Source: Candidatus Brocadia sinica JPN1
Lineage (GTDB): Bacteria > Planctomycetota > Brocadiia > Brocadiales > Brocadiaceae
Length of the DNA stretch: 64,000 nt
NCBI RefSeq assembly: GCF_000949635.1
Contig: NZ_BAFN01000001.1
Location: 2,232,001 to 2,296,000, forward strand
Direction of reading: 5' to 3'
Below the pieces are notes generated by a model, which was given only the letters and a program-made list of their open reading frames with translations, made no database searches and was not told the DNA's origin. Shown one piece after another: positions 1 to 64,000 of this stretch; positions within the stretch are counted from its first letter, which is position 1, and each line of letters opens with the position of its first letter. The position numbers and the translations under genes are program-made.

Positions 1-467
1 TTGGTCCCGATATGTCTTTTGACTGAAGACTGATGGATTATCTTATGAACGGACAAGATATCTCCGCAATGTGATCTGAGATTATCTGCGCTGCTTAAGG
101 CAACTGCAAGATCTGCAATGGATGTATCACAGGAAAGGGTTGAATCGATTTTGATTGTTTCTTCCCAGGTTTCCTGGGAAGAATACAGAACATGTTTTCC
201 TATAACTAAATCCCCGATGCCGACTTCTGGCCTTACGCTGCCTGCAAAACCAGAAGAAACCATTAATTGTATCCTGAAGCATTTTGACAGGCGGTGTACT
301 ACATCCGATACATTTTTCCCTATGCCTGTCTGAACAAGGGTTATCGGAAAACCATGAAATTCTGCCTGATAGAATACGGCATGGGCATACCGAATCTTTT
401 TTACGATATTTACTTGCGATTTTAGGGAGGCCATTTCCTGGCTTAATGCAAAAAATACTGCTATCAT
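1..467 (-). CDS. hpnG: Hopanoid-associated nucleoside phosphorylase, partial (HpnG-like)
   Basis: An open frame of 155 codons runs off the left edge, so the C-terminal part is missing. It starts at the ATG at 467-465, preceded by a GGAAG ribosome-binding site. The N-terminus begins MIAVFFALSQEM, and 'SSGFAGSV' near residue 76 followed by 'GIGDLVIG' is the usual phosphate/ribose-binding part of the PNP/UDP family (MTA/SAH-nucleosidase fold). In hopanoid clusters this family (HpnG) removes adenine from adenosylhopane to give ribosylhopane. The divergent neighbour is hpnH, which makes adenosylhopane, and that supports the assignment. A generic MTA/SAH nucleosidase or futalosine hydrolase is the alternative; the missing C-terminus would help decide. 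The frame is identified by translation of the reverse strand. Confidence 0.72.
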   Translation of the reverse strand, partial: MIAVFFALSQEMASLKSQVNIVKKIRYAHAVFYQAEFHGFPITLVQTGIGKNVSDVVHRLSKCFRIQLMVSSGFAGSVRPEVGIGDLVIGKHVLYSSQETWEETIKIDSTLSCDTSIADLAVALSSADNLRSHCGDILSVHKIIHQSSVKRHIGT

Positions 468-601
468 AAATCTTCCTGTCTGATAAGAAACGCATAAATG
501 GAATCAAATTTAATTGAAATTTTCAATATAATTATGAAAAAGTTCTCGCCTGATCAATCACCAGACTACGGAAAACTCAACAGTGACCACTTAAATAATC
601 C

Positions 602-630
602 TTGACAGTATTATCTATTTGATATAGCAT
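602..630 (+). promoter_or_regulatory. Putative sigma-70 promoter of hpnH
   Basis: TTGACA at 602-607 is a perfect -35 hexamer. It is followed after 17 nt by TAGCAT at 625-630, which matches four of six -10 positions. It lies in the 224-bp divergent gap between hpnG and hpnH. Transcription from here would begin near 637, which argues that the longer hpnH frame opening at 632 is not the real start and favours the ATG at 692. Sequence match only. Confidence 0.5.
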
Positions 631-691
631 TTTGTGTTTACGTCTTTGCTCATTATTTTTTGCTTTGTTACAAAATGGAGTTTTCCCTATT

Positions 692-1687
692 ATGAGGGTA
701 TCATTATCATTAGGTTCTTCTTTGACAAAATATCTGATTAAGAACAAGTTTTTATCCAGAGAACGGTTTCCACTGGTATTAATGTTAGAGATTACTCATT
801 TATGCAATCTCGCTTGTGAGGGTTGCGGCCGCATACGGGAGTACCGGGAAACCATGCGGGAGATGTTAAGTCCTGAAGAGTGTATTCAGGCAGTGGAAGA
901 ATGTCCCGCACCTGTTGTCTCTGTTACAGGCGGCGAGCCACTGATGCACCCTGAGATTGATAAAATTATCCGTGGTATCCTGGATAAAAAAAGGCACATC
1001 TATTTGTGTACCAATGGCATCTTATTGGCAGATGCGATAAAAAAACTGAAGCCCAGTAAATATTTTAACATTAATGTTCACATCGATGGCCTTGCTGAAA
1101 CACATGATGCTATTGCAGGGAAAGGGGTCTTTGATCGTGCAACCAGGGCTATTCGGGAGGCAAAACGGGCGGGATTTAATGTCTGCACAAACACAACCAT
1201 ATATAAGAATACCAGTGAAGATGAGATAGAGGAATTGTTTTCATTTCTGGAGGGGTTAGGTGTCGATGGTATGCTGGTTTCCCCTGGCTTTAGTTTTGAA
1301 CACAACGAGAATGAGGTGTTCCTTTGCCGGAATGAGATACAGGAACGATTTGGATTCATTTATGGAATTTCAAAGAAATACAAGATACTGAACTCTCCCC
1401 TGTATTTAAAATTTTTAAAGGGGGAAAGGTACCTAAGGTGTACACCCTGGGGAAATCCAACCCGAAACTATTTAGGCTGGAAAAGCCCTTGTTACCTTAT
1501 TACAGACACTCACTATAAAACCTTTGCTGAGTACATGGAAAATACGGATTGGGAGAAGTATCAGGAAGGCAATGACCCGCGTTGCGAAAATTGTATGATG
1601 CACTGCGGTTTTGAGCCCACAGTAGTGTTAGAAGGTGGAAAACGATTATCTGATATCATTGAAATGGCCAAATGGAGTTTCAGCTAG
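692..1687 (+). CDS. hpnH: Hopanoid biosynthesis radical SAM protein HpnH
   Basis: HpnH joins the 5'-deoxyadenosyl group of SAM to diploptene to give adenosylhopane, the first step of side-chain extension of C35 hopanoids. The radical SAM motif CNLACEGC (Cys at about residues 38, 42 and 45, a CX3CX2C arrangement) is present, followed by GGEP near 80-83, which contacts SAM. 'RFPLVLMLEITHLC' and 'LSPEECIQAVEECPAPVVS' are typical HpnH text. A C-terminal Cys group (CENCMMHC) may bind a further metal or cluster. The frame is open from 632, but ATG 692 has GGAG upstream and matches the family N-terminus, giving 331 residues. It is divergent from hpnG, and shc lies 3 kb downstream on the other strand, separated by an IS66 element. 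Confidence 0.9.
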   Translation: MRVSLSLGSSLTKYLIKNKFLSRERFPLVLMLEITHLCNLACEGCGRIREYRETMREMLSPEECIQAVEECPAPVVSVTGGEPLMHPEIDKIIRGILDKKRHIYLCTNGILLADAIKKLKPSKYFNINVHIDGLAETHDAIAGKGVFDRATRAIREAKRAGFNVCTNTTIYKNTSEDEIEELFSFLEGLGVDGMLVSPGFSFEHNENEVFLCRNEIQERFGFIYGISKKYKILNSPLYLKFLKGERYLRCTPWGNPTRNYLGWKSPCYLITDTHYKTFAEYMENTDWEKYQEGNDPRCENCMMHCGFEPTVVLEGGKRLSDIIEMAKWSFS

Positions 1688-1771
1688 AGAAAATAATCAC
1701 CTTAGCAACTCACGTGGTTGCGGAAGGAAGTGTTGCATCTATACACAGCGTCATTAATCAGATACGAATAT

Positions 1772-1833
1772 GTCATTCCCGCGGAAGCGGGAATCCAGAA
1801 AAATACTGGATTCCGGGTCAAGCCCGGAATGAC
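1772..1833. repeat. Dispersed extragenic palindrome (REP-like)
   Basis: An imperfect inverted repeat starts GTCATTCCCGCGGAAGC and ends AAGCCCGGAATGAC, with inner arms GGAATCCAG and CTGGATTCC. When read through, it translates as the '..VIPAEAGIQ..TGFRVKPGMTD' text often miscalled as a protein. It is a common interspersed repeat type in many bacterial genomes and probably folds as a hairpin in RNA. It lies in the gap after hpnH and just outside the IS66 element. Confidence 0.75.
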
Positions 1834-1930
1834 AGACAGTTGTAAACTTATGTCGCTATGTATAGTTGTCTCGTTTAATTATGTTACAGAGTCCTTGAAC
1901 AGTCCTCTCTTCTGTAAACTCACCCTTACA

Positions 1931-3647
1931 GTATCTATTCAGCGTATATTCGCTCATAATTGCTATGAGCGAACAAAATCAGGCAATTCGCCATGAAATA
2001 GCATCTTTAATGCCTGTCTCAAATTTACCCCTTGTTTTCGACAAGTTGAGAGGTAGCTGCGAATGCGGCAAAAAATCCTGGCTCCCTCCAAAGAACGAAA
2101 GCAGCCCGATATTTTCTGCTGAACCTTTGTCATCCTGATGTCGTTTTCAGCCAAATTATTCGTAAAAGGGACGTTTTTATTGTCCATAAACCTCAGGACA
2201 TCATCCTCATACTTTCGTAATCGTTCCAGAAGATTTCTGGCTTTTGTCCTTTTCACTCGCCCCCTTTTCCCCTTACGGTTTGTTTCATCAGGGGGAGGGC
2301 TTTCGGCTTCTGCGTTTTGCAATATCACCCGGTACCTGTGCCGATATTTTTCAGACTCATCGGCGCCCAACATTCCTCCGGCATCGCATGTTGCACGATT
2401 TATCTCTTCAAGCAAGGCCTTCATCTCTTTCGCCCACTGCTGCTTATTGTCCTCTTCCCACACACCCTCTAATTCTCTCAGGTGGTGCGCATTACAGAGC
2501 GCGTGCGTACAGGGATAGGTGTAATACGCCTTCAAATGGTCGTGACAAAGAATCCCACGAAATTGGGGCAATATTCCTATGCTATCTATTGCCTCTGTCC
2601 CTCTCCCTTCGTGAGGATAAAAACATGTCCACTGCCTATTGGATGCGCTATGCAACCAATATCTATCCCCGTTCTTGTTAATACTCGTTTCATCCACATG
2701 CAACACCTCTGACTTGGTGAGTTCTGCTTTGCTTTTCTCCTCAAAGATTTCCAGATATTCGTAGGCTTCCTGATTAAAATTGTACAAGGAACCTTCACTC
2801 ACCGGCATCGACATCTGCTCTTCAAAATACTCCTGAATCCTCTTGTAGGGTATCAGTTGATACTGTGACATATATACTGCATGCGCCTTCAAATCCGCCC
2901 CATACTGCGCCGCCTTTGTTATTCCTTCAGGAAAGGGCGCGATAAATCGGTTCCCCTCCGCGTCCTCTACTATCTCTGCACGATACTCTGTTACCTCCCG
3001 TGAAATCTTCATATCAAACACCTGGCGCGCTTCGTAACCCACCACCGTATATTCCCCACGCGGCAACTTCCTTTGGTCTACTTTTATCACTTCCACCTTA
3101 TCAGGGTTCTCAACCCTTTTCAGCGTCACCCCCTCACGACCCTTTTGTCCACCCGCCTTCCTCTCGCCCTTCGCCTTGCTTTCTCTCTTGCGATTCGGAT
3201 CACTTGAGGGAGGCTTACTGCTGTTGCGACTGTTACGGTTTAAACGACCAACCAGCAGCGTTATTACTACTACCAATAACTCTACCATGGACCTCATGGC
3301 TGGCGACAGCACTTTCTCTTCAGAAAGAAGCTTCTCTACTTTTTGGAGCGTTACCTCTATGTCTATATTGTCTATCGTCAATGAATCCGCCTGTATGATG
3401 AGCCACCCATTTATTTACTGCGGCTATTATATCACAGGCTTTTTCATCCTTTTTATTGGCGCTATAAGACACGACAAAAGCACGAATTCCTCTTACCAAC
3501 ACCAGCCTGTCCATGTCTGTGCTCTCTCCTCATGTAGGCTGTACTAACCACCTCTACAGGCCATATATGCCACAAACTAATCCAAACGACTCTCTGTCCC
3601 GGATATCCTGTCAAACATATTTTAAAATATTTTCACTGAATAGTTAC
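1931..3647 (-). mobile_element. Complete IS66-family insertion sequence with 8-bp target duplication
   Basis: The left end reads GTATCTATTCAG (1931-1942), and the reverse complement of the right end reads GTAACTATTCAG (3647-3636), so the terminal inverted repeats match at 11 of 12 positions. The flanks at 1923-1930 and 3648-3655 are both CCCTTACA, an exact 8-bp direct repeat. IS66 elements characteristically have GTAA-type ends and make 8-bp duplications, so the boundaries are well supported. The element is 1717 bp with one large transposase gene and about 266 bp of leader. The exact duplication suggests a fairly recent insertion. It appears to have landed in the 3' part of the broken gene at 3687-4431. 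Confidence 0.92.
1963..3381 (-). CDS. tnpC: IS66-family transposase (TnpC type)
   Basis: This DDE transposase has 472 residues. A short N-terminal helical region is followed by 'NSRNSSKPPSSDPNRK' (about 51-64), the hallmark of IS66 transposases, and then a basic linker. Candidate catalytic acids are D230 (in 'HVDETS'), D281 (in 'CHDHLKAYY') and E412 (in 'NNLAENDIRM'). 'ALCNAHHLREL' near 295-304 is the usual Cys/His segment. The frame is uninterrupted, so the enzyme may be active. There are no tnpA or tnpB companions inside the element, which makes it a single-gene IS66 variant. A short frame on the same strand (3320-3514) overlaps the start, but I see no reason to call it a gene. Confidence 0.9.
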   Translation of the reverse strand: MTIDNIDIEVTLQKVEKLLSEEKVLSPAMRSMVELLVVVITLLVGRLNRNSRNSSKPPSSDPNRKRESKAKGERKAGGQKGREGVTLKRVENPDKVEVIKVDQRKLPRGEYTVVGYEARQVFDMKISREVTEYRAEIVEDAEGNRFIAPFPEGITKAAQYGADLKAHAVYMSQYQLIPYKRIQEYFEEQMSMPVSEGSLYNFNQEAYEYLEIFEEKSKAELTKSEVLHVDETSINKNGDRYWLHSASNRQWTCFYPHEGRGTEAIDSIGILPQFRGILCHDHLKAYYTYPCTHALCNAHHLRELEGVWEEDNKQQWAKEMKALLEEINRATCDAGGMLGADESEKYRHRYRVILQNAEAESPPPDETNRKGKRGRVKRTKARNLLERLRKYEDDVLRFMDNKNVPFTNNLAENDIRMTKVQQKISGCFRSLEGARIFCRIRSYLSTCRKQGVNLRQALKMLFHGELPDFVRS

Positions 3648-3686
3648 CCCTTACAAAACTCTGGATCCCTTGTTGTAGGAGTTAAA

Positions 3687-4431
3687 TCATATGCCCCCCC
3701 TTCCTATTTCAAAGATGCGAGGACGTATCTTATTTAAATCGGCATCATCTTCATTTAAGATGCCCAGTGTCTGTAACGCAGCAACAAAGACGGAAGTTTG
3801 ATAGGTGGATCTAAACGGAGGAACATCTCGTTGCCATTTACCAGGAAATTCCAGTCCATAACTCGATGCGGCGATCAGGTTCCTTGTAAAAGGTAATTCT
3901 GTGTATGCCAGAGGCGTGCGTCAAGGTCTGTGGTAAAAAAGATGGTGTTAGGAAATTCATTACGAAGCGCTTGCAATATCAGCGTATCCTGACGATACCA
4001 CTCGTATGGAACTAGACGTTCTTCCCCATTAATCTCTGCTTTAAACGCTCCAATATGTGTTTCATTCCTGGGTTGATATCCGGCAACATGAAGCGCTGAA
4101 AGCACGGCATATCGAGTTCTCTGTCGCTCCTCTGCATCTTCTGTATAATGACCATCAGTAATCATAACGGGCATGATCAATACCTTCTTAATATCTTTTT
4201 GAGGTATGAATATCTTTGAACAGGGGTCATTGATATTACGAATTGTAAAATCTTGATGTGACACCTTGGCATCTTTTCTATAACTTTCAACGGCTTGAAA
4301 TGGATCCTGCCACAGACGGGCAAGCACCTTTTCCTCATCTACCTGCCGTTCCATCCACCTGCGATAATTGCAGCAATAAGCAGGGTAATAGAAAATGGAA
4401 ACGATGCTTGTTGCTCTTGTTGTTCGGTCAT
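3687..4431 (-). pseudogene. Frameshifted unknown gene, probably cut by the IS66 element
   Basis: Three coding-looking pieces lie in order in different frames. An N-terminus begins at ATG 4431 (MTEQQEQQASFPF, then a hydrophobic segment) and breaks near 4365. A 159-residue middle piece (3875-4354) contains 'RLWQDPFQAVES' and 'FFTTDLDARLWH'. A C-terminal piece continues in a third frame from about 3905 ('ELPFTRNLIAASSYGLEFPG') to 3687. At 3694-3700 a run of seven G on the coding strand precedes the stop. With one G fewer the frame would read 'FEIGRGAYDLTP' and run on into the IS66 target site at 3655, so the original gene may have ended left of the element near 1856. The function is unknown. True decay is likely, but sequencing errors in homopolymers cannot be excluded. 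Confidence 0.6.
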
Positions 4432-4551
4432 AGTTATGGTATTAATTTTTTGAAATAAAAAGGATGCAAAGTTAAATAGCTATTATGTTTGTTCAGCAAA
4501 GAATCAAATAGGTGGATAAAAAATTATGCCCCTTTTTTCTTGTCCTAAAAA

Positions 4552-4604
4552 TAAAAAAGCCGTACTGCAATATATTCATAGCAAACATCTTTGGCAGTAA
4601 GGCT
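4552..4604 (-). terminator. Intrinsic terminator below the riboswitch
   Basis: Read on the minus strand, AGCCTTACTGC (4604-4594) pairs with GCAGTACGGCT (4568-4558) with one mismatched step, around a loop of about 25 nt. Six T and more T-rich sequence follow (4557-4552). It lies directly below the cyclic-di-GMP riboswitch aptamer and above the broken gene, which is where a riboswitch-controlled terminator would sit. It would also end shc transcripts. Confidence 0.65.
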
Positions 4605-4611
4605 GTCTTTT

Positions 4612-4708
4612 TCAAAGCCGTTTGAACGGTTTAAGCGGTTTAAACCGCTTACAAGACCCTGTCCTTTGCGTCCCCTGATCGCTCAGGGTTTGCCCTTATC
4701 GTGATGTG
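4612..4708 (-). promoter_or_regulatory. Cyclic-di-GMP-I (GEMM-I) riboswitch aptamer
   Basis: The minus strand reads AGGGCAAACC, then a CCTGA/TCAGG stem closed by the tetraloop GCGA, then GGGGACGCAAAG. This is the conserved core of the GEMM-I class: GGGCAAACC, a GNRA-capped stem, and GGGACGCAAAG. A second helical region follows that includes the perfect palindrome AAGCGGTTTAAACCGCTT (4633-4650) and the arms CCG/CGG. An intrinsic terminator follows at 4552-4604, so the natural target is the minus-strand gene starting at 4431, now broken. Identification is from the consensus core; the second stem fits less cleanly than the first and the 3' limit is approximate. Confidence 0.78.
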
Positions 4709-4742
4709 AATTTTTCAGTGGAAACAGACAAAGTGTGCCACG

Positions 4743-6809
4743 TCACACCTTGTTATGTATGGAATTGCGATATCTCCCCAATGCCATCAAGGGGAAATAG
4801 TTGCGATACATATGGTATTTTAAATAAAAGACCTTAGGGAAACCCGTTGCGGTAAATTCAACTTCATCCCAGCTTCCGTCTTCTTTTTGTTTCATTAATA
4901 AAAATTTTATACCCCTTTCTACTGCATCAGAATGTATCTCACCTGCGGCCATTAAACCCAACAAAGCCCACGCCGTCTGCGAAGGCGTACTTTTGCCAAT
5001 TGCCTTAAGGAATGGGTCATCATACGATTTTATCGTCTCGCCCCATCCCCCATCGGAATTTTGGACACTTTTCAACCACGCAACGGCCTTTTTGATATAC
5101 GGCTTGTTCATGTCCTCTCCAACTGCTGCAAGTCCGGCGAGCACAGACCATGTGCCGTAAATATAGTTTGCGCCCCAACGCCCAAACCATGTTCCGTCTT
5201 TTTCCTGTTCTTTTTTGAGAAATTCTATCGCCATGCGAATCTGGCCCGAGGTCTTACTAAACCCAATACGACCTAAAAATTCTGTACATCGGGCAGTAAC
5301 ATCGCTCGTACTCGGGTCTAATAATGCATTAAAATCCGCAAACGGTATGTGATTGAGAATAGCTCTGTTATTGTTGCGGTCAAATGCGCCCCAACCTCCA
5401 TCATCACATTGCATAGCCATAATCCATCGTAATCCACGTAAAACCGATGCCTCCTTGTGGGCAGTTTCAGGCAATGATACCCGCTGTAATGCCATAAGCA
5501 CGGCCGCACTGTCGTCGGTATCGGGATAAAACTCGTTTGCATATTGGAAATACCAGCCGCTCGGTTCTTCCACCTTGCACTTTAAAGCCCAATCTCCAAA
5601 ATTCCTGACTTCCTTGCTGATGAGCCATCGCCCTGCTTTTTGTAATGCCGGATCGCTGCCGGGTATCCCCGAGTCATGAAGCGCAATGATTGCCCATGCC
5701 GTATCCCAGACAGGCGATACGCATGGTTGTAAATAGAGTTTATTCACTTCGTATACAACCAGGTTTTCTACCTCTTGCAACTGGCTCTTTAATGCGGGGT
5801 GGTCATCCGGATATCCAAGGCATTTCATGGCAAAGATCGAGTTGACCATTGCGGGCCATATAGCCCCTAAACCACCGGATTTTTCCACATGGTCCAGCAT
5901 CCATTTTTCTGCCTTGCGGAGGGCCATCCTTCTGATAAATTTAATGGGTTGCTGTTCATATCTCCTGAAAATACTATCGGCATCAATAAAGAAATTATGC
6001 CAGCTCAATCCCGATTGGTCCCGCTTAATACGGTAAACTACCTTTTCGCGCGGGATCAGGTAAAGTTCCTTCAGCATGTCATCCCCTACCGGAATATGCG
6101 GCTTTTTAGCTATGGCAATGGAAAGGGGAACAACAATACATCTCGACCAATACGACATCTCGTAGATGCTAAAATAAAAACCCGGTGGAAACAGGATCAT
6201 TTCGGCCGGAACAGCGGGTACGGCCTGCCAATCAACCTGTCCAAACATGGCAAGATAAATCTTCGTAAAACAGTTGGCCTTCATGATGCCGCCCATCTCA
6301 AGGATGCGCTTCCTGGCTTTTTGCATAAAGGGTTCGTTTGCAGAGTATCCTGCCAATTTCAAGGCAAAATAGGCCTTTACCGAAGCGCTGATTTCGCTCG
6401 GCCCTCCGTAATAAATATTCCACCCCCCGTCAGAGATCTGATGTTCACAGAGTAGATTCGCTGCCAATCTTTGTTTTTCCTGGTTTACCTTTCCAAGAAA
6501 ATGCATGAGCATGATGTATTCAGATGTTATGGTAGTATCTGCCTCTAAGATTCCCACCCAATGTCCATCAGACCGGTTTTGATTGCGGAGAAGGTATTGT
6601 TGTGCCCTATATATGGTAATGTCTAGGGGATTTTTTGTTGACAACGGAGTATGGAAACCTGCCCCAAGAGGCATACTTTCGAATCTTAATTCATGCTCGG
6701 ATAATTCAGGAATAGGGTGATTGCCGTTCCCGTTCCCATTTCCGTTGCCGTTGAATTTATGGATACTTGTTTCCAATCGTTCAAAAAAGCTAATTAAGAA
6801 ATTTCTCAT
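4743..6809 (-). CDS. shc: Squalene-hopene cyclase
   Basis: This enzyme cyclises squalene to hopene/diplopterol on the membrane surface, the committed step to hopanoids. The 688-residue length is usual for the family. The catalytic acid motif DTDD is at about 430-433 ('FYPDTDDSAA'), and QW repeats include 'QNSDGGWG' near 595, 'DDGGWGAFDR' near 470 and 'QISDGGWN' near 125. 'SPVWDTAWA' near 365-372 is also typical. The N-terminus carries a run of alternating Asn-Gly (about residues 20-30), encoded by a near-perfect hexanucleotide repeat, which is not part of the conserved fold. The riboswitch and terminator lie just downstream, and a MscS-type gene lies upstream on the same strand. Confidence 0.95.
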   Translation of the reverse strand: MRNFLISFFERLETSIHKFNGNGNGNGNGNHPIPELSEHELRFESMPLGAGFHTPLSTKNPLDITIYRAQQYLLRNQNRSDGHWVGILEADTTITSEYIMLMHFLGKVNQEKQRLAANLLCEHQISDGGWNIYYGGPSEISASVKAYFALKLAGYSANEPFMQKARKRILEMGGIMKANCFTKIYLAMFGQVDWQAVPAVPAEMILFPPGFYFSIYEMSYWSRCIVVPLSIAIAKKPHIPVGDDMLKELYLIPREKVVYRIKRDQSGLSWHNFFIDADSIFRRYEQQPIKFIRRMALRKAEKWMLDHVEKSGGLGAIWPAMVNSIFAMKCLGYPDDHPALKSQLQEVENLVVYEVNKLYLQPCVSPVWDTAWAIIALHDSGIPGSDPALQKAGRWLISKEVRNFGDWALKCKVEEPSGWYFQYANEFYPDTDDSAAVLMALQRVSLPETAHKEASVLRGLRWIMAMQCDDGGWGAFDRNNNRAILNHIPFADFNALLDPSTSDVTARCTEFLGRIGFSKTSGQIRMAIEFLKKEQEKDGTWFGRWGANYIYGTWSVLAGLAAVGEDMNKPYIKKAVAWLKSVQNSDGGWGETIKSYDDPFLKAIGKSTPSQTAWALLGLMAAGEIHSDAVERGIKFLLMKQKEDGSWDEVEFTATGFPKVFYLKYHMYRNYFPLMALGRYRNSIHNKV

Positions 6810-7021
6810 ACTTTAGAATCTCCCAAACAACACTCCAATATCAATTTATTATCATTCTAAAATAGTAAGTAGATGATTACCATAAGGTTAAGGAAATACT
6901 TTGGCCAACAAAATAACAAATTTAGGAATTAATTGCAAGGAAAACTTACATTGTTACTAAATTTCTTGATAGAAAATACCTTCTGTTATTTTTCTATTGA
7001 AACAGGCCAAGGTGTCGACCA

Positions 7022-8788
7022 TCAAGATGAAGTCTCTGTGACCTTTGCGGTATCTGTGGTGGGTTGAATCGGCACAGAAATTCTTTGCTGAGACTGAGAT
7101 GGAGCAGTATGGATGGTGTATGTCGTGTAAGGAATTTCCCACCCAAATTTATTGCATGTGTTTAATGCAATTTTTTGAATGATTCGGGAAAGTTTATAAT
7201 AATCTTTTGCAACCTGCCCCGAAAAATCAGCAAGAATTATATAGTCGAGAGATGAATCGCCGACTGCTTTAAATTCCACAGTAAGCTTGATGATGTCATT
7301 CCCATAACCTTCGTTTATAAGCCCAGCCTTTATCATTTCTCTCAGTTTATCAGGAATTTCTGTAGTGCTTATTGACTGATACTGGTAATCAATACCAAAG
7401 GTAACATTAACGCGAAAATTCCTGGAAATATTCGTTGGATTTTGTTTCAAAAATTCTTCCGTAGGATAAGTTTTATAACTGCCACCGCCGATAATAAGTT
7501 GTACAGTCTCGGGAGTCTGTGTAACCACCCTACCCATTGTCCCATCTGCCAGAAGCACCCAATCGTTTTCTTTGCAAGGAAACCAGGGTTCATCCGGATG
7601 ATATGGGCGCGATCTGATATCTTTCAAATCCCGTATGGGAATCCTGAGCATTCCACCCTTCAATTCCGGATTAACCAGGAGGGTATAGAGGTGCAACGAA
7701 GCCACCTTCCATGGAAGACCATTGTATATCACGCGTTCATTTTCCTTCACAGTTCCAAGGTTTAATAAAAGGGTGCCTTGTTCATAGAAACGAGGAAGAG
7801 TTTGTTTCGCCGCCCAAATAAGCCCTATAATAAAAATGAATGCAATACCCAAAAGTACCCAATCACCGCAAATATACAATACGATCAATAATGCCCCGGT
7901 AGCGCCGACAAATGTGAGTACATAATATAACACTTCTGCAAGGCGAATGTAAAACGAACTCGCCACCGTCTTGTGAATAAAACTGCCTCTATAGATATGC
8001 CGGTGAATGTAACGAAGCAAAAAGAATACAAAAAGGAATGCTAATACGGATAAGACAAAATTTCTCCCCCGGCTTTTGAAAAATACCTGCACGATATTTT
8101 TGCTCGATTCAAGAAAAGATTTCCTTTCACTCAATTTATCAGCCAATTGGTATTTTGCCACGGTAAGCTGGCTTGAAATTTGTTTTCCTTTATTATACCA
8201 TTCAGTTTCAAGGTCAATGAGTTGATTTTTCAGATTTTCACCCTTCACTTGAGCAGCAAGATTGTGGATATTTTCTATGGCATTTCTTACCAGGAAAATT
8301 TGCTTTTCGTAGTAATCCACTTGTGTCCGCAGATTTTCAATTAACCGTGGGCGGGCAGTTATGCTTTTCAAGTCATTAATAATCGGCCCTATCAGGGTTT
8401 GGATTTCCTCCTTCCAGTCAAAACGTTTTTGAGGTTTTGCATAAAACGTCTCCAAATCCAGACCAGTTGCAATTTCCTCAAAATTTACCCTGAGAGATTC
8501 CAATCGTTCATTCAGTTTATCAATTTCTTTCGATATTTCTGATCTCTCTTCATGTGTTTCCGCCTCATGGAGTTTCGTTTTTTTGTCTTCGATTTCTTTC
8601 CCTAATTCCCTAATTACTTGAATAACGCCGGTAAGGGCGTCTATTGTATTCACCGATCCTGTGGCATCCGGGTTACCGGCAGCAGGGAGTTCCCGGTTTT
8701 CTGCTTGCCCGCATACCGGGATATTCTTCAAAAAAAGGAAAGACGAAATGACGATAAGAAGCGCAATAAGACCTGTCTTCGCTTTCAT
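7022..8788 (-). CDS. MscS-family mechanosensitive channel with N-terminal coiled coil
   Basis: The frame is open from 9010, but the ATG at 8788 has GGAGG upstream and opens on a clear signal peptide (MKAKTGLIALLIVISSFLFL), giving 588 residues. After the signal comes a long periplasmic helical/coiled-coil region rich in Glu, Lys and Leu (about 60-250). Several membrane segments follow ('FVLSVLAFLFVFFLL', 'VLYYVLTFVGATGALLIVLYI', 'VLLGIAFIFIIGLIWAA'), then a soluble beta-rich MscS-like domain ('PCKENDWVLLADGTMGRVV'). It probably releases osmolytes on membrane tension. The usual NxxxG pattern of the pore helix is not obvious, so I call the family rather than a subtype. It is 212 bp upstream of shc on the same strand, and co-transcription is uncertain. 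Confidence 0.72.
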   Translation of the reverse strand: MKAKTGLIALLIVISSFLFLKNIPVCGQAENRELPAAGNPDATGSVNTIDALTGVIQVIRELGKEIEDKKTKLHEAETHEERSEISKEIDKLNERLESLRVNFEEIATGLDLETFYAKPQKRFDWKEEIQTLIGPIINDLKSITARPRLIENLRTQVDYYEKQIFLVRNAIENIHNLAAQVKGENLKNQLIDLETEWYNKGKQISSQLTVAKYQLADKLSERKSFLESSKNIVQVFFKSRGRNFVLSVLAFLFVFFLLRYIHRHIYRGSFIHKTVASSFYIRLAEVLYYVLTFVGATGALLIVLYICGDWVLLGIAFIFIIGLIWAAKQTLPRFYEQGTLLLNLGTVKENERVIYNGLPWKVASLHLYTLLVNPELKGGMLRIPIRDLKDIRSRPYHPDEPWFPCKENDWVLLADGTMGRVVTQTPETVQLIIGGGSYKTYPTEEFLKQNPTNISRNFRVNVTFGIDYQYQSISTTEIPDKLREMIKAGLINEGYGNDIIKLTVEFKAVGDSSLDYIILADFSGQVAKDYYKLSRIIQKIALNTCNKFGWEIPYTTYTIHTAPSQSQQRISVPIQPTTDTAKVTETSS

Positions 8789-9145
8789 TGTATTTGTACA
8801 GCCTCCATAATTGAACACCGTGATAACAATTTCTTTTGCATCAAATTGATAAGACCGAAAATTTATGAAAACTGAGCGGATTATACCCAATACGATACCA
8901 AATACTTCCTCAAATGCATGGACATATGTTGTCTGCATAACGAAGCATTCGTGCAAGTATAGCTTATTTAAACGAACACTCAAGGAGAAATTTTCAACAT
9001 CGTGATCCAATGGATAGAGGATCTTTTTTATCTTTGAAGATCAATGCTGACCATCAATACCTTATGATTCCAATCCGACGACCAAGTTACATTTTACCTT
9101 GAGAAAATGCCGTAAAAAATTTATATTCAACAAATCAAAGATTTT

Positions 9146-9173
9146 TTGACACATATCTGAACTTCCGTGTAAT
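9146..9173 (+). promoter_or_regulatory. Putative sigma-70 promoter of the lipoprotein gene
   Basis: TTGACA (9146-9151) is followed after 16 nt by TGTAAT (9168-9173). A better hexamer, TATAAT, overlaps it at 9173-9178 but at a poor 21-nt spacing. It lies about 65 bp upstream of the lipoprotein start at 9240. Sequence match only. Confidence 0.45.
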
Positions 9174-9239
9174 ATAATGGGTAAGTCATTTTATTTAAGA
9201 GGTACAAAATGAAAGTACTAAAGCATTGGAGGAATTAAA

Positions 9240-9911
9240 ATGATTCTGGAACGATTTTGCTTGAGTTGGGTTTATTTGACTATTGTAACAACTACATTCG
9301 TGTCTGGCTGTTACAGGGACAAATCCCCGCAAGAAGTAGCTCAACACTTTTGGGATACCATGAAAATTCAGGACATGGAGAATGCCCGTAAATATGCCAC
9401 AACATCGACCCGAACTTTGATAGACACATCCAACGAACAATTCAAAGATGCGTTTGTGACGTTTGGCAAGATTGTTATTGATGGTGACCTTACTACCATA
9501 GAGACAACGGCGCGAGTACAGAAACATGGCACTGAAACTACTGTTCCACTCCAAACGATTCTTAAAAAAGAGGATGGAAAATGGAGGGTAGATTATGCAC
9601 AAACAAAAGAAACGATACAGGAAGATGATACCTTTTCTGATATTGCTAAAAAATTAGAAGCGCTGGGCGGAAAATTGTCAGAGCGTATGGATGAAGCCCT
9701 CGGAGAGATAAAACAAAAAATGCCTGAATATGAGGAGAAAATGAAAAAGGCGGGTGAAGCTGCATCAAAAAAACTGGATGAAGCATTGCAGCGATACGTA
9801 ACGGAAATTAAGAAGGGTATAGAAAAATTAAGTGGAATCCTGGATGAGGTTCTGAAAAAAGAGAGTGAAAAAGACCAACAGGAAAAGCCTGAGGCTGAGG
9901 TCCAACTATGA
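9240..9911 (+). CDS. Lipoprotein with helical C-terminus, unknown function
   Basis: A GGAGG site lies 7 nt before the ATG. The N-terminus is a lipoprotein signal with lipobox VSGC (Cys at about 24). Residues 28-115 resemble small stress or transport-associated domains of the DUF4878/NTF2-like kind ('FWDTMKIQDMENARKYA', 'GKWRVDYAQT'). The last 100 residues are highly charged helices (repeated Lys/Glu, 'KKLEALGGKL', 'EEKMKKAGEAASKKLDEAL') that may form a coiled coil. It probably sits on the membrane or cell-envelope surface. It is followed by another exported protein at 10029. Identity beyond 'lipoprotein' is tentative. Confidence 0.7.
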   Translation: MILERFCLSWVYLTIVTTTFVSGCYRDKSPQEVAQHFWDTMKIQDMENARKYATTSTRTLIDTSNEQFKDAFVTFGKIVIDGDLTTIETTARVQKHGTETTVPLQTILKKEDGKWRVDYAQTKETIQEDDTFSDIAKKLEALGGKLSERMDEALGEIKQKMPEYEEKMKKAGEAASKKLDEALQRYVTEIKKGIEKLSGILDEVLKKESEKDQQEKPEAEVQL

Positions 9912-10028
9912 ATTTGAAACAGCTTCAAAATGAATTTACCGAAACAGTCCTCATGAAACCAGTCTTCGTAAAAACGGAGAACGGAGAAAAGAGGTTTTTA
10001 CGCAGTAATACTATAAAAGGAGTTTGAT

Positions 10029-10580
10029 GTGTTAAACTATCATTACTTGAGAAATGCCATTCTTTTTCTTTTGTTTTTGCCTTTCATTATTCCTGTTTCT
10101 GTCTCTGCACACGAAGGACATGATCATAATAATGAAACGGTAATTACTATCGCAAAGAGGACATATATTCATTTTCAATCGGTCCTGCTGGGTTACCAAT
10201 ACATCTATAGTTATATGGTAAAAGGCGGGGCAAACGAGATCTCCGGTCTGGCTCAGAATGTAATAGACGCTGCCACTCTGGGTACTCAGACCGAACCAGA
10301 TGGGCCTGGCCAACACATGATGCAGCATATTCTTGAAGGGGCGGAGTTATTAAAAAATGCAAAGAATGTGAGTGAACGACAGGAGGCATTCGCTACAATC
10401 AGCAATGCCCTTTTCCCTTTTTTTAAGCAATGGCCAAATCAGCTCATGCGCAGCAGGCTGAAAATATGTCGCTGCAAGAGCGGACACCAATGGCTTCAAC
10501 CGGACAATTGTCCCACTGCATGCCCCTATTCTTTGAATAAATCCTCAAATTGTTTAACTATTGAGGAAACAATATACTAA
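10029..10580 (+). CDS. Exported His-rich protein, possibly DUF3347-like
   Basis: It starts at GTG 10029 with AGGAG at 10018-10022; the nearby ATG at 10027 meets a stop after two codons. A signal peptide (hydrophobic 9-26, ending VSVSA) precedes HEGHDH, a likely metal-binding end of the mature protein. The middle is helical. The C-terminus has four Cys and 'WLQPD...CPYS' text that recalls DUF3347 periplasmic copper-efflux-associated proteins ('WLQP..NPY'), although the Cys spacing differs. A role in metal handling is an inference from the His-rich end. The ~90-bp dispersed repeat with a terminator-like hairpin follows. Confidence 0.55.
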   Translation: MLNYHYLRNAILFLLFLPFIIPVSVSAHEGHDHNNETVITIAKRTYIHFQSVLLGYQYIYSYMVKGGANEISGLAQNVIDAATLGTQTEPDGPGQHMMQHILEGAELLKNAKNVSERQEAFATISNALFPFFKQWPNQLMRSRLKICRCKSGHQWLQPDNCPTACPYSLNKSSNCLTIEETIY

Positions 10581-10592
10581 CAAAGGCTTGTT

Positions 10593-10680
10593 CCTGGACC
10601 CGAACGAGTCGGAAAAAACAAAATCCGAAGCACGAAATTCGTGAGTTAACCCTGTCGGGGTTAATTATTTTTGCTAAAAA
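10593..10680 (+). repeat. Dispersed ~90-bp repeat, copy 1, with terminator-like hairpin
   Basis: The sequence begins near ACCCGAACGAGTCGG, runs through ACAAAATCCGAAGCACGAAA and ends in TTTTTGCTAAAAA. A near copy lies in the opposite orientation at 61272-61370. Inside, TTAACCC pairs with GGGTTAA (about 10647-10665) and is followed by TTATTTTT, so the unit can act as an intrinsic terminator for the upstream gene. It differs from copy 2 by scattered substitutions and one short gap. Confidence 0.8.
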
Positions 10681-10706
10681 TGTCAAAATTATCTTTGGAA
10701 GATACT

Positions 10707-11300
10707 ATGAGGATGCTTTCCATGAAAAAAGGCGCACCCGAAACATCTTCTGCCGTACTGACGATCGGTCATTCTACGCATACACTTGATGTCTTCATAA
10801 AACTCTTACAAGCCCATGGCGTAAAACATGTAATAGATGTTCGTACCGTACCACGCTCACGGCGCAATCCGCAGTTTAACCGGGAAACACTGCCAAATAG
10901 CCTGAAAGCTGCTGGGATAGCTTACACACATATGCCAGGACTCGGAGGTCTTCGGCGTCCACGTCCCGATTCACCTAACGCAGGATGGCGTAATGCATCC
11001 TTCAGGGGTTTCGCCGACTACATGCAAACGCCGGAATTTAGGGAAAACTTAGAAACACTCACTGAACTGGCAAGTAAAGATCGCATCGCATTGATGTGTG
11101 CGGAAGCTTTGCCCTGGCGCTGCCATCGCTCCCTGATTGCCGACGCATTACTTGTTCGGGAAATTCAGGTTGAACATATCATGAATGAGAAACACAGACA
11201 GGCCCATAAGCTCACACCCTGGGCCGTGATAAATGGCGCAAACATCACGTATCCTCCAGCATCAGCTCAGACCGGCATTGAAGCTGGAAAAGAATGTTGA
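10707..11300 (+). CDS. DUF488-family protein
   Basis: This family has a conserved small alpha/beta fold of unknown biochemical role. Visible signatures are 'TIGHSTHTLDVF' near the N-terminus, 'VIDVRTVPRSRRNPQFN' and 'LMCAEALPWRCHRSLIAD', the last carrying the conserved Cys/His-rich 'CAE..P..CHR' motif. The frame is open from a TTG at 10671, but GGAAG at 10697-10701 sits correctly for the ATG at 10707. The earlier starts fall in the dispersed repeat and lack a ribosome-binding site. It precedes corA by 76 bp on the same strand. Confidence 0.85.
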   Translation: MRMLSMKKGAPETSSAVLTIGHSTHTLDVFIKLLQAHGVKHVIDVRTVPRSRRNPQFNRETLPNSLKAAGIAYTHMPGLGGLRRPRPDSPNAGWRNASFRGFADYMQTPEFRENLETLTELASKDRIALMCAEALPWRCHRSLIADALLVREIQVEHIMNEKHRQAHKLTPWAVINGANITYPPASAQTGIEAGKEC

Positions 11301-11376
11301 GTTCCGCGGGTAAGTTGGTTATTATCACTCCGTATCTTATGTAATAGCAACACACTTTCTTGAGAAGGTACCTACT

Positions 11377-12444
11377 ATGGCGAAACTAATCAAAAAAAGA
11401 TCGGAGAAAGCCGGCCTCCTGCCAGACGCACTGATCCACATTGGAGAGAGAAAGACTGAAAAGGTAAAGATTACGATCACAGAGTATGATGAAATGCATT
11501 TTCATGAACAAGAGGCGAAGGCAATTGAGGAATGTTTTCCTTTTAAGGATAAGGGCCGGCCTACGATAGCGTGGATAAATATCGACGGAATTCACCGGAG
11601 TGATATATTGGGGAGACTCGGTGAAGGTTTTGGGCTTCATCCACTCACTGTGGAGGATATTATGAATATCGATCAGCGGCCAAAGATTGAGGATTTTAAA
11701 GAATATAGTTATATTGCGCTTAAAATGCTGCAGTTTTCTGGTAAGGATGGCGAGGTTATCTCTGAACAGGTTAGCCTGGTTTTAGGGTCAAATTTTGTCA
11801 TTTCATTCCAGGAACGAGAGGTTGATATTTTTCATGTAATCAGGGAACGGATCAGAACAAATAAAGGCCGCATAAGAAAGATGGGCGCTGATTACCTTGC
11901 GTATTGCCTGCTCGATGCGATAGTTGATAACTACTTCATCATCATGGAAACGCTGGGAGAAAAGATAGAATCATTGGAGGATGAACTAGTCAGCAATCCA
12001 ACGCCTGTGACTTTACACGCTATTTATAAGTTGAAAATGAATACCATATTATTGCGCCGGTCCGTGTGGCCATTGCGGGAGGTAATCGGTGGGTTGGAGA
12101 GGGGAGAATCTTCACTGATTCGGGAATCGACTAGAATTTATTATAAGGATATTCACGATCACACCCTCCATATCATTGATACGCTGGAAACCTTCCGGGA
12201 AATGGTTGCAGGGATGCTTGAAATCTATCTTTCAAGCATCAGTAACAGATTGAATGCCGTCATAAAGGTGCTTACCATGCTTGCCACCATATTTATGCCA
12301 CTTACCTTCATTGCCGGCATCTACGGAATGAATTTTAAATACATGCCGGAGCTTGAGTGGCGCTGGGGGTATCCAATAATTTTATTTATAATGGCTGCTG
12401 TAGGTATTATCATGGTGTATTACTTCAAGAAGAAAAGGTGGTGA
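11377..12444 (+). CDS. corA: Magnesium/cobalt transporter CorA
   Basis: CorA is a pentameric inner-membrane channel for Mg2+ (also Co2+ and Ni2+). The protein has 355 residues. A long cytoplasmic alpha/beta N-domain is followed by a stalk helix and two C-terminal membrane segments ('VLTMLATIFMPLTFIAGIYG' and 'YPIILFIMAAVGIIMVYY'). The selectivity motif YGMNF lies at the end of the first segment (about 319-323), and the basic C-terminal tail KKKRW is typical. The ATG is preceded by AGAAGG. Confidence 0.95.
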   Translation: MAKLIKKRSEKAGLLPDALIHIGERKTEKVKITITEYDEMHFHEQEAKAIEECFPFKDKGRPTIAWINIDGIHRSDILGRLGEGFGLHPLTVEDIMNIDQRPKIEDFKEYSYIALKMLQFSGKDGEVISEQVSLVLGSNFVISFQEREVDIFHVIRERIRTNKGRIRKMGADYLAYCLLDAIVDNYFIIMETLGEKIESLEDELVSNPTPVTLHAIYKLKMNTILLRRSVWPLREVIGGLERGESSLIRESTRIYYKDIHDHTLHIIDTLETFREMVAGMLEIYLSSISNRLNAVIKVLTMLATIFMPLTFIAGIYGMNFKYMPELEWRWGYPIILFIMAAVGIIMVYYFKKKRW

Positions 12445-12632
12445 TAAGTGATACACAAATCACGCATCAACCACAAGTAACTTAAACAATCGATAAAACT
12501 GAAAAGACGTCACAAGTTAGCTTTTTGAAAAGTATTTGTTTTGAAATGGCAAAACACACCCTTCAATCTCTTCTCGAGGGGCAGGCAATCCGCTAAGCCA
12601 GCAAGTTCAAGGGGCTATGTAAAAAGGTCGGC

Positions 12633-12737
12633 GCTAGCCGGACTTTCGCAATTCACCCCTTTAATATCAAGGATTTCCCGGCATTACATGCCCAAAAACA
12701 ACCGTTTTGGAGCGCGAGTTGTGAAAGTCCGGCTAAC
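12633..12737. repeat. MITE-like element with 22-bp terminal inverted repeats
   Basis: GCTAGCCGGACTTTCGCAATTC (positions 1-20 are 12633-12652) is matched in reverse by 12716-12737 at 19 of 22 positions. The arms enclose about 60 bp with no coding sense. Well-matched ends and no gene suggest a miniature element or an internally deleted IS. No convincing target duplication is visible. It lies in the 350-bp gap between corA and the convergent hotdog-fold gene. Confidence 0.6.
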
Positions 12738-12792
12738 CCACGCGAGCTTCCGAACACGCAAAATCTCACGGTGGTTTGTTGGTCGAATATTT

Positions 12793-13770
12793 TTAGGTTG
12801 GTGTTATAAACCCTTGTTCTTCCGGATTGACATTGATAAGCTTATTTACTGCATCCAGAACAGGTTCTTTGGAATTATGGAATTTGGCAATGGGATTCAC
12901 GATTGCAAGACCACGATAATAGGTAACAAGTCCTTCTGCGATCTCCGCCATGATCTTGTTGAAGGTATTCCGCTTCTTTGCCCTTGCAAGCTTCACCTCG
13001 GGACCTTTATCACCGGTAATCGGAATCCTTTCGTAACTCCCAAAATCCATACGCAATATATTAATCATACCGCCCTGTCCGGACAGTTGATTGACAATCT
13101 CTGCTGAGGGCAGTGAGGCAATATAGGCCAGTGGGTAGGTGTAATCTTTGTATCCTTCTTTCTGGAAATAAAAATCACTTCGAATCCCCAGCGTCTCAAA
13201 ATAGTCTTGCACCCTTGCGAAACATTTTTTATTTACGGTTTCTTCGTCTATTTCTTTGACCTGTTTGCTTGCAGTTTTCAATCTCCCCAGGATGATAGTA
13301 GTGGCAATTACCCTGTCTTGCTGATAGGTTTTTACTTCAATTTGAATGTAGTCGTTACTTACAAATTGCCATAAAAACAGACTGCATGTCCTCTCGCTAT
13401 AATAGGCCGAACCGGTAAATTTTATATTTACAGAGGATATTTCTAATTCTGAAAAGAGGATTTCTAAGGGAAGGATGATCTTGGAAACGGTCATTGCGCC
13501 AGGAACAATGTTGCCTTTTCTGTGAATGAGATTGTTGTCGTTCGTTACATCAACGAAACGTTCCCCCTGCTGTTTCGGGATTCTATATTCATGCTTGATT
13601 AAAAATTTATCCCAGACCACTAACCGGCGTTCGTTATGATCGTCAGTTCTCAGTGTTAAACCTGGGTGCGGGGTTCGTGCCTTTGCATCTCTAAAACAGA
13701 TTTTATCGGTTGAAAACCCATCTATCCTTCTTAATGGCATGGAAAATATAGGGGATTGTAATCTGCTCAT
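12793..13770 (-). CDS. Hotdog-fold (MaoC-like) protein of unknown substrate
   Basis: The protein has 325 residues. Residues about 90-150 ('VDVTNDNNLIHRKGNIVPGAMTVSKI') match the MaoC/FabZ hydratase-type segment, in which an Asp/Asn and a His (here N-D-N-N-L-I-H) serve catalysis and 'VPGAM' lines the pocket. The C-terminal half ('YPLAYIASLPSAEIVNQL') is a second alpha/beta region, so a tandem hotdog arrangement is possible. It probably acts on a CoA or ACP thioester such as an enoyl or hydroxyacyl chain. A role in unusual lipid (for example ladderane) metabolism would be speculation. It stands alone, divergent from the GlmU-like gene. Confidence 0.65.
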   Translation of the reverse strand: MSRLQSPIFSMPLRRIDGFSTDKICFRDAKARTPHPGLTLRTDDHNERRLVVWDKFLIKHEYRIPKQQGERFVDVTNDNNLIHRKGNIVPGAMTVSKIILPLEILFSELEISSVNIKFTGSAYYSERTCSLFLWQFVSNDYIQIEVKTYQQDRVIATTIILGRLKTASKQVKEIDEETVNKKCFARVQDYFETLGIRSDFYFQKEGYKDYTYPLAYIASLPSAEIVNQLSGQGGMINILRMDFGSYERIPITGDKGPEVKLARAKKRNTFNKIMAEIAEGLVTYYRGLAIVNPIAKFHNSKEPVLDAVNKLINVNPEEQGFITPT

Positions 13771-14077
13771 AAGATATTACCGATAAAAAATGTATCTTCT
13801 CTGATTTTTCCCGATTTTATTATGCAACCTGCCTTATGTCAAGGATATAAAAAAATTTTTTTCTGATTTTTTGCCGAAAACTGCTGTCGACAAAAACCAT
13901 GACTCTGTGGATGCTTGAAATCAGCAGATGGATACTGCTGCATGGTGTGAAATAGTGCAAACGTATATTAACTTGACAAAGATTACAAGTCTCAGTATGC
14001 TACCGACACGCAACAGAACGATATCCTGTTGTGTATTACAAAAAGACGCGTTCTTAATTGATAGGGGGGGCTTTCAG

Positions 14078-15322
14078 GTGACATATATCTGTGTATTTGA
14101 AGACAGTCAATACTCAAAACTGGTTCCACTTATTCATACAAGAACGGCCTTCGAACTTCGATGCGGACTGTTTACCCCGTTGGAAAGGGTTGTTAAACAT
14201 TATCCCAATACCTCGATTACCCTTTTTTGCAGAGACTATTTGTCCGATCTATTGCAAGAGCGATATCCCTATCGTATCAATGACCTGCGTACACCCGATG
14301 ATACCTGCCTTTTTTTAAACGGTCGTGCTATCTTTTCCTTTCCTGTTCCTTTAGAAGGTCGGGAGGAAATTGGGATGCAGGATAATACCCTTGTTTATGC
14401 CAGACTTAAGGGGGAAAATGCAAAAAAAATACTACCCGGGATGCTTCTTACTGGAGATCCAATTGAATTGTTAAAAGGTACAGTTCCGGTCGCTAATACC
14501 CAGGTACCTCTCATAAACTATTTTTGGGATCTTGTTAAACACAACAAGTCTCAAATAGAAAAGGATTTTATGTTGTTTGTCAAGGAAGGTTCCATCTTAG
14601 GGAGACTCTCTGAAGGGGTTCACCTTATGAACGAAGACCAGATATTCATTGATAAAAATAGTCGGATTAAACCGGGCTGCGTATTTGATGCCGAGGGAGG
14701 GCCAATTTATATTGGTCAACACGTTACCATTGCCCCTAATGCTACGATCGAGGGTCCCGTTTATATTGGCAACCATTCTGTGGTTCAATCTAATTCGAGA
14801 ATCCGCGGAGGCGCAAATATTGGAGAGGTTTGCAAGATAGGAGGAGAAGTTGTAAATACGATCTTCCACAGTTACACCAACAAACAACACGACGGATTCC
14901 TCGGTGATTCTTATATCGGCTCATGGGTTAATATGGGGGCTGGTACCCTAAACAGTAATCTGCTTAACACCTATGGAGAGGTAAAAGCTGAAATCGATGG
15001 GACTGTGATAAATACAAATCATATGTTTCTTGGTATGGCGATGGGAGACCACACGAAAACGGCTATCAACACGACCATCATGACGGGTAGCATCATTGGT
15101 TTCTCTTGTAATATCGTCACTTTTACCTACCCTCCCAAATATCTCCCGTCTTTTGCGTGGTATTCATATCATGGCATGAAGGTCTATATCTTGGAAAACG
15201 CATTGCATGTAGCAAAGATTGCGATGAAAAGACGGGATAAGGAAATGACTTCTGCTGAAGAACGGCTCTTCAGGCTGGTATTTCAGCTTACAGAAAAAGA
15301 AAGAAATTCCATATTAAAATGA
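14078..15322 (+). CDS. GlmU-like sugar nucleotidyltransferase/left-handed beta-helix protein
   Basis: The N-terminal part ('[34 protein letters not shown]') is the degenerate nucleotidyltransferase domain of GlmU-like proteins whose family text reads 'F.D....LLPLTFTRP.AELR.GI'. The C-terminal half is a left-handed parallel beta-helix built of hexapeptides ('[25 protein letters not shown]', cut here by family knowledge; '[13 protein letters not shown]'), as in acyl/acetyl transferases. The frame is open from 13928, but GTG 14078 has a G-rich Shine-Dalgarno at 14064-14070 and matches the family start. It probably acts in nucleotide-sugar or envelope precursor synthesis. The RNA-ligase-partner gene follows after 10 bp. 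Confidence 0.8.
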
Positions 15323-15332
15323 AAGGTCTTTT

Positions 15333-16040
15333 ATGGAAAAGGACATTAAACGCGAACGGATTATTATTGATACGAGTATTTTTACCAATCCGGAGGTTTA
15401 CCAATCGTTTGGCGCAAGTCCAACGGAGGCATTACGCACGTTTCTGGAGATTATTGGCAATTTGGATGGGCCGGCTTTTTATATGCCTCCAACGATCTAT
15501 CAGGAATTACTCAATTTTGTTGAAATAAAAGATATCCCGCCCGACCTTCAAATTCGTATAATCCAAAAACCACCAAAGCGATACGAACTGTCGGTTCCGG
15601 CTTTTTTACTGTATGAACTTATCGAGGATGTGCGTCACAGGATAGACAAGGGATTGCGGGTAGCAGAAGAAGCCATACGGAAAAGGATTAACAAGGGGTT
15701 AAAGGTAGCCGAGGAGATTGAGCGGAAGCGGAAGTCCGCGCATGAAAAGTCGGTGCTTCTTTTCCCGGATGTACGTATGGCCACAGAGATTCCACACAGA
15801 ACTGAGTCTGAAGCTTTAGAGGCTATTGCTATTGCTGATCTGAGGAAAAAATATCGTGCAGCCCTCAGGGAAGGGATTATTGATAGCAAGGAGGACGTTG
15901 ACCTGATTCTCCTGGCCAAGGAACTCGACGGCATACTGGTGACGGCTGATACTGGTATTGTAAAGTGGGCTGATAAACTGGGCATCCGTTACATCGATCC
16001 CCGTACGTTACGGGGTATACTCGACAATCTGAGGAAGTGA
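15333..16040 (+). CDS. RNA ligase partner protein (PIN-like)
   Basis: The protein has 235 residues. The N-terminal '[14 protein letters not shown]' and the C-terminal '[35 protein letters not shown]' carry the spaced acidic residues of a PIN-type nuclease fold. Whole-protein features match the RNA ligase partner family (MJ0950 type), usually encoded beside a Pab1020-type RNA ligase. That ligase is present here, convergent, 104 bp away. The biochemical role is not established; a nuclease or processing step paired with ligation is an inference. An internal duplication '[22 protein letters not shown]' is visible near 108-130. It follows the GlmU-like gene by 10 bp with AAAGG before its ATG. Confidence 0.85.
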
Positions 16041-16144
16041 GTCTGCAAAAACAAATGATAAATTTCTCAGATTTTTACTCACAACGGTTTTTCTATCGGC
16101 TCCGGATTCCACACGGCGCCTATAATGGTTTTTTCTGATAAAAA

Positions 16145-17278
16145 TTAGTCAACGTGGGCTGAACCTTCCAGGTGTTTTTGGAGAATTTCATACGAGGCGT
16201 AACACTTTCTTACAAACTTGACACACCAGTAAGCGTCCTCTTTATTTTCGGATAGCACATCAAACTTTACCTTACATCGATACAGGTGATCGATCATCTT
16301 CTGAATATTTTTCTCCTCCCGAAAACGGAGGGAAAATTTTTCGTCAATAAGTTTATCCTGCGCTGCCTTAGTAACGCTTTCGTATACGGGTTTTAACAAC
16401 ACCCTTCCTAATTGAACGAAAACCTCAGGCTCCAGTGAATTGCCATGCTCGTGGATAAACATGGCCGCGCGAATGATCCGGTGGGTAAAAAACTCCGAAG
16501 CCATCTCTGCCATTAATGGGGCGGTAACGCGAATATCACGTAAACAAGAACCTAATGTCACATACTTGAGAATCTTTTCAGCGGGATGGGTTGGTTTCAT
16601 CACGATCCCTTCACATCCTGTTTCGTCTAACTCTTTAATGACCTTTTTCAGGGCTGAAATATCCGATGCTGAAAACTGTCCAAATCTCCTCACAGTGGGT
16701 ATGCGATAGGTATCAAAGATTTTATATCGTTCATCAATGGGGATTTTGTGGTGCTTGTTCATCATCATTAAATCAAAAGCAAAAAATCGGACGTCTTCTT
16801 TCACGTAAGGAGGATGTTCAATGTTATAAGGATTATCGGGGCCGGCAAATTCACCGCAAACGACCAGATCCGGATTTTCATCAAATAATTTTTTTGCATC
16901 TAAAAAATCCACAATCCGATCTGTCGAAAACGGGCAGATATACGCGCCACGAGAAAAAACTGCGATACGGCCCTGAATACGTGCAACCCTGACGTTGTAA
17001 CCATCAACTTTTTCTTCGACATAAAAGGGCTGAGTATAAGCATTACGGATACCATTTTCCAGATGCAATATTCGAGCGATGCTTGGGAAACCAAAAATGA
17101 TACCTTCCTGAGTAACGATCGATCCTTTTCCCAGGGTACCAATTTTTTTCGTTACCCGATAATAGTCAATACCATCGAATTCATCGTGGATAGCGTCGCG
17201 CTTTTTAATTGATTCCTGCCACAGATCCTCGGAGATACCAATCTGTTTAACAATATTATACATTTGCATGTGTGTCAT
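16145..17278 (-). CDS. RNA ligase, Pab1020 family
   Basis: This ATP-dependent RNA ligase is of the archaeal Pab1020 type and has 377 residues. The nucleotidyltransferase lysine motif is 'EEKVDGYNVR' (KxDG, near 88-97), where Lys takes AMP. Further motifs are 'AVFSRGAY', 'VVCGEFAG', 'FFAFDLMMMN' and 'CEGIVMKP' (motifs III to V), with a C-terminal helical domain for dimer formation. Family members ligate or circularise single-stranded RNA. Its partner protein is encoded convergently. This is uncommon in bacteria but known in thermophiles and some planctomycetes. All catalytic motifs look intact. Confidence 0.88.
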   Translation of the reverse strand: MTHMQMYNIVKQIGISEDLWQESIKKRDAIHDEFDGIDYYRVTKKIGTLGKGSIVTQEGIIFGFPSIARILHLENGIRNAYTQPFYVEEKVDGYNVRVARIQGRIAVFSRGAYICPFSTDRIVDFLDAKKLFDENPDLVVCGEFAGPDNPYNIEHPPYVKEDVRFFAFDLMMMNKHHKIPIDERYKIFDTYRIPTVRRFGQFSASDISALKKVIKELDETGCEGIVMKPTHPAEKILKYVTLGSCLRDIRVTAPLMAEMASEFFTHRIIRAAMFIHEHGNSLEPEVFVQLGRVLLKPVYESVTKAAQDKLIDEKFSLRFREEKNIQKMIDHLYRCKVKFDVLSENKEDAYWCVKFVRKCYASYEILQKHLEGSAHVD

Positions 17279-17449
17279 CTTTCTTTAATAAATATACTAA
17301 TTTGATACGATGTTACATAAACCGGATCCCTGATTTCAAGACAAAATTGAATTGTAGTTGAGTGCCTCTGTCGCTGTTTATAATGCGATTCTATGTATAA
17401 CTCCAATGTCTGTAAAAGGTTAAACTTAAGATGCGATCTGTTTTTAGTG

Positions 17450-17478
17450 TTGACTTCAAAAAGACATAATCGTATAAT
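17450..17478 (+). promoter_or_regulatory. Sigma-70 promoter of the DHH-family gene
   Basis: TTGACT (17450-17455) and a perfect TATAAT (17473-17478) are separated by exactly 17 nt. Transcription would start near 17485, leaving a leader of about 47 nt before the ATG at 17532. This is the best promoter match seen in the window. Confidence 0.75.
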
Positions 17479-17531
17479 ACATCGCCATTTTAATTATCCC
17501 TGAAAATCTGGGTTCCACGTAAGGGTGTATA

Positions 17532-19004
17532 ATGTATATAATTTTTGGTTGTGACGACGTCGGCGGTGCGCTGGCCAGGAATTTAAGTAAATCCGGCGAG
17601 GATATACTGGTAATCGATAATGACGAAACCGCTTTAGGGGGGCTGAAAGCCCCTAACATTCGTACGGTCATGGCGGACGTTCATACATTAGACTTGGTCT
17701 CGTTACCAGCAAAAGACGCCATAGCCTTCATCCTCCTGCAAAAAAATTTTGAAGATAATCTGACCGTGGCAAAACGCATCAAAAAATCATTTCCGGATAA
17801 ATTTATATTGTCAAGGGCAACTGGCGAAAAGGAGGAGTCTGAATTATTAGGAAATGGCGTAGACCATGCTGTTCAAACAGTCAGAATCATTACAAACGCA
17901 ATCTTTGGTGAACTGGAAACCGCAAAATTAAAAAGGTCTGTTTTCCATTTAGTAAGTGTTATCAAGGGAGCAACGAATAAAGGATTAGCAATTTTTTTAC
18001 AGGACAATCCCGATCCTGATGCAATTGCATCAGGATTTGCGTTAAAGCGCATTGCTGAAAAATATGATATAAAATCCAACATTTATTATGGTGGAAATAT
18101 TGGACGCCAGCAAAACAAGACGTTAGTCAATTTATTAGAAACCGATCTTGTTCGATTAAAAAGCCCGGACGAGGCGATGAAAATACTTAATGCTGTTGAT
18201 AAAGCGGCGCTGATAGAGGCTTCTATTTCTTCAAAAAATAATATATTACCAACAGATATAGTTCCCAATATTGTTATTGACCATCATCAAACAGATTTTA
18301 ACCTTGTAAAAGGGGAGTTTGTTGAAATATTACCAAAAATTGGCGCCACCTCCACTATCATGACAAGATATCTGAGACATCTGGATATTATCCCTGACCC
18401 GCCTCTTGCTACGGCGCTTCGTTACGGAATCAGGGTGGATACGTGTGGATTTACCAGAAACACGACCACCGAGGACCTTGAAGCGGCAGCTTACCTCTCG
18501 CCATTGCTGGATGTAGGTTTGTTGAACCAGATTGAAAATCCTCCCATGAGCGCAGAAACTATCGATATTATTGGTAGGACCATACGAAACCGGGAGGTCA
18601 GAGGTTCGTATCTGATATCTTTTGTAGAATTTATAACCAACCGGGATGCATTACCACAGGCAGCCGAATTAATGTTGCAGATGGAAGGTGTTTCTACTGT
18701 TCTTGTTTTTGGGATTGACAAAGACAAGGTTCAGTTATCGGCCAGAAGCGTGGATACAAGAATCAATCTTGCGTTTTTATTGCAAAAAGCATTTGGATTT
18801 ATGAATGCCGGAGGACATGCCACTATGGCAGCAGGAAGCATAGACTTAGGCATTTTTGGAGATGTAACTGATAAGAAGTCACTTTTGAGAATTACCTTTG
18901 ATGCCGTAAGGAAAAAGTTTTTCTCGGCTGTAGGGATAGACATAGAAAAGCGGGAAATACCGGATGAGTTAGAATTAATGGTTAGCAACAGTACTAAGAA
19001 TTAA
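17532..19004 (+). CDS. TrkA-N domain/DHH-DHHA1 phosphoesterase fusion
   Basis: The protein has 490 residues. Residues 1-130 form a Rossmann-type TrkA-N (RCK) domain ('MYIIFGCDDVGGALARNL', 'ILVIDND'). Residues about 150-480 form a DHH/DHHA1 phosphoesterase with 'DNPDPDAIASG' (metal-binding DxD), 'VIDHHQTD' (the DHH motif) and 'NAGGHATMAAG' (the GGGH-like substrate loop). DHH-DHHA1 enzymes cleave short oligonucleotides or cyclic dinucleotides (NrnA, c-di-AMP phosphodiesterase). TrkA-N domains bind nucleotides and often gate K+ transport, so a c-di-AMP/potassium link is a reasonable but unproved guess. A Cys-rich lipoprotein gene follows after 38 bp, probably in the same transcript. Confidence 0.85.
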   Translation: MYIIFGCDDVGGALARNLSKSGEDILVIDNDETALGGLKAPNIRTVMADVHTLDLVSLPAKDAIAFILLQKNFEDNLTVAKRIKKSFPDKFILSRATGEKEESELLGNGVDHAVQTVRIITNAIFGELETAKLKRSVFHLVSVIKGATNKGLAIFLQDNPDPDAIASGFALKRIAEKYDIKSNIYYGGNIGRQQNKTLVNLLETDLVRLKSPDEAMKILNAVDKAALIEASISSKNNILPTDIVPNIVIDHHQTDFNLVKGEFVEILPKIGATSTIMTRYLRHLDIIPDPPLATALRYGIRVDTCGFTRNTTTEDLEAAAYLSPLLDVGLLNQIENPPMSAETIDIIGRTIRNREVRGSYLISFVEFITNRDALPQAAELMLQMEGVSTVLVFGIDKDKVQLSARSVDTRINLAFLLQKAFGFMNAGGHATMAAGSIDLGIFGDVTDKKSLLRITFDAVRKKFFSAVGIDIEKREIPDELELMVSNSTKN

Positions 19005-19042
19005 CCGTAATAAGTATTTATTATATAGAAGGAGAAGGAATT

Positions 19043-20170
19043 ATGGGAAGAGGGGTTTTTGGGGTTGGTTTAATAAGTCTTACAATTTTTTTGAGTTCTT
19101 GTGTTGCCACTCAAACACAAGTAAAGGAAGCGAAGGAACCAGAAGCAACGTTAGAAATGAAGGCAAAACCTTACAGGGAAGAGGTGAAGACCGGAGTGCC
19201 TATTCCTGTGCCAGTAGAGCCATCAGTCCCAGAAACCCCGCAGGCAGTTGAACCATCAGCTCCAGCAGTAAAAGCGCCAGAAATACCACAGGTTCCTGTG
19301 CCAGAAGCTCCGGGAGCTCCCAAAGTGGAAGAGCCGGAGATGCCAGAGGTTTCTGTGCCGGAAGTTCCGGAAGCCCCAGAAGTAGAAGAACCGGAGGCAC
19401 CAGAGGTTTCTGTGCCGGAAGTTCCGGAAGCTCCAGAAGTAGAAGAACCGGAGGCACCAGAGGTTTCTGTGCCGGAAGTTCCGGAAGCTCCAGAAGTAGA
19501 AGAACCGGAGGCACCGGAGGTTTCTGTGCCGGAAGTTCCGGAAGCTCCAGAAGTAGAAGAACCGGAGGCACCGGAGGTTTCTGTGCCAGAAGCTCCGGAA
19601 GTTCCCAAAGTGGAAGCGCCGGAGGCACCACAGGTTTCCGTGCCAGAAGCTCCATCTCCTGAAACTGTAATGCCACCGGTAGAAGAGACAAAACCTGTAG
19701 AACCACCAGTAGAGCCAGAAGAAAAGACAGAGGCATTACCTTTAGAAAAGAAGGAATCTGCAACAGAGGGTTTGCAGCAATGTGCCACGTGTAATAAAGA
19801 GGTTGGGGAAGGGCATATTTGTGGTCTTACAACATATTGCCAGCAGTGCAAAGAAGAGGTGGGTGCTGGTCATATTTGTGATTTAACATTCTTTTGCCAT
19901 GATTGTAAAAAAGAGGTTGGAGATGGTCATATTTGTGGGGTAACGACTTTTTGTCCAAAGTGCGAAGAAGAAGTTGGGCCTGGCCACATCTGTGATGTAA
20001 CCTATTTTTGTTACGATTGCGAGAAAGAAGTCGGAGATGAGCACATTTGCGGTATCACCCACTTTTGTTTCACATGTAAGGCAGAAGCTGGAGAAGGACA
20101 TGAATGCGGAAGGACTTACTTCTGTTTTGATTGTGAGAAAGAAGTGCCAAAGGATCATCAGCACGAATAG
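19043..20170 (+). CDS. Lipoprotein with Pro-Glu repeats and seven Cys/His repeats
   Basis: GGAGAAGG precedes the ATG. A lipoprotein signal ends in LSSC (Cys about 20). Residues about 50-215 are Pro/Glu/Val-rich, with a 19-residue unit ('EVSVPEVPEAPEVEEPEAP') repeated nearly exactly four times plus divergent copies; this part is extended and probably spans the periplasm. Residues about 245-375 contain seven 19-residue units of pattern CxxCxxEVGxGHxC; the last unit lacks the final Cys. Each unit offers three Cys and one His, consistent with a zinc or other soft-metal site. There is no CxxCH heme motif. No known family was recognised. It follows the DHH gene and is closed by a strong terminator. 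Confidence 0.85.
   Translation: MGRGVFGVGLISLTIFLSSCVATQTQVKEAKEPEATLEMKAKPYREEVKTGVPIPVPVEPSVPETPQAVEPSAPAVKAPEIPQVPVPEAPGAPKVEEPEMPEVSVPEVPEAPEVEEPEAPEVSVPEVPEAPEVEEPEAPEVSVPEVPEAPEVEEPEAPEVSVPEVPEAPEVEEPEAPEVSVPEAPEVPKVEAPEAPQVSVPEAPSPETVMPPVEETKPVEPPVEPEEKTEALPLEKKESATEGLQQCATCNKEVGEGHICGLTTYCQQCKEEVGAGHICDLTFFCHDCKKEVGDGHICGVTTFCPKCEEEVGPGHICDVTYFCYDCEKEVGDEHICGITHFCFTCKAEAGEGHECGRTYFCFDCEKEVPKDHQHE
19349..19633 (+). repeat. 57-bp tandem coding repeat
   Basis: Four near-identical 57-bp units starting GTTTCTGTGCCGGAAGTTCC run from 19349 to 19576, with a fifth, more diverged unit to 19633 and partial ones outside. Each unit encodes 19 residues of the Pro/Glu stalk. The near identity at DNA level implies recent expansion or homogenisation, so copy number probably varies between strains and may be collapsed in assemblies. 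It creates long spurious open frames on the opposite strand. Confidence 0.9.
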
Positions 20171-20211
20171 ACAACGAAGCAATTATTTTTTGTTTATTCA
20201 AGGATAAATCG

Positions 20212-20246
20212 AGAGAGGCATGTTTGAGTGTCAAACATGCCTCTCT
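20212..20246 (+). terminator. Strong intrinsic terminator after the Cys-repeat lipoprotein
   Basis: AGAGAGGCATGTTTGA (20212-20227) is perfectly complementary to TCAAACATGCCTCTCT (20231-20246), a 16-bp stem with a 3-nt loop. The downstream tail TATTT is only moderately T-rich. The stem could serve transcripts from either side. Confidence 0.75.
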
Positions 20247-20392
20247 TATTTCATGGTACTTTCGATGAGTGAGGTGACTCTTCATTCCCCCTCAAAAGTT
20301 ATCGGAAACGCATTTATCAACCAATATACTTCGCCTCCCATGATCTGTAAAATTCTAACATAGTCTTTGTTCCTTATAATGGTAATGCCGAA

Positions 20393-20833
20393 ATGTTCTT
20401 TGGCCTTATTCCAAAGTACGTCTGTCCTCTCGTCGAAGTCATGTTACAAGAAACTCAGTTCTTCCCCAAAGTTCCGTGATGTTCCGGTAAAGACGCTGCT
20501 TGCGGAAGTACAGCTATTAGAGACCAAATTGAAAAATGAGAAGGTTGAAGCGGTCACAAATGAAAACTACGAAGTAGCAGCATTGCTCGAAAATCTCGTT
20601 GACCCCGTTAAAGAATTGCACGGCGAAGCGTTGCTACTTACGCTCGATGATGTCACTGATGATCGGTACAAAATTGAAGACCGCAAGCTAAGAATCTTAT
20701 TGAATCTGGTAAGCGTTATGTTTCAACTGAAGAGTACGAGAAACTTGCAGAAGTCAATTCTCGACTTTGCGACCTTCTGCCACAGAAAGAGATTGATTCG
20801 AAAGAAACGCGCTACTTCACCGGAATATGTTGA
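20393..20833 (+). pseudogene. Decayed gene of unknown function
   Basis: Coding-like text moves through three frames. From 20393 it reads 'MFFGLIPKYVCPLVEVML' up to about 20465. A second frame then gives 'VKTLLAEVQLLETKLKNEK' and 'ENYEVAALLENLVDPVKEL', which resembles a UVR-type helical hairpin. From about 20680 a third frame gives 'AKNLIESGKRYVSTEEYEKL' and ends at TGA 20831-20833. An open frame covering 20367-20885 crosses these changes but its ends look non-coding. Next to an IS630 remnant, this is best read as a decayed gene. Its family was not recognised. Confidence 0.45.
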
Positions 20834-20930
20834 GAGGGAGGTAAATATAGGGCAAGTCCTGTTTCTTGATTTTCAAAAGAAGTGATTTTTTCCTTGCAAT
20901 TAAAAGGGTTTATAGGTAATACATCAGTGC

Positions 20931-21287
20931 ATGACACTATTTCTCAGCAACAGAGAGCGAGGCGAACTGAAAAAGGTTCATAAAGAAGAGCATCTTAGAC
21001 GTCATGCAGGCAGAATGAAAGCCATCCTCCTGCTTGACCAGGTTGGAGTTATGGGAAAGTTGCAGAGGCACTCTTATTAGACGGTCAAACTGTCAGAAAT
21101 TACGAAAAAACATATCAGATTCTAATATCTATTACAATACTTACAAAAAGTTTAAAGATGCGTGTTTAAACTTTTTTGCAAATATTCGCCATTACAAAGA
21201 AAAACGCTGAGACTCGACGATTGTCTTAACTCCCGTATTTGTCGTTATTTTACCGGAGAGAGGCTTCATGGGCAGAAAACTTACTAA
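20931..21287 (+). pseudogene. IS630-type transposase remnant
   Basis: The N-terminal piece (ATG 20931, 'LFLSNRERGELKKVHKEE') is a helix-turn-helix start. It shifts frame near 21045 into 'GWSYGKVAEALLLDGQTVRN' and is then joined by internal deletion to a C-terminal piece 'YYNTYKKFKDACLNFFANI', followed after another shift by 'LRLDDCLNSRICRYFTGE'. Order and text fit IS630/Tc1-like transposases; the DDE core is missing. The last codons run into the start of the large gene at 21268, so that gene's ribosome-binding site lies in the remnant. Confidence 0.65.
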
Positions 21288-24200
21288 ATTGACGCAACTC
21301 CATGTCGTAGCTATCACCTTGCTTATCCTTCTCATCTCTTTTGGTGTCTATTACATCTTTTATGTTTCCTCTCAAAAGACGTATTTTACGAATCGAAGTT
21401 TCCGTTTGCTTGCCGGCATCGGCAACCAAATGAAATTAACGATCGAGAATCTTGGTACCAGCTTGAAAAATGCTGCGAGCTCGGCGAAAAGTGTGCCTAA
21501 AGAGGTAAATTTAACATCAAAGGATTCTGTCGCTGAGTTTATACATGCCAGGGTCAAAGGATCCTTAAGTCTTGTTCCAAATCTTAAATTAACAGACTGC
21601 TCTCCCGAAGCTAATCCATCCGTAATTGAAGGAAACATCTCCAGTCCTGAGATACTTTTCAACACAAGACAGGAAGGGGAAACTTTTTGGTTGTACATCG
21701 ACTATAGAGGATGGCTGTACTTTGACTATACAGGCAGCAAGGATGCGGGTTTCTATACAATAGAAATTCATGCCAGGAGTGATCTGAATGAACTTTTCGA
21801 ACCATTTATCAGCCGGGGGGTGTTTGACGAGGTACTGCTGGCAGAAGAAGATGGAGGGGTGATTTTTCAACGGGCAAAATCAAAATTGAGCGTTGCGAAG
21901 CTGGGAAAGTTTCTGGATAAGGAAGGCGCGCAGAGCGAATTTACATCGATTAATCCACCCGCGAGCTTCTATGGCGTGCGTCTTGCAGGCACAAGTTACA
22001 ACCTCTTTTTACAGCCTCTTCAAATCTCTTTATCTGGGAGTGGAACAACAGGCGATCAGGGAATTGTGAAGAAATGGGTCATCTGCGGATTGGTACGGTC
22101 TGATCGTTTTCATTCGGAAATTCATGCCATTCCCTACGCCATCCTGATTATATTCATATTTTTAGTCTTGCTCATATTCTTGAGTTTGCCTTTTCTCAAA
22201 TTATGGTTCATGGGCCCTAAGGACAGGCTTCGTGCTTCCGATGTGTACTTTCTTGTTTTCTCTGTCTTCATGGGCAGTGCGTTATTGACTTTTGTTTTTC
22301 TTGACACCTATGCCTATGTTAACTTAAGGATGAAAACAGATGATCAATTGAAAAAATTTTCTGACAATATTTGCAAAAATCTTACCACGGAAGTGATCTA
22401 TGTTCTCAGAGAACTTGGGATGCTAAACGATCAATTGGCTCATGATATTGAAGAGCTCGAGAATTTAAAAGAAAAGGAAAATGTGAGGAAAGCTACTGAT
22501 ATTCTGGATCGGATGATTCATCGTGATGACCCGTATCCCTACCTCAACATGGCATTTTGGACCGATAGTGGAGGGCAACAACGTATTAAATGGAGTGTGA
22601 GAAAACACACAACACCATTTATTAATGTTTCGTCCCGGGACTATTTTAAGAAAGCGAAAGAAGACCATCTTTGGGAAATAACAGACAGAGAGAAAAATAA
22701 AAAGTACCGGTTCTGGCTGGAACCGATCTATTCCTTGAATACCGGAGAGAACACGGCAATCCTCTCGATGCGCATGGCCGAAAATAGTCCCGCATGGGTA
22801 GCAAGTATTGATACTCGGCTTTTGTCGCTTATCCAAACCGTTTTACCCCCCGGCTTCGGATATTGTGTTATCGAGAATGATGGAAAAGTGCTATTTCACT
22901 CCGATGAGACAAGGAACTTGCGTGAGAATTTTTTTGAGGAGTGCGACAACGACCGGTTGCTTCTTTCCGCAGTGTTCGGCCGAAAGAATGAATTTGTCAA
23001 CACCCAGTATTTGGGCAGGGGGCACCGACTCTATGCGCGTCCGGTTGACGATTTTCCCTGGTCCCTTGTTGTTTATCGGGACAAGCAAATTCTGGGAACT
23101 GCTAACCTTGATATCCTCAGTATTTCCGTGATTCTCTTCGTATTTTATTCACTTGGGCTGTTTATCATCTTTGGGTTGATTTATCCACTGAATGCAGGCG
23201 ATCAAGCCAGGTGGCTGTGGCCCGATAAAAATCAGGCGGGCAGTTATAATCTGTTGCTTATCATCAATTTTCTGTTCTGTGTTTTGTTGTTCAGAGAGAT
23301 ATTGACATCGCATGGATGGCGAATCTTTTTCTCATCTCTCGCGTTTCCTTTCCTTGGGATGGTTCTGGCCGCTTTGATTTTGAAAAAAGGGCCGATCCTG
23401 GGAAAGAGGATTGAAGTCTCTGTAGTTTTCAAACAATGGAATTTACTCCCTTATCGTGCGGGATATGTATTCATGATGTTTTCTCTTTTAATACTGATTG
23501 GCGTTCTTCCCTCATTTGGCTTTTTTAAAATCATCCACGATGCGGAGATGAAACTTCTTGTTAAGCACGGACAGTTCAATCTTGCCGTTGGCTTGAAGGA
23601 ACGATTTGGACGGGTAAAAGACCGTTATGATACTGTTACCATTAGTGGTCAAAAGGCAGATTGGTTAGAGAAGCGGCTGAATCTCAAATGGGACGTCTAT
23701 GATTCATTTTTCTTCGATACATCTGTTCGGGAAACTGAATGCCCTTTCAAGAGAAATAGGATATCGCATGGTTACTTCCGCTGGTTTCTTACCAAAACCA
23801 GGCCTCTTTACAATCAAACCTCAGTCGAACTCAGTGGATTGACCCCCGATGCCTCTGCGGATGAGTTATGGCAATGGGAAAAAAGTTCCTCTGCAAGTTT
23901 GTTTCTGTGTAGAAAAGGATATGACCGGGGAGGCAAGAAAGACAGCTTCCTCCATATCAGTTCCACAATCCCTATTCTGGAAATACCAAAGAACCCTTTA
24001 TGGTGGATAGGACCGATGATCCTTTTGGCTATCCTTTTCTTTGTTGTCCGTTCCATGGTGCAGAGAGTTTTTCTCCTGAATCTGGATGAGCCGTTGTCTT
24101 CATACAACGGGGATTTGAGTTTTAAAAGCATTTCACAGAATCTTTTCGTACTGAGATCTCCATTTGCCGGCGGAAGTGAACTTTTGAAAAGAACAGAGTT

Positions 24201-25197
24201 TACCCTGATCGATTTACGGGAAGTAGCAAAAGAAGAGGGATGGTCTGAGACATTCACGTATGAAGAAGTTCTAACCGGGAAAGATACGGTAATTGTCATT
24301 GACCATCTTGAGTACAGGATGAACGATTATCAGTGTAATCTTGAAAAACTTCAGTTGCTGGAAGAACTCCTCGTGTATGGCAGAACCATGATTGTTTCGT
24401 CTATGGTTGATCCGGCGAATTTCTGTTTCAAGGCTGGAGCCAGAGATGATCGCACAGGAAAGACCAGGGCTGAAGATAATCAGATGGATCGCTGGACAGC
24501 AGTTTTAAAATCCTTTGTAAAAATTTCTATCGAGGATACAGGGACTCCCGAAGATTTTCTGAAAGATATGCATCGGGAACAGATGAAGATTTTGTCCGAT
24601 GCAAGAGATAAGAGGATGAGAAAACGTCTTACCGGCTTATTCCATGTCGTGAACAGGGAATGCCAATCAAGGATATACCTCCAGAATATCGGTAAAGAAA
24701 TTACAAAACAGATCAAATTCAAACAGCTTACTCCTCAAGAGCTTCTTCAACAAATATCTGACCGGGCTTGCACGTATTATCATGCAATTTGGGCTCTTTG
24801 TTCGAGAGATGAAAAACTTGCCTTATTTTATCTTGCGCAAGACGGGCTTTTAAGTTTTACCAATCACGATATTCGGAGATTGATGAGGAGAGGCCTCATT
24901 GTCAGAGAACCGGGTCTCCGTCTTATGAACGAGAGTTTTCGGCGATTTGTTCTTTCGGAAAGCCATCCGGACCAAGTTGTAGCCTGGCGGAAAGGGGCAA
25001 GGAGCAGCTGGGATACCCTGAAAGGCCCGTTATTGATGGGATTGATGGGTGTAGCCTTGTTTATATTTATAACGCAGCAGGATGTCTTTAACTCAACCGT
25101 AACTCTTTTATCAACATTTACTGGCATGTTGCCTGTCCTTTTTAAACTAATCGGACTGTTTCAGCGAGGTAAGATCGGCAGCAGTGCAGAAGTTTAA
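21268..25197 (+). CDS. Giant Cache-like membrane protein with degenerate ATPase-like C-terminus
   Basis: The protein has 1309 residues, and GGAGAG precedes the ATG. There is a signal anchor at about 12-32, an extracytoplasmic region to 285, and membrane segments near 290-312 and 328-350. A second extracytoplasmic part at about 355-610 is Cache-like ('NVSSRDYFKKAKEDHLWEI', 'GFGYCVIENDGKVLFHSDE', 'FPWSLVVYRDK'). A cluster of membrane helices follows (about 615-760), then another exported loop and a helix near 915-935. The C-terminal cytoplasmic part has a Walker B-like strand 'DTVIVIDHLEY', but its expected P-loop position reads 'VLRSPFAGGSELL' without GK[S/T]. A winged-helix-like end ('HDIRRLMRRGLIVRE') and a final TM close it. 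It is probably a sensor scaffold. It precedes the kinase cluster. No family was recognised as a whole. Confidence 0.7.
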   Translation: MGRKLTKLTQLHVVAITLLILLISFGVYYIFYVSSQKTYFTNRSFRLLAGIGNQMKLTIENLGTSLKNAASSAKSVPKEVNLTSKDSVAEFIHARVKGSLSLVPNLKLTDCSPEANPSVIEGNISSPEILFNTRQEGETFWLYIDYRGWLYFDYTGSKDAGFYTIEIHARSDLNELFEPFISRGVFDEVLLAEEDGGVIFQRAKSKLSVAKLGKFLDKEGAQSEFTSINPPASFYGVRLAGTSYNLFLQPLQISLSGSGTTGDQGIVKKWVICGLVRSDRFHSEIHAIPYAILIIFIFLVLLIFLSLPFLKLWFMGPKDRLRASDVYFLVFSVFMGSALLTFVFLDTYAYVNLRMKTDDQLKKFSDNICKNLTTEVIYVLRELGMLNDQLAHDIEELENLKEKENVRKATDILDRMIHRDDPYPYLNMAFWTDSGGQQRIKWSVRKHTTPFINVSSRDYFKKAKEDHLWEITDREKNKKYRFWLEPIYSLNTGENTAILSMRMAENSPAWVASIDTRLLSLIQTVLPPGFGYCVIENDGKVLFHSDETRNLRENFFEECDNDRLLLSAVFGRKNEFVNTQYLGRGHRLYARPVDDFPWSLVVYRDKQILGTANLDILSISVILFVFYSLGLFIIFGLIYPLNAGDQARWLWPDKNQAGSYNLLLIINFLFCVLLFREILTSHGWRIFFSSLAFPFLGMVLAALILKKGPILGKRIEVSVVFKQWNLLPYRAGYVFMMFSLLILIGVLPSFGFFKIIHDAEMKLLVKHGQFNLAVGLKERFGRVKDRYDTVTISGQKADWLEKRLNLKWDVYDSFFFDTSVRETECPFKRNRISHGYFRWFLTKTRPLYNQTSVELSGLTPDASADELWQWEKSSSASLFLCRKGYDRGGKKDSFLHISSTIPILEIPKNPLWWIGPMILLAILFFVVRSMVQRVFLLNLDEPLSSYNGDLSFKSISQNLFVLRSPFAGGSELLKRTEFTLIDLREVAKEEGWSETFTYEEVLTGKDTVIVIDHLEYRMNDYQCNLEKLQLLEELLVYGRTMIVSSMVDPANFCFKAGARDDRTGKTRAEDNQMDRWTAVLKSFVKISIEDTGTPEDFLKDMHREQMKILSDARDKRMRKRLTGLFHVVNRECQSRIYLQNIGKEITKQIKFKQLTPQELLQQISDRACTYYHAIWALCSRDEKLALFYLAQDGLLSFTNHDIRRLMRRGLIVREPGLRLMNESFRRFVLSESHPDQVVAWRKGARSSWDTLKGPLLMGLMGVALFIFITQQDVFNSTVTLLSTFTGMLPVLFKLIGLFQRGKIGSSAEV

Positions 25198-25304
25198 ATA
25201 CAAATGTCTGTTCTATCTTTTTGTTGAACAGAGGGCATTGGTTTGTTAAAATATCTCCCGATTAATCAAATTTAAGTATACGAAGGTATACACAGAAAAA
25301 ATGT

Positions 25305-25378
25305 TATTGCGGGAGCAAAGCGACGAAGCAATCATTTGCATCAAAAAGACTGAAGATTGCTTTGCCATTGCATGACGA
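25305..25378. repeat. Degenerate dispersed repeat
   Basis: The sequence GCGGGAGCAAAGCGACGAAG, followed by CAATC and in reverse GATTGCTTTGCCATTGC, resembles the widespread intergenic 'TTGCGAGGAGCGAAGCGACGAAGCAATC' type element. It lies in the 236-bp gap between the giant membrane protein and the first kinase. Boundaries are approximate. Confidence 0.4.
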
Positions 25379-25433
25379 CTGAATTTACGCGGGGTTTTGG
25401 CCGTACTGGTACAATCCTAAGGAATCTTGCAAG

Positions 25434-27281
25434 GTGGCCTCATATCTATCAATTAAAGCCAGATTACTCATATTTGCGCTCTGCATTGCGCTCATTCCTA
25501 TTGCTATAATCACAACGGCATACTATTTTCACTCCAGAAATGCTTTAAAGTATCAGATCGTTGAAAAGTTGAAGGCAGTTGCTGAATCGAGAGAGCGCCA
25601 TATCCTATCTACTATGGAGAGAATGAAGGTTCGGGCCATCGATTTCAGTTCCGATGGGATTATAAGAAGTGGCATTGAGAAAATAGTCCACGGAAGGTCT
25701 TCTAAACCGGATGCAATAATTCGCTTAAATGCATACCTCAAAAAAAACAAACTGCCACTATACTCACATCGCCTCCTGGCAATAATCCTTGTTGACAAGG
25801 TGGGTAAGGTTATCTCATCTACCAATGAGAAGTTCGTTGGTAAAGATTTTTCTGGCCAGGATGTATTTGTGCAAGGCATACAGAAGAGCTATGGTGAAAC
25901 ATGCGTTGGCCAGCCACAGTATTTTCCTGACCTTCATGAAAACTGTATATTTACCTCCGCTCCGATTATATCTAAGCATGGCGCTGAGACACTGGGCGTT
26001 ATTATTAACGTCTATAATCTTATAACCCTGAATGAGATTACAACGAACCCTGTGGGAATGGGTGAGACCGGAGAGGTCTGTCTGGTCAATGAAGGCAAGA
26101 TAATGTTTACTGAATCGCGGTTTCTGGAGGATGCTCCGCTGAAGCTGGCAGTAGATTCAGAACCGGTCCGCAGGATTATAGAAAAGGGTGAAGAGATGGT
26201 TGGTATTTATAAAGATTACCGCGGCCAGCCTGTCGTTGGTGTCTCGAAGTATTTACCCGAATATAAATGGATTCTTTTAACCAAGACAAATAAGGCAGAG
26301 GCGTTTGCGCCATTAAAGACGTTGGGTATTATCGCCCTGATTTTAGGGGCTGTTAGTGCTGCTGCGGTTACAAGCTTCGGAATCGTCTTTGCTGTTTCAA
26401 CGTCACGCCCCATTAAAGATTTGACGAAGGCAACAGAGCGGTTCGCCCGTGGAGACTTAGGGCATAGAGTAAAGATAATACGCAAGGACGAAATCGGTTT
26501 CCTGGCAAACAGTTTTAATAGTATGGCTGAAGAACTGGCGCGGGTAATTAACGAACACAAGCGGGCGGAGAAGGAATTAAAGCATTATTCAACTGAGCTT
26601 AAGAGGAGTAATGAGGAACTGCAGCATTTTGCCTACGTTGCTTCTCATGATCTGCAGGAGCCCCTCCGTATGATATCTAGCTATCTTCAATTGATAAAAA
26701 GAAGATACAAAGGCAATCTCGATGCAGACGCAGATGAATTCATTCATTATGCAGTGGATGGGGCCAATCGCCTGCAAAAAATGATTAATGGCTTGCTCGA
26801 ATACTCACGCGTGGATACCCACGGTAAATCATTCGAGTTGGCAGATTGCGAGGTTGTCCTTCAGCAGGCCCTGACCAACCTGAAAGTAGTGATTGAGGAG
26901 AGTATTGCTACAATTACCCATGATCCTCTTCCAACTGTTATGGCTGATAGTTCACAGCTTTTGCTTGTGTTCCAGAATCTCATAACCAACGCCATCAAAT
27001 TCCGTGGTAATGAACCTCCGCGCATCCATATATCAGCCCAACTTAGGGAAAACGAGTGGATATTTTCCGTGCATGATAATGGCATCGGTATCGAGCCTGA
27101 ATATTATGAGCGACTTTTTGTCATCTTCAGGCGCCTGCATAGCAGAGAATATCCTGGTGTTGGTTTGGGTCTGTCGATATGCAAGAAAGTTGTAAAACGG
27201 CATGGCGGAAGAATCTGGCTGGAATCGGAGCCAAGAAAGGGCTCAACATTTTATTTCACAATTCCAGGTAAGAGATGCTGA
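25434..27281 (+). CDS. Cache-HAMP sensor histidine kinase
   Basis: It starts at GTG 25434 and has 615 residues. A first TM (about 10-30) is followed by a double-Cache extracytoplasmic domain (about 35-285; 'VGKVISSTNEKFVGKDFSGQDVF' region) and a second TM at about 295-320. A HAMP domain follows (about 320-372), then a coiled coil, then a phytochrome-type kinase core: H box 'FAYVASHDLQEPLRMISSY' (phospho-His in ASHD, near 404), N box 'NLITNAIKFRG', G boxes 'VHDNGIGIEPEY' and 'GVGLGLSICKK'. It senses a small ligand outside the membrane and phosphorylates a receiver, plausibly the single-domain regulator encoded 205 bp downstream. Its N-terminal half is clearly paralogous to the kinase at 61380. 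Confidence 0.92.
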   Translation: MASYLSIKARLLIFALCIALIPIAIITTAYYFHSRNALKYQIVEKLKAVAESRERHILSTMERMKVRAIDFSSDGIIRSGIEKIVHGRSSKPDAIIRLNAYLKKNKLPLYSHRLLAIILVDKVGKVISSTNEKFVGKDFSGQDVFVQGIQKSYGETCVGQPQYFPDLHENCIFTSAPIISKHGAETLGVIINVYNLITLNEITTNPVGMGETGEVCLVNEGKIMFTESRFLEDAPLKLAVDSEPVRRIIEKGEEMVGIYKDYRGQPVVGVSKYLPEYKWILLTKTNKAEAFAPLKTLGIIALILGAVSAAAVTSFGIVFAVSTSRPIKDLTKATERFARGDLGHRVKIIRKDEIGFLANSFNSMAEELARVINEHKRAEKELKHYSTELKRSNEELQHFAYVASHDLQEPLRMISSYLQLIKRRYKGNLDADADEFIHYAVDGANRLQKMINGLLEYSRVDTHGKSFELADCEVVLQQALTNLKVVIEESIATITHDPLPTVMADSSQLLLVFQNLITNAIKFRGNEPPRIHISAQLRENEWIFSVHDNGIGIEPEYYERLFVIFRRLHSREYPGVGLGLSICKKVVKRHGGRIWLESEPRKGSTFYFTIPGKRC

Positions 27282-27338
27282 AACAAGTTCAGCATGACAT
27301 ATTATACAATGAATTTCAAAGTAATGGCACGGCGCTAA

Positions 27339-27367
27339 AAATCCCCCTTTTTTAACCAGGGGGGTTT
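27339..27367 (+). terminator. Weak hairpin after the first kinase gene
   Basis: AAATCCCCC (27339-27347) pairs with GGGGGGTTT (27359-27367), with one G-T pair and an 11-nt loop. No good T-run follows, so it may be a weak terminator or a dispersed palindrome. It lies between the kinase and the response regulator. Confidence 0.4.
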
Positions 27368-27485
27368 ATGTTGAGAATGATTAACTTGATTCTATAGGAA
27401 TTTTCATTTTAACCTGTCATCTATGAAAAAGCATGTCAAGAGGATAGAAATTATCTGAATATTTGGAGGAGAGAAAAAAACAATT

Positions 27486-27935
27486 ATGAATAATGAAGGA
27501 GTAGTTAGATCAATTGAAATTCTGCTGGTAGAGGACAGTCCCGGTGATGTCCGGTTGACTCGGGAGGCTTTAAAGGAAGCCAAGATGCGAAATAATTTAC
27601 ATGTTGTTGGTGACGGAGTCGAGGCTATGTCTTTTTTGCGAAAAAAGGACAAGTATGCCAATGCGCCCCGCCCTGATCTTATTTTGCTTGATCTGAACCT
27701 GCCGAAGAAAGATGGACGCGAAGTACTCGCAGAAATAAAATCAGATGAGGATCTGAAGAACATCCCCGTGGTAGTTTTGACCATCTCAAAATCAGAAGAA
27801 GATATCCTCAGGTCGTATAACCTCCATGCAAATTGTTACGTTACCAAACCGATTGACTTTGACCAGTTTACTACCGTAGTAAAGGCTATCGAAAATTTCT
27901 GGTTTACTATAGTAAAATTACCTATGAAAAGATAA
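27486..27935 (+). CDS. Single-domain response regulator (Rcp1 type)
   Basis: The 149 residues form a receiver domain only. Acidic pocket '[12 protein letters not shown]' starts it, and the phospho-acceptor Asp is in '[13 protein letters not shown]' (near 67). Thr in 'VVVLTIS' and Lys in 'CYVTKPIDF' complete the site. The text matches the Rcp1/CheY-like regulators that pair with phytochrome-type kinases. No DNA-binding domain is present, so it must act by protein contact or as a phosphorelay intermediate. The hybrid receiver-kinase gene follows after a single nucleotide, so the two are surely co-translated. AGGAG-like sequence lies upstream of the ATG. Confidence 0.93.
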
Positions 27936-27936
27936 C

Positions 27937-29058
27937 ATGGGAAAAAAATGTATAAAAATTCTGCTGATTGAGGATAACCCAGGCGATGTCCGGTTAATAC
28001 AGGAGATGCTGAAGGAGGCTGGCGCTGCTCAATTTGAGCTGGAGCACGCCGACCGACTTTCATCAGGGTTGGAGCGCCTTAACATGAGAGAGTTTGACGT
28101 GATACTACTCGACCTCGGACTTCCGGAAAGTTATGGGCTTTCCACGCTCGTCAATATCCTTCCCTGGGCACAGAAGTTACCAATCGTGGTGCTTACCGGG
28201 AGTATTGGCGATGAAACGATCGGTATTGAAGCTGTCCAAAACGGGGCGCAGGACTACCTGACAAAGGGGCAACTGGATGGCAAAACGTTGATCCGTTCCG
28301 TACGTTATGCCATCGAGCGCAAGCGTATTGAAGAAGAACAGAGAAAACAACGCGACCATCTTGAATATCTTAACGGTAAACTCATTACCCTGAACAAAGA
28401 GCTGGAGTCATTCAGCTACTCTGTATCTCATGACCTGAGTGCGCCTTTGAATCGTATCATAGGTTTTTGTGATATCTTATTAAGTGACTATGCTGATAAA
28501 CTTGACCAGCAAGGTAAAAATTATCTTCACCGTGTGATTACGGCCAGCCAGCATATGGTAAAACTTATTAGAAATATGCTGGATCTTGCCCGCGCAACCC
28601 GCAGTGAGATGCACAATGAGACAGTGAATCTGAGTGCACTGGTGAAGCTGCTTGCTAAGGATCTCATGGAAAGGCAGCCGGAACGTAAGGTAGAGTTTGT
28701 TATTGCTGAAGGATTGACTGCCAGGGGTGATCCTGGGCTGTTACGGATAATGATTGAGAACCTGCTGGGTAATGCGTGGAAGTTTACTCAAAAGCATCAA
28801 AATGCAAAAATAGAATTTGGGGTGGCACAGTATGATGGAAAATCAGTTTATTTTTTGAGAGACAATGGTGTAGGTTTTAAAATGGACATTGCCGATAAAT
28901 TATTCAATGCATTCCAGCGTCTGCACTCATCAACTGATTTTGAAGGTACCGGTATCGGATTGGCTACCGTGCGGCGCATCATCCATCGCCATGGCGGTCA
29001 AATATGGGCTGAAGGTGAGGCGGACAAGGGTGCGACGTTTTATTTTACATTAGTGTAA
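27937..29058 (+). CDS. Receiver-histidine kinase hybrid, cytoplasmic
   Basis: The protein has 373 residues and no membrane segment. The N-terminal receiver has 'LLIEDNPGDVRL', Asp in 'VILLDLGLPESYG', Thr in 'VVLTGS' and Lys in 'YLTKGQ'. A coiled coil (about 125-155) leads to the kinase core: H box 'FSYSVSHDLSAPLNRIIGF', N box 'NLLGNAWKF', G boxes 'RDNGVGFKM' and 'GTGIGLATVRRI'. The receiver-first order suggests that phosphorylation by an upstream kinase controls this kinase. It is tightly packed between the Rcp1-type regulator and the MEDS kinase, 10 bp from the latter. Confidence 0.92.
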   Translation: MGKKCIKILLIEDNPGDVRLIQEMLKEAGAAQFELEHADRLSSGLERLNMREFDVILLDLGLPESYGLSTLVNILPWAQKLPIVVLTGSIGDETIGIEAVQNGAQDYLTKGQLDGKTLIRSVRYAIERKRIEEEQRKQRDHLEYLNGKLITLNKELESFSYSVSHDLSAPLNRIIGFCDILLSDYADKLDQQGKNYLHRVITASQHMVKLIRNMLDLARATRSEMHNETVNLSALVKLLAKDLMERQPERKVEFVIAEGLTARGDPGLLRIMIENLLGNAWKFTQKHQNAKIEFGVAQYDGKSVYFLRDNGVGFKMDIADKLFNAFQRLHSSTDFEGTGIGLATVRRIIHRHGGQIWAEGEADKGATFYFTLV

Positions 29059-29068
29059 TGATAGCAAA

Positions 29069-30775
29069 ATGGCGACTAATATGAGAAAAACAGGAATAGA
29101 TATCATAGGTGATGTGCGATGGGGCACTCATTTTTGCCAATTTTATCAAACCAAAGAAGATTTAACTGATATTTTAGTGCCTTACTTCAAGACGGGATTG
29201 GAAAGTAATGAGTTCTGTATGTGGATTACCTCGAAGCCAGTTACTGTTGAAGAAGCTAAAGGTGCGATAAAAAAGGAAGTACCTGATTTCGAACAATACC
29301 TAATAAGAGGTCAGATAGAAATCATTCCGCATACAGAATGGTATCTCAAAGATGGCGTTTTTAATCTCCAGAGAGTCCTCAATGGATGGGTTGACAAGCT
29401 CAACCGAGCCCTGGCAAGAGGTTACGAGGGTATGAGAATAACAGGGAATACGGCCTGGCTTGAAAAGAATGATTGGAGGAATTTTGCTCATTATGAAGAA
29501 GAGATAGACAATGTTATCAGTAAATACAAGATGATGGCCATTTGCAGTTATTCACTTGATACTTGTGGAGTATACGAGATCATCGATGTGGTTCGCAATC
29601 ATCAGTTCGCCCTTATCAAGCGCGAAGGCAGGCTGGAGCTTTTTGAAAGCTCTGAGCGCAGGCGTGCAAAGGAAGCGCTAAGAATATCTGAGGAAAAGTA
29701 CCGCATTTTATACGAGACTATTAGAGACGGGATTGTGGCTACCGATATGGATGGGCGCATCCTTGAGTGCAACCAGGCGTATGTAGATATGCTTGGGTAT
29801 TCGAAAGACGAGATAACGAAATTAACCTACCACCAGCTTACACCGGAAAAGTGGCACCAGATGGAATTCGGGATAGTAAAAGAACTGATTATTGGAAGAG
29901 GTTATTCCGATGAATATGAAAAGGAATATAGAAAAAAAGATGGAATGGTGTTTCCGATATCCATCAAGGTTTGGCTGATGAAAGATGAGTATGGTAAACC
30001 GAAGGGGATGTGGGGCATTGTTCGAGACATTACTGAGCGCAAGCATGCAGAGGACGAATTGCGGGAGCAACGCGACTATCTTGAATATTTCACCAGCCAG
30101 CTCACCGCTGCCAATAAGGAGTTAGAGGCATTTAGCTATTCTGTATCGCATGACCTCCGGGCGCCGTTGCGGAGTATAAACGGCTTTTGTAAAGTACTTA
30201 TGGAAGATTATGCAGATAAGCTGGATGCACAGGCAAAAAATTATCTCCAGCGTGTGAGTGCCTCCAGTGCATGTATGGGGCAACTTATTGAAGACCTGTT
30301 GAATTTGTCCCGTATAACACGCAGAGAGATGTGTTATAAAACAGTTAATTTAAGTGCGATGGTAAGATCGATTGCGAATGAATTGCAGGAGATGCAGCCG
30401 GAACGAAAAGTGGAGTTTATTATAGCTAATGGGTTGGTCACCAATGGCGATTCCAATTTGTTGCGGATAGCGTTTAAAAACTTGTTGAGTAATGCCTGGA
30501 AGTTTACCAGAAATCGCCAACAAGCACGAATAGAATTTGGTATTACACCGTGTAACGAAAAATCGGCGTATTTCGTTCGTGACAATGGCGTTGGTTTCGA
30601 CATGGCATATGTCAATAAACTGTTTGGCGCATTCCAGCGTCTGCATATGGCGACTGAATTTGAAGGCACTGGCATTGGGCTGGCTATCGTCCAGCGCATT
30701 ATTCACCGCCATGGTGGCCATATCTGGGCCGAAGGCAAAGTGGATAAAGGAGCAGTTTTTTATTTCACGATTTAA
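29069..30775 (+). CDS. MEDS-PAS histidine kinase
   Basis: The protein has 568 residues. Residues about 8-170 form a MEDS (DcmR-type sensory) domain with 'GTHFCQFYQTKEDL' and 'FCMWITSKP', a domain proposed to bind hydrocarbon or related ligands. A coiled coil and a PAS domain (about 208-330; 'DGIVATDMDGRILECNQAYVD', 'WGIVRDITERK') come next, then the kinase core: H box '[19 protein letters not shown]', N box 'NLLSNAWKF', G boxes 'VRDNGVGFDM' and 'GTGIGLAIVQRI'. No membrane segment is present. MEDS plus PAS input in front of a phytochrome-type kinase fits an intracellular redox or ligand sensor. It is in the same run as the other two kinases, and the last regulator follows after 82 bp. Confidence 0.9.
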   Translation: MATNMRKTGIDIIGDVRWGTHFCQFYQTKEDLTDILVPYFKTGLESNEFCMWITSKPVTVEEAKGAIKKEVPDFEQYLIRGQIEIIPHTEWYLKDGVFNLQRVLNGWVDKLNRALARGYEGMRITGNTAWLEKNDWRNFAHYEEEIDNVISKYKMMAICSYSLDTCGVYEIIDVVRNHQFALIKREGRLELFESSERRRAKEALRISEEKYRILYETIRDGIVATDMDGRILECNQAYVDMLGYSKDEITKLTYHQLTPEKWHQMEFGIVKELIIGRGYSDEYEKEYRKKDGMVFPISIKVWLMKDEYGKPKGMWGIVRDITERKHAEDELREQRDYLEYFTSQLTAANKELEAFSYSVSHDLRAPLRSINGFCKVLMEDYADKLDAQAKNYLQRVSASSACMGQLIEDLLNLSRITRREMCYKTVNLSAMVRSIANELQEMQPERKVEFIIANGLVTNGDSNLLRIAFKNLLSNAWKFTRNRQQARIEFGITPCNEKSAYFVRDNGVGFDMAYVNKLFGAFQRLHMATEFEGTGIGLAIVQRIIHRHGGHIWAEGKVDKGAVFYFTI

Positions 30776-30857
30776 GATTTCAGATTTGAGACTGACTCTT
30801 GGCAACCTCAAGTCTGGAGCGGGGAATCAAAAGTGTTAAGTTAAAAGGTGTAATTAT

Positions 30858-31334
30858 ATGATAAATCAACAATCTTCAACCTCAAATTCACAAGTAAAAG
30901 TCGTCCTGCTGGTGGAGGATAATCCGGACGATGTGGAATTGTCCCTGCGTGTGCTAAAAAGGAATTATATCAATAATGAGGTAATAGTTGTCCGTGATGG
31001 CGGAGAGGCGCTGGATTATCTATTTGGTAAAGGCACTTACGCAGAACGAGATATGAGTGTGATGCCTGCGATTGTTCTCCTGGATTTGAAATTGCCGAAG
31101 ATTGAAGGTCTGGAAGTGCTGCGCAGCATACGTGCAGACGAGCGGACAAAGCTGCTCCCGGTGATTATTCTTACCTCATCAAAGGAAGATAAAGACCTGA
31201 TTCAGGGTTATAAATTGGGAGCCATTAGCTATATTCGTAAACCAGTCGATTTTTTCAAGTTGAATAAAGCTGTGAGGCAACTAGCCAAAAATTTTTATTG
31301 CGATAGCAAGCAATACCCATTTTTTAAAATATAA
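30858..31334 (+). CDS. Single-domain response regulator (Rcp1 type)
   Basis: The protein is a receiver of 158 residues: 'LLVEDNPDDVELSLR' acidic pocket, Asp in 'IVLLDLKLPKIEG' (near 76), Thr/Ser in 'VIILTSSKED' and Lys in 'YIRKPVDF'. There is no output domain. The 25-residue N-terminal extension is Ser/Gln-rich. It is the last gene of the signalling run and a likely phosphate acceptor for the MEDS-PAS kinase. It is similar to, but clearly diverged from, the regulator at 27486. Confidence 0.93.
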   Translation: MINQQSSTSNSQVKVVLLVEDNPDDVELSLRVLKRNYINNEVIVVRDGGEALDYLFGKGTYAERDMSVMPAIVLLDLKLPKIEGLEVLRSIRADERTKLLPVIILTSSKEDKDLIQGYKLGAISYIRKPVDFFKLNKAVRQLAKNFYCDSKQYPFFKI

Positions 31335-31609
31335 AAATCCTGGAATTGCTCTCTAAGAATCAATTCCCGGTTGAGGTTTGAGCCGCTTTTGTGAGCATGA
31401 TTCACTTCCTTTATTTCACTCATGGTATCTGCCTGCTCAATTATTTGAGATAGGCATCCCGCCCATTTGAACAAGCTGCATCAGGAATTGTTTACGCCGA
31501 ATGATCCCTCGGACCTGTTCTTGAGCTAACACCTCATTCCATACGTATGAAAAGAATTGAATTGACATATGAGCGATAAGGTGTATTTTTTATTAAAGCG
31601 GAGGGCACA

Positions 31610-32293
31610 ATGAAAAATATAATTTTTGAAAACCGACGCGATGCAGGCCGTCAGTTGGCTGAAGTCTTCACGAAACGCGACTACAGCAATCAGCCGCTGG
31701 CAGTGCTGGGCATCCCGCGCGGGGGTGTTGTGGTAGCGGATGAAGTCGCCGGAGCCCTCTCCTCACCCCTGGATGTTGTCATCGTTCGTAAGCTCAGGGC
31801 CCCCTATCAGCCTGAATTGGGTATTGGTGCAGTGGTGGACGGTGATAACATTAACATTATTAACGAAGAGCTCGTTCGTGCTTTGGGCGTTTCGTCAGAT
31901 TATCTGAATAGTGAGATTGCCTGCCAGCGGGAGGAGATTGAGCGGCGGTTGCGCATTTATCGTGGCGACCGGCTGGCACCAGAGGTCACCGGAAAGACGG
32001 TCATTGTGATCGATGATGGCATTGCAACGGGGTATACCTTCCGTGCAGCGCTGGAAGGTCTGCGCCGGCGTAAGCCTGCGTGGCTCGTTGCCGCAGCGCC
32101 GGTTGCAGCTCAAAGTAGTATCGATATGCTGAGCGCTTTTGCTGATGAAATGGTATTTCTCAGCACGCCGGTGTCTTTCTTTTCTGTTGGCACGTGGTAC
32201 CACGATTTTGACCAGGTGAGCGATGAGGAGGCCGTTGCAATCCTTCACCGCAGCTGGTCCCGGTTCAAACCTCAGAAACCTGTGGAAAACTAA
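31610..32293 (+). CDS. Phosphoribosyltransferase-family protein
   Basis: The protein has 227 residues, and GGAGGG precedes the ATG. The PRPP-binding motif is 'VIVIDDGIATGYTFRAAL' (about 127-145), with Asp-Asp and the following turn typical of type I phosphoribosyltransferases. The N-terminal 'GIPRGGVVVADEVA' is the first loop. Such proteins are often encoded beside, or fused to, a dienelactone-hydrolase-like protein, which is exactly the next gene. The base substrate is unknown. A 98-bp AT-rich gap separates it from the hydrolase start. Confidence 0.88.
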   Translation: MKNIIFENRRDAGRQLAEVFTKRDYSNQPLAVLGIPRGGVVVADEVAGALSSPLDVVIVRKLRAPYQPELGIGAVVDGDNINIINEELVRALGVSSDYLNSEIACQREEIERRLRIYRGDRLAPEVTGKTVIVIDDGIATGYTFRAALEGLRRRKPAWLVAAAPVAAQSSIDMLSAFADEMVFLSTPVSFFSVGTWYHDFDQVSDEEAVAILHRSWSRFKPQKPVEN

Positions 32294-32391
32294 ATTTGAA
32301 TTTCAAATTTGTCAAAAAACAAATAACCGTTTTGCTATTCAATACCAGGTAACTTTTTTTGGTTGCGGCTACGCTGCGCCAGGGATACATC

Positions 32392-33057
32392 ATGACTCAG
32401 CCGAAATCGATTGAAAAAAATGAAAGAGAAATTGTGATTCCGGCAGACGCTGTACACCTTCAGGGCATCCTTGGTTTACCCTTTCGGGCGAAAGGGATAG
32501 TTGTCTTTGCTCATGGAAGTGGCAGCGGTCGTTTCAGTCCGCGCAACAATTTTGTAGCCAGAATCCTCCAGGATGCCGGCATTGCTACGTTGCTGGCAGA
32601 CCTCCTGGAGGAATCGGAGGCTTTGAACCGCAGGAATGTCTTTGATATAGATCTCCTGGCAGATCGTCTTTTAGCCAATACCCACTGGTTACGCCAACAG
32701 CCGGAAACGCAAAGGATGGTGATTGGTTACTTCGGAGCAAGTACGGGTGCCGCTGCCGCACTTCAGGCGGCAGCACGAGATCCACGCGAAATCGCTGCCC
32801 TAGTTTCTCGCGGGGGACGTCCCGATCTTGCTATGGAATACCTGCATCTCGTTCAGGCGCCTACCCTGCTTATCGTAGGGGGTGATGACGAACCGGTTAT
32901 CCCCCTGAATGAAACAGCATGCGCGCGATTGACGTGTCCTAAAGAGCTGGTTATTGTTCCCGGCGCTACTCATCTCTTCGAAGAACCCGGCGCGCTGGAA
33001 AAGGTTGCACATCTGGCCTGTGATTGGTTCATGAAATACTTTCTTTCGCAGGTCTGA
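32392..33057 (+). CDS. Alpha/beta hydrolase of the dienelactone hydrolase type
   Basis: The frame opens at 32359, but the ATG at 32392 (AGGGAT upstream) fits the family start. The protein has 221 residues. Visible elements are the oxyanion region 'VVFAHGSGSGRFSPRNN', a nucleophile elbow 'IGYFGASTGAAAAL' in which Ser of GASTG is the likely nucleophile, Asp in 'IVGGDDEPVIP', and His in 'VPGATHLFEEPG'. The catalytic triad looks complete. The substrate is unknown. It is linked to the phosphoribosyltransferase gene in many bacteria, as here. Confidence 0.85.
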   Translation: MTQPKSIEKNEREIVIPADAVHLQGILGLPFRAKGIVVFAHGSGSGRFSPRNNFVARILQDAGIATLLADLLEESEALNRRNVFDIDLLADRLLANTHWLRQQPETQRMVIGYFGASTGAAAALQAAARDPREIAALVSRGGRPDLAMEYLHLVQAPTLLIVGGDDEPVIPLNETACARLTCPKELVIVPGATHLFEEPGALEKVAHLACDWFMKYFLSQV

Positions 33058-33121
33058 GGTGTTAGCGCATTCCGCATGGCCTAGGAAAAGCTGAAAACTC
33101 TGACTCGTATGAAGCCGTAAC

Positions 33122-33451
33122 CTAGAAGCGCCGCCTACTACCGCCTCGTCCTTCTCCTCTGCCTCCACCATAGCCACCACGACCACCACGTCCAGCACCG
33201 CCCCGGTCAGTTCTCGGTTGAGCTTCATTGACGTTCAGCGGCCGTCCTTTCAACTCCTTGCCGTTCATACCGGCAATTGCCGCCTGGGCTTCAGCTTTTC
33301 CCGGCATCTCAATAAATCCGAATCCCCTCGGTTCGCCAGTAAATTTATCTTTAATAATTGTTACTGATGTAACCTGCCCAAAGGCTTTAAAAGCCTCTTC
33401 CAGGTCCTCCTGGGTTACTTCACGCGCCAAATTGCCCACATAAATATTCAT
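33122..33451 (-). CDS. RRM-type glycine-rich RNA-binding protein
   Basis: The 109 residues hold one RNA-recognition motif with RNP2 'IYVGNL' (3-8) and RNP1 'RGFGFIEM' (42-49), followed by a Gly/Arg-rich tail (about 80-109; repeated RGG). Such small RRM proteins are typical of cyanobacteria and some planctomycetes and are often cold-induced RNA chaperones. The RGG tail adds nonspecific RNA binding. The gene is convergent with the hydrolase gene, and an AT-rich stretch lies upstream at 33535-33560. Confidence 0.95.
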   Translation of the reverse strand: MNIYVGNLAREVTQEDLEEAFKAFGQVTSVTIIKDKFTGEPRGFGFIEMPGKAEAQAAIAGMNGKELKGRPLNVNEAQPRTDRGGAGRGGRGGYGGGRGEGRGGSRRRF

Positions 33452-33654
33452 TCAAATCTCCTTTTTGTTTACATTCTCTGGAATGTAAGTGTAACCGATT
33501 TCGTCTGACGCCAGACTCTGTGGAAAGCTCTTTTAAAAGTATACTATATAATATATAATACTTTTACTGAAAATGATAGAAGATTTGAAAATGACTTCCG
33601 CAATAGAACCAATAAAACAGAAGACAATGAGGATGCAGCAATACTAACAAAAAA

Positions 33655-35862
33655 ATGGCTGAACAGACGATAAAATTTGATGTGCTTGGCATGCACTGTG
33701 TCAATTGTGCTATGGCAATTGAACGAAGACTGAAGGATTTAAGGGGAGTCAAGTCGGTTCGGGTTAATTTTTCCCGTGCAACGGGGATTGTGACCTATGA
33801 TGCCAACATCACAAACAAAACCCAAATTACAAGATACGTGAAAGAGATTGGCTATACAGCCAAAGAACGGGTTCGCCTGGACCAAACCTCTCAGGCATCC
33901 ATTCAGATGGGATGGCTTATCCTGAGTATCGTGGCCTCTGTTGCTATGATGGCACTGATGTATGCGCCCGTGCCCGCCTCAATGCATAACTACATGCCGT
34001 ATATAATGATGATTATTGCTACCTTGACAGTGTTGGGACCGGGGATGGATTTCTTTGTAAGTGCATACAAATCCATCAGGAATCTTTTTGCCAATATGGA
34101 CGTGCTGGTTTCGATGGGTGTCTTGTCCGCCTATATCTACAGTACCTTTGCTGTCTTCGGCGCCTTCGGTATGGCAGGTCACGCATTTTTCGAGACGGCA
34201 GTGATGCTGATTACCTTTATCCGCATCGGAAAGTATCTGGAAGAACGGGTGAAGGGAAGGGCAAGTCATACGCTTCAGAAATTGGTAAAACTCCAGGCCG
34301 ATAAGGCGCGGTTGTTGTCAACGGAAGGAAAAGAGACAGAGGTTAGCGCCTCTTCTCTTCGTGCGGGGGATATTGTGGCAGTCAGGGCGGGCGAAATCAT
34401 CCCTGTGGATGGTGAGGTTATGGAAGGGGTCTCATCGGTGGATGAATCCATGGTAACGGGTGAGTCTGTGCCCATTGTGAAGCAGAAAGGTGACAGTGTC
34501 ATAGGGGCAACCATAAATAAAACGGGTGTTTTAATGGTGAAGACCACAAAGGTGGGCGAAGAAACCGTTTTATCGCAGATTATCACTATGGTTGAAGATG
34601 CCCAGATGGATAAGGCCTCTATCCAGCGATTTGCAGATCGGGTATCCAACATATTTGTTCCCATCGTCGTAGGTTTGTCCATAGCGACCTTTTTCTGCTG
34701 GTATTTTGTGTTCTATGATAGTGCCGGACAGCAGTCCTTTCTCTGGGCATTAAAGATGGCAATTGCCGTATTGGTGATTGCATGTCCGTGCGCCATGGGA
34801 CTTGCCACCCCAATGGCCATTATGGTGGGAAGTGGTGTGGGTCTTGATCACTCCATCCTTATCAAACGTGCCAGCGCCCTTGAGGAAATTGCACGGCTCA
34901 ATGTCATGGTATTCGACAAGACGGGCACCATTACCGAGGGACGCTTTGTGATAACCGATATTGCTCCTTCAAATATGGTTATTGAATCTGAGTTGATTAT
35001 CCTTGCGGCAGCGGGGTGTGCCTTTTCAAACCATCCCCTCTCCCAATCGGTGGTGGATGAGGCACGAGAAAGAGGTTTCGCATGGGATGCAGTTCAGGAT
35101 TTCCATGAAGAAACAGGGCGTGGTATTATCTGCCGCTATAAGGAAAAGGTTTTACTGATTGGAAACGAGGGGCTTTTGACCTCTCGCGGTGTGAAAAGCG
35201 ACGGACTACAGGATAAGGTCGAGGAACTAGAGGCACAGGGAAAATCCCTCATGTACGTGGCATACGATGGCAGATGTGCCGGTGTCCTAGGTCTTATGGA
35301 TAAAATAAAGCAAAATGCACAGGACGTCGTGATACAACTAAAACAAATGAACATACGTGCCATTATGATAACGGGCGATAGCGAGTTAGTGGCAAAGACA
35401 GTGGCATCGGAGGTGGGTATTGAGGAGTACCGTGCGAAAGTCTTACCTGCAGAAAAGATGGAGACTATAAAGAATTTTCAGGGAAAGGGGCTGAAGGTCG
35501 GTATGCTTGGTGACGGTATCAATGATGCCCCTGCGCTTGCACAGGCAGACGTGGGTATTGCTATCGGCGCGGGGACTGATGTCGCAAAGGAAACCGGGGA
35601 TATTGTTTTAATAAAAAATGACATGATGGATGTTGTAAGGGCGATTCGATTGGGCCGGCGAACACTGTCCAAGATCAGGCAGAATTTGTTTTGGGCATTC
35701 TTTTATAATATAATTGGAATTCCCATTGCGGCCGGTGTTATGTACCCGGTTTTTGGTATAAGCCTGAAGCCCGAGTATGCAGGGCTGGCCATGGCATTTT
35801 CCTCTGTGTCGGTGGTAACCAATTCCCTATTGCTGAAACGTATCACCTTTCATACACATTGA
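33655..35862 (+). CDS. copA: Copper-translocating P1B-type ATPase
   Basis: This exporter of Cu+ has 735 residues. The N-terminal metal-binding domain has 'GMHCVNCAM' (Cys 15 and 18), although the usual 'GM.C..C' is slightly altered by Asn. The transport motif CPCAMG lies in membrane helix 6 (near 377). The actuator loop has 'VTGES', the phosphorylation motif is DKTGT (near 422), the nucleotide-domain HP is in 'SNHPLSQSV', and the hinge is '[10 protein letters not shown]'. Eight membrane segments are expected. A single N-terminal domain is present. No copper regulator is visible next to it, and the ribosome-binding site is weak. Confidence 0.95.
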
Positions 35863-35913
35863 ATTTTTCTTTGTGTCCCTTGCTTGTGGTGAACTCTTAC
35901 AAATACCCTGTGC

Positions 35914-37950
35914 TTATTTTGTATGGGCAGCCTGGGCGATAATAGACTGCATGAGGTGGGCCGGCACGATGTCATAGTGTGAAAATTCCATGGTAAATGA
36001 ACCCTGTCCACCCGTCATGGATTTCAGTTCTGTTTCATAATTAGCTACGGATGACATGGGAATGGAAGCCCGCACAACCTGCAAATCCCCCAAAGAATCC
36101 ATTCCTTTGATGTGTCCGCGATGGCTGGAAAGATTTCCCGTAATCTCGCCCATAAATTTCGCGGGGATTGTAACTTCGATATTTACCAGAGGCTCAAGGA
36201 GCACAGGTTTGGCATGATTGAAAGCCTCCTGAAAGGCATGTGAGGCCGCTATCTTAAAAGCAGCTTCGGAAGAGTCCACATCATGATAAGAGCCGTGGTA
36301 CAACCGTACCCGTACATCCACAATAGGATGTCCAATCAAGATGCCTTTATGCAGAACCTCGTGAATCCCCTTTTCAACAGCCGGGATGTATTGACGGGGG
36401 ATGGCTCCGCCCACTATCTCATCTACAAACTCAAACCCGGCTCCCCTCGGCAGCGGTTCAATCCTGATATGTACCTCTCCGTACTGTCCGTGTCCACCTG
36501 ATTGCTTCTTGTGTTTATACTGTGCCTGTGCCCTGGCCGTAATAGTTTCTTTGTAAGGAATTTTGGGGATATGGGCCTCCACATCGATTCCGAAACGTCG
36601 TTTTAACCGGCTGATCATTACCTGTAAATGAAGTGTGCTCATGCCCGTAATAACCAACTCGTTGGTCAGGGTATCATGAGAGACCCTGAAGGTTTTATCC
36701 TCCTCGGTAAGTTTATGAAGGCACTCGCTGATCTTCTTTTCGGCTCCCTTGCTTGTGGGTACCACAGCCAGGGAGGACATGGGGGTCGGAAAGGTGATCT
36801 CCGGGAATTTTACCGGATGTTTTGGGTCGCAGATGGTATCTGAGATATGCATGTCCTCCAGTTTGGACACGGCGATAATATCACCCGGAATGGCCTTTGA
36901 AACAGGTTGTTGCTCCTTTCCAAAGACCCGGTACATATGTCCGGCCTTATCGGTCTTTTTGCTCGTCACATTATAAAATGATATTTCACCATCCAGTTTG
37001 CCGGAGACAACCCGAAAATAACTTAATTTCCCCACAAAGGGGTCAATTACTGATTTAAACACACAGGCGCTAAAAGGTGCGCCTTTTGAGATTTCTAAGG
37101 CAATTTCCTGATTCTTTTGCAGATCAACAGCAGTCCTTTTGCACCCCTCCAGGGGAGACGGAGAAAAGTTCGCTATGGCATCCAATACATCCTCAATCCC
37201 TGTGACTTTTTTGTTGGAACAGCAGAGAACAGGCACAACATTTCCATCCGCAACAGCCTTCACAAAACAGGATTCCAAAACTGCTCTCCCGATCTCTTTT
37301 CCATCGAGATATTTTTCCATCAATGCATCCTCGGCGGAAACTACGGCTTCGATTAAGGCATTGCGTGATGCGTGAGCGTCGCCTACAACCCCATTTGGCA
37401 AAGGATTGGATAATGCAAACAGGTTGACAACACCCTGGAAATCATGTCCGGCTCCGACAGGCAGGACTAACGGGACACACATATTTCCAAAGGTATTTTT
37501 GACAGATTCAATCATGGCCTGATAATCGGCATTTTCACCGTCCATCTTCGTCACGACGATTATTTTCCCGAGTCTTTTTTGGCAGGCCAGATCCCAGAGT
37601 TTCCGGGTATTGACTTGAATGCCATCCGTAGCCGATATGGTAATGATGGCCGTTTCTGCGGCAACAAGAGAGGAGATTGTGTCTCGGATAAAATCGGGGT
37701 AACCGGGGGTATCAATAATATTGATCTCACGTCCCTTCCAGTTACAATGCAGGATGGAAGAATCTATTGAATGTCTTTTCTCTTTTGCATCGGGGTCATA
37801 ATCCGCAACCGAAGTACCATTCTCAACACTACCGAGGCGTGTGGTTGCCCCGGCCTTAAAAAGCATGGATTCCACTAACGAAGTCTTCCCTGAAGCGCCG
37901 TGTCCCAGGAGTATAATGGTCCGAATGTCTTTTGTTTCATACGGAATCAT
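35914..37950 (-). CDS. fusA2: EF-G-like translation GTPase (EF-G paralog)
   Basis: The protein has 678 residues. G1 is 'GHGASGKTSL' (near 16-25), G3 'DTPGYPDF', and G4 'VVTKMD', which replaces the usual NKMD. Domain II, III, IV ('HKKQSGGHGQYGEVHIRIEP' region) and V ('EPLVNIEVTIPAKFMGEITGNL') follow in the EF-G order. The unusual G1 Ala-Ser and G4 Thr, together with 'VENGTSVADYDPDAKEKRHSI', mark the second EF-G type found in many bacteria besides the main FusA. Its ribosomal role is less certain than that of FusA. It stands between copA (convergent) and hisA. Confidence 0.9.
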   Translation of the reverse strand: MIPYETKDIRTIILLGHGASGKTSLVESMLFKAGATTRLGSVENGTSVADYDPDAKEKRHSIDSSILHCNWKGREINIIDTPGYPDFIRDTISSLVAAETAIITISATDGIQVNTRKLWDLACQKRLGKIIVVTKMDGENADYQAMIESVKNTFGNMCVPLVLPVGAGHDFQGVVNLFALSNPLPNGVVGDAHASRNALIEAVVSAEDALMEKYLDGKEIGRAVLESCFVKAVADGNVVPVLCCSNKKVTGIEDVLDAIANFSPSPLEGCKRTAVDLQKNQEIALEISKGAPFSACVFKSVIDPFVGKLSYFRVVSGKLDGEISFYNVTSKKTDKAGHMYRVFGKEQQPVSKAIPGDIIAVSKLEDMHISDTICDPKHPVKFPEITFPTPMSSLAVVPTSKGAEKKISECLHKLTEEDKTFRVSHDTLTNELVITGMSTLHLQVMISRLKRRFGIDVEAHIPKIPYKETITARAQAQYKHKKQSGGHGQYGEVHIRIEPLPRGAGFEFVDEIVGGAIPRQYIPAVEKGIHEVLHKGILIGHPIVDVRVRLYHGSYHDVDSSEAAFKIAASHAFQEAFNHAKPVLLEPLVNIEVTIPAKFMGEITGNLSSHRGHIKGMDSLGDLQVVRASIPMSSVANYETELKSMTGGQGSFTMEFSHYDIVPAHLMQSIIAQAAHTK

Positions 37951-38028
37951 AGATCACCTCCAGCACAAGTGTTTGGAATTGCAGGAATTTAACCACAGCA
38001 AGAGATGCTGAAACGCGGGGACAAACTT

Positions 38029-38799
38029 TTAAAAATCTTTTATTTCTCTGGGGGTTATCTGTGGTTTTCCCTTTTTAACGCAAAGTGTATCACATAGTTG
38101 TTTCGCCTCTGAAAATTTGATATGTCCCGTGTATAAAGCCTTTCCAATAATCATACCTGCAATGGGTAACTGACTGAGTGCCTCGATATCCTTAAGTGAT
38201 GAGATTCCACCCGATGCAATAACCGGGGTTTTTACCGTCATCAGGAGTTCTTGTAAACTTGCAATGTTCGGACCTTGCAGCATGCCGTCTTTTGAGATAT
38301 CCGTGAAGATTATGGCACACGGTGATGCCTTCTCTATTTCCCGGGCAAAGGCTATCGCCGTCCATTCACACACGGAAGTCCAGCCCTTCACAGCCACCTT
38401 GCCATTTTTTGCATCAATTCCAACAGCGATACGCCCCGGAAATGTCGTACAAAGTTCATTTACCCACGACGACGAATCTATGGCCTTTGTTCCTATAATC
38501 ACACGATCCGCACCCAAATCGAGCAGTGTTTTAACGGACTGTGTCGTCCTTAAACCCCCGCCAAATTCAATAGGTATTTTTACCTTTTTGATGATTTGTT
38601 CAACGACGGTAAGATTTTTGGGGGTGCCTTCAAACGCCCCGTCCAGGTCAACCACGTGGAGATAATCAGCGCCCTGATCCTGCCATGATCTGGCCACATC
38701 CACAGGTTCGTCAGAAAAGATCGTTTCGAGTTCCTTCTGGCCCTGTGTTAATCGTACACACTTGCCACCCTTTAAATCGATTGCCGGAATGATGATCAT
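38029..38799 (-). CDS. hisA: Phosphoribosylformimino-AICAR ribotide isomerase HisA
   Basis: This enzyme carries out the fourth step of histidine synthesis, isomerising ProFAR to PRFAR. It is a TIM barrel of 256 residues. The first strand is 'IIIPAIDLKGGKCVRLTQG' with catalytic Asp near 8, the second catalytic acid is in 'IIFTDISKDGML' (near 171-176), and phosphate sites are 'GGGLRT' and 'ASGGISS'. It lies 170 bp downstream of hisH on the same strand. Confidence 0.95.
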   Translation of the reverse strand: MIIIPAIDLKGGKCVRLTQGQKELETIFSDEPVDVARSWQDQGADYLHVVDLDGAFEGTPKNLTVVEQIIKKVKIPIEFGGGLRTTQSVKTLLDLGADRVIIGTKAIDSSSWVNELCTTFPGRIAVGIDAKNGKVAVKGWTSVCEWTAIAFAREIEKASPCAIIFTDISKDGMLQGPNIASLQELLMTVKTPVIASGGISSLKDIEALSQLPIAGMIIGKALYTGHIKFSEAKQLCDTLCVKKGKPQITPREIKDF

Positions 38800-38969
38800 A
38801 TATACCTGTATGAAACAAACAGGGAACCAGATAGTAATACAGAATAAAAATTAAATTCCAAATCTCAAACCCTGAATTCCAAATAAATTTCAAATGCGAT
38901 GTTTAAGAACCTGAGACAGCAATTGAAATTATATTTTTGTGATAATCCGTGTATCTCTGTAGCAAGCAG

Positions 38970-39593
38970 TTACAAATTGCCAAAGTTTTTGAGTATGGCA
39001 AGCCCATACTCCTGGCTTTTTTCTGGATGAAATTGTGTTGCAAAGATATTCTTGTGCCAGATCATCGATGTAAAACGTACTCCATATTCTGTCTCCGTCG
39101 CAATAACACCTTCATCCTCTGGGCAGACATAATAGGAATGCACAAAATACATATAAGCATTGCAGGGCACATTTTTCAGGATAGGGGTGCCTTCTTTCCG
39201 AAAGCTGATCTGATTCCACCCCATGTGGGGAATCTTCAATTTTCCGTTTGTCCCATCTTCAGAAAATTTAAACCGGATGACTTTGCCGGGGACAATATTT
39301 AAACCTTCATGTTCACCATCCTCGTAGCCTTTAGAAAACAGCAACTGCAGCCCAAGACATATTCCAAGGAATGGCTTACCCGACCGGACACAATCCACAA
39401 CTGGCTCTATTAATCCCCTCTGCCTTAGACCATCCATAGCGTCACGGAATGCTCCAACGCCGGGAAGCACCAGTTTGTCTGCATGCATGATTTCGCTGGG
39501 GCGGTCAGTAACCTTGACATCAAAGCCGAACCGCTCGAAACCCTTCTCAACGCTGCGGAGATTCCCCATCCCATAATCAACGATTGCAATCAT
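38970..39593 (-). CDS. hisH: Imidazole glycerol phosphate synthase glutaminase subunit HisH
   Basis: This class-I glutamine amidotransferase of 207 residues feeds ammonia to HisF. The nucleophile Cys is in '[12 protein letters not shown]' (near 80), and the His/Glu pair is in '[12 protein letters not shown]' (near 187-189). The oxyanion strand '[13 protein letters not shown]' is standard. HisF is not in this window. The OmpA lipoprotein gene ends 8 bp upstream, so the two are probably co-transcribed by readthrough. Confidence 0.95.
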
Positions 39594-39601
39594 GTTTGTT
39601 T

Positions 39602-40255
39602 CTACCCGCCACTGCTCCTTGGTACAATTACAAACTCCACACGCCTGTTTTTCGCCTTGTCACTTTTTGATTTATTATCAGCGATGGGCTGGTATTGCCC
39701 GAATCCAGCAACGTAAACCCTTGTCGGAGAAACCCCGCATTCTTCCACCATGTAATGGAGCACTGCGGTTGCCCGTGCTGTGGATAGTTCCCAGTTTGAC
39801 TTATACTTGTCTTTTTGCTTGCTGATCGGGTCATTATCAGTATGCCCTTCAATCCTCACCATTTCTGCAGATGCCTCAGTCGTAAGGATACCGGCAATCT
39901 TCTTGAGTGTTGCCTTCGATTGAGGACGCAATGTCGTCTGTCCGGGATCAAACAATATGGCGCCCGGGAGTAATACGGAAACTGCGCCATTCTTTATCCG
40001 TACGGTTGCGCCGGTATCTCTCAATTTGGCCTCGAGTTCCCTTCTCGAATTTTCAAGCCGACTCAGTTCACTTTCATAACTGCTTGCCTTCGATGATAGT
40101 TCTGCATTCTCCTGCTGTAGTCGTGTTATATCGTCATTCAACTGCTGATTTTCCTGCCGAAGCCTTTTTGTCCCGGCACAACCAGCGCTCACAGCTAACA
40201 CTCCTGCCATCCCAATCAAGCACAAACTTTGCATCACACCACATCCCTTTCCCAT
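39602..40255 (-). CDS. OmpA-domain lipoprotein
   Basis: The protein has 217 residues. A lipoprotein signal ends in lipobox VSAGC (Cys about 26). A coiled coil of heptads follows (about 30-80; Leu/Gln/Glu-rich), then an OmpA C-terminal domain with '[10 protein letters not shown]', '[19 protein letters not shown]' and '[10 protein letters not shown]'. These motifs bind peptidoglycan-type meso-diaminopimelate in other bacteria. In anammox bacteria a thin peptidoglycan or S-layer anchor role is possible. The gene lies 68 bp downstream of the prepilin peptidase gene on the same strand. Confidence 0.9.
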
Positions 40256-40323
40256 ATGTTCTTCACTCCTTTCACAGTAAAGAAACTTTACCCATAAAAG
40301 AACCAGATATTTTTACATTCGGT

Positions 40324-41172
40324 TTATGAATGGAATCCAGTAAATACCACGGTAAGGAGCTGAATATATACATTGATAATTCCTAGAAAATAATCCTGGA
40401 AGAAGATACACACCAGGGTTGCCAGCGATAAAAACGGTCCATAAGGAATCAAGTGAGTTTTTTTAAATAGTAAAACCGGGATGCCCATGAAGAGCCCAAA
40501 AAACGGCGCAACAAAAAATATCGCCACCGCTAGTTTCCAGCCTACAATGCCCCCCACCATGCCCATGAGTTTCACGTCTCCAAAACCCATGGCATCCTTC
40601 CTGAATATCCATTTTCCTAAAACACTGCAAAGAAATATCAGTCCCCCGCCAACAAGCATCCCCAATGCGGATGCGATTGCTGTATCCGGCCTACTGATAC
40701 CAACCAGTGAAAAATTTCTCAGGGTCTGTTGTTCATTATGCAAACCCGGACACAGCACACTGAAAATAAGGGCAAGAGGAATACCTACAAACGTAACCTC
40801 GTTGGGAATGACTAGTAACTCAATGTCCACAAAGGTCGATATAATCAGGGCACAGGAAAGAACCGCATACCCGATAAAAATACATGGCGATTCATGTCTG
40901 TACTGAACAAAAACATACAGATGCGCAAATATATACCCTGTCAGCAACTCTACACATAGATAACGTACTGATATTTTAGCCTTACAGACCCTGCAACGTC
41001 CCCATAACAGCAGGTAACTGAAGACAGGTATATTATCATACCACCGGATGGGTGTATGGCAATCCGGGCAAAATGAACGCGGCAATACCAGTGATTTTTT
41101 CCCGGGAATTCGATAGATACAGACATTCAAAAAACTGCCTATCGTTAATCCCAGAACAAAAAATATGAACAC
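40324..41172 (-). CDS. pilD: Prepilin peptidase (A24 family)
   Basis: This aspartyl protease of the inner membrane removes the leader of type IV prepilins or type II pseudopilins and N-methylates the new end. It has 282 residues. The N-terminal domain has the zinc-type pairs 'CPDCHTPI' and 'CRVCKAKI' (about 36-39 and 61-64). Catalytic Asp residues are in 'TFVDIELLVIPNEVT' and 'MGFGDVKLMGMVGG'. About eight membrane helices are visible. No pilin gene is in the window. Confidence 0.93.
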   Translation of the reverse strand: MFIFFVLGLTIGSFLNVCIYRIPGKKSLVLPRSFCPDCHTPIRWYDNIPVFSYLLLWGRCRVCKAKISVRYLCVELLTGYIFAHLYVFVQYRHESPCIFIGYAVLSCALIISTFVDIELLVIPNEVTFVGIPLALIFSVLCPGLHNEQQTLRNFSLVGISRPDTAIASALGMLVGGGLIFLCSVLGKWIFRKDAMGFGDVKLMGMVGGIVGWKLAVAIFFVAPFFGLFMGIPVLLFKKTHLIPYGPFLSLATLVCIFFQDYFLGIINVYIQLLTVVFTGFHS

Positions 41173-41436
41173 TGCACCCGGACTAACCGCATCCAGGAAA
41201 TTTTTCTGGATACCCGTACCCCTTTTTCAGAATGACAATTGTTTCAAATATATTTGACCAAAAGTTTTACGGCATCCTATCAAAACGGATTAACAATTGC
41301 AAGATTAAAAGCCGTAAACAAATTTTGTTGTATAAGACTTGAATATGCGAGGTTTTTTGTTAAAGTATAGTATCTGTTTTGACTGTGATTAAATCCTGGA
41401 GTTCGCCGTCGATGGCGTCTTTATACGAGTTTGAAA

Positions 41437-42717
41437 ATGGATAATGTTATTTCAGTAATTTTGGGAGGGGGGCGCGGAACAAGGCTCTATCCCTTAACAA
41501 AAGAAAGATCGAAACCTGCCGTCCCGCTCGCCGGGAAATATCGGCTCATTGACATCCCCATCAGCAATTGTCTGAATTCCGATCTGAATAAGATTTACGT
41601 GCTCACGCAATTTAACTCAGCATCCCTTCATAGACACATAACACGGGCGTATAAATTTGATAACTTTTCCAGGGGTTTTATTGAAATCCTGGCTGCAACC
41701 CAGACCGTCGAAAGTATGAACTGGTATCAGGGTACTGCAGATGCCGTTCGGCAAAACCTTCGTTTTTTTAATCAGCCCAATATTGATTTTGTGTTGATAC
41801 TCTCAGGTGATCAACTCTACAGGATGAATTATGAACAGCTCATTAAAGAACATATCAGAACCGGGGCGGAAGTGACTATTTCTGTAATTCCTGCAGAAAG
41901 AAAAGATGCCCCCCATTTGGGCATCTTAAAAATAGACGAACAAAGTCGGATTATCGATTTCTTTGAAAAGCCAAAAGATGGAAAAGTCATTGATTCTTTC
42001 TCCTTAGATGCATCTAGTTTTGACCGACATGGTGTTAGCGCCAGGGGTCGTACCCTTCTGGCCTCAATGGGTATTTATATATTTAACCTTGAGGTTTTGA
42101 GAGAAGTACTAAAAGAAACAAATAAAACAGACTTTGGCAAGGAAATCATCCCGGAAATTATAAAAAAAAGACGTGTGTTTGCTTATTTCTTTGATGGCTA
42201 TTGGGAGGATATTGGAACTATAAAATCATTTTATGAAGCCAATTTGAAAATGACCTCTCTTACCCCCAGTTTTGACTTGTTTAATGAAAAGGCACCCATT
42301 TATACCAACCCGCTTTTCTTGCCCGGGTCAATCATCAACGACAGCAAGATTACTCAATCCATTATCGCGGACGGTTGTATTATCAACAAAGCGGAAATAC
42401 ATAATTCTGTGATTGGGATCAGGAGTGTTATTGGCAAAAATGTTGTTATTCAGGACTCAATAGTCATGGGTGCAGATTACTATGAATCAGAGCCAAATAT
42501 TCGGGCAAATCGTTTTAAAAAGATACCGGATGTCGGAATTGGCGATAATTCCCGCATACGGGGGGCTATTATTGACAAGAATGTACATATTGGAGAAAAT
42601 GTGACCATTGAAAATGTAAAGAAACTCGAACAGCTTGACGCAGAAAATTACATGATTCGTGATTACATAGTCATTATACCCAAAGACAGTGTTATACCAT
42701 CACATACGGTCATATAA
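41437..42717 (+). CDS. glgC: Glucose-1-phosphate adenylyltransferase GlgC
   Basis: The enzyme makes ADP-glucose for glycogen synthesis. The frame opens at a TTG two codons earlier, but the ATG at 41437 fits the family start. The nucleotidyltransferase domain has 'GGGRGTRLYPLT' (about 10-21), 'KPAVPLAGKYRLIDIPISN', 'WYQGTADAVRQN' and 'LSGDQLYRM', all matching GlgC. The C-terminal part is a left-handed beta-helix ('DGCIINKAEIHNSVIG'). Its length of 426 residues is usual. Glycogen stores are known in anammox bacteria. It is preceded by the divergent prepilin peptidase gene and a 264-bp gap. Confidence 0.95.
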   Translation: MDNVISVILGGGRGTRLYPLTKERSKPAVPLAGKYRLIDIPISNCLNSDLNKIYVLTQFNSASLHRHITRAYKFDNFSRGFIEILAATQTVESMNWYQGTADAVRQNLRFFNQPNIDFVLILSGDQLYRMNYEQLIKEHIRTGAEVTISVIPAERKDAPHLGILKIDEQSRIIDFFEKPKDGKVIDSFSLDASSFDRHGVSARGRTLLASMGIYIFNLEVLREVLKETNKTDFGKEIIPEIIKKRRVFAYFFDGYWEDIGTIKSFYEANLKMTSLTPSFDLFNEKAPIYTNPLFLPGSIINDSKITQSIIADGCIINKAEIHNSVIGIRSVIGKNVVIQDSIVMGADYYESEPNIRANRFKKIPDVGIGDNSRIRGAIIDKNVHIGENVTIENVKKLEQLDAENYMIRDYIVIIPKDSVIPSHTVI

Positions 42718-42949
42718 GTAACTTACCAATCCATTTTTACATGGTACTTTTTGGATAGTCCCCAGCCTCTGCTGAAGTACACAAATATTTCTCAATTATG
42801 TATGGAATTAACCCTTGCAAATCTATCGATGCATTGTATAATTTACCGTAATTTATACACTATCACCGCATGGCAATGTTTATGGAAAATGGGATAAAAA
42901 CATTTAGACATTTAAAACCGAAGATTGATTCTATGAAAATCAACAACTA

Positions 42950-44053
42950 TTGGTTCAGGCATCTACAGGGGATGTCTGCCACAATTTTACAATGGTTTGC
43001 ACTAGACCTCGAACCTCCGTCGTGTGGGCGAGTTTGGTGCAATACCGCATCAGGAGAGAAACCATTTTACAACTGATCGATGCTAGTCTCTCAAAAACAA
43101 CAGAATCGAATATAAGTATTGAAGAAAAGTGCAAGATTTATGGTTTAAACAGGTTAAAAATTGAAGATAAAAGACTCTTTGACAAATATGGAAAAGAAGA
43201 AGGTGTAAATCTCTGTGATTATTCTTTTGCAAACAATTTTATATGGAAAGGCTCGATAGAATTATTATGGAAGCTGATTAATAATAACTTCTGCCTCTTT
43301 GGTGTGACATCCAAGGGCATGTGCATGATGCTCCCGCCGTTAGGGAAAAACAACATCCAAAACACCCTCCATGAGTGTTTTTCCCTGATGAGACAAATTA
43401 ACGACTCCAGTGGTTTTGAATCTTACATCAATTACGTCTATGAAGACTTCCTGAAACTTTTTGACAATAGTCTATATCGTATTGTTGAAAGTTATCCTGA
43501 CTACATTTACAAAACATCCGACCTCATAAAACTCGCCGGTAGAAAATACGAAAAAAAGAGAAACGAAATAAATTTTTTTAAAAAGCATTACGATGCTTCA
43601 TTCGAAAAATTCTACTCCAGACATATCGCTGACGCACTTCTTATGGTGGATCAATGGAAAAAGGAAAAAGTCCAGGAGTCGAATCTTTCAAACCACAATG
43701 AAACCCATTATCAGTACAGCCTTATTCACGAAGCAGAAGCAGCTAAATGTGCAATCATCTTTTCTGAGGAATTAGGACTAAGTGGCGCAATCATAACAAT
43801 CAACGGTCGAACTGAAGGGATTACGTTAGGTGAAAATATCACCTCTGATACGGCATCCGTCCTCATAGAAAAAACCAACAACGACTTCCAGGGCATGCCA
43901 CAATTTATCTATCAGCAATTTTGCTCCAGTGATTTTTCTGATGTGGCTTACATCAACGCAGGCGAGGACTGGGGCATAGAAGGTCTTAGAAGGGCAAAGA
44001 TGTCGTATCACCCGTGCATGCTTGCAAAGAAATTCCTTATCTATATGAAATAA
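42950..44053 (+). CDS. DUF2156-family protein, start uncertain
   Basis: From about residue 85 on the text fits DUF2156, the acyltransferase-like domain shared with phosphatidylglycerol lysyltransferase C-termini ('CDYSFANNFIW', 'KLAGRKYEKKRNEINFFKKHY', 'YINAGEDWGIEGLRRAKMSYHP'). The domain has a double GNAT-like fold; members transfer aminoacyl groups from charged tRNA in some species. The first ~45 codons look non-coding. No ATG lies between 42950 and the domain, and the better-placed candidates are TTG 43034 or GTG 43037. AGGAGA at 43050 would suit an ATT at 43064. The true start is open. It follows glgC by 232 bp. Confidence 0.7.
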   Translation: MVQASTGDVCHNFTMVCTRPRTSVVWASLVQYRIRRETILQLIDASLSKTTESNISIEEKCKIYGLNRLKIEDKRLFDKYGKEEGVNLCDYSFANNFIWKGSIELLWKLINNNFCLFGVTSKGMCMMLPPLGKNNIQNTLHECFSLMRQINDSSGFESYINYVYEDFLKLFDNSLYRIVESYPDYIYKTSDLIKLAGRKYEKKRNEINFFKKHYDASFEKFYSRHIADALLMVDQWKKEKVQESNLSNHNETHYQYSLIHEAEAAKCAIIFSEELGLSGAIITINGRTEGITLGENITSDTASVLIEKTNNDFQGMPQFIYQQFCSSDFSDVAYINAGEDWGIEGLRRAKMSYHPCMLAKKFLIYMK

Positions 44054-44175
44054 TCTGCCGGCAGTCTGGACATTTTCTCGCTGCGTTCTTGGTGGGCATC
44101 TCAAAAACATGCGAAAAAAAGTTTTTACAAAGAAATATCATAAAAATACTTTTATTCGAAAATGTTGTTTGATCC

Positions 44176-44709
44176 TTAATCTACCGGAATTAACACTAAA
44201 TCGAATTCGCCTTCGGTCTTGCCCATATCGGGATAATATTGAGTAACCAATGTTCGAAATCCTTTTGCCGTGATTTTCATATGAATGTGTGAAGGTCTGC
44301 CACTGTATGGCGGTGGAAAATTGCTTTCAAATTTATACGCCCCCTCTTTATCAGCAAACATTGTTGCGCGGTGGTCATCGTCGTATTTACCATCCGGGCC
44401 AGTCAGCCAGCACTCGATCCTGGCTCCTGCAATAGGCGAACAGTCTACGCTCGTCCTGACAACACCACTCAGGATGTGACCTTTTCCAACACTGGTTCGT
44501 TCCGGTGCATTTGGCGTGTAAAATGGCCCCAGTGCATCAGGAGGTGTTGGCTTGCACGGTTCGGTGTTGGTCGTCTGAATAGATTTAGCCCCCTCCCCAG
44601 CCATTGCCAGGGTTAGCCCGAGCAGGGGCGTTTCTCTGCGGGAGATTCCCATGTCTGCAAAGGTCAGAAACAAAAAGCCGAAGGCAATATACAGGAATAG
44701 TCGATTCAT
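44176..44709 (-). CDS. Exported intradiol-dioxygenase-like protein
   Basis: GGAGG before the ATG at 44709 fixes the start; the longer frame to 44772 has none. A signal peptide (about 1-20) precedes a domain of intradiol ring-cleavage dioxygenases: 'LGPFYTPNAPERT', 'GARIECWLTGPDGKYDD', 'PPPYSGRPSHIHMKI' and 'LVTQYYPDM'. The pattern Tyr...H-I-H fits the Fe(III) ligands (two Tyr, two His), so the active site may be intact. These enzymes use O2 to open catechols. An oxygenase in an anaerobe suggests detoxification, or that the fold serves another role, as in exported TTR-like proteins. Confidence 0.75.
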   Translation of the reverse strand: MNRLFLYIAFGFLFLTFADMGISRRETPLLGLTLAMAGEGAKSIQTTNTEPCKPTPPDALGPFYTPNAPERTSVGKGHILSGVVRTSVDCSPIAGARIECWLTGPDGKYDDDHRATMFADKEGAYKFESNFPPPYSGRPSHIHMKITAKGFRTLVTQYYPDMGKTEGEFDLVLIPVD

Positions 44710-44881
44710 AAATCTACCCTCCAAAAATTTAATTACAAATATTGCTTCGGGCCAACGCCCGCGCATTGACAACTTTCTTTCCGTGTTTACTCTCTATCCA
44801 AATGCTAAAAGAAAGCCGCTTGAAAGTCTAGTATATTTTCATTGGAAAGATGGCAGATGTTATCTATAATGGCAGCCAGCT

Positions 44882-45793
44882 ATGTTAGGATGTACCGTTC
44901 CCACAATAGGCGGATTACCGAAAGGATTTTCCTGGGCCAGAAAATGGGGGTGCGAATGTATTCAAATCTACGTAACATTATCACGCAGATGGGATGTACC
45001 CGGGTTATCCGAAGAAGAGGTTTTTAAATTTAAATCTGCCTGGCAGGACAGTCCTGTTAAAAAGGTTGTTGCTCATGTCCCCTATTTGGTAAACCTGGCT
45101 TCCCCGGATAAGAATCTCTGGCAGAAATCAAAAGAACGACTTCGGATAGAATTATCGAGGGCGGGACAATTTGGTGTAAATTTCCTGGTTCTTCATCCGG
45201 GAAGTTACGGAAACTCAAACAAACTGGATGGAATGAAGAGAACCATTGAGGCTATACATGCCATTTCAAACGCAAGCGACAATCAGAAAACTCAAATACT
45301 TCTGGAAACTATGGCTGGTCAGGGAACGTCAATAGGTTCTACCTTTGAAGAAATTGCTTACATCCTTGAAGAAATTAACAATCCCGAATTCATTGGTGTT
45401 TGTTTTGATACAGCGCATATCTTCGCGGCTGGATATGATATAAGAGGTTATAAAAACTATGAAATGGTGCTCACAGAATTTGATGAGATAATTGGGTTGA
45501 ACAAAATGAAAGCTATTCATGTAAATGATTCCAGAGCAAATTTAGGTTCCCGCAGCGACCGTCATGCGTGTATCGGAGAGGGGAAACTGGGGTTAGAAAT
45601 TTTCCAGGCAATTATGAAAGACACGAGGTTTCTTACGATACCAAAAATATTAGAGATTCCCGAAAGAGGCAAGAGGAGCGAAGACAATTTACGACTACTC
45701 CGAAAACTACAATTAATTTCTGGCCATCTTCCAAAATCAAAGAACTTACAAAAACAGCTCATACGAAAGGAATTATATGTCAATATCTCTTAA
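44882..45793 (+). CDS. nfo: Endonuclease IV (deoxyribonuclease IV)
   Basis: This AP endonuclease of base-excision repair is a TIM barrel with three zinc ions, 303 residues. Metal-binding residues are visible in 'VVAHVPYLVNLASPD' (His), 'LVLHPGSYG' (His), 'LLETMAGQGTSIG' (Glu), 'GVCFDTAHIFAAGYD' (Asp and His), 'AIHVNDSRANLGSRSDRHACIGEG' (Asp and His) and 'KILEIPERG' (Glu), the standard set. The N-terminus is shortened compared with the usual 'HVSIAGG' ('TVPTIGG'), where the first His is replaced by Pro. It overlaps the aminotransferase gene by 17 bp. Confidence 0.92.
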   Translation: MLGCTVPTIGGLPKGFSWARKWGCECIQIYVTLSRRWDVPGLSEEEVFKFKSAWQDSPVKKVVAHVPYLVNLASPDKNLWQKSKERLRIELSRAGQFGVNFLVLHPGSYGNSNKLDGMKRTIEAIHAISNASDNQKTQILLETMAGQGTSIGSTFEEIAYILEEINNPEFIGVCFDTAHIFAAGYDIRGYKNYEMVLTEFDEIIGLNKMKAIHVNDSRANLGSRSDRHACIGEGKLGLEIFQAIMKDTRFLTIPKILEIPERGKRSEDNLRLLRKLQLISGHLPKSKNLQKQLIRKELYVNIS

Positions 45794-46952
45794 AGTAAAA
45801 GAAGGAATCGCCGCTTCGTCCTGGATTGTGAATATCTTTGAGGGTCGTTCTCAAGTTGTTTCTGAAGAGAAGGAAGTGTGTGATTTTAGGCTGGGAAACC
45901 CGAAGATAGAACCACCTTCAGAGTTTGTTGAGGAATTGAAGAAGGTTGCAAATAATCCCTTTCCAGGGATGCATGGCTATTCAGCTTTGGCAGGACATGT
46001 TCAGGCACGGGAGGTAATCGCTCAAACGCTGTCAAAAGAAAGAGGCCTGAATTTCACTGCGCAGCATGTAATTATGACTGCTGGCGGCGCAGGCGCATTA
46101 AATATCATTTTGAAAGCAATTTTGAATCCCGGTGATGAAGTCATTGTTTTGTCACCGCTCTACCTGGAATATCCTTACTATATTGATAACCATGGAGGCG
46201 TTTGTTGCATGGTTGAAACAAATGCAGATTTTACCTTAAACATTGATAAGGTCGCAGCAAAGATAAATCCCCGCACAAAGGCGATTATCATAAACTCGCC
46301 GAATAATCCGTCCGGGATGATTTACTCTGATGAGAGTTTGAAATCTACTGCACGGCTTCTGAACGAGAAAAACCGACAGTTCGGGAAAGATATTTTTTTG
46401 ATTTATGATGCGGCGTACCAGGACATCGTCTACGATGGCAATAAAGTTCCTGATATCTTTAATATCTATTCGAATACCATTTTTGCGGCTTCGTATTCCA
46501 AACCGCTTTCGATTCCGGGGGAAAGGATAGGCTATGCGGCAGTCCATCCTGCAATAAAAAATCCTGGAGAACTTATCGAGGCCCTGACCTTTGCGAATCG
46601 CGTTCTTGGCTATCTGAGCGCCCCTGTCCTTATGCAACACGTTATTACAAACCTTCAGGGTGTTTGTGTGGACAGGGCCGAATATCAGGAAAGAAGGGAT
46701 ATGTTTTGTAATGCCCTGCAGGATTTTGGTTATTCATTTGTACGACCAATGGGGGCGTATTATATCTTTCCCGAAACTCCCGGAGATGACCTTGTATTTA
46801 CGCAAGAACTAGCTAAAGAGGGAATACTGGTGCTTCCGGGGAAGAGTTTTGGAAGAAGTGGATACATCAGGATTGCATTCTGCGTGAAGAAAGAAACCAT
46901 TAAAAAATCGCTTCCTGGATTCAAAAAGGTTAAAAGACTTTTTCAGCCGTAA
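45777..46952 (+). CDS. Class I/II aminotransferase
   Basis: This PLP enzyme has 391 residues. PLP lysine is in 'SYSKPLSIPGERIGY' (near 242), 'NSPNNPSGMIY' holds the substrate Asn, and 'GGAGALNIILKA' is the phosphate-binding turn. The C-terminal Arg for the carboxylate is in 'SGYIRIAFC'. The substrate cannot be told from sequence alone; the family includes aspartate- and tyrosine-type enzymes. Its start lies inside nfo (17-bp overlap), with AAAGGAA as ribosome-binding site, so the pair is co-translated. The unknown 461-residue gene follows after 18 bp. Confidence 0.88.
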   Translation: MSISLKVKEGIAASSWIVNIFEGRSQVVSEEKEVCDFRLGNPKIEPPSEFVEELKKVANNPFPGMHGYSALAGHVQAREVIAQTLSKERGLNFTAQHVIMTAGGAGALNIILKAILNPGDEVIVLSPLYLEYPYYIDNHGGVCCMVETNADFTLNIDKVAAKINPRTKAIIINSPNNPSGMIYSDESLKSTARLLNEKNRQFGKDIFLIYDAAYQDIVYDGNKVPDIFNIYSNTIFAASYSKPLSIPGERIGYAAVHPAIKNPGELIEALTFANRVLGYLSAPVLMQHVITNLQGVCVDRAEYQERRDMFCNALQDFGYSFVRPMGAYYIFPETPGDDLVFTQELAKEGILVLPGKSFGRSGYIRIAFCVKKETIKKSLPGFKKVKRLFQP

Positions 46953-46970
46953 TCCAAGAGGGAGGTTTCG

Positions 46971-48356
46971 ATGAGACCAGCAGATGGCAGGGCTATACAG
47001 AAATTCGACTGGGGACTCTGTCCCCAGGCCGAGAATCTCTTAGTCCAACACATCGACACATTTCTGAAGAATAATAATTTTGCCTGTAAACTTTCTTCCA
47101 GAATGGAGCAGGAGACCTCAACATGGTTCCTTGACTGGATTGATCATGTTGTGTTGCCTGAAGATGTTGTTAGCGCAAAAGACATTGAGGACGTTGGTTT
47201 TCAGCAAATAGATCATCTTAAAGCTCCAACTGGCATGAGGGTATTTATGCACCCGGGGGCTATCTTTTTCCCTGTTCTGCTCAGCCAGGAAAATTCCACA
47301 GAAGTTGTACTCAAGCCGGAGAGGTTAGACCACTTTATTCAGGTGATTGGAAAGGGTTTGTCAATAGAAGGTAGTATCTGCGGGTCATACAGGAAGGCCA
47401 TTATTGCTGAACAGGGTGATTATATCCTCTCTGCTGCGGAAAGGAGAGGGTATGACGGTTTCTGTGTGTCTGAAAAGCTGACCGAAGATACCTGGGAATA
47501 CCGGCAAACGCTGGAAACATTTTTTTGCAGGCAGCGGTATTACGAAAGCCTTGAGGAAGGCATGAATGCCACACAGAAACTCATAGAAGATACGTGCAAA
47601 AAGTTATCACCAGCGCGGGTAACAGACGCCTTTTTCAGGGCGGAACGAGCCTACTGGGAGAGAAGAAACCGGGCAGGTCAGATACAAAAGGCCAGACAAG
47701 ACAGGTTAGGGCTGGGGTGGGGAAACCACGACCACCATACGTATCGGTCGTCACGAGGGAATTTCACCCGGCTCATAGAAATCTTTGAAACCCTCGGATT
47801 TATCTGTCGTGAACAGTTTTTTGCCGGTGAGGAAGCGGGTTGGGGCGCCCAGGTCCTTGAGCATCCGGAATGCGATATCGTGCTGTTCACCGATATCGAT
47901 CTCCTAAAAGAAGAAAGGAATGAGAATTTTACCCGGCACGGGTTAAAACAAACCGCACAGAGGGGAACGGTCGGGTTATGGGTGGAACTCCATGGAGAAA
48001 GCATCCTGCAGGCCGGACTTCACCACCTTGCGGCACGATTTGATTTTGGAAAATTGCGCACTGACCTGAAACAGTTAAACATTACTACAATGGACCCCTT
48101 TTCCTATTTCGAATTCCTGAAACAGGCATTCACCGAAGGGGAAGCATGGCATGTGGACAAAGAACGGCTGGACGGTCTTTTGGAAAAAGGTTCAATAACC
48201 AGGCCACAGCATGAGACGTTTCTTAAAGCCGGCGCAATAGGTGGGCATCTGGAAAATATCCAGAGAACTCAGGGATTCAAAGGATTCAACCAGCATTCCG
48301 TTTCGGCTATTATCAAAGCCACAGATCCGAGGAAATACGGAGTTCAGGGGGTATAA
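46971..48356 (+). CDS. Conserved protein of unknown function with metal-site-like His cluster
   Basis: The protein has 461 residues, and AGGGAGG precedes the ATG. No signal or membrane segment is present. The C-terminal half holds 'GNHDHHTYRSSRGNFTRLIEIFETLGF' (broken here as GNHDHHTYR and the helix after it), which resembles a vicinal-oxygen-chelate (VOC) strand, with a later Glu/His ('VELHGES') at a plausible second ligand place. The N-terminal half ('HPGAIFFPVLL', 'GSICGSYRKA') is unassigned. A metal-dependent oxygenase or isomerase is a guess. Its place in an operon with an aminotransferase suggests amino-acid or keto-acid chemistry. Confidence 0.6.
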   Translation: MRPADGRAIQKFDWGLCPQAENLLVQHIDTFLKNNNFACKLSSRMEQETSTWFLDWIDHVVLPEDVVSAKDIEDVGFQQIDHLKAPTGMRVFMHPGAIFFPVLLSQENSTEVVLKPERLDHFIQVIGKGLSIEGSICGSYRKAIIAEQGDYILSAAERRGYDGFCVSEKLTEDTWEYRQTLETFFCRQRYYESLEEGMNATQKLIEDTCKKLSPARVTDAFFRAERAYWERRNRAGQIQKARQDRLGLGWGNHDHHTYRSSRGNFTRLIEIFETLGFICREQFFAGEEAGWGAQVLEHPECDIVLFTDIDLLKEERNENFTRHGLKQTAQRGTVGLWVELHGESILQAGLHHLAARFDFGKLRTDLKQLNITTMDPFSYFEFLKQAFTEGEAWHVDKERLDGLLEKGSITRPQHETFLKAGAIGGHLENIQRTQGFKGFNQHSVSAIIKATDPRKYGVQGV

Positions 48357-48753
48357 GGGGCATGGAAATTTTTAAAATCGGATGTAGCTACAGAGGTACA
48401 GAGACGCCGGGAAAGACAAATAATTTACTGTTCAGAATTCTACGTTAACGTATCCAGCGTATTTTTATTCCGCGTGAACCATCACAAAAGAGCGCATCTT
48501 TCGTCCGTTGACAGTTGCAGAGAGTTACCTGCCTTTTCTCGGTAACCGCAATTTAAGGGGTTTATATTCTGTTCCCATGTGAGAACCGTCACAAAAGGGA
48601 AGGTCGTTTGATTTTCCGCAACTGCACCACCAATAAGTTCCCGGTTCTCATTCTATGGTAACAGGCATTTCTTTTCCTCCTTTCCTGAATCCTTGATTTT
48701 AATCGTGAAAATTGGGTATGGTTGTTTGCAAACAGTGAGATTGGAATTATGGT
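48357..48753. other. Intergenic stretch without recognised features
   Basis: About 400 bp between the unknown 461-residue gene and the toxin-antitoxin pair, whose convergent toxin gene ends at 48754. I see no coding sense, no RNA gene and no clear repeat. Confidence 0.5.
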
Positions 48754-48996
48754 TCAGTATGGTGTAATTTTTAAGCAAATAACTCCTGAACATAATTCCT
48801 TCTTGAGAAAAACCAGCATCCCGAAGTCTTTGTCACGGGTGATAAATAGTCTGTCCGTATTTTTTGCCTTCTCTAACATCATTTCATCTGAAGCCGTATG
48901 GAGATCGAGTTCTTTAGCAGTTACAACATCGTGTCCATACTTCCTTAAGAAATCTACGATTATTTTGTATATATCGTGGTCAGTTAACAATTTCAT
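48754..48996 (-). CDS. DUF5615 PIN-like toxin
   Basis: The 80 residues have an N-terminal acidic pair ('LLTDHDIYKIIVDFLRKYG') and a second acidic group ('RLFITRDKDFGMLVF'), with the DKDF motif typical of the DUF5615 PIN-like family (formerly Mut7-C-like). It probably acts as a ribonuclease. It overlaps the DUF433 gene by one base in a TGATG junction, the usual arrangement of antitoxin first, toxin second. Confidence 0.88.
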   Translation of the reverse strand: MKLLTDHDIYKIIVDFLRKYGHDVVTAKELDLHTASDEMMLEKAKNTDRLFITRDKDFGMLVFLKKELCSGVICLKITPY

Positions 48997-49232
48997 CAGC
49001 TTACTTCCATGTATATCTCTTCCTTTCTAATCAAATCCAGCACGTATTGAATGCAGGCCTTGATATCTTCTATCTTTAAATCTGGATAGTAATTTTGTAT
49101 GGTCTCGTTAAAGGGAATTCCTTCCTGAATTAGTTCAAGCACGTTGTCAACGGTTATCCTTGTACCGATTATGTATGGTTTTACAAAATGTACTTTAGGA
49201 TTAACGGTTATACGATTTCTATAATCTTTCAT
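48996..49232 (-). CDS. DUF433 antitoxin
   Basis: The 78 residues match DUF433, a winged helix-turn-helix family: 'RITVNPKVHFVKPYIIGTRI' and 'VDNVLELIQEGIPFNETIQNYY', with the conserved P.I.GTRI and the YP.L...DI helix start. It is the DNA-binding antitoxin of the DUF5615 toxin and likely represses its own operon. The overlap TGATG couples translation of both genes. Confidence 0.9.
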   Translation of the reverse strand: MKDYRNRITVNPKVHFVKPYIIGTRITVDNVLELIQEGIPFNETIQNYYPDLKIEDIKACIQYVLDLIRKEEIYMEVS

Positions 49233-49272
49233 GTATACCTCCGATTAAAAATAGTTGCGTTAGGTTGATGAA

Positions 49273-49322
49273 CGAAACCCAATATTTCCGTGAACGCTCC
49301 GGATGGTTGGTGTTGGGTTTCG
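49273..49322. repeat. Extragenic palindrome CGAAACCCAA/TTGGGTTTCG
   Basis: CGAAACCCAA (49273-49282) is perfectly complementary to TTGGGTTTCG (49313-49322), with a 30-nt loop. Similar units recur at 49763-49789, and related ones at 49911-49936 and 50095-50140. It lies upstream of the toxin-antitoxin operon on its 5' side. Confidence 0.65.
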
Positions 49323-49363
49323 CCTACGTTTTACTCAGCCTTATAGTTCGTTGTTTGTGGAAT

Positions 49364-49627
49364 TTATGGTAAAACAACTTCAGGTTTAATGAGCCTTGAT
49401 TTGGCTGGTTTTAACCCCTTCACCTTGACATAGACAACTATCTGGCCAGATTCCCTCTGTTTATCGGCTAACTGTCTACTCCACTCGTTATACTCTTCAT
49501 CCCCTTCAACTTGTAAAACAATTTGAGCATTTTGTGGAATTTTTGTGGCAAATTTAGGATGCTCAACAACATATCGGTCAAATTCTGCGACTAATATGGC
49601 ATGCCTTTTCTCTAATATATCTATTAT
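49364..49627 (-). CDS. DUF5647-like small protein lacking a canonical start codon
   Basis: A clean frame of about 87 codons reads 'IIDILEKRHAILVAEFDRY', 'IPQNAQIVLQVEGDEEYNEW' and ends 'KSRLIKPEVVLP'. It matches the DUF5647 pattern (EKR...F..YV..HP....IP..AQIV). There is no ATG, GTG or TTG before the conserved part. The frame begins ATA ATA GAT directly after the stop of an upstream fragment, with GGAGGG at the right distance for an ATA start at 49627 or 49624. Either ATA is used, or a former ATG was mutated and the gene is dead. Confidence 0.55.
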   Translation of the reverse strand: MIDILEKRHAILVAEFDRYVVEHPKFATKIPQNAQIVLQVEGDEEYNEWSRQLADKQRESGQIVVYVKVKGLKPAKSRLIKPEVVLP

Positions 49628-49798
49628 TTATTTACCCTCCAGAAAGGCCTTTTGATAAACTTTCCAATTTTCTTTTATGTCTTCATCTGCCAAATTCAAT
49701 GCCTCATTGAGTTTCAGATGAAGTTCCTTTTTAATCTTTTTCCCATCGAGATAGTTGTGTAGGTTGGGTTGAGCAAAACGAAACCCAACAACACAGAT
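49628..49798 (-). pseudogene. Fragment of a small protein upstream of the DUF5647-like frame
   Basis: In the same frame as the DUF5647-like gene, the text 'NYLDGKKIKKELHLKLNEAL' and 'WKVYQKAFLEGK' precedes TAA at 49630-49628. It is coding-like, but its 5' part runs into the GTTGGGTT palindrome and then an in-frame stop, with no start codon. It is probably the 3' remainder of a small gene, perhaps a partner of the DUF5647-like protein, cut by the repeat. Confidence 0.4.
49763..49789. repeat. Extragenic palindrome GTTGGGTT/AACCCAAC
   Basis: GTTGGGTT (49763-49770) and AACCCAAC (49782-49789) form a perfect 8-bp stem around an 11-nt loop. It belongs to the same family as the unit at 49273-49322. 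Confidence 0.65.
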
Positions 49799-49910
49799 TA
49801 TTCATATCCTACATTTTCATCAAAATTTATTTCTGCCGTGTAGGGATTAAGGTGCAGTCTCTTGCGCCGAATCGTTCGACTGAGCTCACGACGAAGTCCA
49901 CCTTCATGTT

Positions 49911-49936
49911 GGTGGGTTCGCTCCGCTAAACCCACC
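49911..49936. repeat. Extragenic palindrome GGTGGGTT/AACCCACC
   Basis: A perfect 8-bp stem (49911-49918 with 49929-49936) around TCGCTCCGCT. The motif is of the common 'ggtgggtt..gctaaacccacc' dispersed type. Around it (49799-50147) no coding sense was seen except a further TTGGGTT/AACCCAA pair at 50095-50140 just before the cytochrome gene end. Confidence 0.6.
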
Positions 49937-50147
49937 CTACCCGCTGGATTGAAATGAACATACTCGATATGTTTTATAAAATCAACCCGTAATATTCTTT
50001 TTCTATTGTACGTTACGACAGTAAAAAAGAAAGTCGCACCTTGCGCTTGTGATCTGTGATTTTACATTATTTCCTTACAGGCCATATTAAATTATTGGGT
50101 TTTATTTCCCGTATCAAGTACGGGACATGCCTCAACCCAACGAAAAA

Positions 50148-53012
50148 CTACTCCCACAGATTCATTAAATAATCCTTCATTACCTCTGCCTGTTCTTCCG
50201 GTGTGCCGGGGATATAATCCTGAAATTCTCCCTCTCTGAAAAATTTGGGCATTTTAGTGCCAGGTTGGATGGATTGAGGATCGAGGAGCCATCGCTTTAT
50301 CCAGGCTGGCTTTAGCCTCCTCTTGGCGAGCATGAGGTCTGGTGCCCAGCCGGTTTTATCACCTTCCGGCATCTTTTCACCCTTTACATGGCATAAGATG
50401 CAGTTGACGTCCTTTGATTCAAAGAGTCTCTTTGCTGCTAAGAGGTAACCCGGTAGCATGGCTTCTTTTGCGCCTATGTATTCCTTTTTTGTCTCAAATA
50501 TATATTCATACGGGTACGACTCATTTTCTACCTCGGCAAAGAACCTGGCAAGGCCGGTAGCCTCATTATCCGGCAAGCTGAATGTGGGCATCTTTATGTC
50601 GAGCCAGGGCCTGAGGTCGGAGGGTTCTTTCAAAAATTCGAATAACCATTCGGGCTGTACCTTCTTGCCCTCACCGTATAATAATGGTGGTGCGAATACC
50701 CTTGCCTCTTCCGGTACTAACCCCTCAGTTTCAACATGGTACTCTGTGATTTCCGGTACAATATCGCCCCCGAAGGCCACTTTTCTATCCCGTATCTGCT
50801 GGTTTTCTATGTACACCGTCTCGCCGGCCTTACGCCCTAGTTTCTCATTATCCTCCCAGAGTTGAAAATAGACCCCTGCATCCTCTTCCAGTTTTATCAT
50901 TCCCACCGCCTCGATGTCTCCGGCAAGGTGCAATCTGTCCAGGTCAAGCTGATGACAGCCAATGCAATTGTATTTCCCAATGAATCTCTTTCCTTCAGCT
51001 ATCGCTCGTTCTTTTTCAGTCAGCCTTGCGATATACTTTTCCGGTAATTTTTCTTCCCTCAGTCCGGTTAATAAGATAACTAATGAGTCTATCTCTTCTT
51101 CTTTTAATCCAAAATCAGGCATTTTCAGGCGATCCTCTGGTTTTTTATATTTTCCCTCGTCAAACTGTCTTGGGTCATGCAACTTTGCCTGTAACCACTC
51201 CCGCCTTGCCTTTCCCACATTTTCCGTAAAATGCCTAAGCCCCGCCTCGCCTAAGATCTTCTTTTCTAACAATCCAAAATCAAAGAGGGTTACCGGTTTA
51301 GACCCGATAGCTGATAATTCGGTCCCTATCTTTCCAAGTCCTTCCATGTCCTTGATTTCGTGACAGCCAAAACAACCGTATTTCTTGATCAGTGCATCTC
51401 CTGCTTGTGAGAGTTCTTTGTCTTCCAGCCACCTTACATCCGGCATCGCCTCCGTTATGGTATCTGCACTTGTTTTCTGTATCAAATATATGGCAATGAG
51501 ATGTGCCTTTTCCTGGTTCAACCTGAAACTTGGCATGCGTGTAAGGGGATCCTTTCCTTTTGGGTTCATGATCCACTCTACCAGATACCCATAGTTTACC
51601 TTTTGTCCAATCCGTGCGAGATTAGGGGCAAATCCCCGTTCGGCGTCTTTCTTGTAACTGTGACATGCCATACAGCCGACCTGTTCAAAGAGGAAATCAC
51701 CCTGTGATAATTGTTCTTCGTGAAAGACCGGTATTTCGTCTGTGGTTTTTTTCTCATCGGCATGTTGCCAGAGATATGCTGCTATGGCACGTGATTCTTC
51801 ATCTGAGAGTTTGAAGTCCGGCATTAACGTGGTAGGTCTGAATTTTTTAGGGGCCTTTATCCAATCCGTGACCCATTCGGCTTTTACCTTGTTCTGTATA
51901 TTTCGTAAATTTGGGCCTATCATCCTGTTTTTATCCTTGCCAAAGCCTGTTGTTTCATGGCATCCATGGCAGCCCAGATCTTCAAACAGCCTTTTGCCCT
52001 TCCAGAGTGATTCACCTCCTTTTACCTCCCTGCCTTCATTATGACATCGTATGCATGACGCCTGAGCTGTCTTTCCACGATAAATTGGTGTGAGCCAGTA
52101 TTCAACCTCGCCATGTGCTTTCTTTACGCTTGATGTAGCGCTTGCTTGTCCTTCGTGACAGAGCACACAACCGAATCTTTCCGGAGGATGATTGCCCAAA
52201 TACAATTTCCGGTCAGGATGAGTTGTGAACGGTTGTTCTGTAGACACGCCTTCTGGCCTGTCTATGCCCACATGACACGACATGCACCGATCGATGATGT
52301 TTAAATCTTCCATATATGTCTGGTATACTTGCAAACTTGGGCGAGTTTTCCTGAAGGTTTTTAATTGCGCCTTGTATCGTTCTAAACCAGCGGTATAGAC
52401 ATCTAACTCTTCCGTATATTTATCAACGTCCTGTTTGAGATCATTTAATCTTTCTTTTATGGGTGCAATCTTACCTTCCAGATCTTTCATCTTTGCGGTA
52501 AATTCCTTACCTTTTTCCTCTGATTCCTCGATCTCGCGCCTGATTTGTTCACTCTGGGTCTTTCCATAGAGATATTCCTTCTCCATGTTTTCATTTCGGG
52601 CAACTATTGCCTGAAACTTCTGGGTCTCTAACTCGTTATTCAGTGTCTTTTGTTCTTCTGATAATTTCTTGTATTCATTTTGTATCGATGGTTTTTTAAA
52701 CTCCTCCCATGCTCGTTCCAGATTATTCTTTGTTTCTCTATATTTTGTCTGTACGTCTGGACTTTCAAAATTTGCCCGTTCCTTTTCGTAGTTTTGCTTA
52801 ACTTTTTCGTACTCTAAGCGATAGAACTGTCTCTGGTATTTCTTCCATGGTCGTCTGTCAACGGTCTCGTTTACGATCACCCATGCAGTGACTCCTACAA
52901 GGATGAAACTAACCACGACAAAGATTATCAGGTAAGATTTGCCCTCTTCTTTTTTTGTAGAACGTGGATTTTTGTTGGTTAACATAGTTTTCGTGTTTAC
53001 AAGGAATTTCAA
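50148..53012 (-). CDS. Membrane-anchored octaheme c-type cytochrome with coiled coil
   Basis: The protein has 954 residues. A membrane anchor (about 27-48) is followed by a long charged coiled coil (about 60-225). Eight CxxCH heme sites are present: CMSCH (243), CVLCH (282), CIRCH (320), CHGCH (348), then CMACH, CFGCH, CIGCH and CILCH further on. Several units repeat the 'GC.GCH....G...GPNL..I' cytochrome c fold, with distal Met-type 'MP.F.L' segments ('TLMPDFKLSDEE', 'RMPSFRLNQE', 'KMPDFGLKEEE', 'KMPTFSLPDNE'), so it looks like serial class-I cytochrome modules. It is the last gene of the Rieske/cytochrome b operon and probably carries electrons away from the complex. Confidence 0.92.
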   Translation of the reverse strand: MKFLVNTKTMLTNKNPRSTKKEEGKSYLIIFVVVSFILVGVTAWVIVNETVDRRPWKKYQRQFYRLEYEKVKQNYEKERANFESPDVQTKYRETKNNLERAWEEFKKPSIQNEYKKLSEEQKTLNNELETQKFQAIVARNENMEKEYLYGKTQSEQIRREIEESEEKGKEFTAKMKDLEGKIAPIKERLNDLKQDVDKYTEELDVYTAGLERYKAQLKTFRKTRPSLQVYQTYMEDLNIIDRCMSCHVGIDRPEGVSTEQPFTTHPDRKLYLGNHPPERFGCVLCHEGQASATSSVKKAHGEVEYWLTPIYRGKTAQASCIRCHNEGREVKGGESLWKGKRLFEDLGCHGCHETTGFGKDKNRMIGPNLRNIQNKVKAEWVTDWIKAPKKFRPTTLMPDFKLSDEESRAIAAYLWQHADEKKTTDEIPVFHEEQLSQGDFLFEQVGCMACHSYKKDAERGFAPNLARIGQKVNYGYLVEWIMNPKGKDPLTRMPSFRLNQEKAHLIAIYLIQKTSADTITEAMPDVRWLEDKELSQAGDALIKKYGCFGCHEIKDMEGLGKIGTELSAIGSKPVTLFDFGLLEKKILGEAGLRHFTENVGKARREWLQAKLHDPRQFDEGKYKKPEDRLKMPDFGLKEEEIDSLVILLTGLREEKLPEKYIARLTEKERAIAEGKRFIGKYNCIGCHQLDLDRLHLAGDIEAVGMIKLEEDAGVYFQLWEDNEKLGRKAGETVYIENQQIRDRKVAFGGDIVPEITEYHVETEGLVPEEARVFAPPLLYGEGKKVQPEWLFEFLKEPSDLRPWLDIKMPTFSLPDNEATGLARFFAEVENESYPYEYIFETKKEYIGAKEAMLPGYLLAAKRLFESKDVNCILCHVKGEKMPEGDKTGWAPDLMLAKRRLKPAWIKRWLLDPQSIQPGTKMPKFFREGEFQDYIPGTPEEQAEVMKDYLMNLWE

Positions 53013-53135
53013 TTACCCCTCCCATAATCCCCGCGTTTACGGGGGAAACAGGGGGGAAAGTTGCTGAAGGCTTTATTTAATGTTTAGGAATTTTCATTTT
53101 ATTTATATGGTTTTTATATCAGATAGCCTTTTAAG

Positions 53136-53164
53136 GCTGGTTCAATCTGCAAGATTGAACCAGC
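53136..53164 (-). other. Perfect 12-bp hairpin between subunit IV and the octaheme gene
   Basis: GCTGGTTCAATC (53136-53147) is fully complementary to GATTGAACCAGC (53153-53164), with a 5-nt loop. No T-run follows on the minus strand, so a full terminator is unlikely. It may be a processing or stability stem that sets a different level for the octaheme transcript. Confidence 0.6.
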
Positions 53165-53186
53165 GAAGTCGCCAAAAGCGTTAAAT

Positions 53187-54029
53187 TTATATATTAAACC
53201 ACGGCGTTACCCAGATATATTTTACATGGAATACCAATCTCAAACATACCTTTATCGGCAACGCTAACATCGAAAAGAAAAGAAACGCCACGATGGAATA
53301 TCTCATAATGCCAAGTTTTTCTAATGCTACGCTTTTCCTTGACTTCATGAAACGGTAGGGGAGCGTCATGCCCATGAAGAAATATCCGATTACCACTGCA
53401 CCACCGAGAACAAACCCCAGGAAGGATTTGGAATTGATACCAATGAAACTACTGAGATCGTAGTTGGTTTCTGCTACGATTCGATGTGGATCCCATTCCT
53501 GCCAGGGCCAGAACCAGAGCCAGCCCGGCCCACGCATGAAGACGCCCACGATAATCAATAATATCCATAAGAAATGGAATCCAAAGCAGAAGGTAAGCAT
53601 GGCAAACTTCCGTTCCTTAAAGGTGTAATATCCATTTCCTTTCGGATTAAAATCAACGTAAGGTATGGCCATCAGCCCGATGATGATAAGCATGGGAAAA
53701 ATGACCCCCGCAATCCATGGATCAAAGTAAACCAGCATTTCCTGGAGCCCCAAAAAATACCATGGCGCCTTTGCCGGATTCGGGGTCATGGTAGGATCTG
53801 AAAGTTCCTCCAGCGGTGCATCAAGCAGGATAGACCAGACAATGAGGATGATGGTACAAATGATCGCTGCCAGAAACTCTTTTCTTACCAGGTATGGCCA
53901 CGTGGGTATTTCCCTTTCGGATATTTCTGCATCTTTTTCCTTGGCAAGGGTGGGGCCTTTAATGAAGGCGAGCGCCCGGTATCTGCCTTTGTCTTTTGGG
54001 TTTTCTGCTCTATTATCTAACTTTTCCAT
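53187..54029 (-). CDS. Cytochrome b subunit IV-like protein (petD-type)
   Basis: The protein has 280 residues. After a hydrophilic N-terminus there are four clear membrane helices. The text 'DPTMTPNPAKAPWYFLGLQEMLVYFDPW' (broken as DPTMTPNPAKAPWYF and LQEMLVYFDPW) is the conserved quinol-site 'PDP...TP....PEWY' loop of the C-terminal part of split cytochrome b, here 'PAKAPWYF', so the usual Glu of PEWY is replaced by Ala-Pro. It is a split b6/subunit IV arrangement, as in b6f complexes. It lies between the FAD/FeS subunit gene and the octaheme gene. Confidence 0.9.
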   Translation of the reverse strand: MEKLDNRAENPKDKGRYRALAFIKGPTLAKEKDAEISEREIPTWPYLVRKEFLAAIICTIILIVWSILLDAPLEELSDPTMTPNPAKAPWYFLGLQEMLVYFDPWIAGVIFPMLIIIGLMAIPYVDFNPKGNGYYTFKERKFAMLTFCFGFHFLWILLIIVGVFMRGPGWLWFWPWQEWDPHRIVAETNYDLSSFIGINSKSFLGFVLGGAVVIGYFFMGMTLPYRFMKSRKSVALEKLGIMRYSIVAFLFFSMLALPIKVCLRLVFHVKYIWVTPWFNI

Positions 54030-54231
54030 ATTTTACTATAGGGTCCAGAATAAACATTAAAAATCAAAAATTAAATGTAAAAAATAAAAATGACAGATGT
54101 AAAGTAAAAAAGTGTTGAGAAACAAATCTAATGGACATTCGTAACGATTTTTGCATTTTGACTCGTATTTTTAAATTTTCATTTTTTATATTTTATTTGC
54201 GTTGGCAATCTTTTCCTTTGTGCTTGTGGTG

Positions 54232-55938
54232 CTACTCCTCCGAATAGGCAAAACGCCTCATCGTGATAGCGTTTACCGGGCAACGCTTAACGCACAGCCC
54301 GCACCTGATACACTTTTCCTCGTCAATAACCATGACTGCATCCCAATCGCCAGGAACAGTACTCTCGTCCCGTAAGGTATCAGTAGTCTCAACATTTTCA
54401 CGAGAGACCATGGAGATACAATCGTAGGGACAAATATCAATACAACCGCCGCATAGCACGCATTTTTCATCAATAAATATGTTGTAATGACAGAGCAGAC
54501 AGCGTTCCGCTTCCTTAAAAGTATTTTCCCTTGAAAGCCCCAGTTCAGCCTCTGCGTTCAGATTCCACCTTTCTTTCATGGGAAGGGCATCCTGGCATTG
54601 CCTGGGTACAGACTCATAATTGGGCATTCTTTCCGAAGGTGTTTGATCTTTATAATAAAAGGTATATCCTTTTCTTTCTTCCCCTGTTAAAAAGGTATGT
54701 ATCGACCTTGCAGCCTTTCTCCCGTCTGATACCACCTCAATGATATTCCTTGGGCCGGTGACACAATCGCCTCCTGCAAATACGCCCTTTCTGGCAGTCA
54801 TAAAACTTTCGGGGTCAATAACCGGCATTCCCCAGTGATTGATTTTTATTCCAAATCTTTCTGACAGGAATCCGATGTCCGGCGATTGACCAATGGCCGC
54901 TATGATCATGTCAACAGGTATGATGAAATTGCTTCCTTTTATGGGGATCGGACGTCTGCGGCCTTTTTCGTCTGGTTCGCCCAGTTTGTTTTTTATACAT
55001 TCGAGATGTGTCACCTTTCGGTCATGCCCGCCGATTATTTTTACAGGAGAGGTCAGATAGTGCATCTTTATACCTTCTTCCTCTGCCATGCTTACTTCCG
55101 TTTCTCCTGCCGGCATTTCTTCTAAAGTCCTGCGATAAACAATAGAAACCTCTTTTGCGCCCAACCTCAGTGATGAACGAGCACAGTCTATGGCGGTGAA
55201 ACCACCTCCAATAACTGCTATTTTTCCGGGGACATCTTTTATTATCCCGAGATTCGTATTTTTCGTAAAGGTAACGCCGTGCATTACTCCCGCCAGGTCT
55301 TCGCCCGGGATATCAAGCAACTGCGATTTATGAGCGCCCGCAGCAAGGTAAATGACGTTATATTCCTTTAATAATGTATCAAACTTATTGGGTGTGTCTA
55401 TAGGGTTGTTTAAACGAATATCGACACCGAGTTCCTTTATCCAGTTCACGGCATCCTCTATCTTATCGCGTGGCAATCGGTAAGGCGGGATACCCACGCT
55501 TAACATGCCACCAGCAAGTGGGAGCGCTTCGTAAATGACGATATCGTGTCCCTTGAAAGCCAAATCGTGTGCTGCTGCAAGACCTGATGGGCCAGAACCT
55601 ATTATTGCAACGCGCCTTCCCGTTTTTTCCTTGTGCATCGGTTTTACCGGAGACTTTTTAGAGGCGAATTCTGCCGCGCTCCTTTTCAGAGCGCATATTG
55701 AAATGGGTTTATCAATTGCCCCGCGCCGACATGCAGTTTCACAAGGATGAGTGCATACCCTGCCGAGGATATGTGGAAAAAGGTTTGCCATGAAATTCAG
55801 GCGCAACGAGGCATCGAAGTCTCCGGAAACGATGCGTTCTATATAATTCATGGCTGGTGTGTTGACAGGGCATGCATACTGGCAATTGATATTTTCCCTG
55901 AACCAGTGGTCATCGGCCTTGACTATTTTGTAGTCCAC
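54232..55938 (-). CDS. NAD(P)-type FAD/FeS oxidoreductase subunit (GltD-like)
   Basis: The protein starts at GTG 55938 and has 568 residues. The N-terminal Cys group 'CQYACPVNTP' and 'CTHPCETACRRG' binds two FeS clusters as in glutamate synthase small subunit/NfnB types. FAD motif 'GSGPSGLAAAHDLA' and NAD(P) motif 'GGGFTAIDCARSSLRLG' follow, with 'GGDCVTGPRNIIEVVSDGRKAA' at the FAD end. The C-terminal part has two ferredoxin clusters, 'CVLCGGCIDICPYDC' and 'CIRCGLCVKRCPVNA'. In this operon it probably links the quinol-oxidising complex to NAD(P)H. The ribosome-binding site lies in the end of the 50-residue gene upstream. Confidence 0.92.
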   Translation of the reverse strand: MDYKIVKADDHWFRENINCQYACPVNTPAMNYIERIVSGDFDASLRLNFMANLFPHILGRVCTHPCETACRRGAIDKPISICALKRSAAEFASKKSPVKPMHKEKTGRRVAIIGSGPSGLAAAHDLAFKGHDIVIYEALPLAGGMLSVGIPPYRLPRDKIEDAVNWIKELGVDIRLNNPIDTPNKFDTLLKEYNVIYLAAGAHKSQLLDIPGEDLAGVMHGVTFTKNTNLGIIKDVPGKIAVIGGGFTAIDCARSSLRLGAKEVSIVYRRTLEEMPAGETEVSMAEEEGIKMHYLTSPVKIIGGHDRKVTHLECIKNKLGEPDEKGRRRPIPIKGSNFIIPVDMIIAAIGQSPDIGFLSERFGIKINHWGMPVIDPESFMTARKGVFAGGDCVTGPRNIIEVVSDGRKAARSIHTFLTGEERKGYTFYYKDQTPSERMPNYESVPRQCQDALPMKERWNLNAEAELGLSRENTFKEAERCLLCHYNIFIDEKCVLCGGCIDICPYDCISMVSRENVETTDTLRDESTVPGDWDAVMVIDEEKCIRCGLCVKRCPVNAITMRRFAYSEE

Positions 55939-55944
55939 GGAACA

Positions 55945-56097
55945 CTATTCTCCTTTTTGATGCCTTTTTTGTTCTATCCGTTTATCGTTTTCAAACGCCT
56001 GCTGAAAGGTGATCCATGTAAAGAACAAGAGCAGGATTATCAACCCAACAATGGGGATGTTATCAGGTTTCGTTATAATTGCCCAAATATTTTCCAT
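55945..56097 (-). CDS. 50-residue single-span membrane protein of the bc operon
   Basis: This gene is too short for routine calling. It starts at ATG 56097 and ends at TAG 55945. It begins MENIWAIITKPDN, has one membrane segment (about 15-31, 'IVGLIILLLFFTWITF') and a charged tail ('FENDKRIEQKRHQKGE'). Its place between cytochrome b and the FAD/FeS subunit, with the AGGAG for the next gene inside its last codons, supports a real gene. It is probably a small structural subunit or anchor for the soluble flavoprotein. Its own ribosome-binding site is weak. Confidence 0.72.
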   Translation of the reverse strand: MENIWAIITKPDNIPIVGLIILLLFFTWITFQQAFENDKRIEQKRHQKGE

Positions 56098-56217
56098 GGT
56101 TAAATTCTATTTGTAGAGCGACGAGCCTCGTCGCTCTACATTCGAATCATCTAAATGTTTAATACGGGTGAATTGAGAAGAACAAAACACGTATTGAAAT
56201 TTTCAATCAATAAATCT

Positions 56218-57045
56218 TTAAAGCGGCCCGGAAATGCCACCATCCTTGCGGATCCTCCAGAAGTGGACCATCATAAATACACTGATAATAAGAGGTAGTC
56301 CGATACAATGCCATACGTATGCCCTTAATAGGGCATTTCCGCCCACCAGTGAACCACCCAAAAGTGCGAATCGTATGTCATTGTGCGCCGTCATCCCGAG
56401 TTGTTCTCCAAAAGGTCCTTCATGTCCGAGTAAGGGTGTTGAGCGAGCCATATTCGTACCAACCGTTACGGCCCAGAATCCCAATTGGTCCCAGGTAAGC
56501 AGATAACCGGTAAAACTGAGAAGGAGGGTAAGCACCAGCAGAACGACACCCACACACCAGTTAAATTCTCTCGGCGGTTTATAAGAACCCGTTGCAAATA
56601 CGCGGAACATATGGAACCATACGGTTATGACCATCAAGTGGGCGCTCCATCGGTGCAGATTTCTCAAGATCGCCCCGAAGGGTACCTGATATTCCAGGTC
56701 TTTTATATCCCAGTAGGCATCATGCACCGTGGGGCGGTAATAAAACATCAATAATACGCCGGTACCCGTGAGTACCAGGAAGAGGAAGAAACTGATGCCT
56801 CCCATACACCAGGTAAATTTTAACTGGGGCGCATGTCTTTTTACCTTGGCAGGATGTAAGTGCATAAAAACGTTTGAAACGATCTTGAGCATGCGATTCT
56901 TCGGCGTGTCGGCAAAGGTATGCCTGAAGACAGACTTCCATGCCTGCGAGTTAACCGTTACGTACCTGAGCATGCCGAATAACCCTCTTTCTTTCAGCAT
57001 GGTTTTGTATCTTGCCAATAAATTTTCTTTGGGTTTATTAACCAT
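56218..57045 (-). CDS. Cytochrome b (b6-type N-terminal subunit)
   Basis: The protein has 275 residues and four membrane helices. Heme-ligand His pairs are in '[11 protein letters not shown]' (helix B) and in helix D '[22 protein letters not shown]', spaced as in cytochrome b6. The conserved Q-site stretch '[20 protein letters not shown]' is present. A long basic N-terminus of about 70 residues precedes the first helix. The split b6/subunit IV layout resembles b6f-type rather than full-length bc1 cytochrome b. It lies downstream of the Rieske gene. Confidence 0.95.
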
Positions 57046-57103
57046 ATTTGTAGTTGCTTAATTTAATGATAAGGAAATTCAAACAAAAATTTCCTCCCCC
57101 GTA

Positions 57104-57166
57104 ATCCCCCTCACTGAGGGAGACAACCAATTGTCCCCCGCTGGCGGGGGCGAAGGGGGTGGACTC
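57104..57166. repeat. G/C-rich palindromic repeat between Rieske and cytochrome b
   Basis: CCCTCACTGAGGG (short hairpin) is followed by ATTGTCCCCCGCTGGCGGGGGCGAAGG, in which CCCCCGC pairs with GCGGGGG. The unit resembles the dispersed 'cccc..agggagacaa' element type. It falls inside the 200-bp gap of the operon, so it is transcribed. Confidence 0.5.
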
Positions 57167-57245
57167 CAGTCAGGAAAATTTGTATTTAATGACGTCGCTT
57201 TCACAAGAAGGAGATGAAGGGGAAGCCATCCATCAGATTCTTCAT

Positions 57246-57752
57246 TTATACCTTTAAAAATGCCCCAGGCTTGTCCCATTCGCCGCGTTCTCCCCTGAAT
57301 CGTATTCCCGCATCAACAATGATTTGTCCGTCAGTATCCAACGCAACCTTAAATCTTTCCATGGGTCTCGGGGCAGGGCCTTCAATGTTTATTCCATCGG
57401 GTGTGAACCCGCTTCCATGACAAGGGCACTTAAATTTGCCCTCTGATGCAAGCCAGTTAGGAGTGCAACCCAGATGGGTACATTTTGCCTCGATTACATA
57501 GAGGCTGTTGGCTTCTCTGACGATCCATATCCGGAACAGTTTTTTGAACCTTTCGCTTACTCCCTGGGTATATTGGGAAGGATATCCGATCTTATATCTT
57601 GTTGGCGGTTCAATAATAGTCCTTGGAAAGAAGAACCTGACAACGCCGCCAAGCAGTGTAATGAGAAACATCCCAATAAAACCCCATCCCGTGAAGTACA
57701 GGAATCTCCGGCGATTTATTGTAGTTTCTAAATTTTTTGTTGCCTCTACCAT
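57246..57752 (-). CDS. Rieske iron-sulfur protein
   Basis: The frame opens at 57869, but the ATG at 57752 begins the family-like text, giving 168 residues. Twin-arginine-like 'NRRRFLYF' precedes one membrane anchor ('GWGFIGMFLITLLGG'), so Tat export with a retained anchor is likely. The [2Fe-2S] ligands lie in 'CTHLGC' and 'CPCHGSGF', with two Cys and two His in the right order. It is the first gene of the bc operon: Rieske, cytochrome b, 50-residue protein, FAD/FeS subunit, subunit IV, octaheme cytochrome. The ribosome-binding site is weak. Confidence 0.93.
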   Translation of the reverse strand: MVEATKNLETTINRRRFLYFTGWGFIGMFLITLLGGVVRFFFPRTIIEPPTRYKIGYPSQYTQGVSERFKKLFRIWIVREANSLYVIEAKCTHLGCTPNWLASEGKFKCPCHGSGFTPDGINIEGPAPRPMERFKVALDTDGQIIVDAGIRFRGERGEWDKPGAFLKV

Positions 57753-57927
57753 GACACCGATGGATTTCCGTGTATGATGCAGATGCGTGCAAAGTGTAAA
57801 GGATCTTGAGAAGAAAAACGAAGAATTCAAAACTTTTTTTATGTTACCTGTATTTTGCCTGCATTTCAATTAAATAAAAAACGAATTCCTCGAAATGGTA
57901 CAAGAACTTTCAAGTTACACAATACTC

Positions 57928-57950
57928 GTTCCCAAACTCTGTTTGGGAAC
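57928..57950. repeat. Palindrome GTTCCCAAACTCTGTTTGGGAAC
   Basis: Arms GTTCCCAAAC and GTTTGGGAAC flank a 3-nt centre (TCT). The second copy is at 58046-58068. This is a widely dispersed extragenic hairpin type in bacteria with repeat-rich genomes. Confidence 0.75.
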
Positions 57951-58045
57951 GCATCTGGCTGAGAAACTTCGTTTCGAGGAAAACCATACCTATACCTGAA
58001 TTTTGCATACCACACTCACACGAAACAGAGTTTCTTGATCATCGT

Positions 58046-58068
58046 GTTCCCAAACAGAGTTTGGGAAC
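58046..58068. repeat. Palindrome GTTCCCAAACAGAGTTTGGGAAC
   Basis: The same hairpin as at 57928-57950, with centre AGA instead of TCT, which makes it the reverse complement of the first copy. The region 57870-58318 between the bc operon and amt otherwise holds no coding sense that I can support. Confidence 0.75.
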
Positions 58069-58318
58069 AAGCAAAAAGCAAAGCACGGACAAACGAGTTT
58101 GTCGTTCGACTGGGCGCTCACGACGAAGTCGATGCCACCCTAAAAATCCGCATACATAAAAAGAAAATTCCTATACAAATAAATTATGTGGACGAAAAAT
58201 GCTGTCTAATATTCTATTGATTATTTATTGAATGCTGGTAGTATATTGAAACACAAAAGTCCTTTTGGAAATTCAATACATCTGCAATCCGATGTGCTTG
58301 GAGGAAGGAGAACACCCG

Positions 58319-59638
58319 ATGGTGGATATATTAGCAAGAGATATTATTCTTATTGTTTATATGTTGTGGTTAATCATCACTGGGGTATTAGTCTTTTTTA
58401 TGCAGGCAGGCTTTGCTTTTCTCGAGAGCGGGCAGGTTCGCTCGAAAAATGCCACCCATGTCTATATGAAGGTCTGCGCAAACATCGGTTTAGGCACACT
58501 GGTTTGGTGGCTGTTCGGATTTGCCATTTTTTCCGGCAATTGGAACTATTGCCTTCTGGGGGTAACCGATCCGGGAAGTGTGGACAAATTGAATGTATAT
58601 GGGCATTGGTTTACCATGTGGGGTTTTTGCCTTGTTTCATGCTCCATTGCATCGGGTTCCATAGCGGAGAGATTCAGTTTTAAGGCATATCTTATCTACG
58701 TGGTTCTCTATTGCGGGTTCATGTATCCGTTTTTTGGATGGATGGCTTGGTCGGCAGGGCCGTTGTTAAGATGGGGTTATGTGGATTATGCAGGTTCCGT
58801 AGTTGTCCATTTTCAGGGCGGCCTGACGGCCCTTATCGCTGCAATGATTGTTGGTCCGAGGCTTGAGAAATACGCCCGTATGAGTAAAAAGACATGGCTG
58901 TTTGAGTTTGGTCGAGGGGAATGTTACACCATCCCCGGGCACAATGTTTCACAAATGATGCTCGGCGTATTTATATTGTGTGTATGTTTTTATGGGTTTA
59001 ATGTAGGGTCGGTACTGTTGGGGTCGTTATGTGAGCCAACCAGCACGGTAACAGCGCGGAAGATGATCGATGTCCTCGTTTCTGATTTACCCACGACAAC
59101 GGTCAATGTTACAATGAGCATGGCTGGTGGTATCCTTGGAGCGATGTTTGGCGGATGGCTGGTTAACAAAAAACCAGACCCGCTTACCACAGGAAATGGG
59201 GCAATAGCCGGCATGGTGTCTATCTGTGCGGGTGTTGGCTTTACCCACCCTGGTTTTGCCATTGTGGTGGGTGTAATCAGTGGGGGGATTATACCGCTGG
59301 TGGTAAAGTCACTGGATAAGATAGGGATTGATGACACCGTTGGCACGTGCGGGGTGCATTGCACCGCCGGGGCTGTTGGAGGCATTGCAACTGGTGTAAT
59401 GGGACTTATACGCCCGACCTATCACGGCGTGAGTTGCCATATTGGTATACAAGCCCTGGGTTTTGTCATCTGTATTGTTTATGCCTGTCTGTGCTCGATT
59501 ATTATTTTTGGAGGACTCAAAGCCGTAGGTCTTGGCCGTGTGAGCGAGGAAGATGAGACTATGGGGCTGGATATTTCTGAGCATATGACACCAACCTATC
59601 CGGAATTTGTTTCAGCAGGTGGTTTGAAAGGATATTAG
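58319..59638 (+). CDS. amt: Ammonium transporter (Amt/MEP/Rh family)
   Basis: The frame opens at 58265, but the ATG at 58319 has GGAGGAAGGAG just upstream and starts the family text, giving 439 residues and about eleven membrane helices. Pore His residues are in 'VVHFQGGLTAL' and 'CGVHCTAGAVGG', and the phenylalanine gate region is in 'FMQAGFAFLESG'. Ammonium is the anammox substrate, and these genomes carry several amt genes. The helix text has rather more Cys than usual ('LFCVCFYGFN'-like region near 220 and 'CLCS' near 410). The TPR gene starts one base after the stop codon. Confidence 0.95.
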   Translation: MVDILARDIILIVYMLWLIITGVLVFFMQAGFAFLESGQVRSKNATHVYMKVCANIGLGTLVWWLFGFAIFSGNWNYCLLGVTDPGSVDKLNVYGHWFTMWGFCLVSCSIASGSIAERFSFKAYLIYVVLYCGFMYPFFGWMAWSAGPLLRWGYVDYAGSVVVHFQGGLTALIAAMIVGPRLEKYARMSKKTWLFEFGRGECYTIPGHNVSQMMLGVFILCVCFYGFNVGSVLLGSLCEPTSTVTARKMIDVLVSDLPTTTVNVTMSMAGGILGAMFGGWLVNKKPDPLTTGNGAIAGMVSICAGVGFTHPGFAIVVGVISGGIIPLVVKSLDKIGIDDTVGTCGVHCTAGAVGGIATGVMGLIRPTYHGVSCHIGIQALGFVICIVYACLCSIIIFGGLKAVGLGRVSEEDETMGLDISEHMTPTYPEFVSAGGLKGY

Positions 59639-59639
59639 T

Positions 59640-61193
59640 ATGGTACCCATCTTAAAATCGATACCGTTTCTTTCCCTCATAGCCCTTGTTATACAAGGGC
59701 TATTTTTTTCCTTGCATGCCTCAGAAGAACTAAGCAAAAAAAAATCTTCCCTTGATATTTGGGAAAGACCACGTTACGAACAGGCCAGACAGTATGCGAA
59801 AAAGGGGTTAATCGACCTGGCTATACCCGGATTGAAAAAAATAGCCGGGCTTTATCCGGATAACGTGGAAGTTCATGCATATCTCGGATGGGCCTATAGT
59901 CAAAAAGGGTTAATTCCTGACACAGTGGAAGAATTCCAAAAGGTCTTACAGCTAAATCCTGATCTGCAAAGAGAACCCTTTGATTATCCCATGGTAAAAG
60001 ATGTTCCTGCTGTGGTTAAAGAGTTTGCTGAAAATTTTGAAGACTTGATTGGTTGGATAGATAGATTTTCTGGCGCTCATGCAGTACTGGGTTCATGTTA
60101 TGTGCAGCTGGGAAGGTTGGGTGACGCCTTAAACGAGTATAAAAAAGTATTAAATTTGGAATATGGCTATGGAAAAAGAGATTTCATTGCTGGAGAAAAA
60201 GAAACGATATCTGAAATTGACCAGGCTATAAATGAATACGAGGAAGTTCTGAGGTTAAAACCAGATTATGTGGAGGCCTATATTAAATTGGCCTGTGCCC
60301 ATACAGAGAAAGGGATGGTGGATCTGTCCATTGCAGATATGAAGAAGGCGATATCTATTGAACCTGACCGGCTGGAATTACGCGTCTACCTGGGTTGTTT
60401 TTATGCCAGGGAAGGGATGTTCGGCGAGGCCTTAACAGAGTTGCGTGTGGCCAAAAAGACCAGAGACTGTATCTTTGAGAAGCTTATTACGGAGGGGGAA
60501 CGTTGCATTCATGACGGTGTGTTTGATAAAGCAATAACTGCGGCAAGAGATGCCATCAGGGTATATCCCCGAAGTAAAAAGGGATATTGGCTGTTAGCGA
60601 CCGCATATGGTAAAAATGGTGAAACAGATAAAGCGACTGAAATATGCAGGGAGATTATTTCTCTGTACCCGGATGATGTTCACGCCTATGTGTTTCTTGG
60701 GTGGATTTATGTGCAATGTGACTTGATCGAAGAAGCGAAGGACCTGGTGGAATGGGCGATTCGCAGAGAGCCTGAGAATGCTGAAATTCGAACACTAATG
60801 GCTTTTCTCTATGCCTCACAGGATCTTCTAAATGAAGCGATATCCGTGTGTAACATGATTATTGAGTTCCCGGGAAAAAATGATATGGTAAAAAATTATG
60901 GTTGGATGAAAGGAAGGGTGCCTTCTATCGAACAAAAACTCAGAGAGGTAGCGGATAGTTTAGAAATAAAATCCGATTATACGGATGTCTATATATGCTT
61001 AGGGTGGCTACATGCAAAAAATGGAGAATGTGAGAAGGCAATCGCTGCATTGAAAAAAGCTGTTGAATTAACGCCAGGTTCATATAATATCCATCGTTAT
61101 TTGGGAAACCTGTATGTGCAAAATGGGAAGATAAAAGAAGCGCTGGACGAATATAACAAGGCATTGAATATTCTATCAGGCGTTGCTTTGTAA
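59640..61193 (+). CDS. Exported TPR-repeat protein
   Basis: The protein has 517 residues. A signal peptide (about 1-27, ending LHASEE) precedes about ten TPR units with the usual A/Y/G pattern ('VHAYLGWAYSQKGLIPDTVEEF', 'AYIKLACAHTEKGMVDLSI', 'IHRYLGNLYVQNGKIKEALDEY'). It should form a protein-binding superhelix in the periplasm or paryphoplasm. Its start lies one base after the amt stop, so the genes are coupled, yet a strong terminator lies within its signal-peptide codons. Its partner is unknown; a link to the ammonium transporter is inferred only from position. Confidence 0.85.
   Translation: MVPILKSIPFLSLIALVIQGLFFSLHASEELSKKKSSLDIWERPRYEQARQYAKKGLIDLAIPGLKKIAGLYPDNVEVHAYLGWAYSQKGLIPDTVEEFQKVLQLNPDLQREPFDYPMVKDVPAVVKEFAENFEDLIGWIDRFSGAHAVLGSCYVQLGRLGDALNEYKKVLNLEYGYGKRDFIAGEKETISEIDQAINEYEEVLRLKPDYVEAYIKLACAHTEKGMVDLSIADMKKAISIEPDRLELRVYLGCFYAREGMFGEALTELRVAKKTRDCIFEKLITEGERCIHDGVFDKAITAARDAIRVYPRSKKGYWLLATAYGKNGETDKATEICREIISLYPDDVHAYVFLGWIYVQCDLIEEAKDLVEWAIRREPENAEIRTLMAFLYASQDLLNEAISVCNMIIEFPGKNDMVKNYGWMKGRVPSIEQKLREVADSLEIKSDYTDVYICLGWLHAKNGECEKAIAALKKAVELTPGSYNIHRYLGNLYVQNGKIKEALDEYNKALNILSGVAL
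59681..59709 (+). terminator. Intrinsic terminator inside the 5' end of the TPR gene
   Basis: AGCCCTTGT (59681-59689) pairs perfectly with ACAAGGGCT (59693-59701) around the 3-nt loop TAT, and is followed by A and seven T (59703-59709). This is a textbook rho-independent terminator. It lies 42 bp past the amt stop, and the codons it covers encode part of the signal peptide. Ribosomes on the TPR start could unfold it, so TPR expression may depend on coupled translation. Confidence 0.85.
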
Positions 61194-61271
61194 TAATGAG
61201 CAAGGCTAAGTCTCATGCCAACAAAAACATTTGGAACCACAGATTTCACAAAGTACACAAAATATTTTAAT

Positions 61272-61370
61272 ATTTTTAGCAAAAATTATGAATAAAATTA
61301 ACCCTATCAGGGTTGATCCACAAATTTCGTGCTTCGGATTTTGTCTTTTCCGAATCGTTCGGGTCAGGGG
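61272..61370 (-). repeat. Dispersed ~90-bp repeat, copy 2 (opposite orientation)
   Basis: On the minus strand it reads CCCTGACCCGAACGATTCGG, then ACAAAATCCGAAGCACGAAA, then the hairpin AACCCTGATAGGGTT and finally TTTTTGCTAAAAA. It matches 10593-10680 with scattered substitutions and an ~8-bp insertion. It lies directly upstream of the kinase start at 61380, so its T-rich end points away from that gene. Confidence 0.8.
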
Positions 61371-61379
61371 GCACTGGCG

Positions 61380-64000
61380 ATGAATCCTTTTTTATCAATG
61401 AAGAGCAGATTACTTACCTTTGCGCTCTGTATCTCGCTTATCCCTATTGCGGTAACCACAGCGATATATTACCTCCACGCCAGGAGCGCCATAAAGTATC
61501 GGATACTCGAGGATTTGAGAGCAATTGCAGAATCAAGAGAGCATCACGTCCTGTCTCTTATGGAAAAAATTGAGATACGTACGGCAGACTTTAGCACTGA
61601 TGGGTTCATAAGAAGGTGTTTTGAGATGATCATTCGCGGAGGGAATTCCAAACAGGATGCGGTAGTTCGCTTAAATAAATACCTTTCAAAGAAGAAACTG
61701 CCGCTCAACCGACATCTTATGGCAGTGGCCCTTGTGGATAAGAACGGTACAGTGGTCTCATCCAACGATGAGAGATTAATTGGCAAGGACTTTTCCAGCC
61801 AGGATGTATTTATGCAAGGCATACGGAAGAGTTACGGTGAAACGTACGTTGGGCAGCTACATTACTTCTCCGGCCTGGATGCACAGTGCATATTTGTCTC
61901 AGCCCCAATTATGGTTGGGGTTGAAACACTTGGCGTGGTTATCAATGCCTATTCCCTTTTAACCCTCAATGAGATTACAGCGAACCGTGTCGGAATGGGA
62001 GAGACTGGTGAAATATATCTGGTGGGTAAAGATAAGTTAATGCTTACCCAGTCAAGGTTTTTCAACGACGCAGTTTCCAGGCAAATAGTGGACACAGAAC
62101 CAGTCCGTAAGTTCATCGAAGAGGGTAGAGAGACGGTTGGTGTCTACCGGGATTACAGAGGAAAGGCAGTTGTTGGCGCCTCAATATATTTACCCAAATA
62201 TGGCTGGACAATTTTGGCTGAAATGGATAAGGCAGAGTCCTTTGCACCATTAAAGAGATTGGGTCTTATTGCGTTGTTTTTTGGCGTAGTGAGCGCTGTA
62301 GCTGTTACCGGTTTAGGAATTTCCTTTGCGGTTTCAACGTCAAGTCCCATCAAGGATTTAAAGGATGCATCGGAGAGATTTTCAGGCGGAGACCTGGATT
62401 ATAGGGTAAAGGTAACCCGCAGGGACGAGATTGGCATCCTTGCCAGGAGTTTTAATGCTATGGCTGAGGAACTCAAGAGGGAAATCACTGGTCACAAGCG
62501 TGTTGAGGAGGTGTTGAGGGAATCCGAACAAAGATTTAGAACTATTTTCGACGGTGCAACTGATGGCATACTGATCGCCGATACAGAAACCAAAAGATTC
62601 TATACAGGCAATAAAGCGATTTGTCAAATGATTGGTTATCCTGCCGAAGAAATGAAAAATTTAGGAATCGTGGATATTCACCCAAAGGAAGACCTGCCCT
62701 TTATCACAGAACAATTTGAAAAACAGGCAAAGGGTGAAATTGCCCTGGCTAAAGATATTCCTGTGAAAAGAAAGGACGGCAGTGTTTTTTATGCCGATAT
62801 TAACACTTCTCTCGTAACTTTTGAGGGAAAAACCTATCTCATGGGGATCTTTCGGGATATTACTGACCGCAAACGGGCAGAGGAGGCATTGCGGAAGAGC
62901 GAGGCCGGTCTTGCCAATGCACAGCGAATTGCCCGCCTGGGAAATTGGGAATGGGATATAACAAGAAATGAATTGCGCTGGTCGGATGAAATTTATCGTA
63001 TCTTTGGTTTAACTCCACGGTCATTTGGAGCAACATATGAGGCATTCCTGAATTTTGTTCATCCCGATGACAGGGGGTTTGTGAAAAAATCCGTCAATGG
63101 GGCTTTATATGAAAAAAAGCCTTACAGCATCGATCATCGGATAGTTTTGCCGGATGGCTCAGTTCGCATTGTCTATGAACAGGCCGAAGTTATCTTTGAT
63201 AATACCGGTAAAGCGATTCAGATGAATGGAACGGTTCAGGACATTACCGAGCGCAAGCGGATAGAAGAAGCGCTGAAGGTGCTCAACGACACTTTGGAAC
63301 AACGTATAGCTGAGCGAACAGCGGCGCTGGTAAAGGCAAACAACGAACTCAAGGTTGAAATCACCGAGCGCAAGCGGGCAGAAGAAGAACTTCGCAAGTT
63401 GTTCAACGCTGTCGAACAAAGCTCATGCTCGATTGTGATTACCGACAGAGAAGGTAACATCGAATACGTAAATCCCAAATTCGTCCGGATAACGGGTTAC
63501 GCGCCAGAGGAGGTAATCGGACAAAATCCCCGTGTCTTAAAATCCGGCGAGAAACCATCCGAAGAATATAAATATTTATGGGATACTATTACCGCCGGCG
63601 GAGAATGGGAAGGAGAATTTCATAACAAGAAAAAAAATGGCGAGCTTTATTGGGAGTACGCATCCATTTCACCTATCAGAAATCCTGCGGGCGCCATTAC
63701 CCATTTTGTTGCGATCAAGGAAGATATCACCGAGCGCAAGCGAACAGAGGAAGCATTGAGGAAACAACGCGATCACCTTGAATTTCTTACGAATCGGCTT
63801 GCTGCCGCCAACAAAGAGTTGGAAGCGTTCTGCTATTCTGTATCGCATGACTTGCGCGCGCCATTGCGGGGCATCGATGGTTTCAGCAAGGCGCTGATGG
63901 AAGACTACTCTGACAAGCTGGATGCACAGGGGAAAAACTACCTCCGGCGTGTGTGCGCGGCCAGCAACTATATGGGGCAACTTATCGACGACCTGTTAAA
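61380..64000 (+). CDS. Cache-HAMP-triple PAS histidine kinase, partial
   Basis: An open frame from ATG 61380 (AGGGGG upstream) to the window edge covers 873 codons without a stop, so the C-terminal catalytic part is missing. It has a first TM (about 10-28), double Cache (about 35-275), second TM (about 290-315), HAMP (about 315-365), three PAS domains (about 375-500, 505-625, 680-790; each closed by 'DIT[DE]RKR') and the start of a phytochrome-type kinase core with H box '[19 protein letters not shown]' (near 820-838). The Cache-HAMP half is closely paralogous to the kinase at 25434. It probably senses an extracytoplasmic ligand and redox or small molecules via PAS. Confidence 0.92.

Follow-up and report, generated by a model that had tools for sequence, protein, structure and literature searches.

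STAND proteins usually signal by assembling in an ATP-driven manner. Inactive STAND modules have been described in bacterial conflict systems, where iSTAND and iSTAND2 carry eroded NTP-binding motifs and are either MoxR-vWA conflict-system components or linked to effectors, with no Cache receptor mentioned in the passages considered (PMC8195603). Receptors built on dCache_1 sensors, such as KinD, PctA and Tlp3, usually have kinase, MCP, GGDEF/EAL or phosphatase outputs. In PctA, an Arg binds amino-acid carboxylates (PMC10104139).

We analysed a gene that shares features with each of these systems, located at positions 21268-25197 (forward strand, as are the parts of the gene described below) of a 64,000-nucleotide window of the Candidatus Brocadia sinica JPN1 genome. 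Its 1309-residue product resembles STAND NTPases of the NACHT, ATPase_2 and AAA_35 type in having a winged helix after the core, a Walker-B Asp, the corresponding strand order and a P-loop site in register. Unlike these proteins, it lacks the P-loop GK[ST] and the GxP-like Pro, is embedded in the membrane between transmembrane (TM) segments 8 and 9, and bears Cache sensors in place of repeat sensors. It shares with iSTAND and iSTAND2 a STAND module with eroded NTP-binding motifs, but is a multi-TM receptor rather than a conflict-system component or effector-linked module of the kind described there (PMC8195603), and no MoxR or vWA genes were identified among its nine neighbouring genes at 17532-32293. 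With dCache_1 receptors it has in common the dCache fold and an R-x-[YF]-F motif whose Arg lines up with that of KinD, whereas its additional extracytoplasmic domain(s), its extra TM segments and its apparently decayed STAND output set it apart. This architecture falls under none of the families in Pfam, NCBIfam or PADLOC, in agreement with the original prediction that its domain order would match no familiar family, and the papers searched do not describe any transmembrane protein that fuses Cache and STAND parts. Our preferred reading, which we consider probable, is that the protein is a Cache membrane receptor whose STAND-derived pseudo-ATPase serves as a docking or conformational module.

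Gene conservation and distribution

The open reading frame starts with ATG, contains no interruption and lies in a complete 4.08-Mb genome; the close relatives used for comparison are MAGs named Candidatus Brocadia. Five full-length orthologues were identified (88, 79, 74, 58 and 44% identity), all colinear with the query from end to end, and both the start codon and a GAGAGG-type ribosome site are kept among them. Between species, dN/dS is ~0.2 for the gene as a whole, and no segment reaches 0.6. Taken together, the colinear orthologues, the conserved start and ribosome site and the low dN/dS establish that this is a real, functional gene under purifying selection, and the dN/dS values rule out a pseudogene.

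The distribution of the gene is patchy, with 6 of the 11 Candidatus Brocadia genomes encoding it. Outside the genus, no orthologue was detected among 75 genomes of the class or 392 Planctomycetota genomes, nor any relative in the plasmids and viral contigs searched; for phyla beyond Planctomycetota, coverage came from a single scan that picks up close relatives, and sequences with a similar winged helix and TM hairpin may exist there. Even a mixed profile retrieved no intermediate combining Cache domains with an intact STAND module from the 392 Planctomycetota genomes. A C-terminal profile yielded two marginal matches in genomes of the phylum: one (in G109) is antisense to another gene and was dismissed as chance, and the other (in G005) spans 36 residues and contains stops.

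Membrane topology

The mean hydropathy of the six orthologues (query included) predicts 10 TM segments, which delimit three extracytoplasmic domains (ECDs), in line with the many membrane helices and at least two extracytoplasmic parts originally proposed. The TM segments fall near residues 12-33, 288-312, 325-347, 614-640, 660-680, 684-705, 730-752, 911-932, 1250-1269 and 1273-1297. TM1 (21301..21366) is followed by ECD1; TM2 and TM3, joined by a basic cytoplasmic loop (22129..22308), precede ECD2; TM4-TM7 (residues 614-752; 23107..23523) form a cluster before ECD3; and TM8 (23998..24063) leads into the C-terminal region. Residues 34-286, 348-612 and 754-910 are accordingly predicted to lie outside and residues 934-1245 inside the cell, and the loops that follow TM2 and TM6 contain basic residues, consistent with the positive-inside rule.

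The C-terminal TM segment of the original prediction was recovered, not as a single helix but as one half of a hairpin (TM9-TM10, 25015..25158) with dN/dS values of 0.03-0.22. Conservation of this hairpin, together with the STAND ancestry discussed below and the patchy occurrence within the genus, would fit a role in defence or as a membrane effector, in which a STAND-like protein acts on the membrane through its hairpin. We regard this as very improbable: the large Cache sensor region lies outside the cell, the protein has no PADLOC match, and no defence genes were recognised among the annotated neighbours.

Extracytoplasmic sensor domains

The Cache-like character originally proposed for the protein is borne out by ECD2 (residues 348-612; 22309..23103), located between TM3 and TM4, which was matched by Pfam dCache_1 (PF02743) in all six orthologues with a best E-value of 9e-11. 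The query itself reached an E-value of 1.7e-7 with a score of 31.5 bits, under the curated cut-off of 45, and the best PDB match of ECD2, a weak one (E = 0.054), was the KinD sensor. R457 (22636..22638), part of an R-x-Y-F motif, is invariant in the six orthologues and aligns with KinD R131, the residue replaced by Ala in the R131A KinD entries. On the basis of this motif, R457 would be equivalent to the carboxylate-binding Arg of PctA. Since R457 aligns with the KinD Arg and its PctA equivalent binds carboxylates, the ECD2 ligand may contain a carboxylate, a guess with some support. In terms of the dCache_1AA amino-acid motif, the equivalent of the carboxylate-site Arg is this invariant R457, while the other motif positions cannot be placed safely.

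ECD1 (residues 34-286; 21367..22125) has no Pfam match. Its low-confidence AF2 model nevertheless resembled known sensors, the 50 VIA-align matches listed being overwhelmingly Cache/PAS-type receptor sensor domains (Z-scores of 5.9-8.1), and ECD1 is thus probably a second dCache domain as judged from this model. A profile comparison between ECD1 and ECD2 scored 27.4 against a shuffle maximum of 25.6, which is only suggestive of an origin by duplication. For ECD3 (residues 754-910; 23527..23997), delineated from hydropathy, neither a family match nor a PDB match was obtained. Extracytoplasmic sensing is well represented in the anammox genome G000, with 23 dCache_1 matches, most of them above the curated cut-off, forming a rich repertoire.

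A STAND-type cytoplasmic region

The cytoplasmic region comprises a degenerate STAND-like NTPase core (residues 954-1160; 24127..24747) and a winged-helix domain (residues 1161-1245; 24748..25002), the latter providing the strongest match to STAND proteins and substantiating the winged-helix-like end originally proposed. When 98 related genomes were searched with the whole protein, a single distant match came up fortuitously (E-value of 5.8e-4 per genome): the STAND ATPase L007, which has an intact GPKFIGKT and matches Pfam NACHT, ATPase_2 and NPHP3_N. The alignment covers the half of the cytoplasmic part that extends from sensor 1 through the winged helix, and direct BLASTP of the two proteins gave an E-value of 6e-8 for that one comparison. 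Comparison of the cytoplasmic part with a profile built from eight STAND domains gave hhalign scores of 39-44 (pairwise P-values of 1e-4 to 3e-5); the controls were lower, with a maximum of 25.8 among 100 column shuffles and a score of 18.5 when the profile was reversed. Most of this match falls in the winged-helix half. Taken by itself, the N-terminal half of the core scored 19.1, not clearly above its controls (20.1 for the best of 100 shuffles). Profile comparison thus identifies the winged-helix half as a STAND-type homologue.

AF2 models were poor, with pLDDT values of 44 for the C-terminal part and 35 for the N-terminal part, because only five sequences were usable in the alignment, and comparison of the C-terminal fold with the PDB by Foldseek and VIA-align gave no clear assignment. 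Because no TM segment separates the P-loop position from Walker B, a KAP-type NTPase was rejected.

Loss of nucleotide-binding motifs

Alignment of the N-terminal half alone by hhalign placed SQNLFVLRSPFAGGSELLK exactly on PDHISIIGPKFIGKTIFLR, bringing RSPFAGGS (residues 963-970; 24154..24177) into register with the P-loop GPKFIGKT, where STANDs have GxxxxGK[ST], and MAFFT reproduced the same register. Across the six orthologues, this site reads RSPFAGGS, RSPFAGGS, RSPFARKN, SSPFIMKG, GSPFTRKS and GTSYAKKE. The GK[ST] of the STAND Walker A is present in none of them, nor is the Gly before the Lys; the Lys itself is kept in four, and is gone in Candidatus Brocadia sinica JPN1 and its nearest relative. 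The Walker B-like strand without a GK[S/T] loop noted in the original prediction was recovered as VIVIDHLEY (24286..24315), in which VIVIDHLE conforms to the Walker B pattern (hhhhD plus a further acidic residue) and D1012 is invariant. A sensor-1-like strand, MIVSS (residues 1041-1045; 24388..24402), follows. Further downstream, GLFH (residues 1123-1126; 24634..24645) aligns by MAFFT with the GGIP, GGVP or GGHP of STAND relatives at the GxP motif position, so that the GxP-like Pro is lost. In one orthologue the stretch linking sensor 1 to the winged helix is shorter by ~45 residues, and both alignment and dN/dS indicate weaker constraint on the core.

We read the missing P-loop as the result of erosion within a module of STAND origin, rather than as a feature of an unknown ATPase fold, because of the P-loop register, the orthologue series, the lost Gly and Pro, the invariant D1012 and the deletion of ~45 residues. 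Judged from these motifs, the module probably no longer binds ATP. Placement as a characterised STAND sensor, which would have counted against the original prediction, applies only by half: the module is STAND-derived, yet the protein belongs to no characterised family because its nucleotide-binding motifs fail. The persistence of the Walker-A Lys in four orthologues, the invariant Walker-B Asp and purifying selection on the core could instead reflect a nucleotide-driven STAND switch with a non-canonical P-loop, perhaps acting as a hetero-oligomer with an intact STAND that supplies the Lys. Such a switch is unlikely, however, given that the Gly before the Lys is gone in all six orthologues, the Lys in JPN1 and its nearest relative, the GxP-like Pro has been lost, and one orthologue has deleted the stretch from sensor 1 to the winged helix.

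Proposed signalling mechanism

Under our preferred reading of a Cache receptor with a pseudo-ATPase module, ECD2 at least, and probably ECD1, would bind a small ligand outside the cell, perhaps one containing a carboxylate. The signal would then run via the TM bundle into a cytoplasmic module of STAND ATPase descent, with a P-loop core and a winged helix, that has lost its nucleotide-binding loop, and which TM8 and the TM9-TM10 hairpin would tether to the membrane on both sides. We infer that this module, under the control of the ligand, would serve a partner for docking or as a conformational element, rather than work as an ATP-driven switch. More tentatively, the protein may represent a new class of receptors, whose tandem Cache sensors would control a STAND-derived pseudo-ATPase locked to the membrane and with a purely conformational or docking output, and in which stepwise P-loop erosion is visible within one genus. 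If true, this would mean that a STAND scaffold can act as the pseudo-enzyme output of a classical small-molecule receptor, spanning the membrane and regulated from outside, without an ATP site. The six orthologues represent different stages of P-loop loss, and are thus suited to a direct test.

Genomic neighbourhood

The gene was originally described as heading a kinase cluster, and a histidine kinase, receivers and hybrid kinases are indeed encoded downstream on the same strand (25434-31334). The two are separated by a 236-bp gap containing a promoter-like site (TTGAAC-17-TAAAAT, 25224..25252), which is largely kept in three species. The adjacency on the same strand in three species, together with the dCache domain likewise carried by the first kinase, is compatible with a role as input or accessory receptor of these kinases. 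The gap and separate promoter-like site argue against it, as does the absence of the cluster beside two orthologues: in G001 the orthologue is directly followed by the phosphoribosyltransferase-domain gene that in the window lies beyond the kinases, and in G004 no cluster kinase is adjacent. In addition, close orthologues of the first kinase are limited to a full-length one in the nearest species (G009) and a partial one at a contig end in G003, with none in the other eight members of the genus. Neither HisKA nor HATPase_c matched any of the six orthologues of the receptor-like protein, and the kinase cluster is not a conserved neighbour of the gene. We consider such a receptor role improbable, and the link of the gene to the kinases is recent or incidental; the upstream flank of the gene also varies between species.

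Several other features of the neighbourhood were recorded. Within the kinase cluster, 29069-30775 encodes a histidine kinase that carries PAS as well as a sensory domain of the MEDS (DcmR-type) kind. The orthologue of the phosphoribosyltransferase-domain gene at 31610 in G006 (L042, G006:C181:5002-5676) has one in-frame TGA. Upstream, 17532-19004 encodes a TrkA_N (RCK-type) domain fused with DHH and DHHA1 phosphoesterase domains. Finally, the region immediately upstream of the 1309-residue gene (20940-21230) contains the remains of a coding sequence, broken up over several frames (among them HLRRHAGRMKAILLLDQ, GWSYGKVAEALLLDGQTVRNYEKTYQ and FKDACLNFFANIRHYKEK), which resemble a decayed IS630-type transposase.
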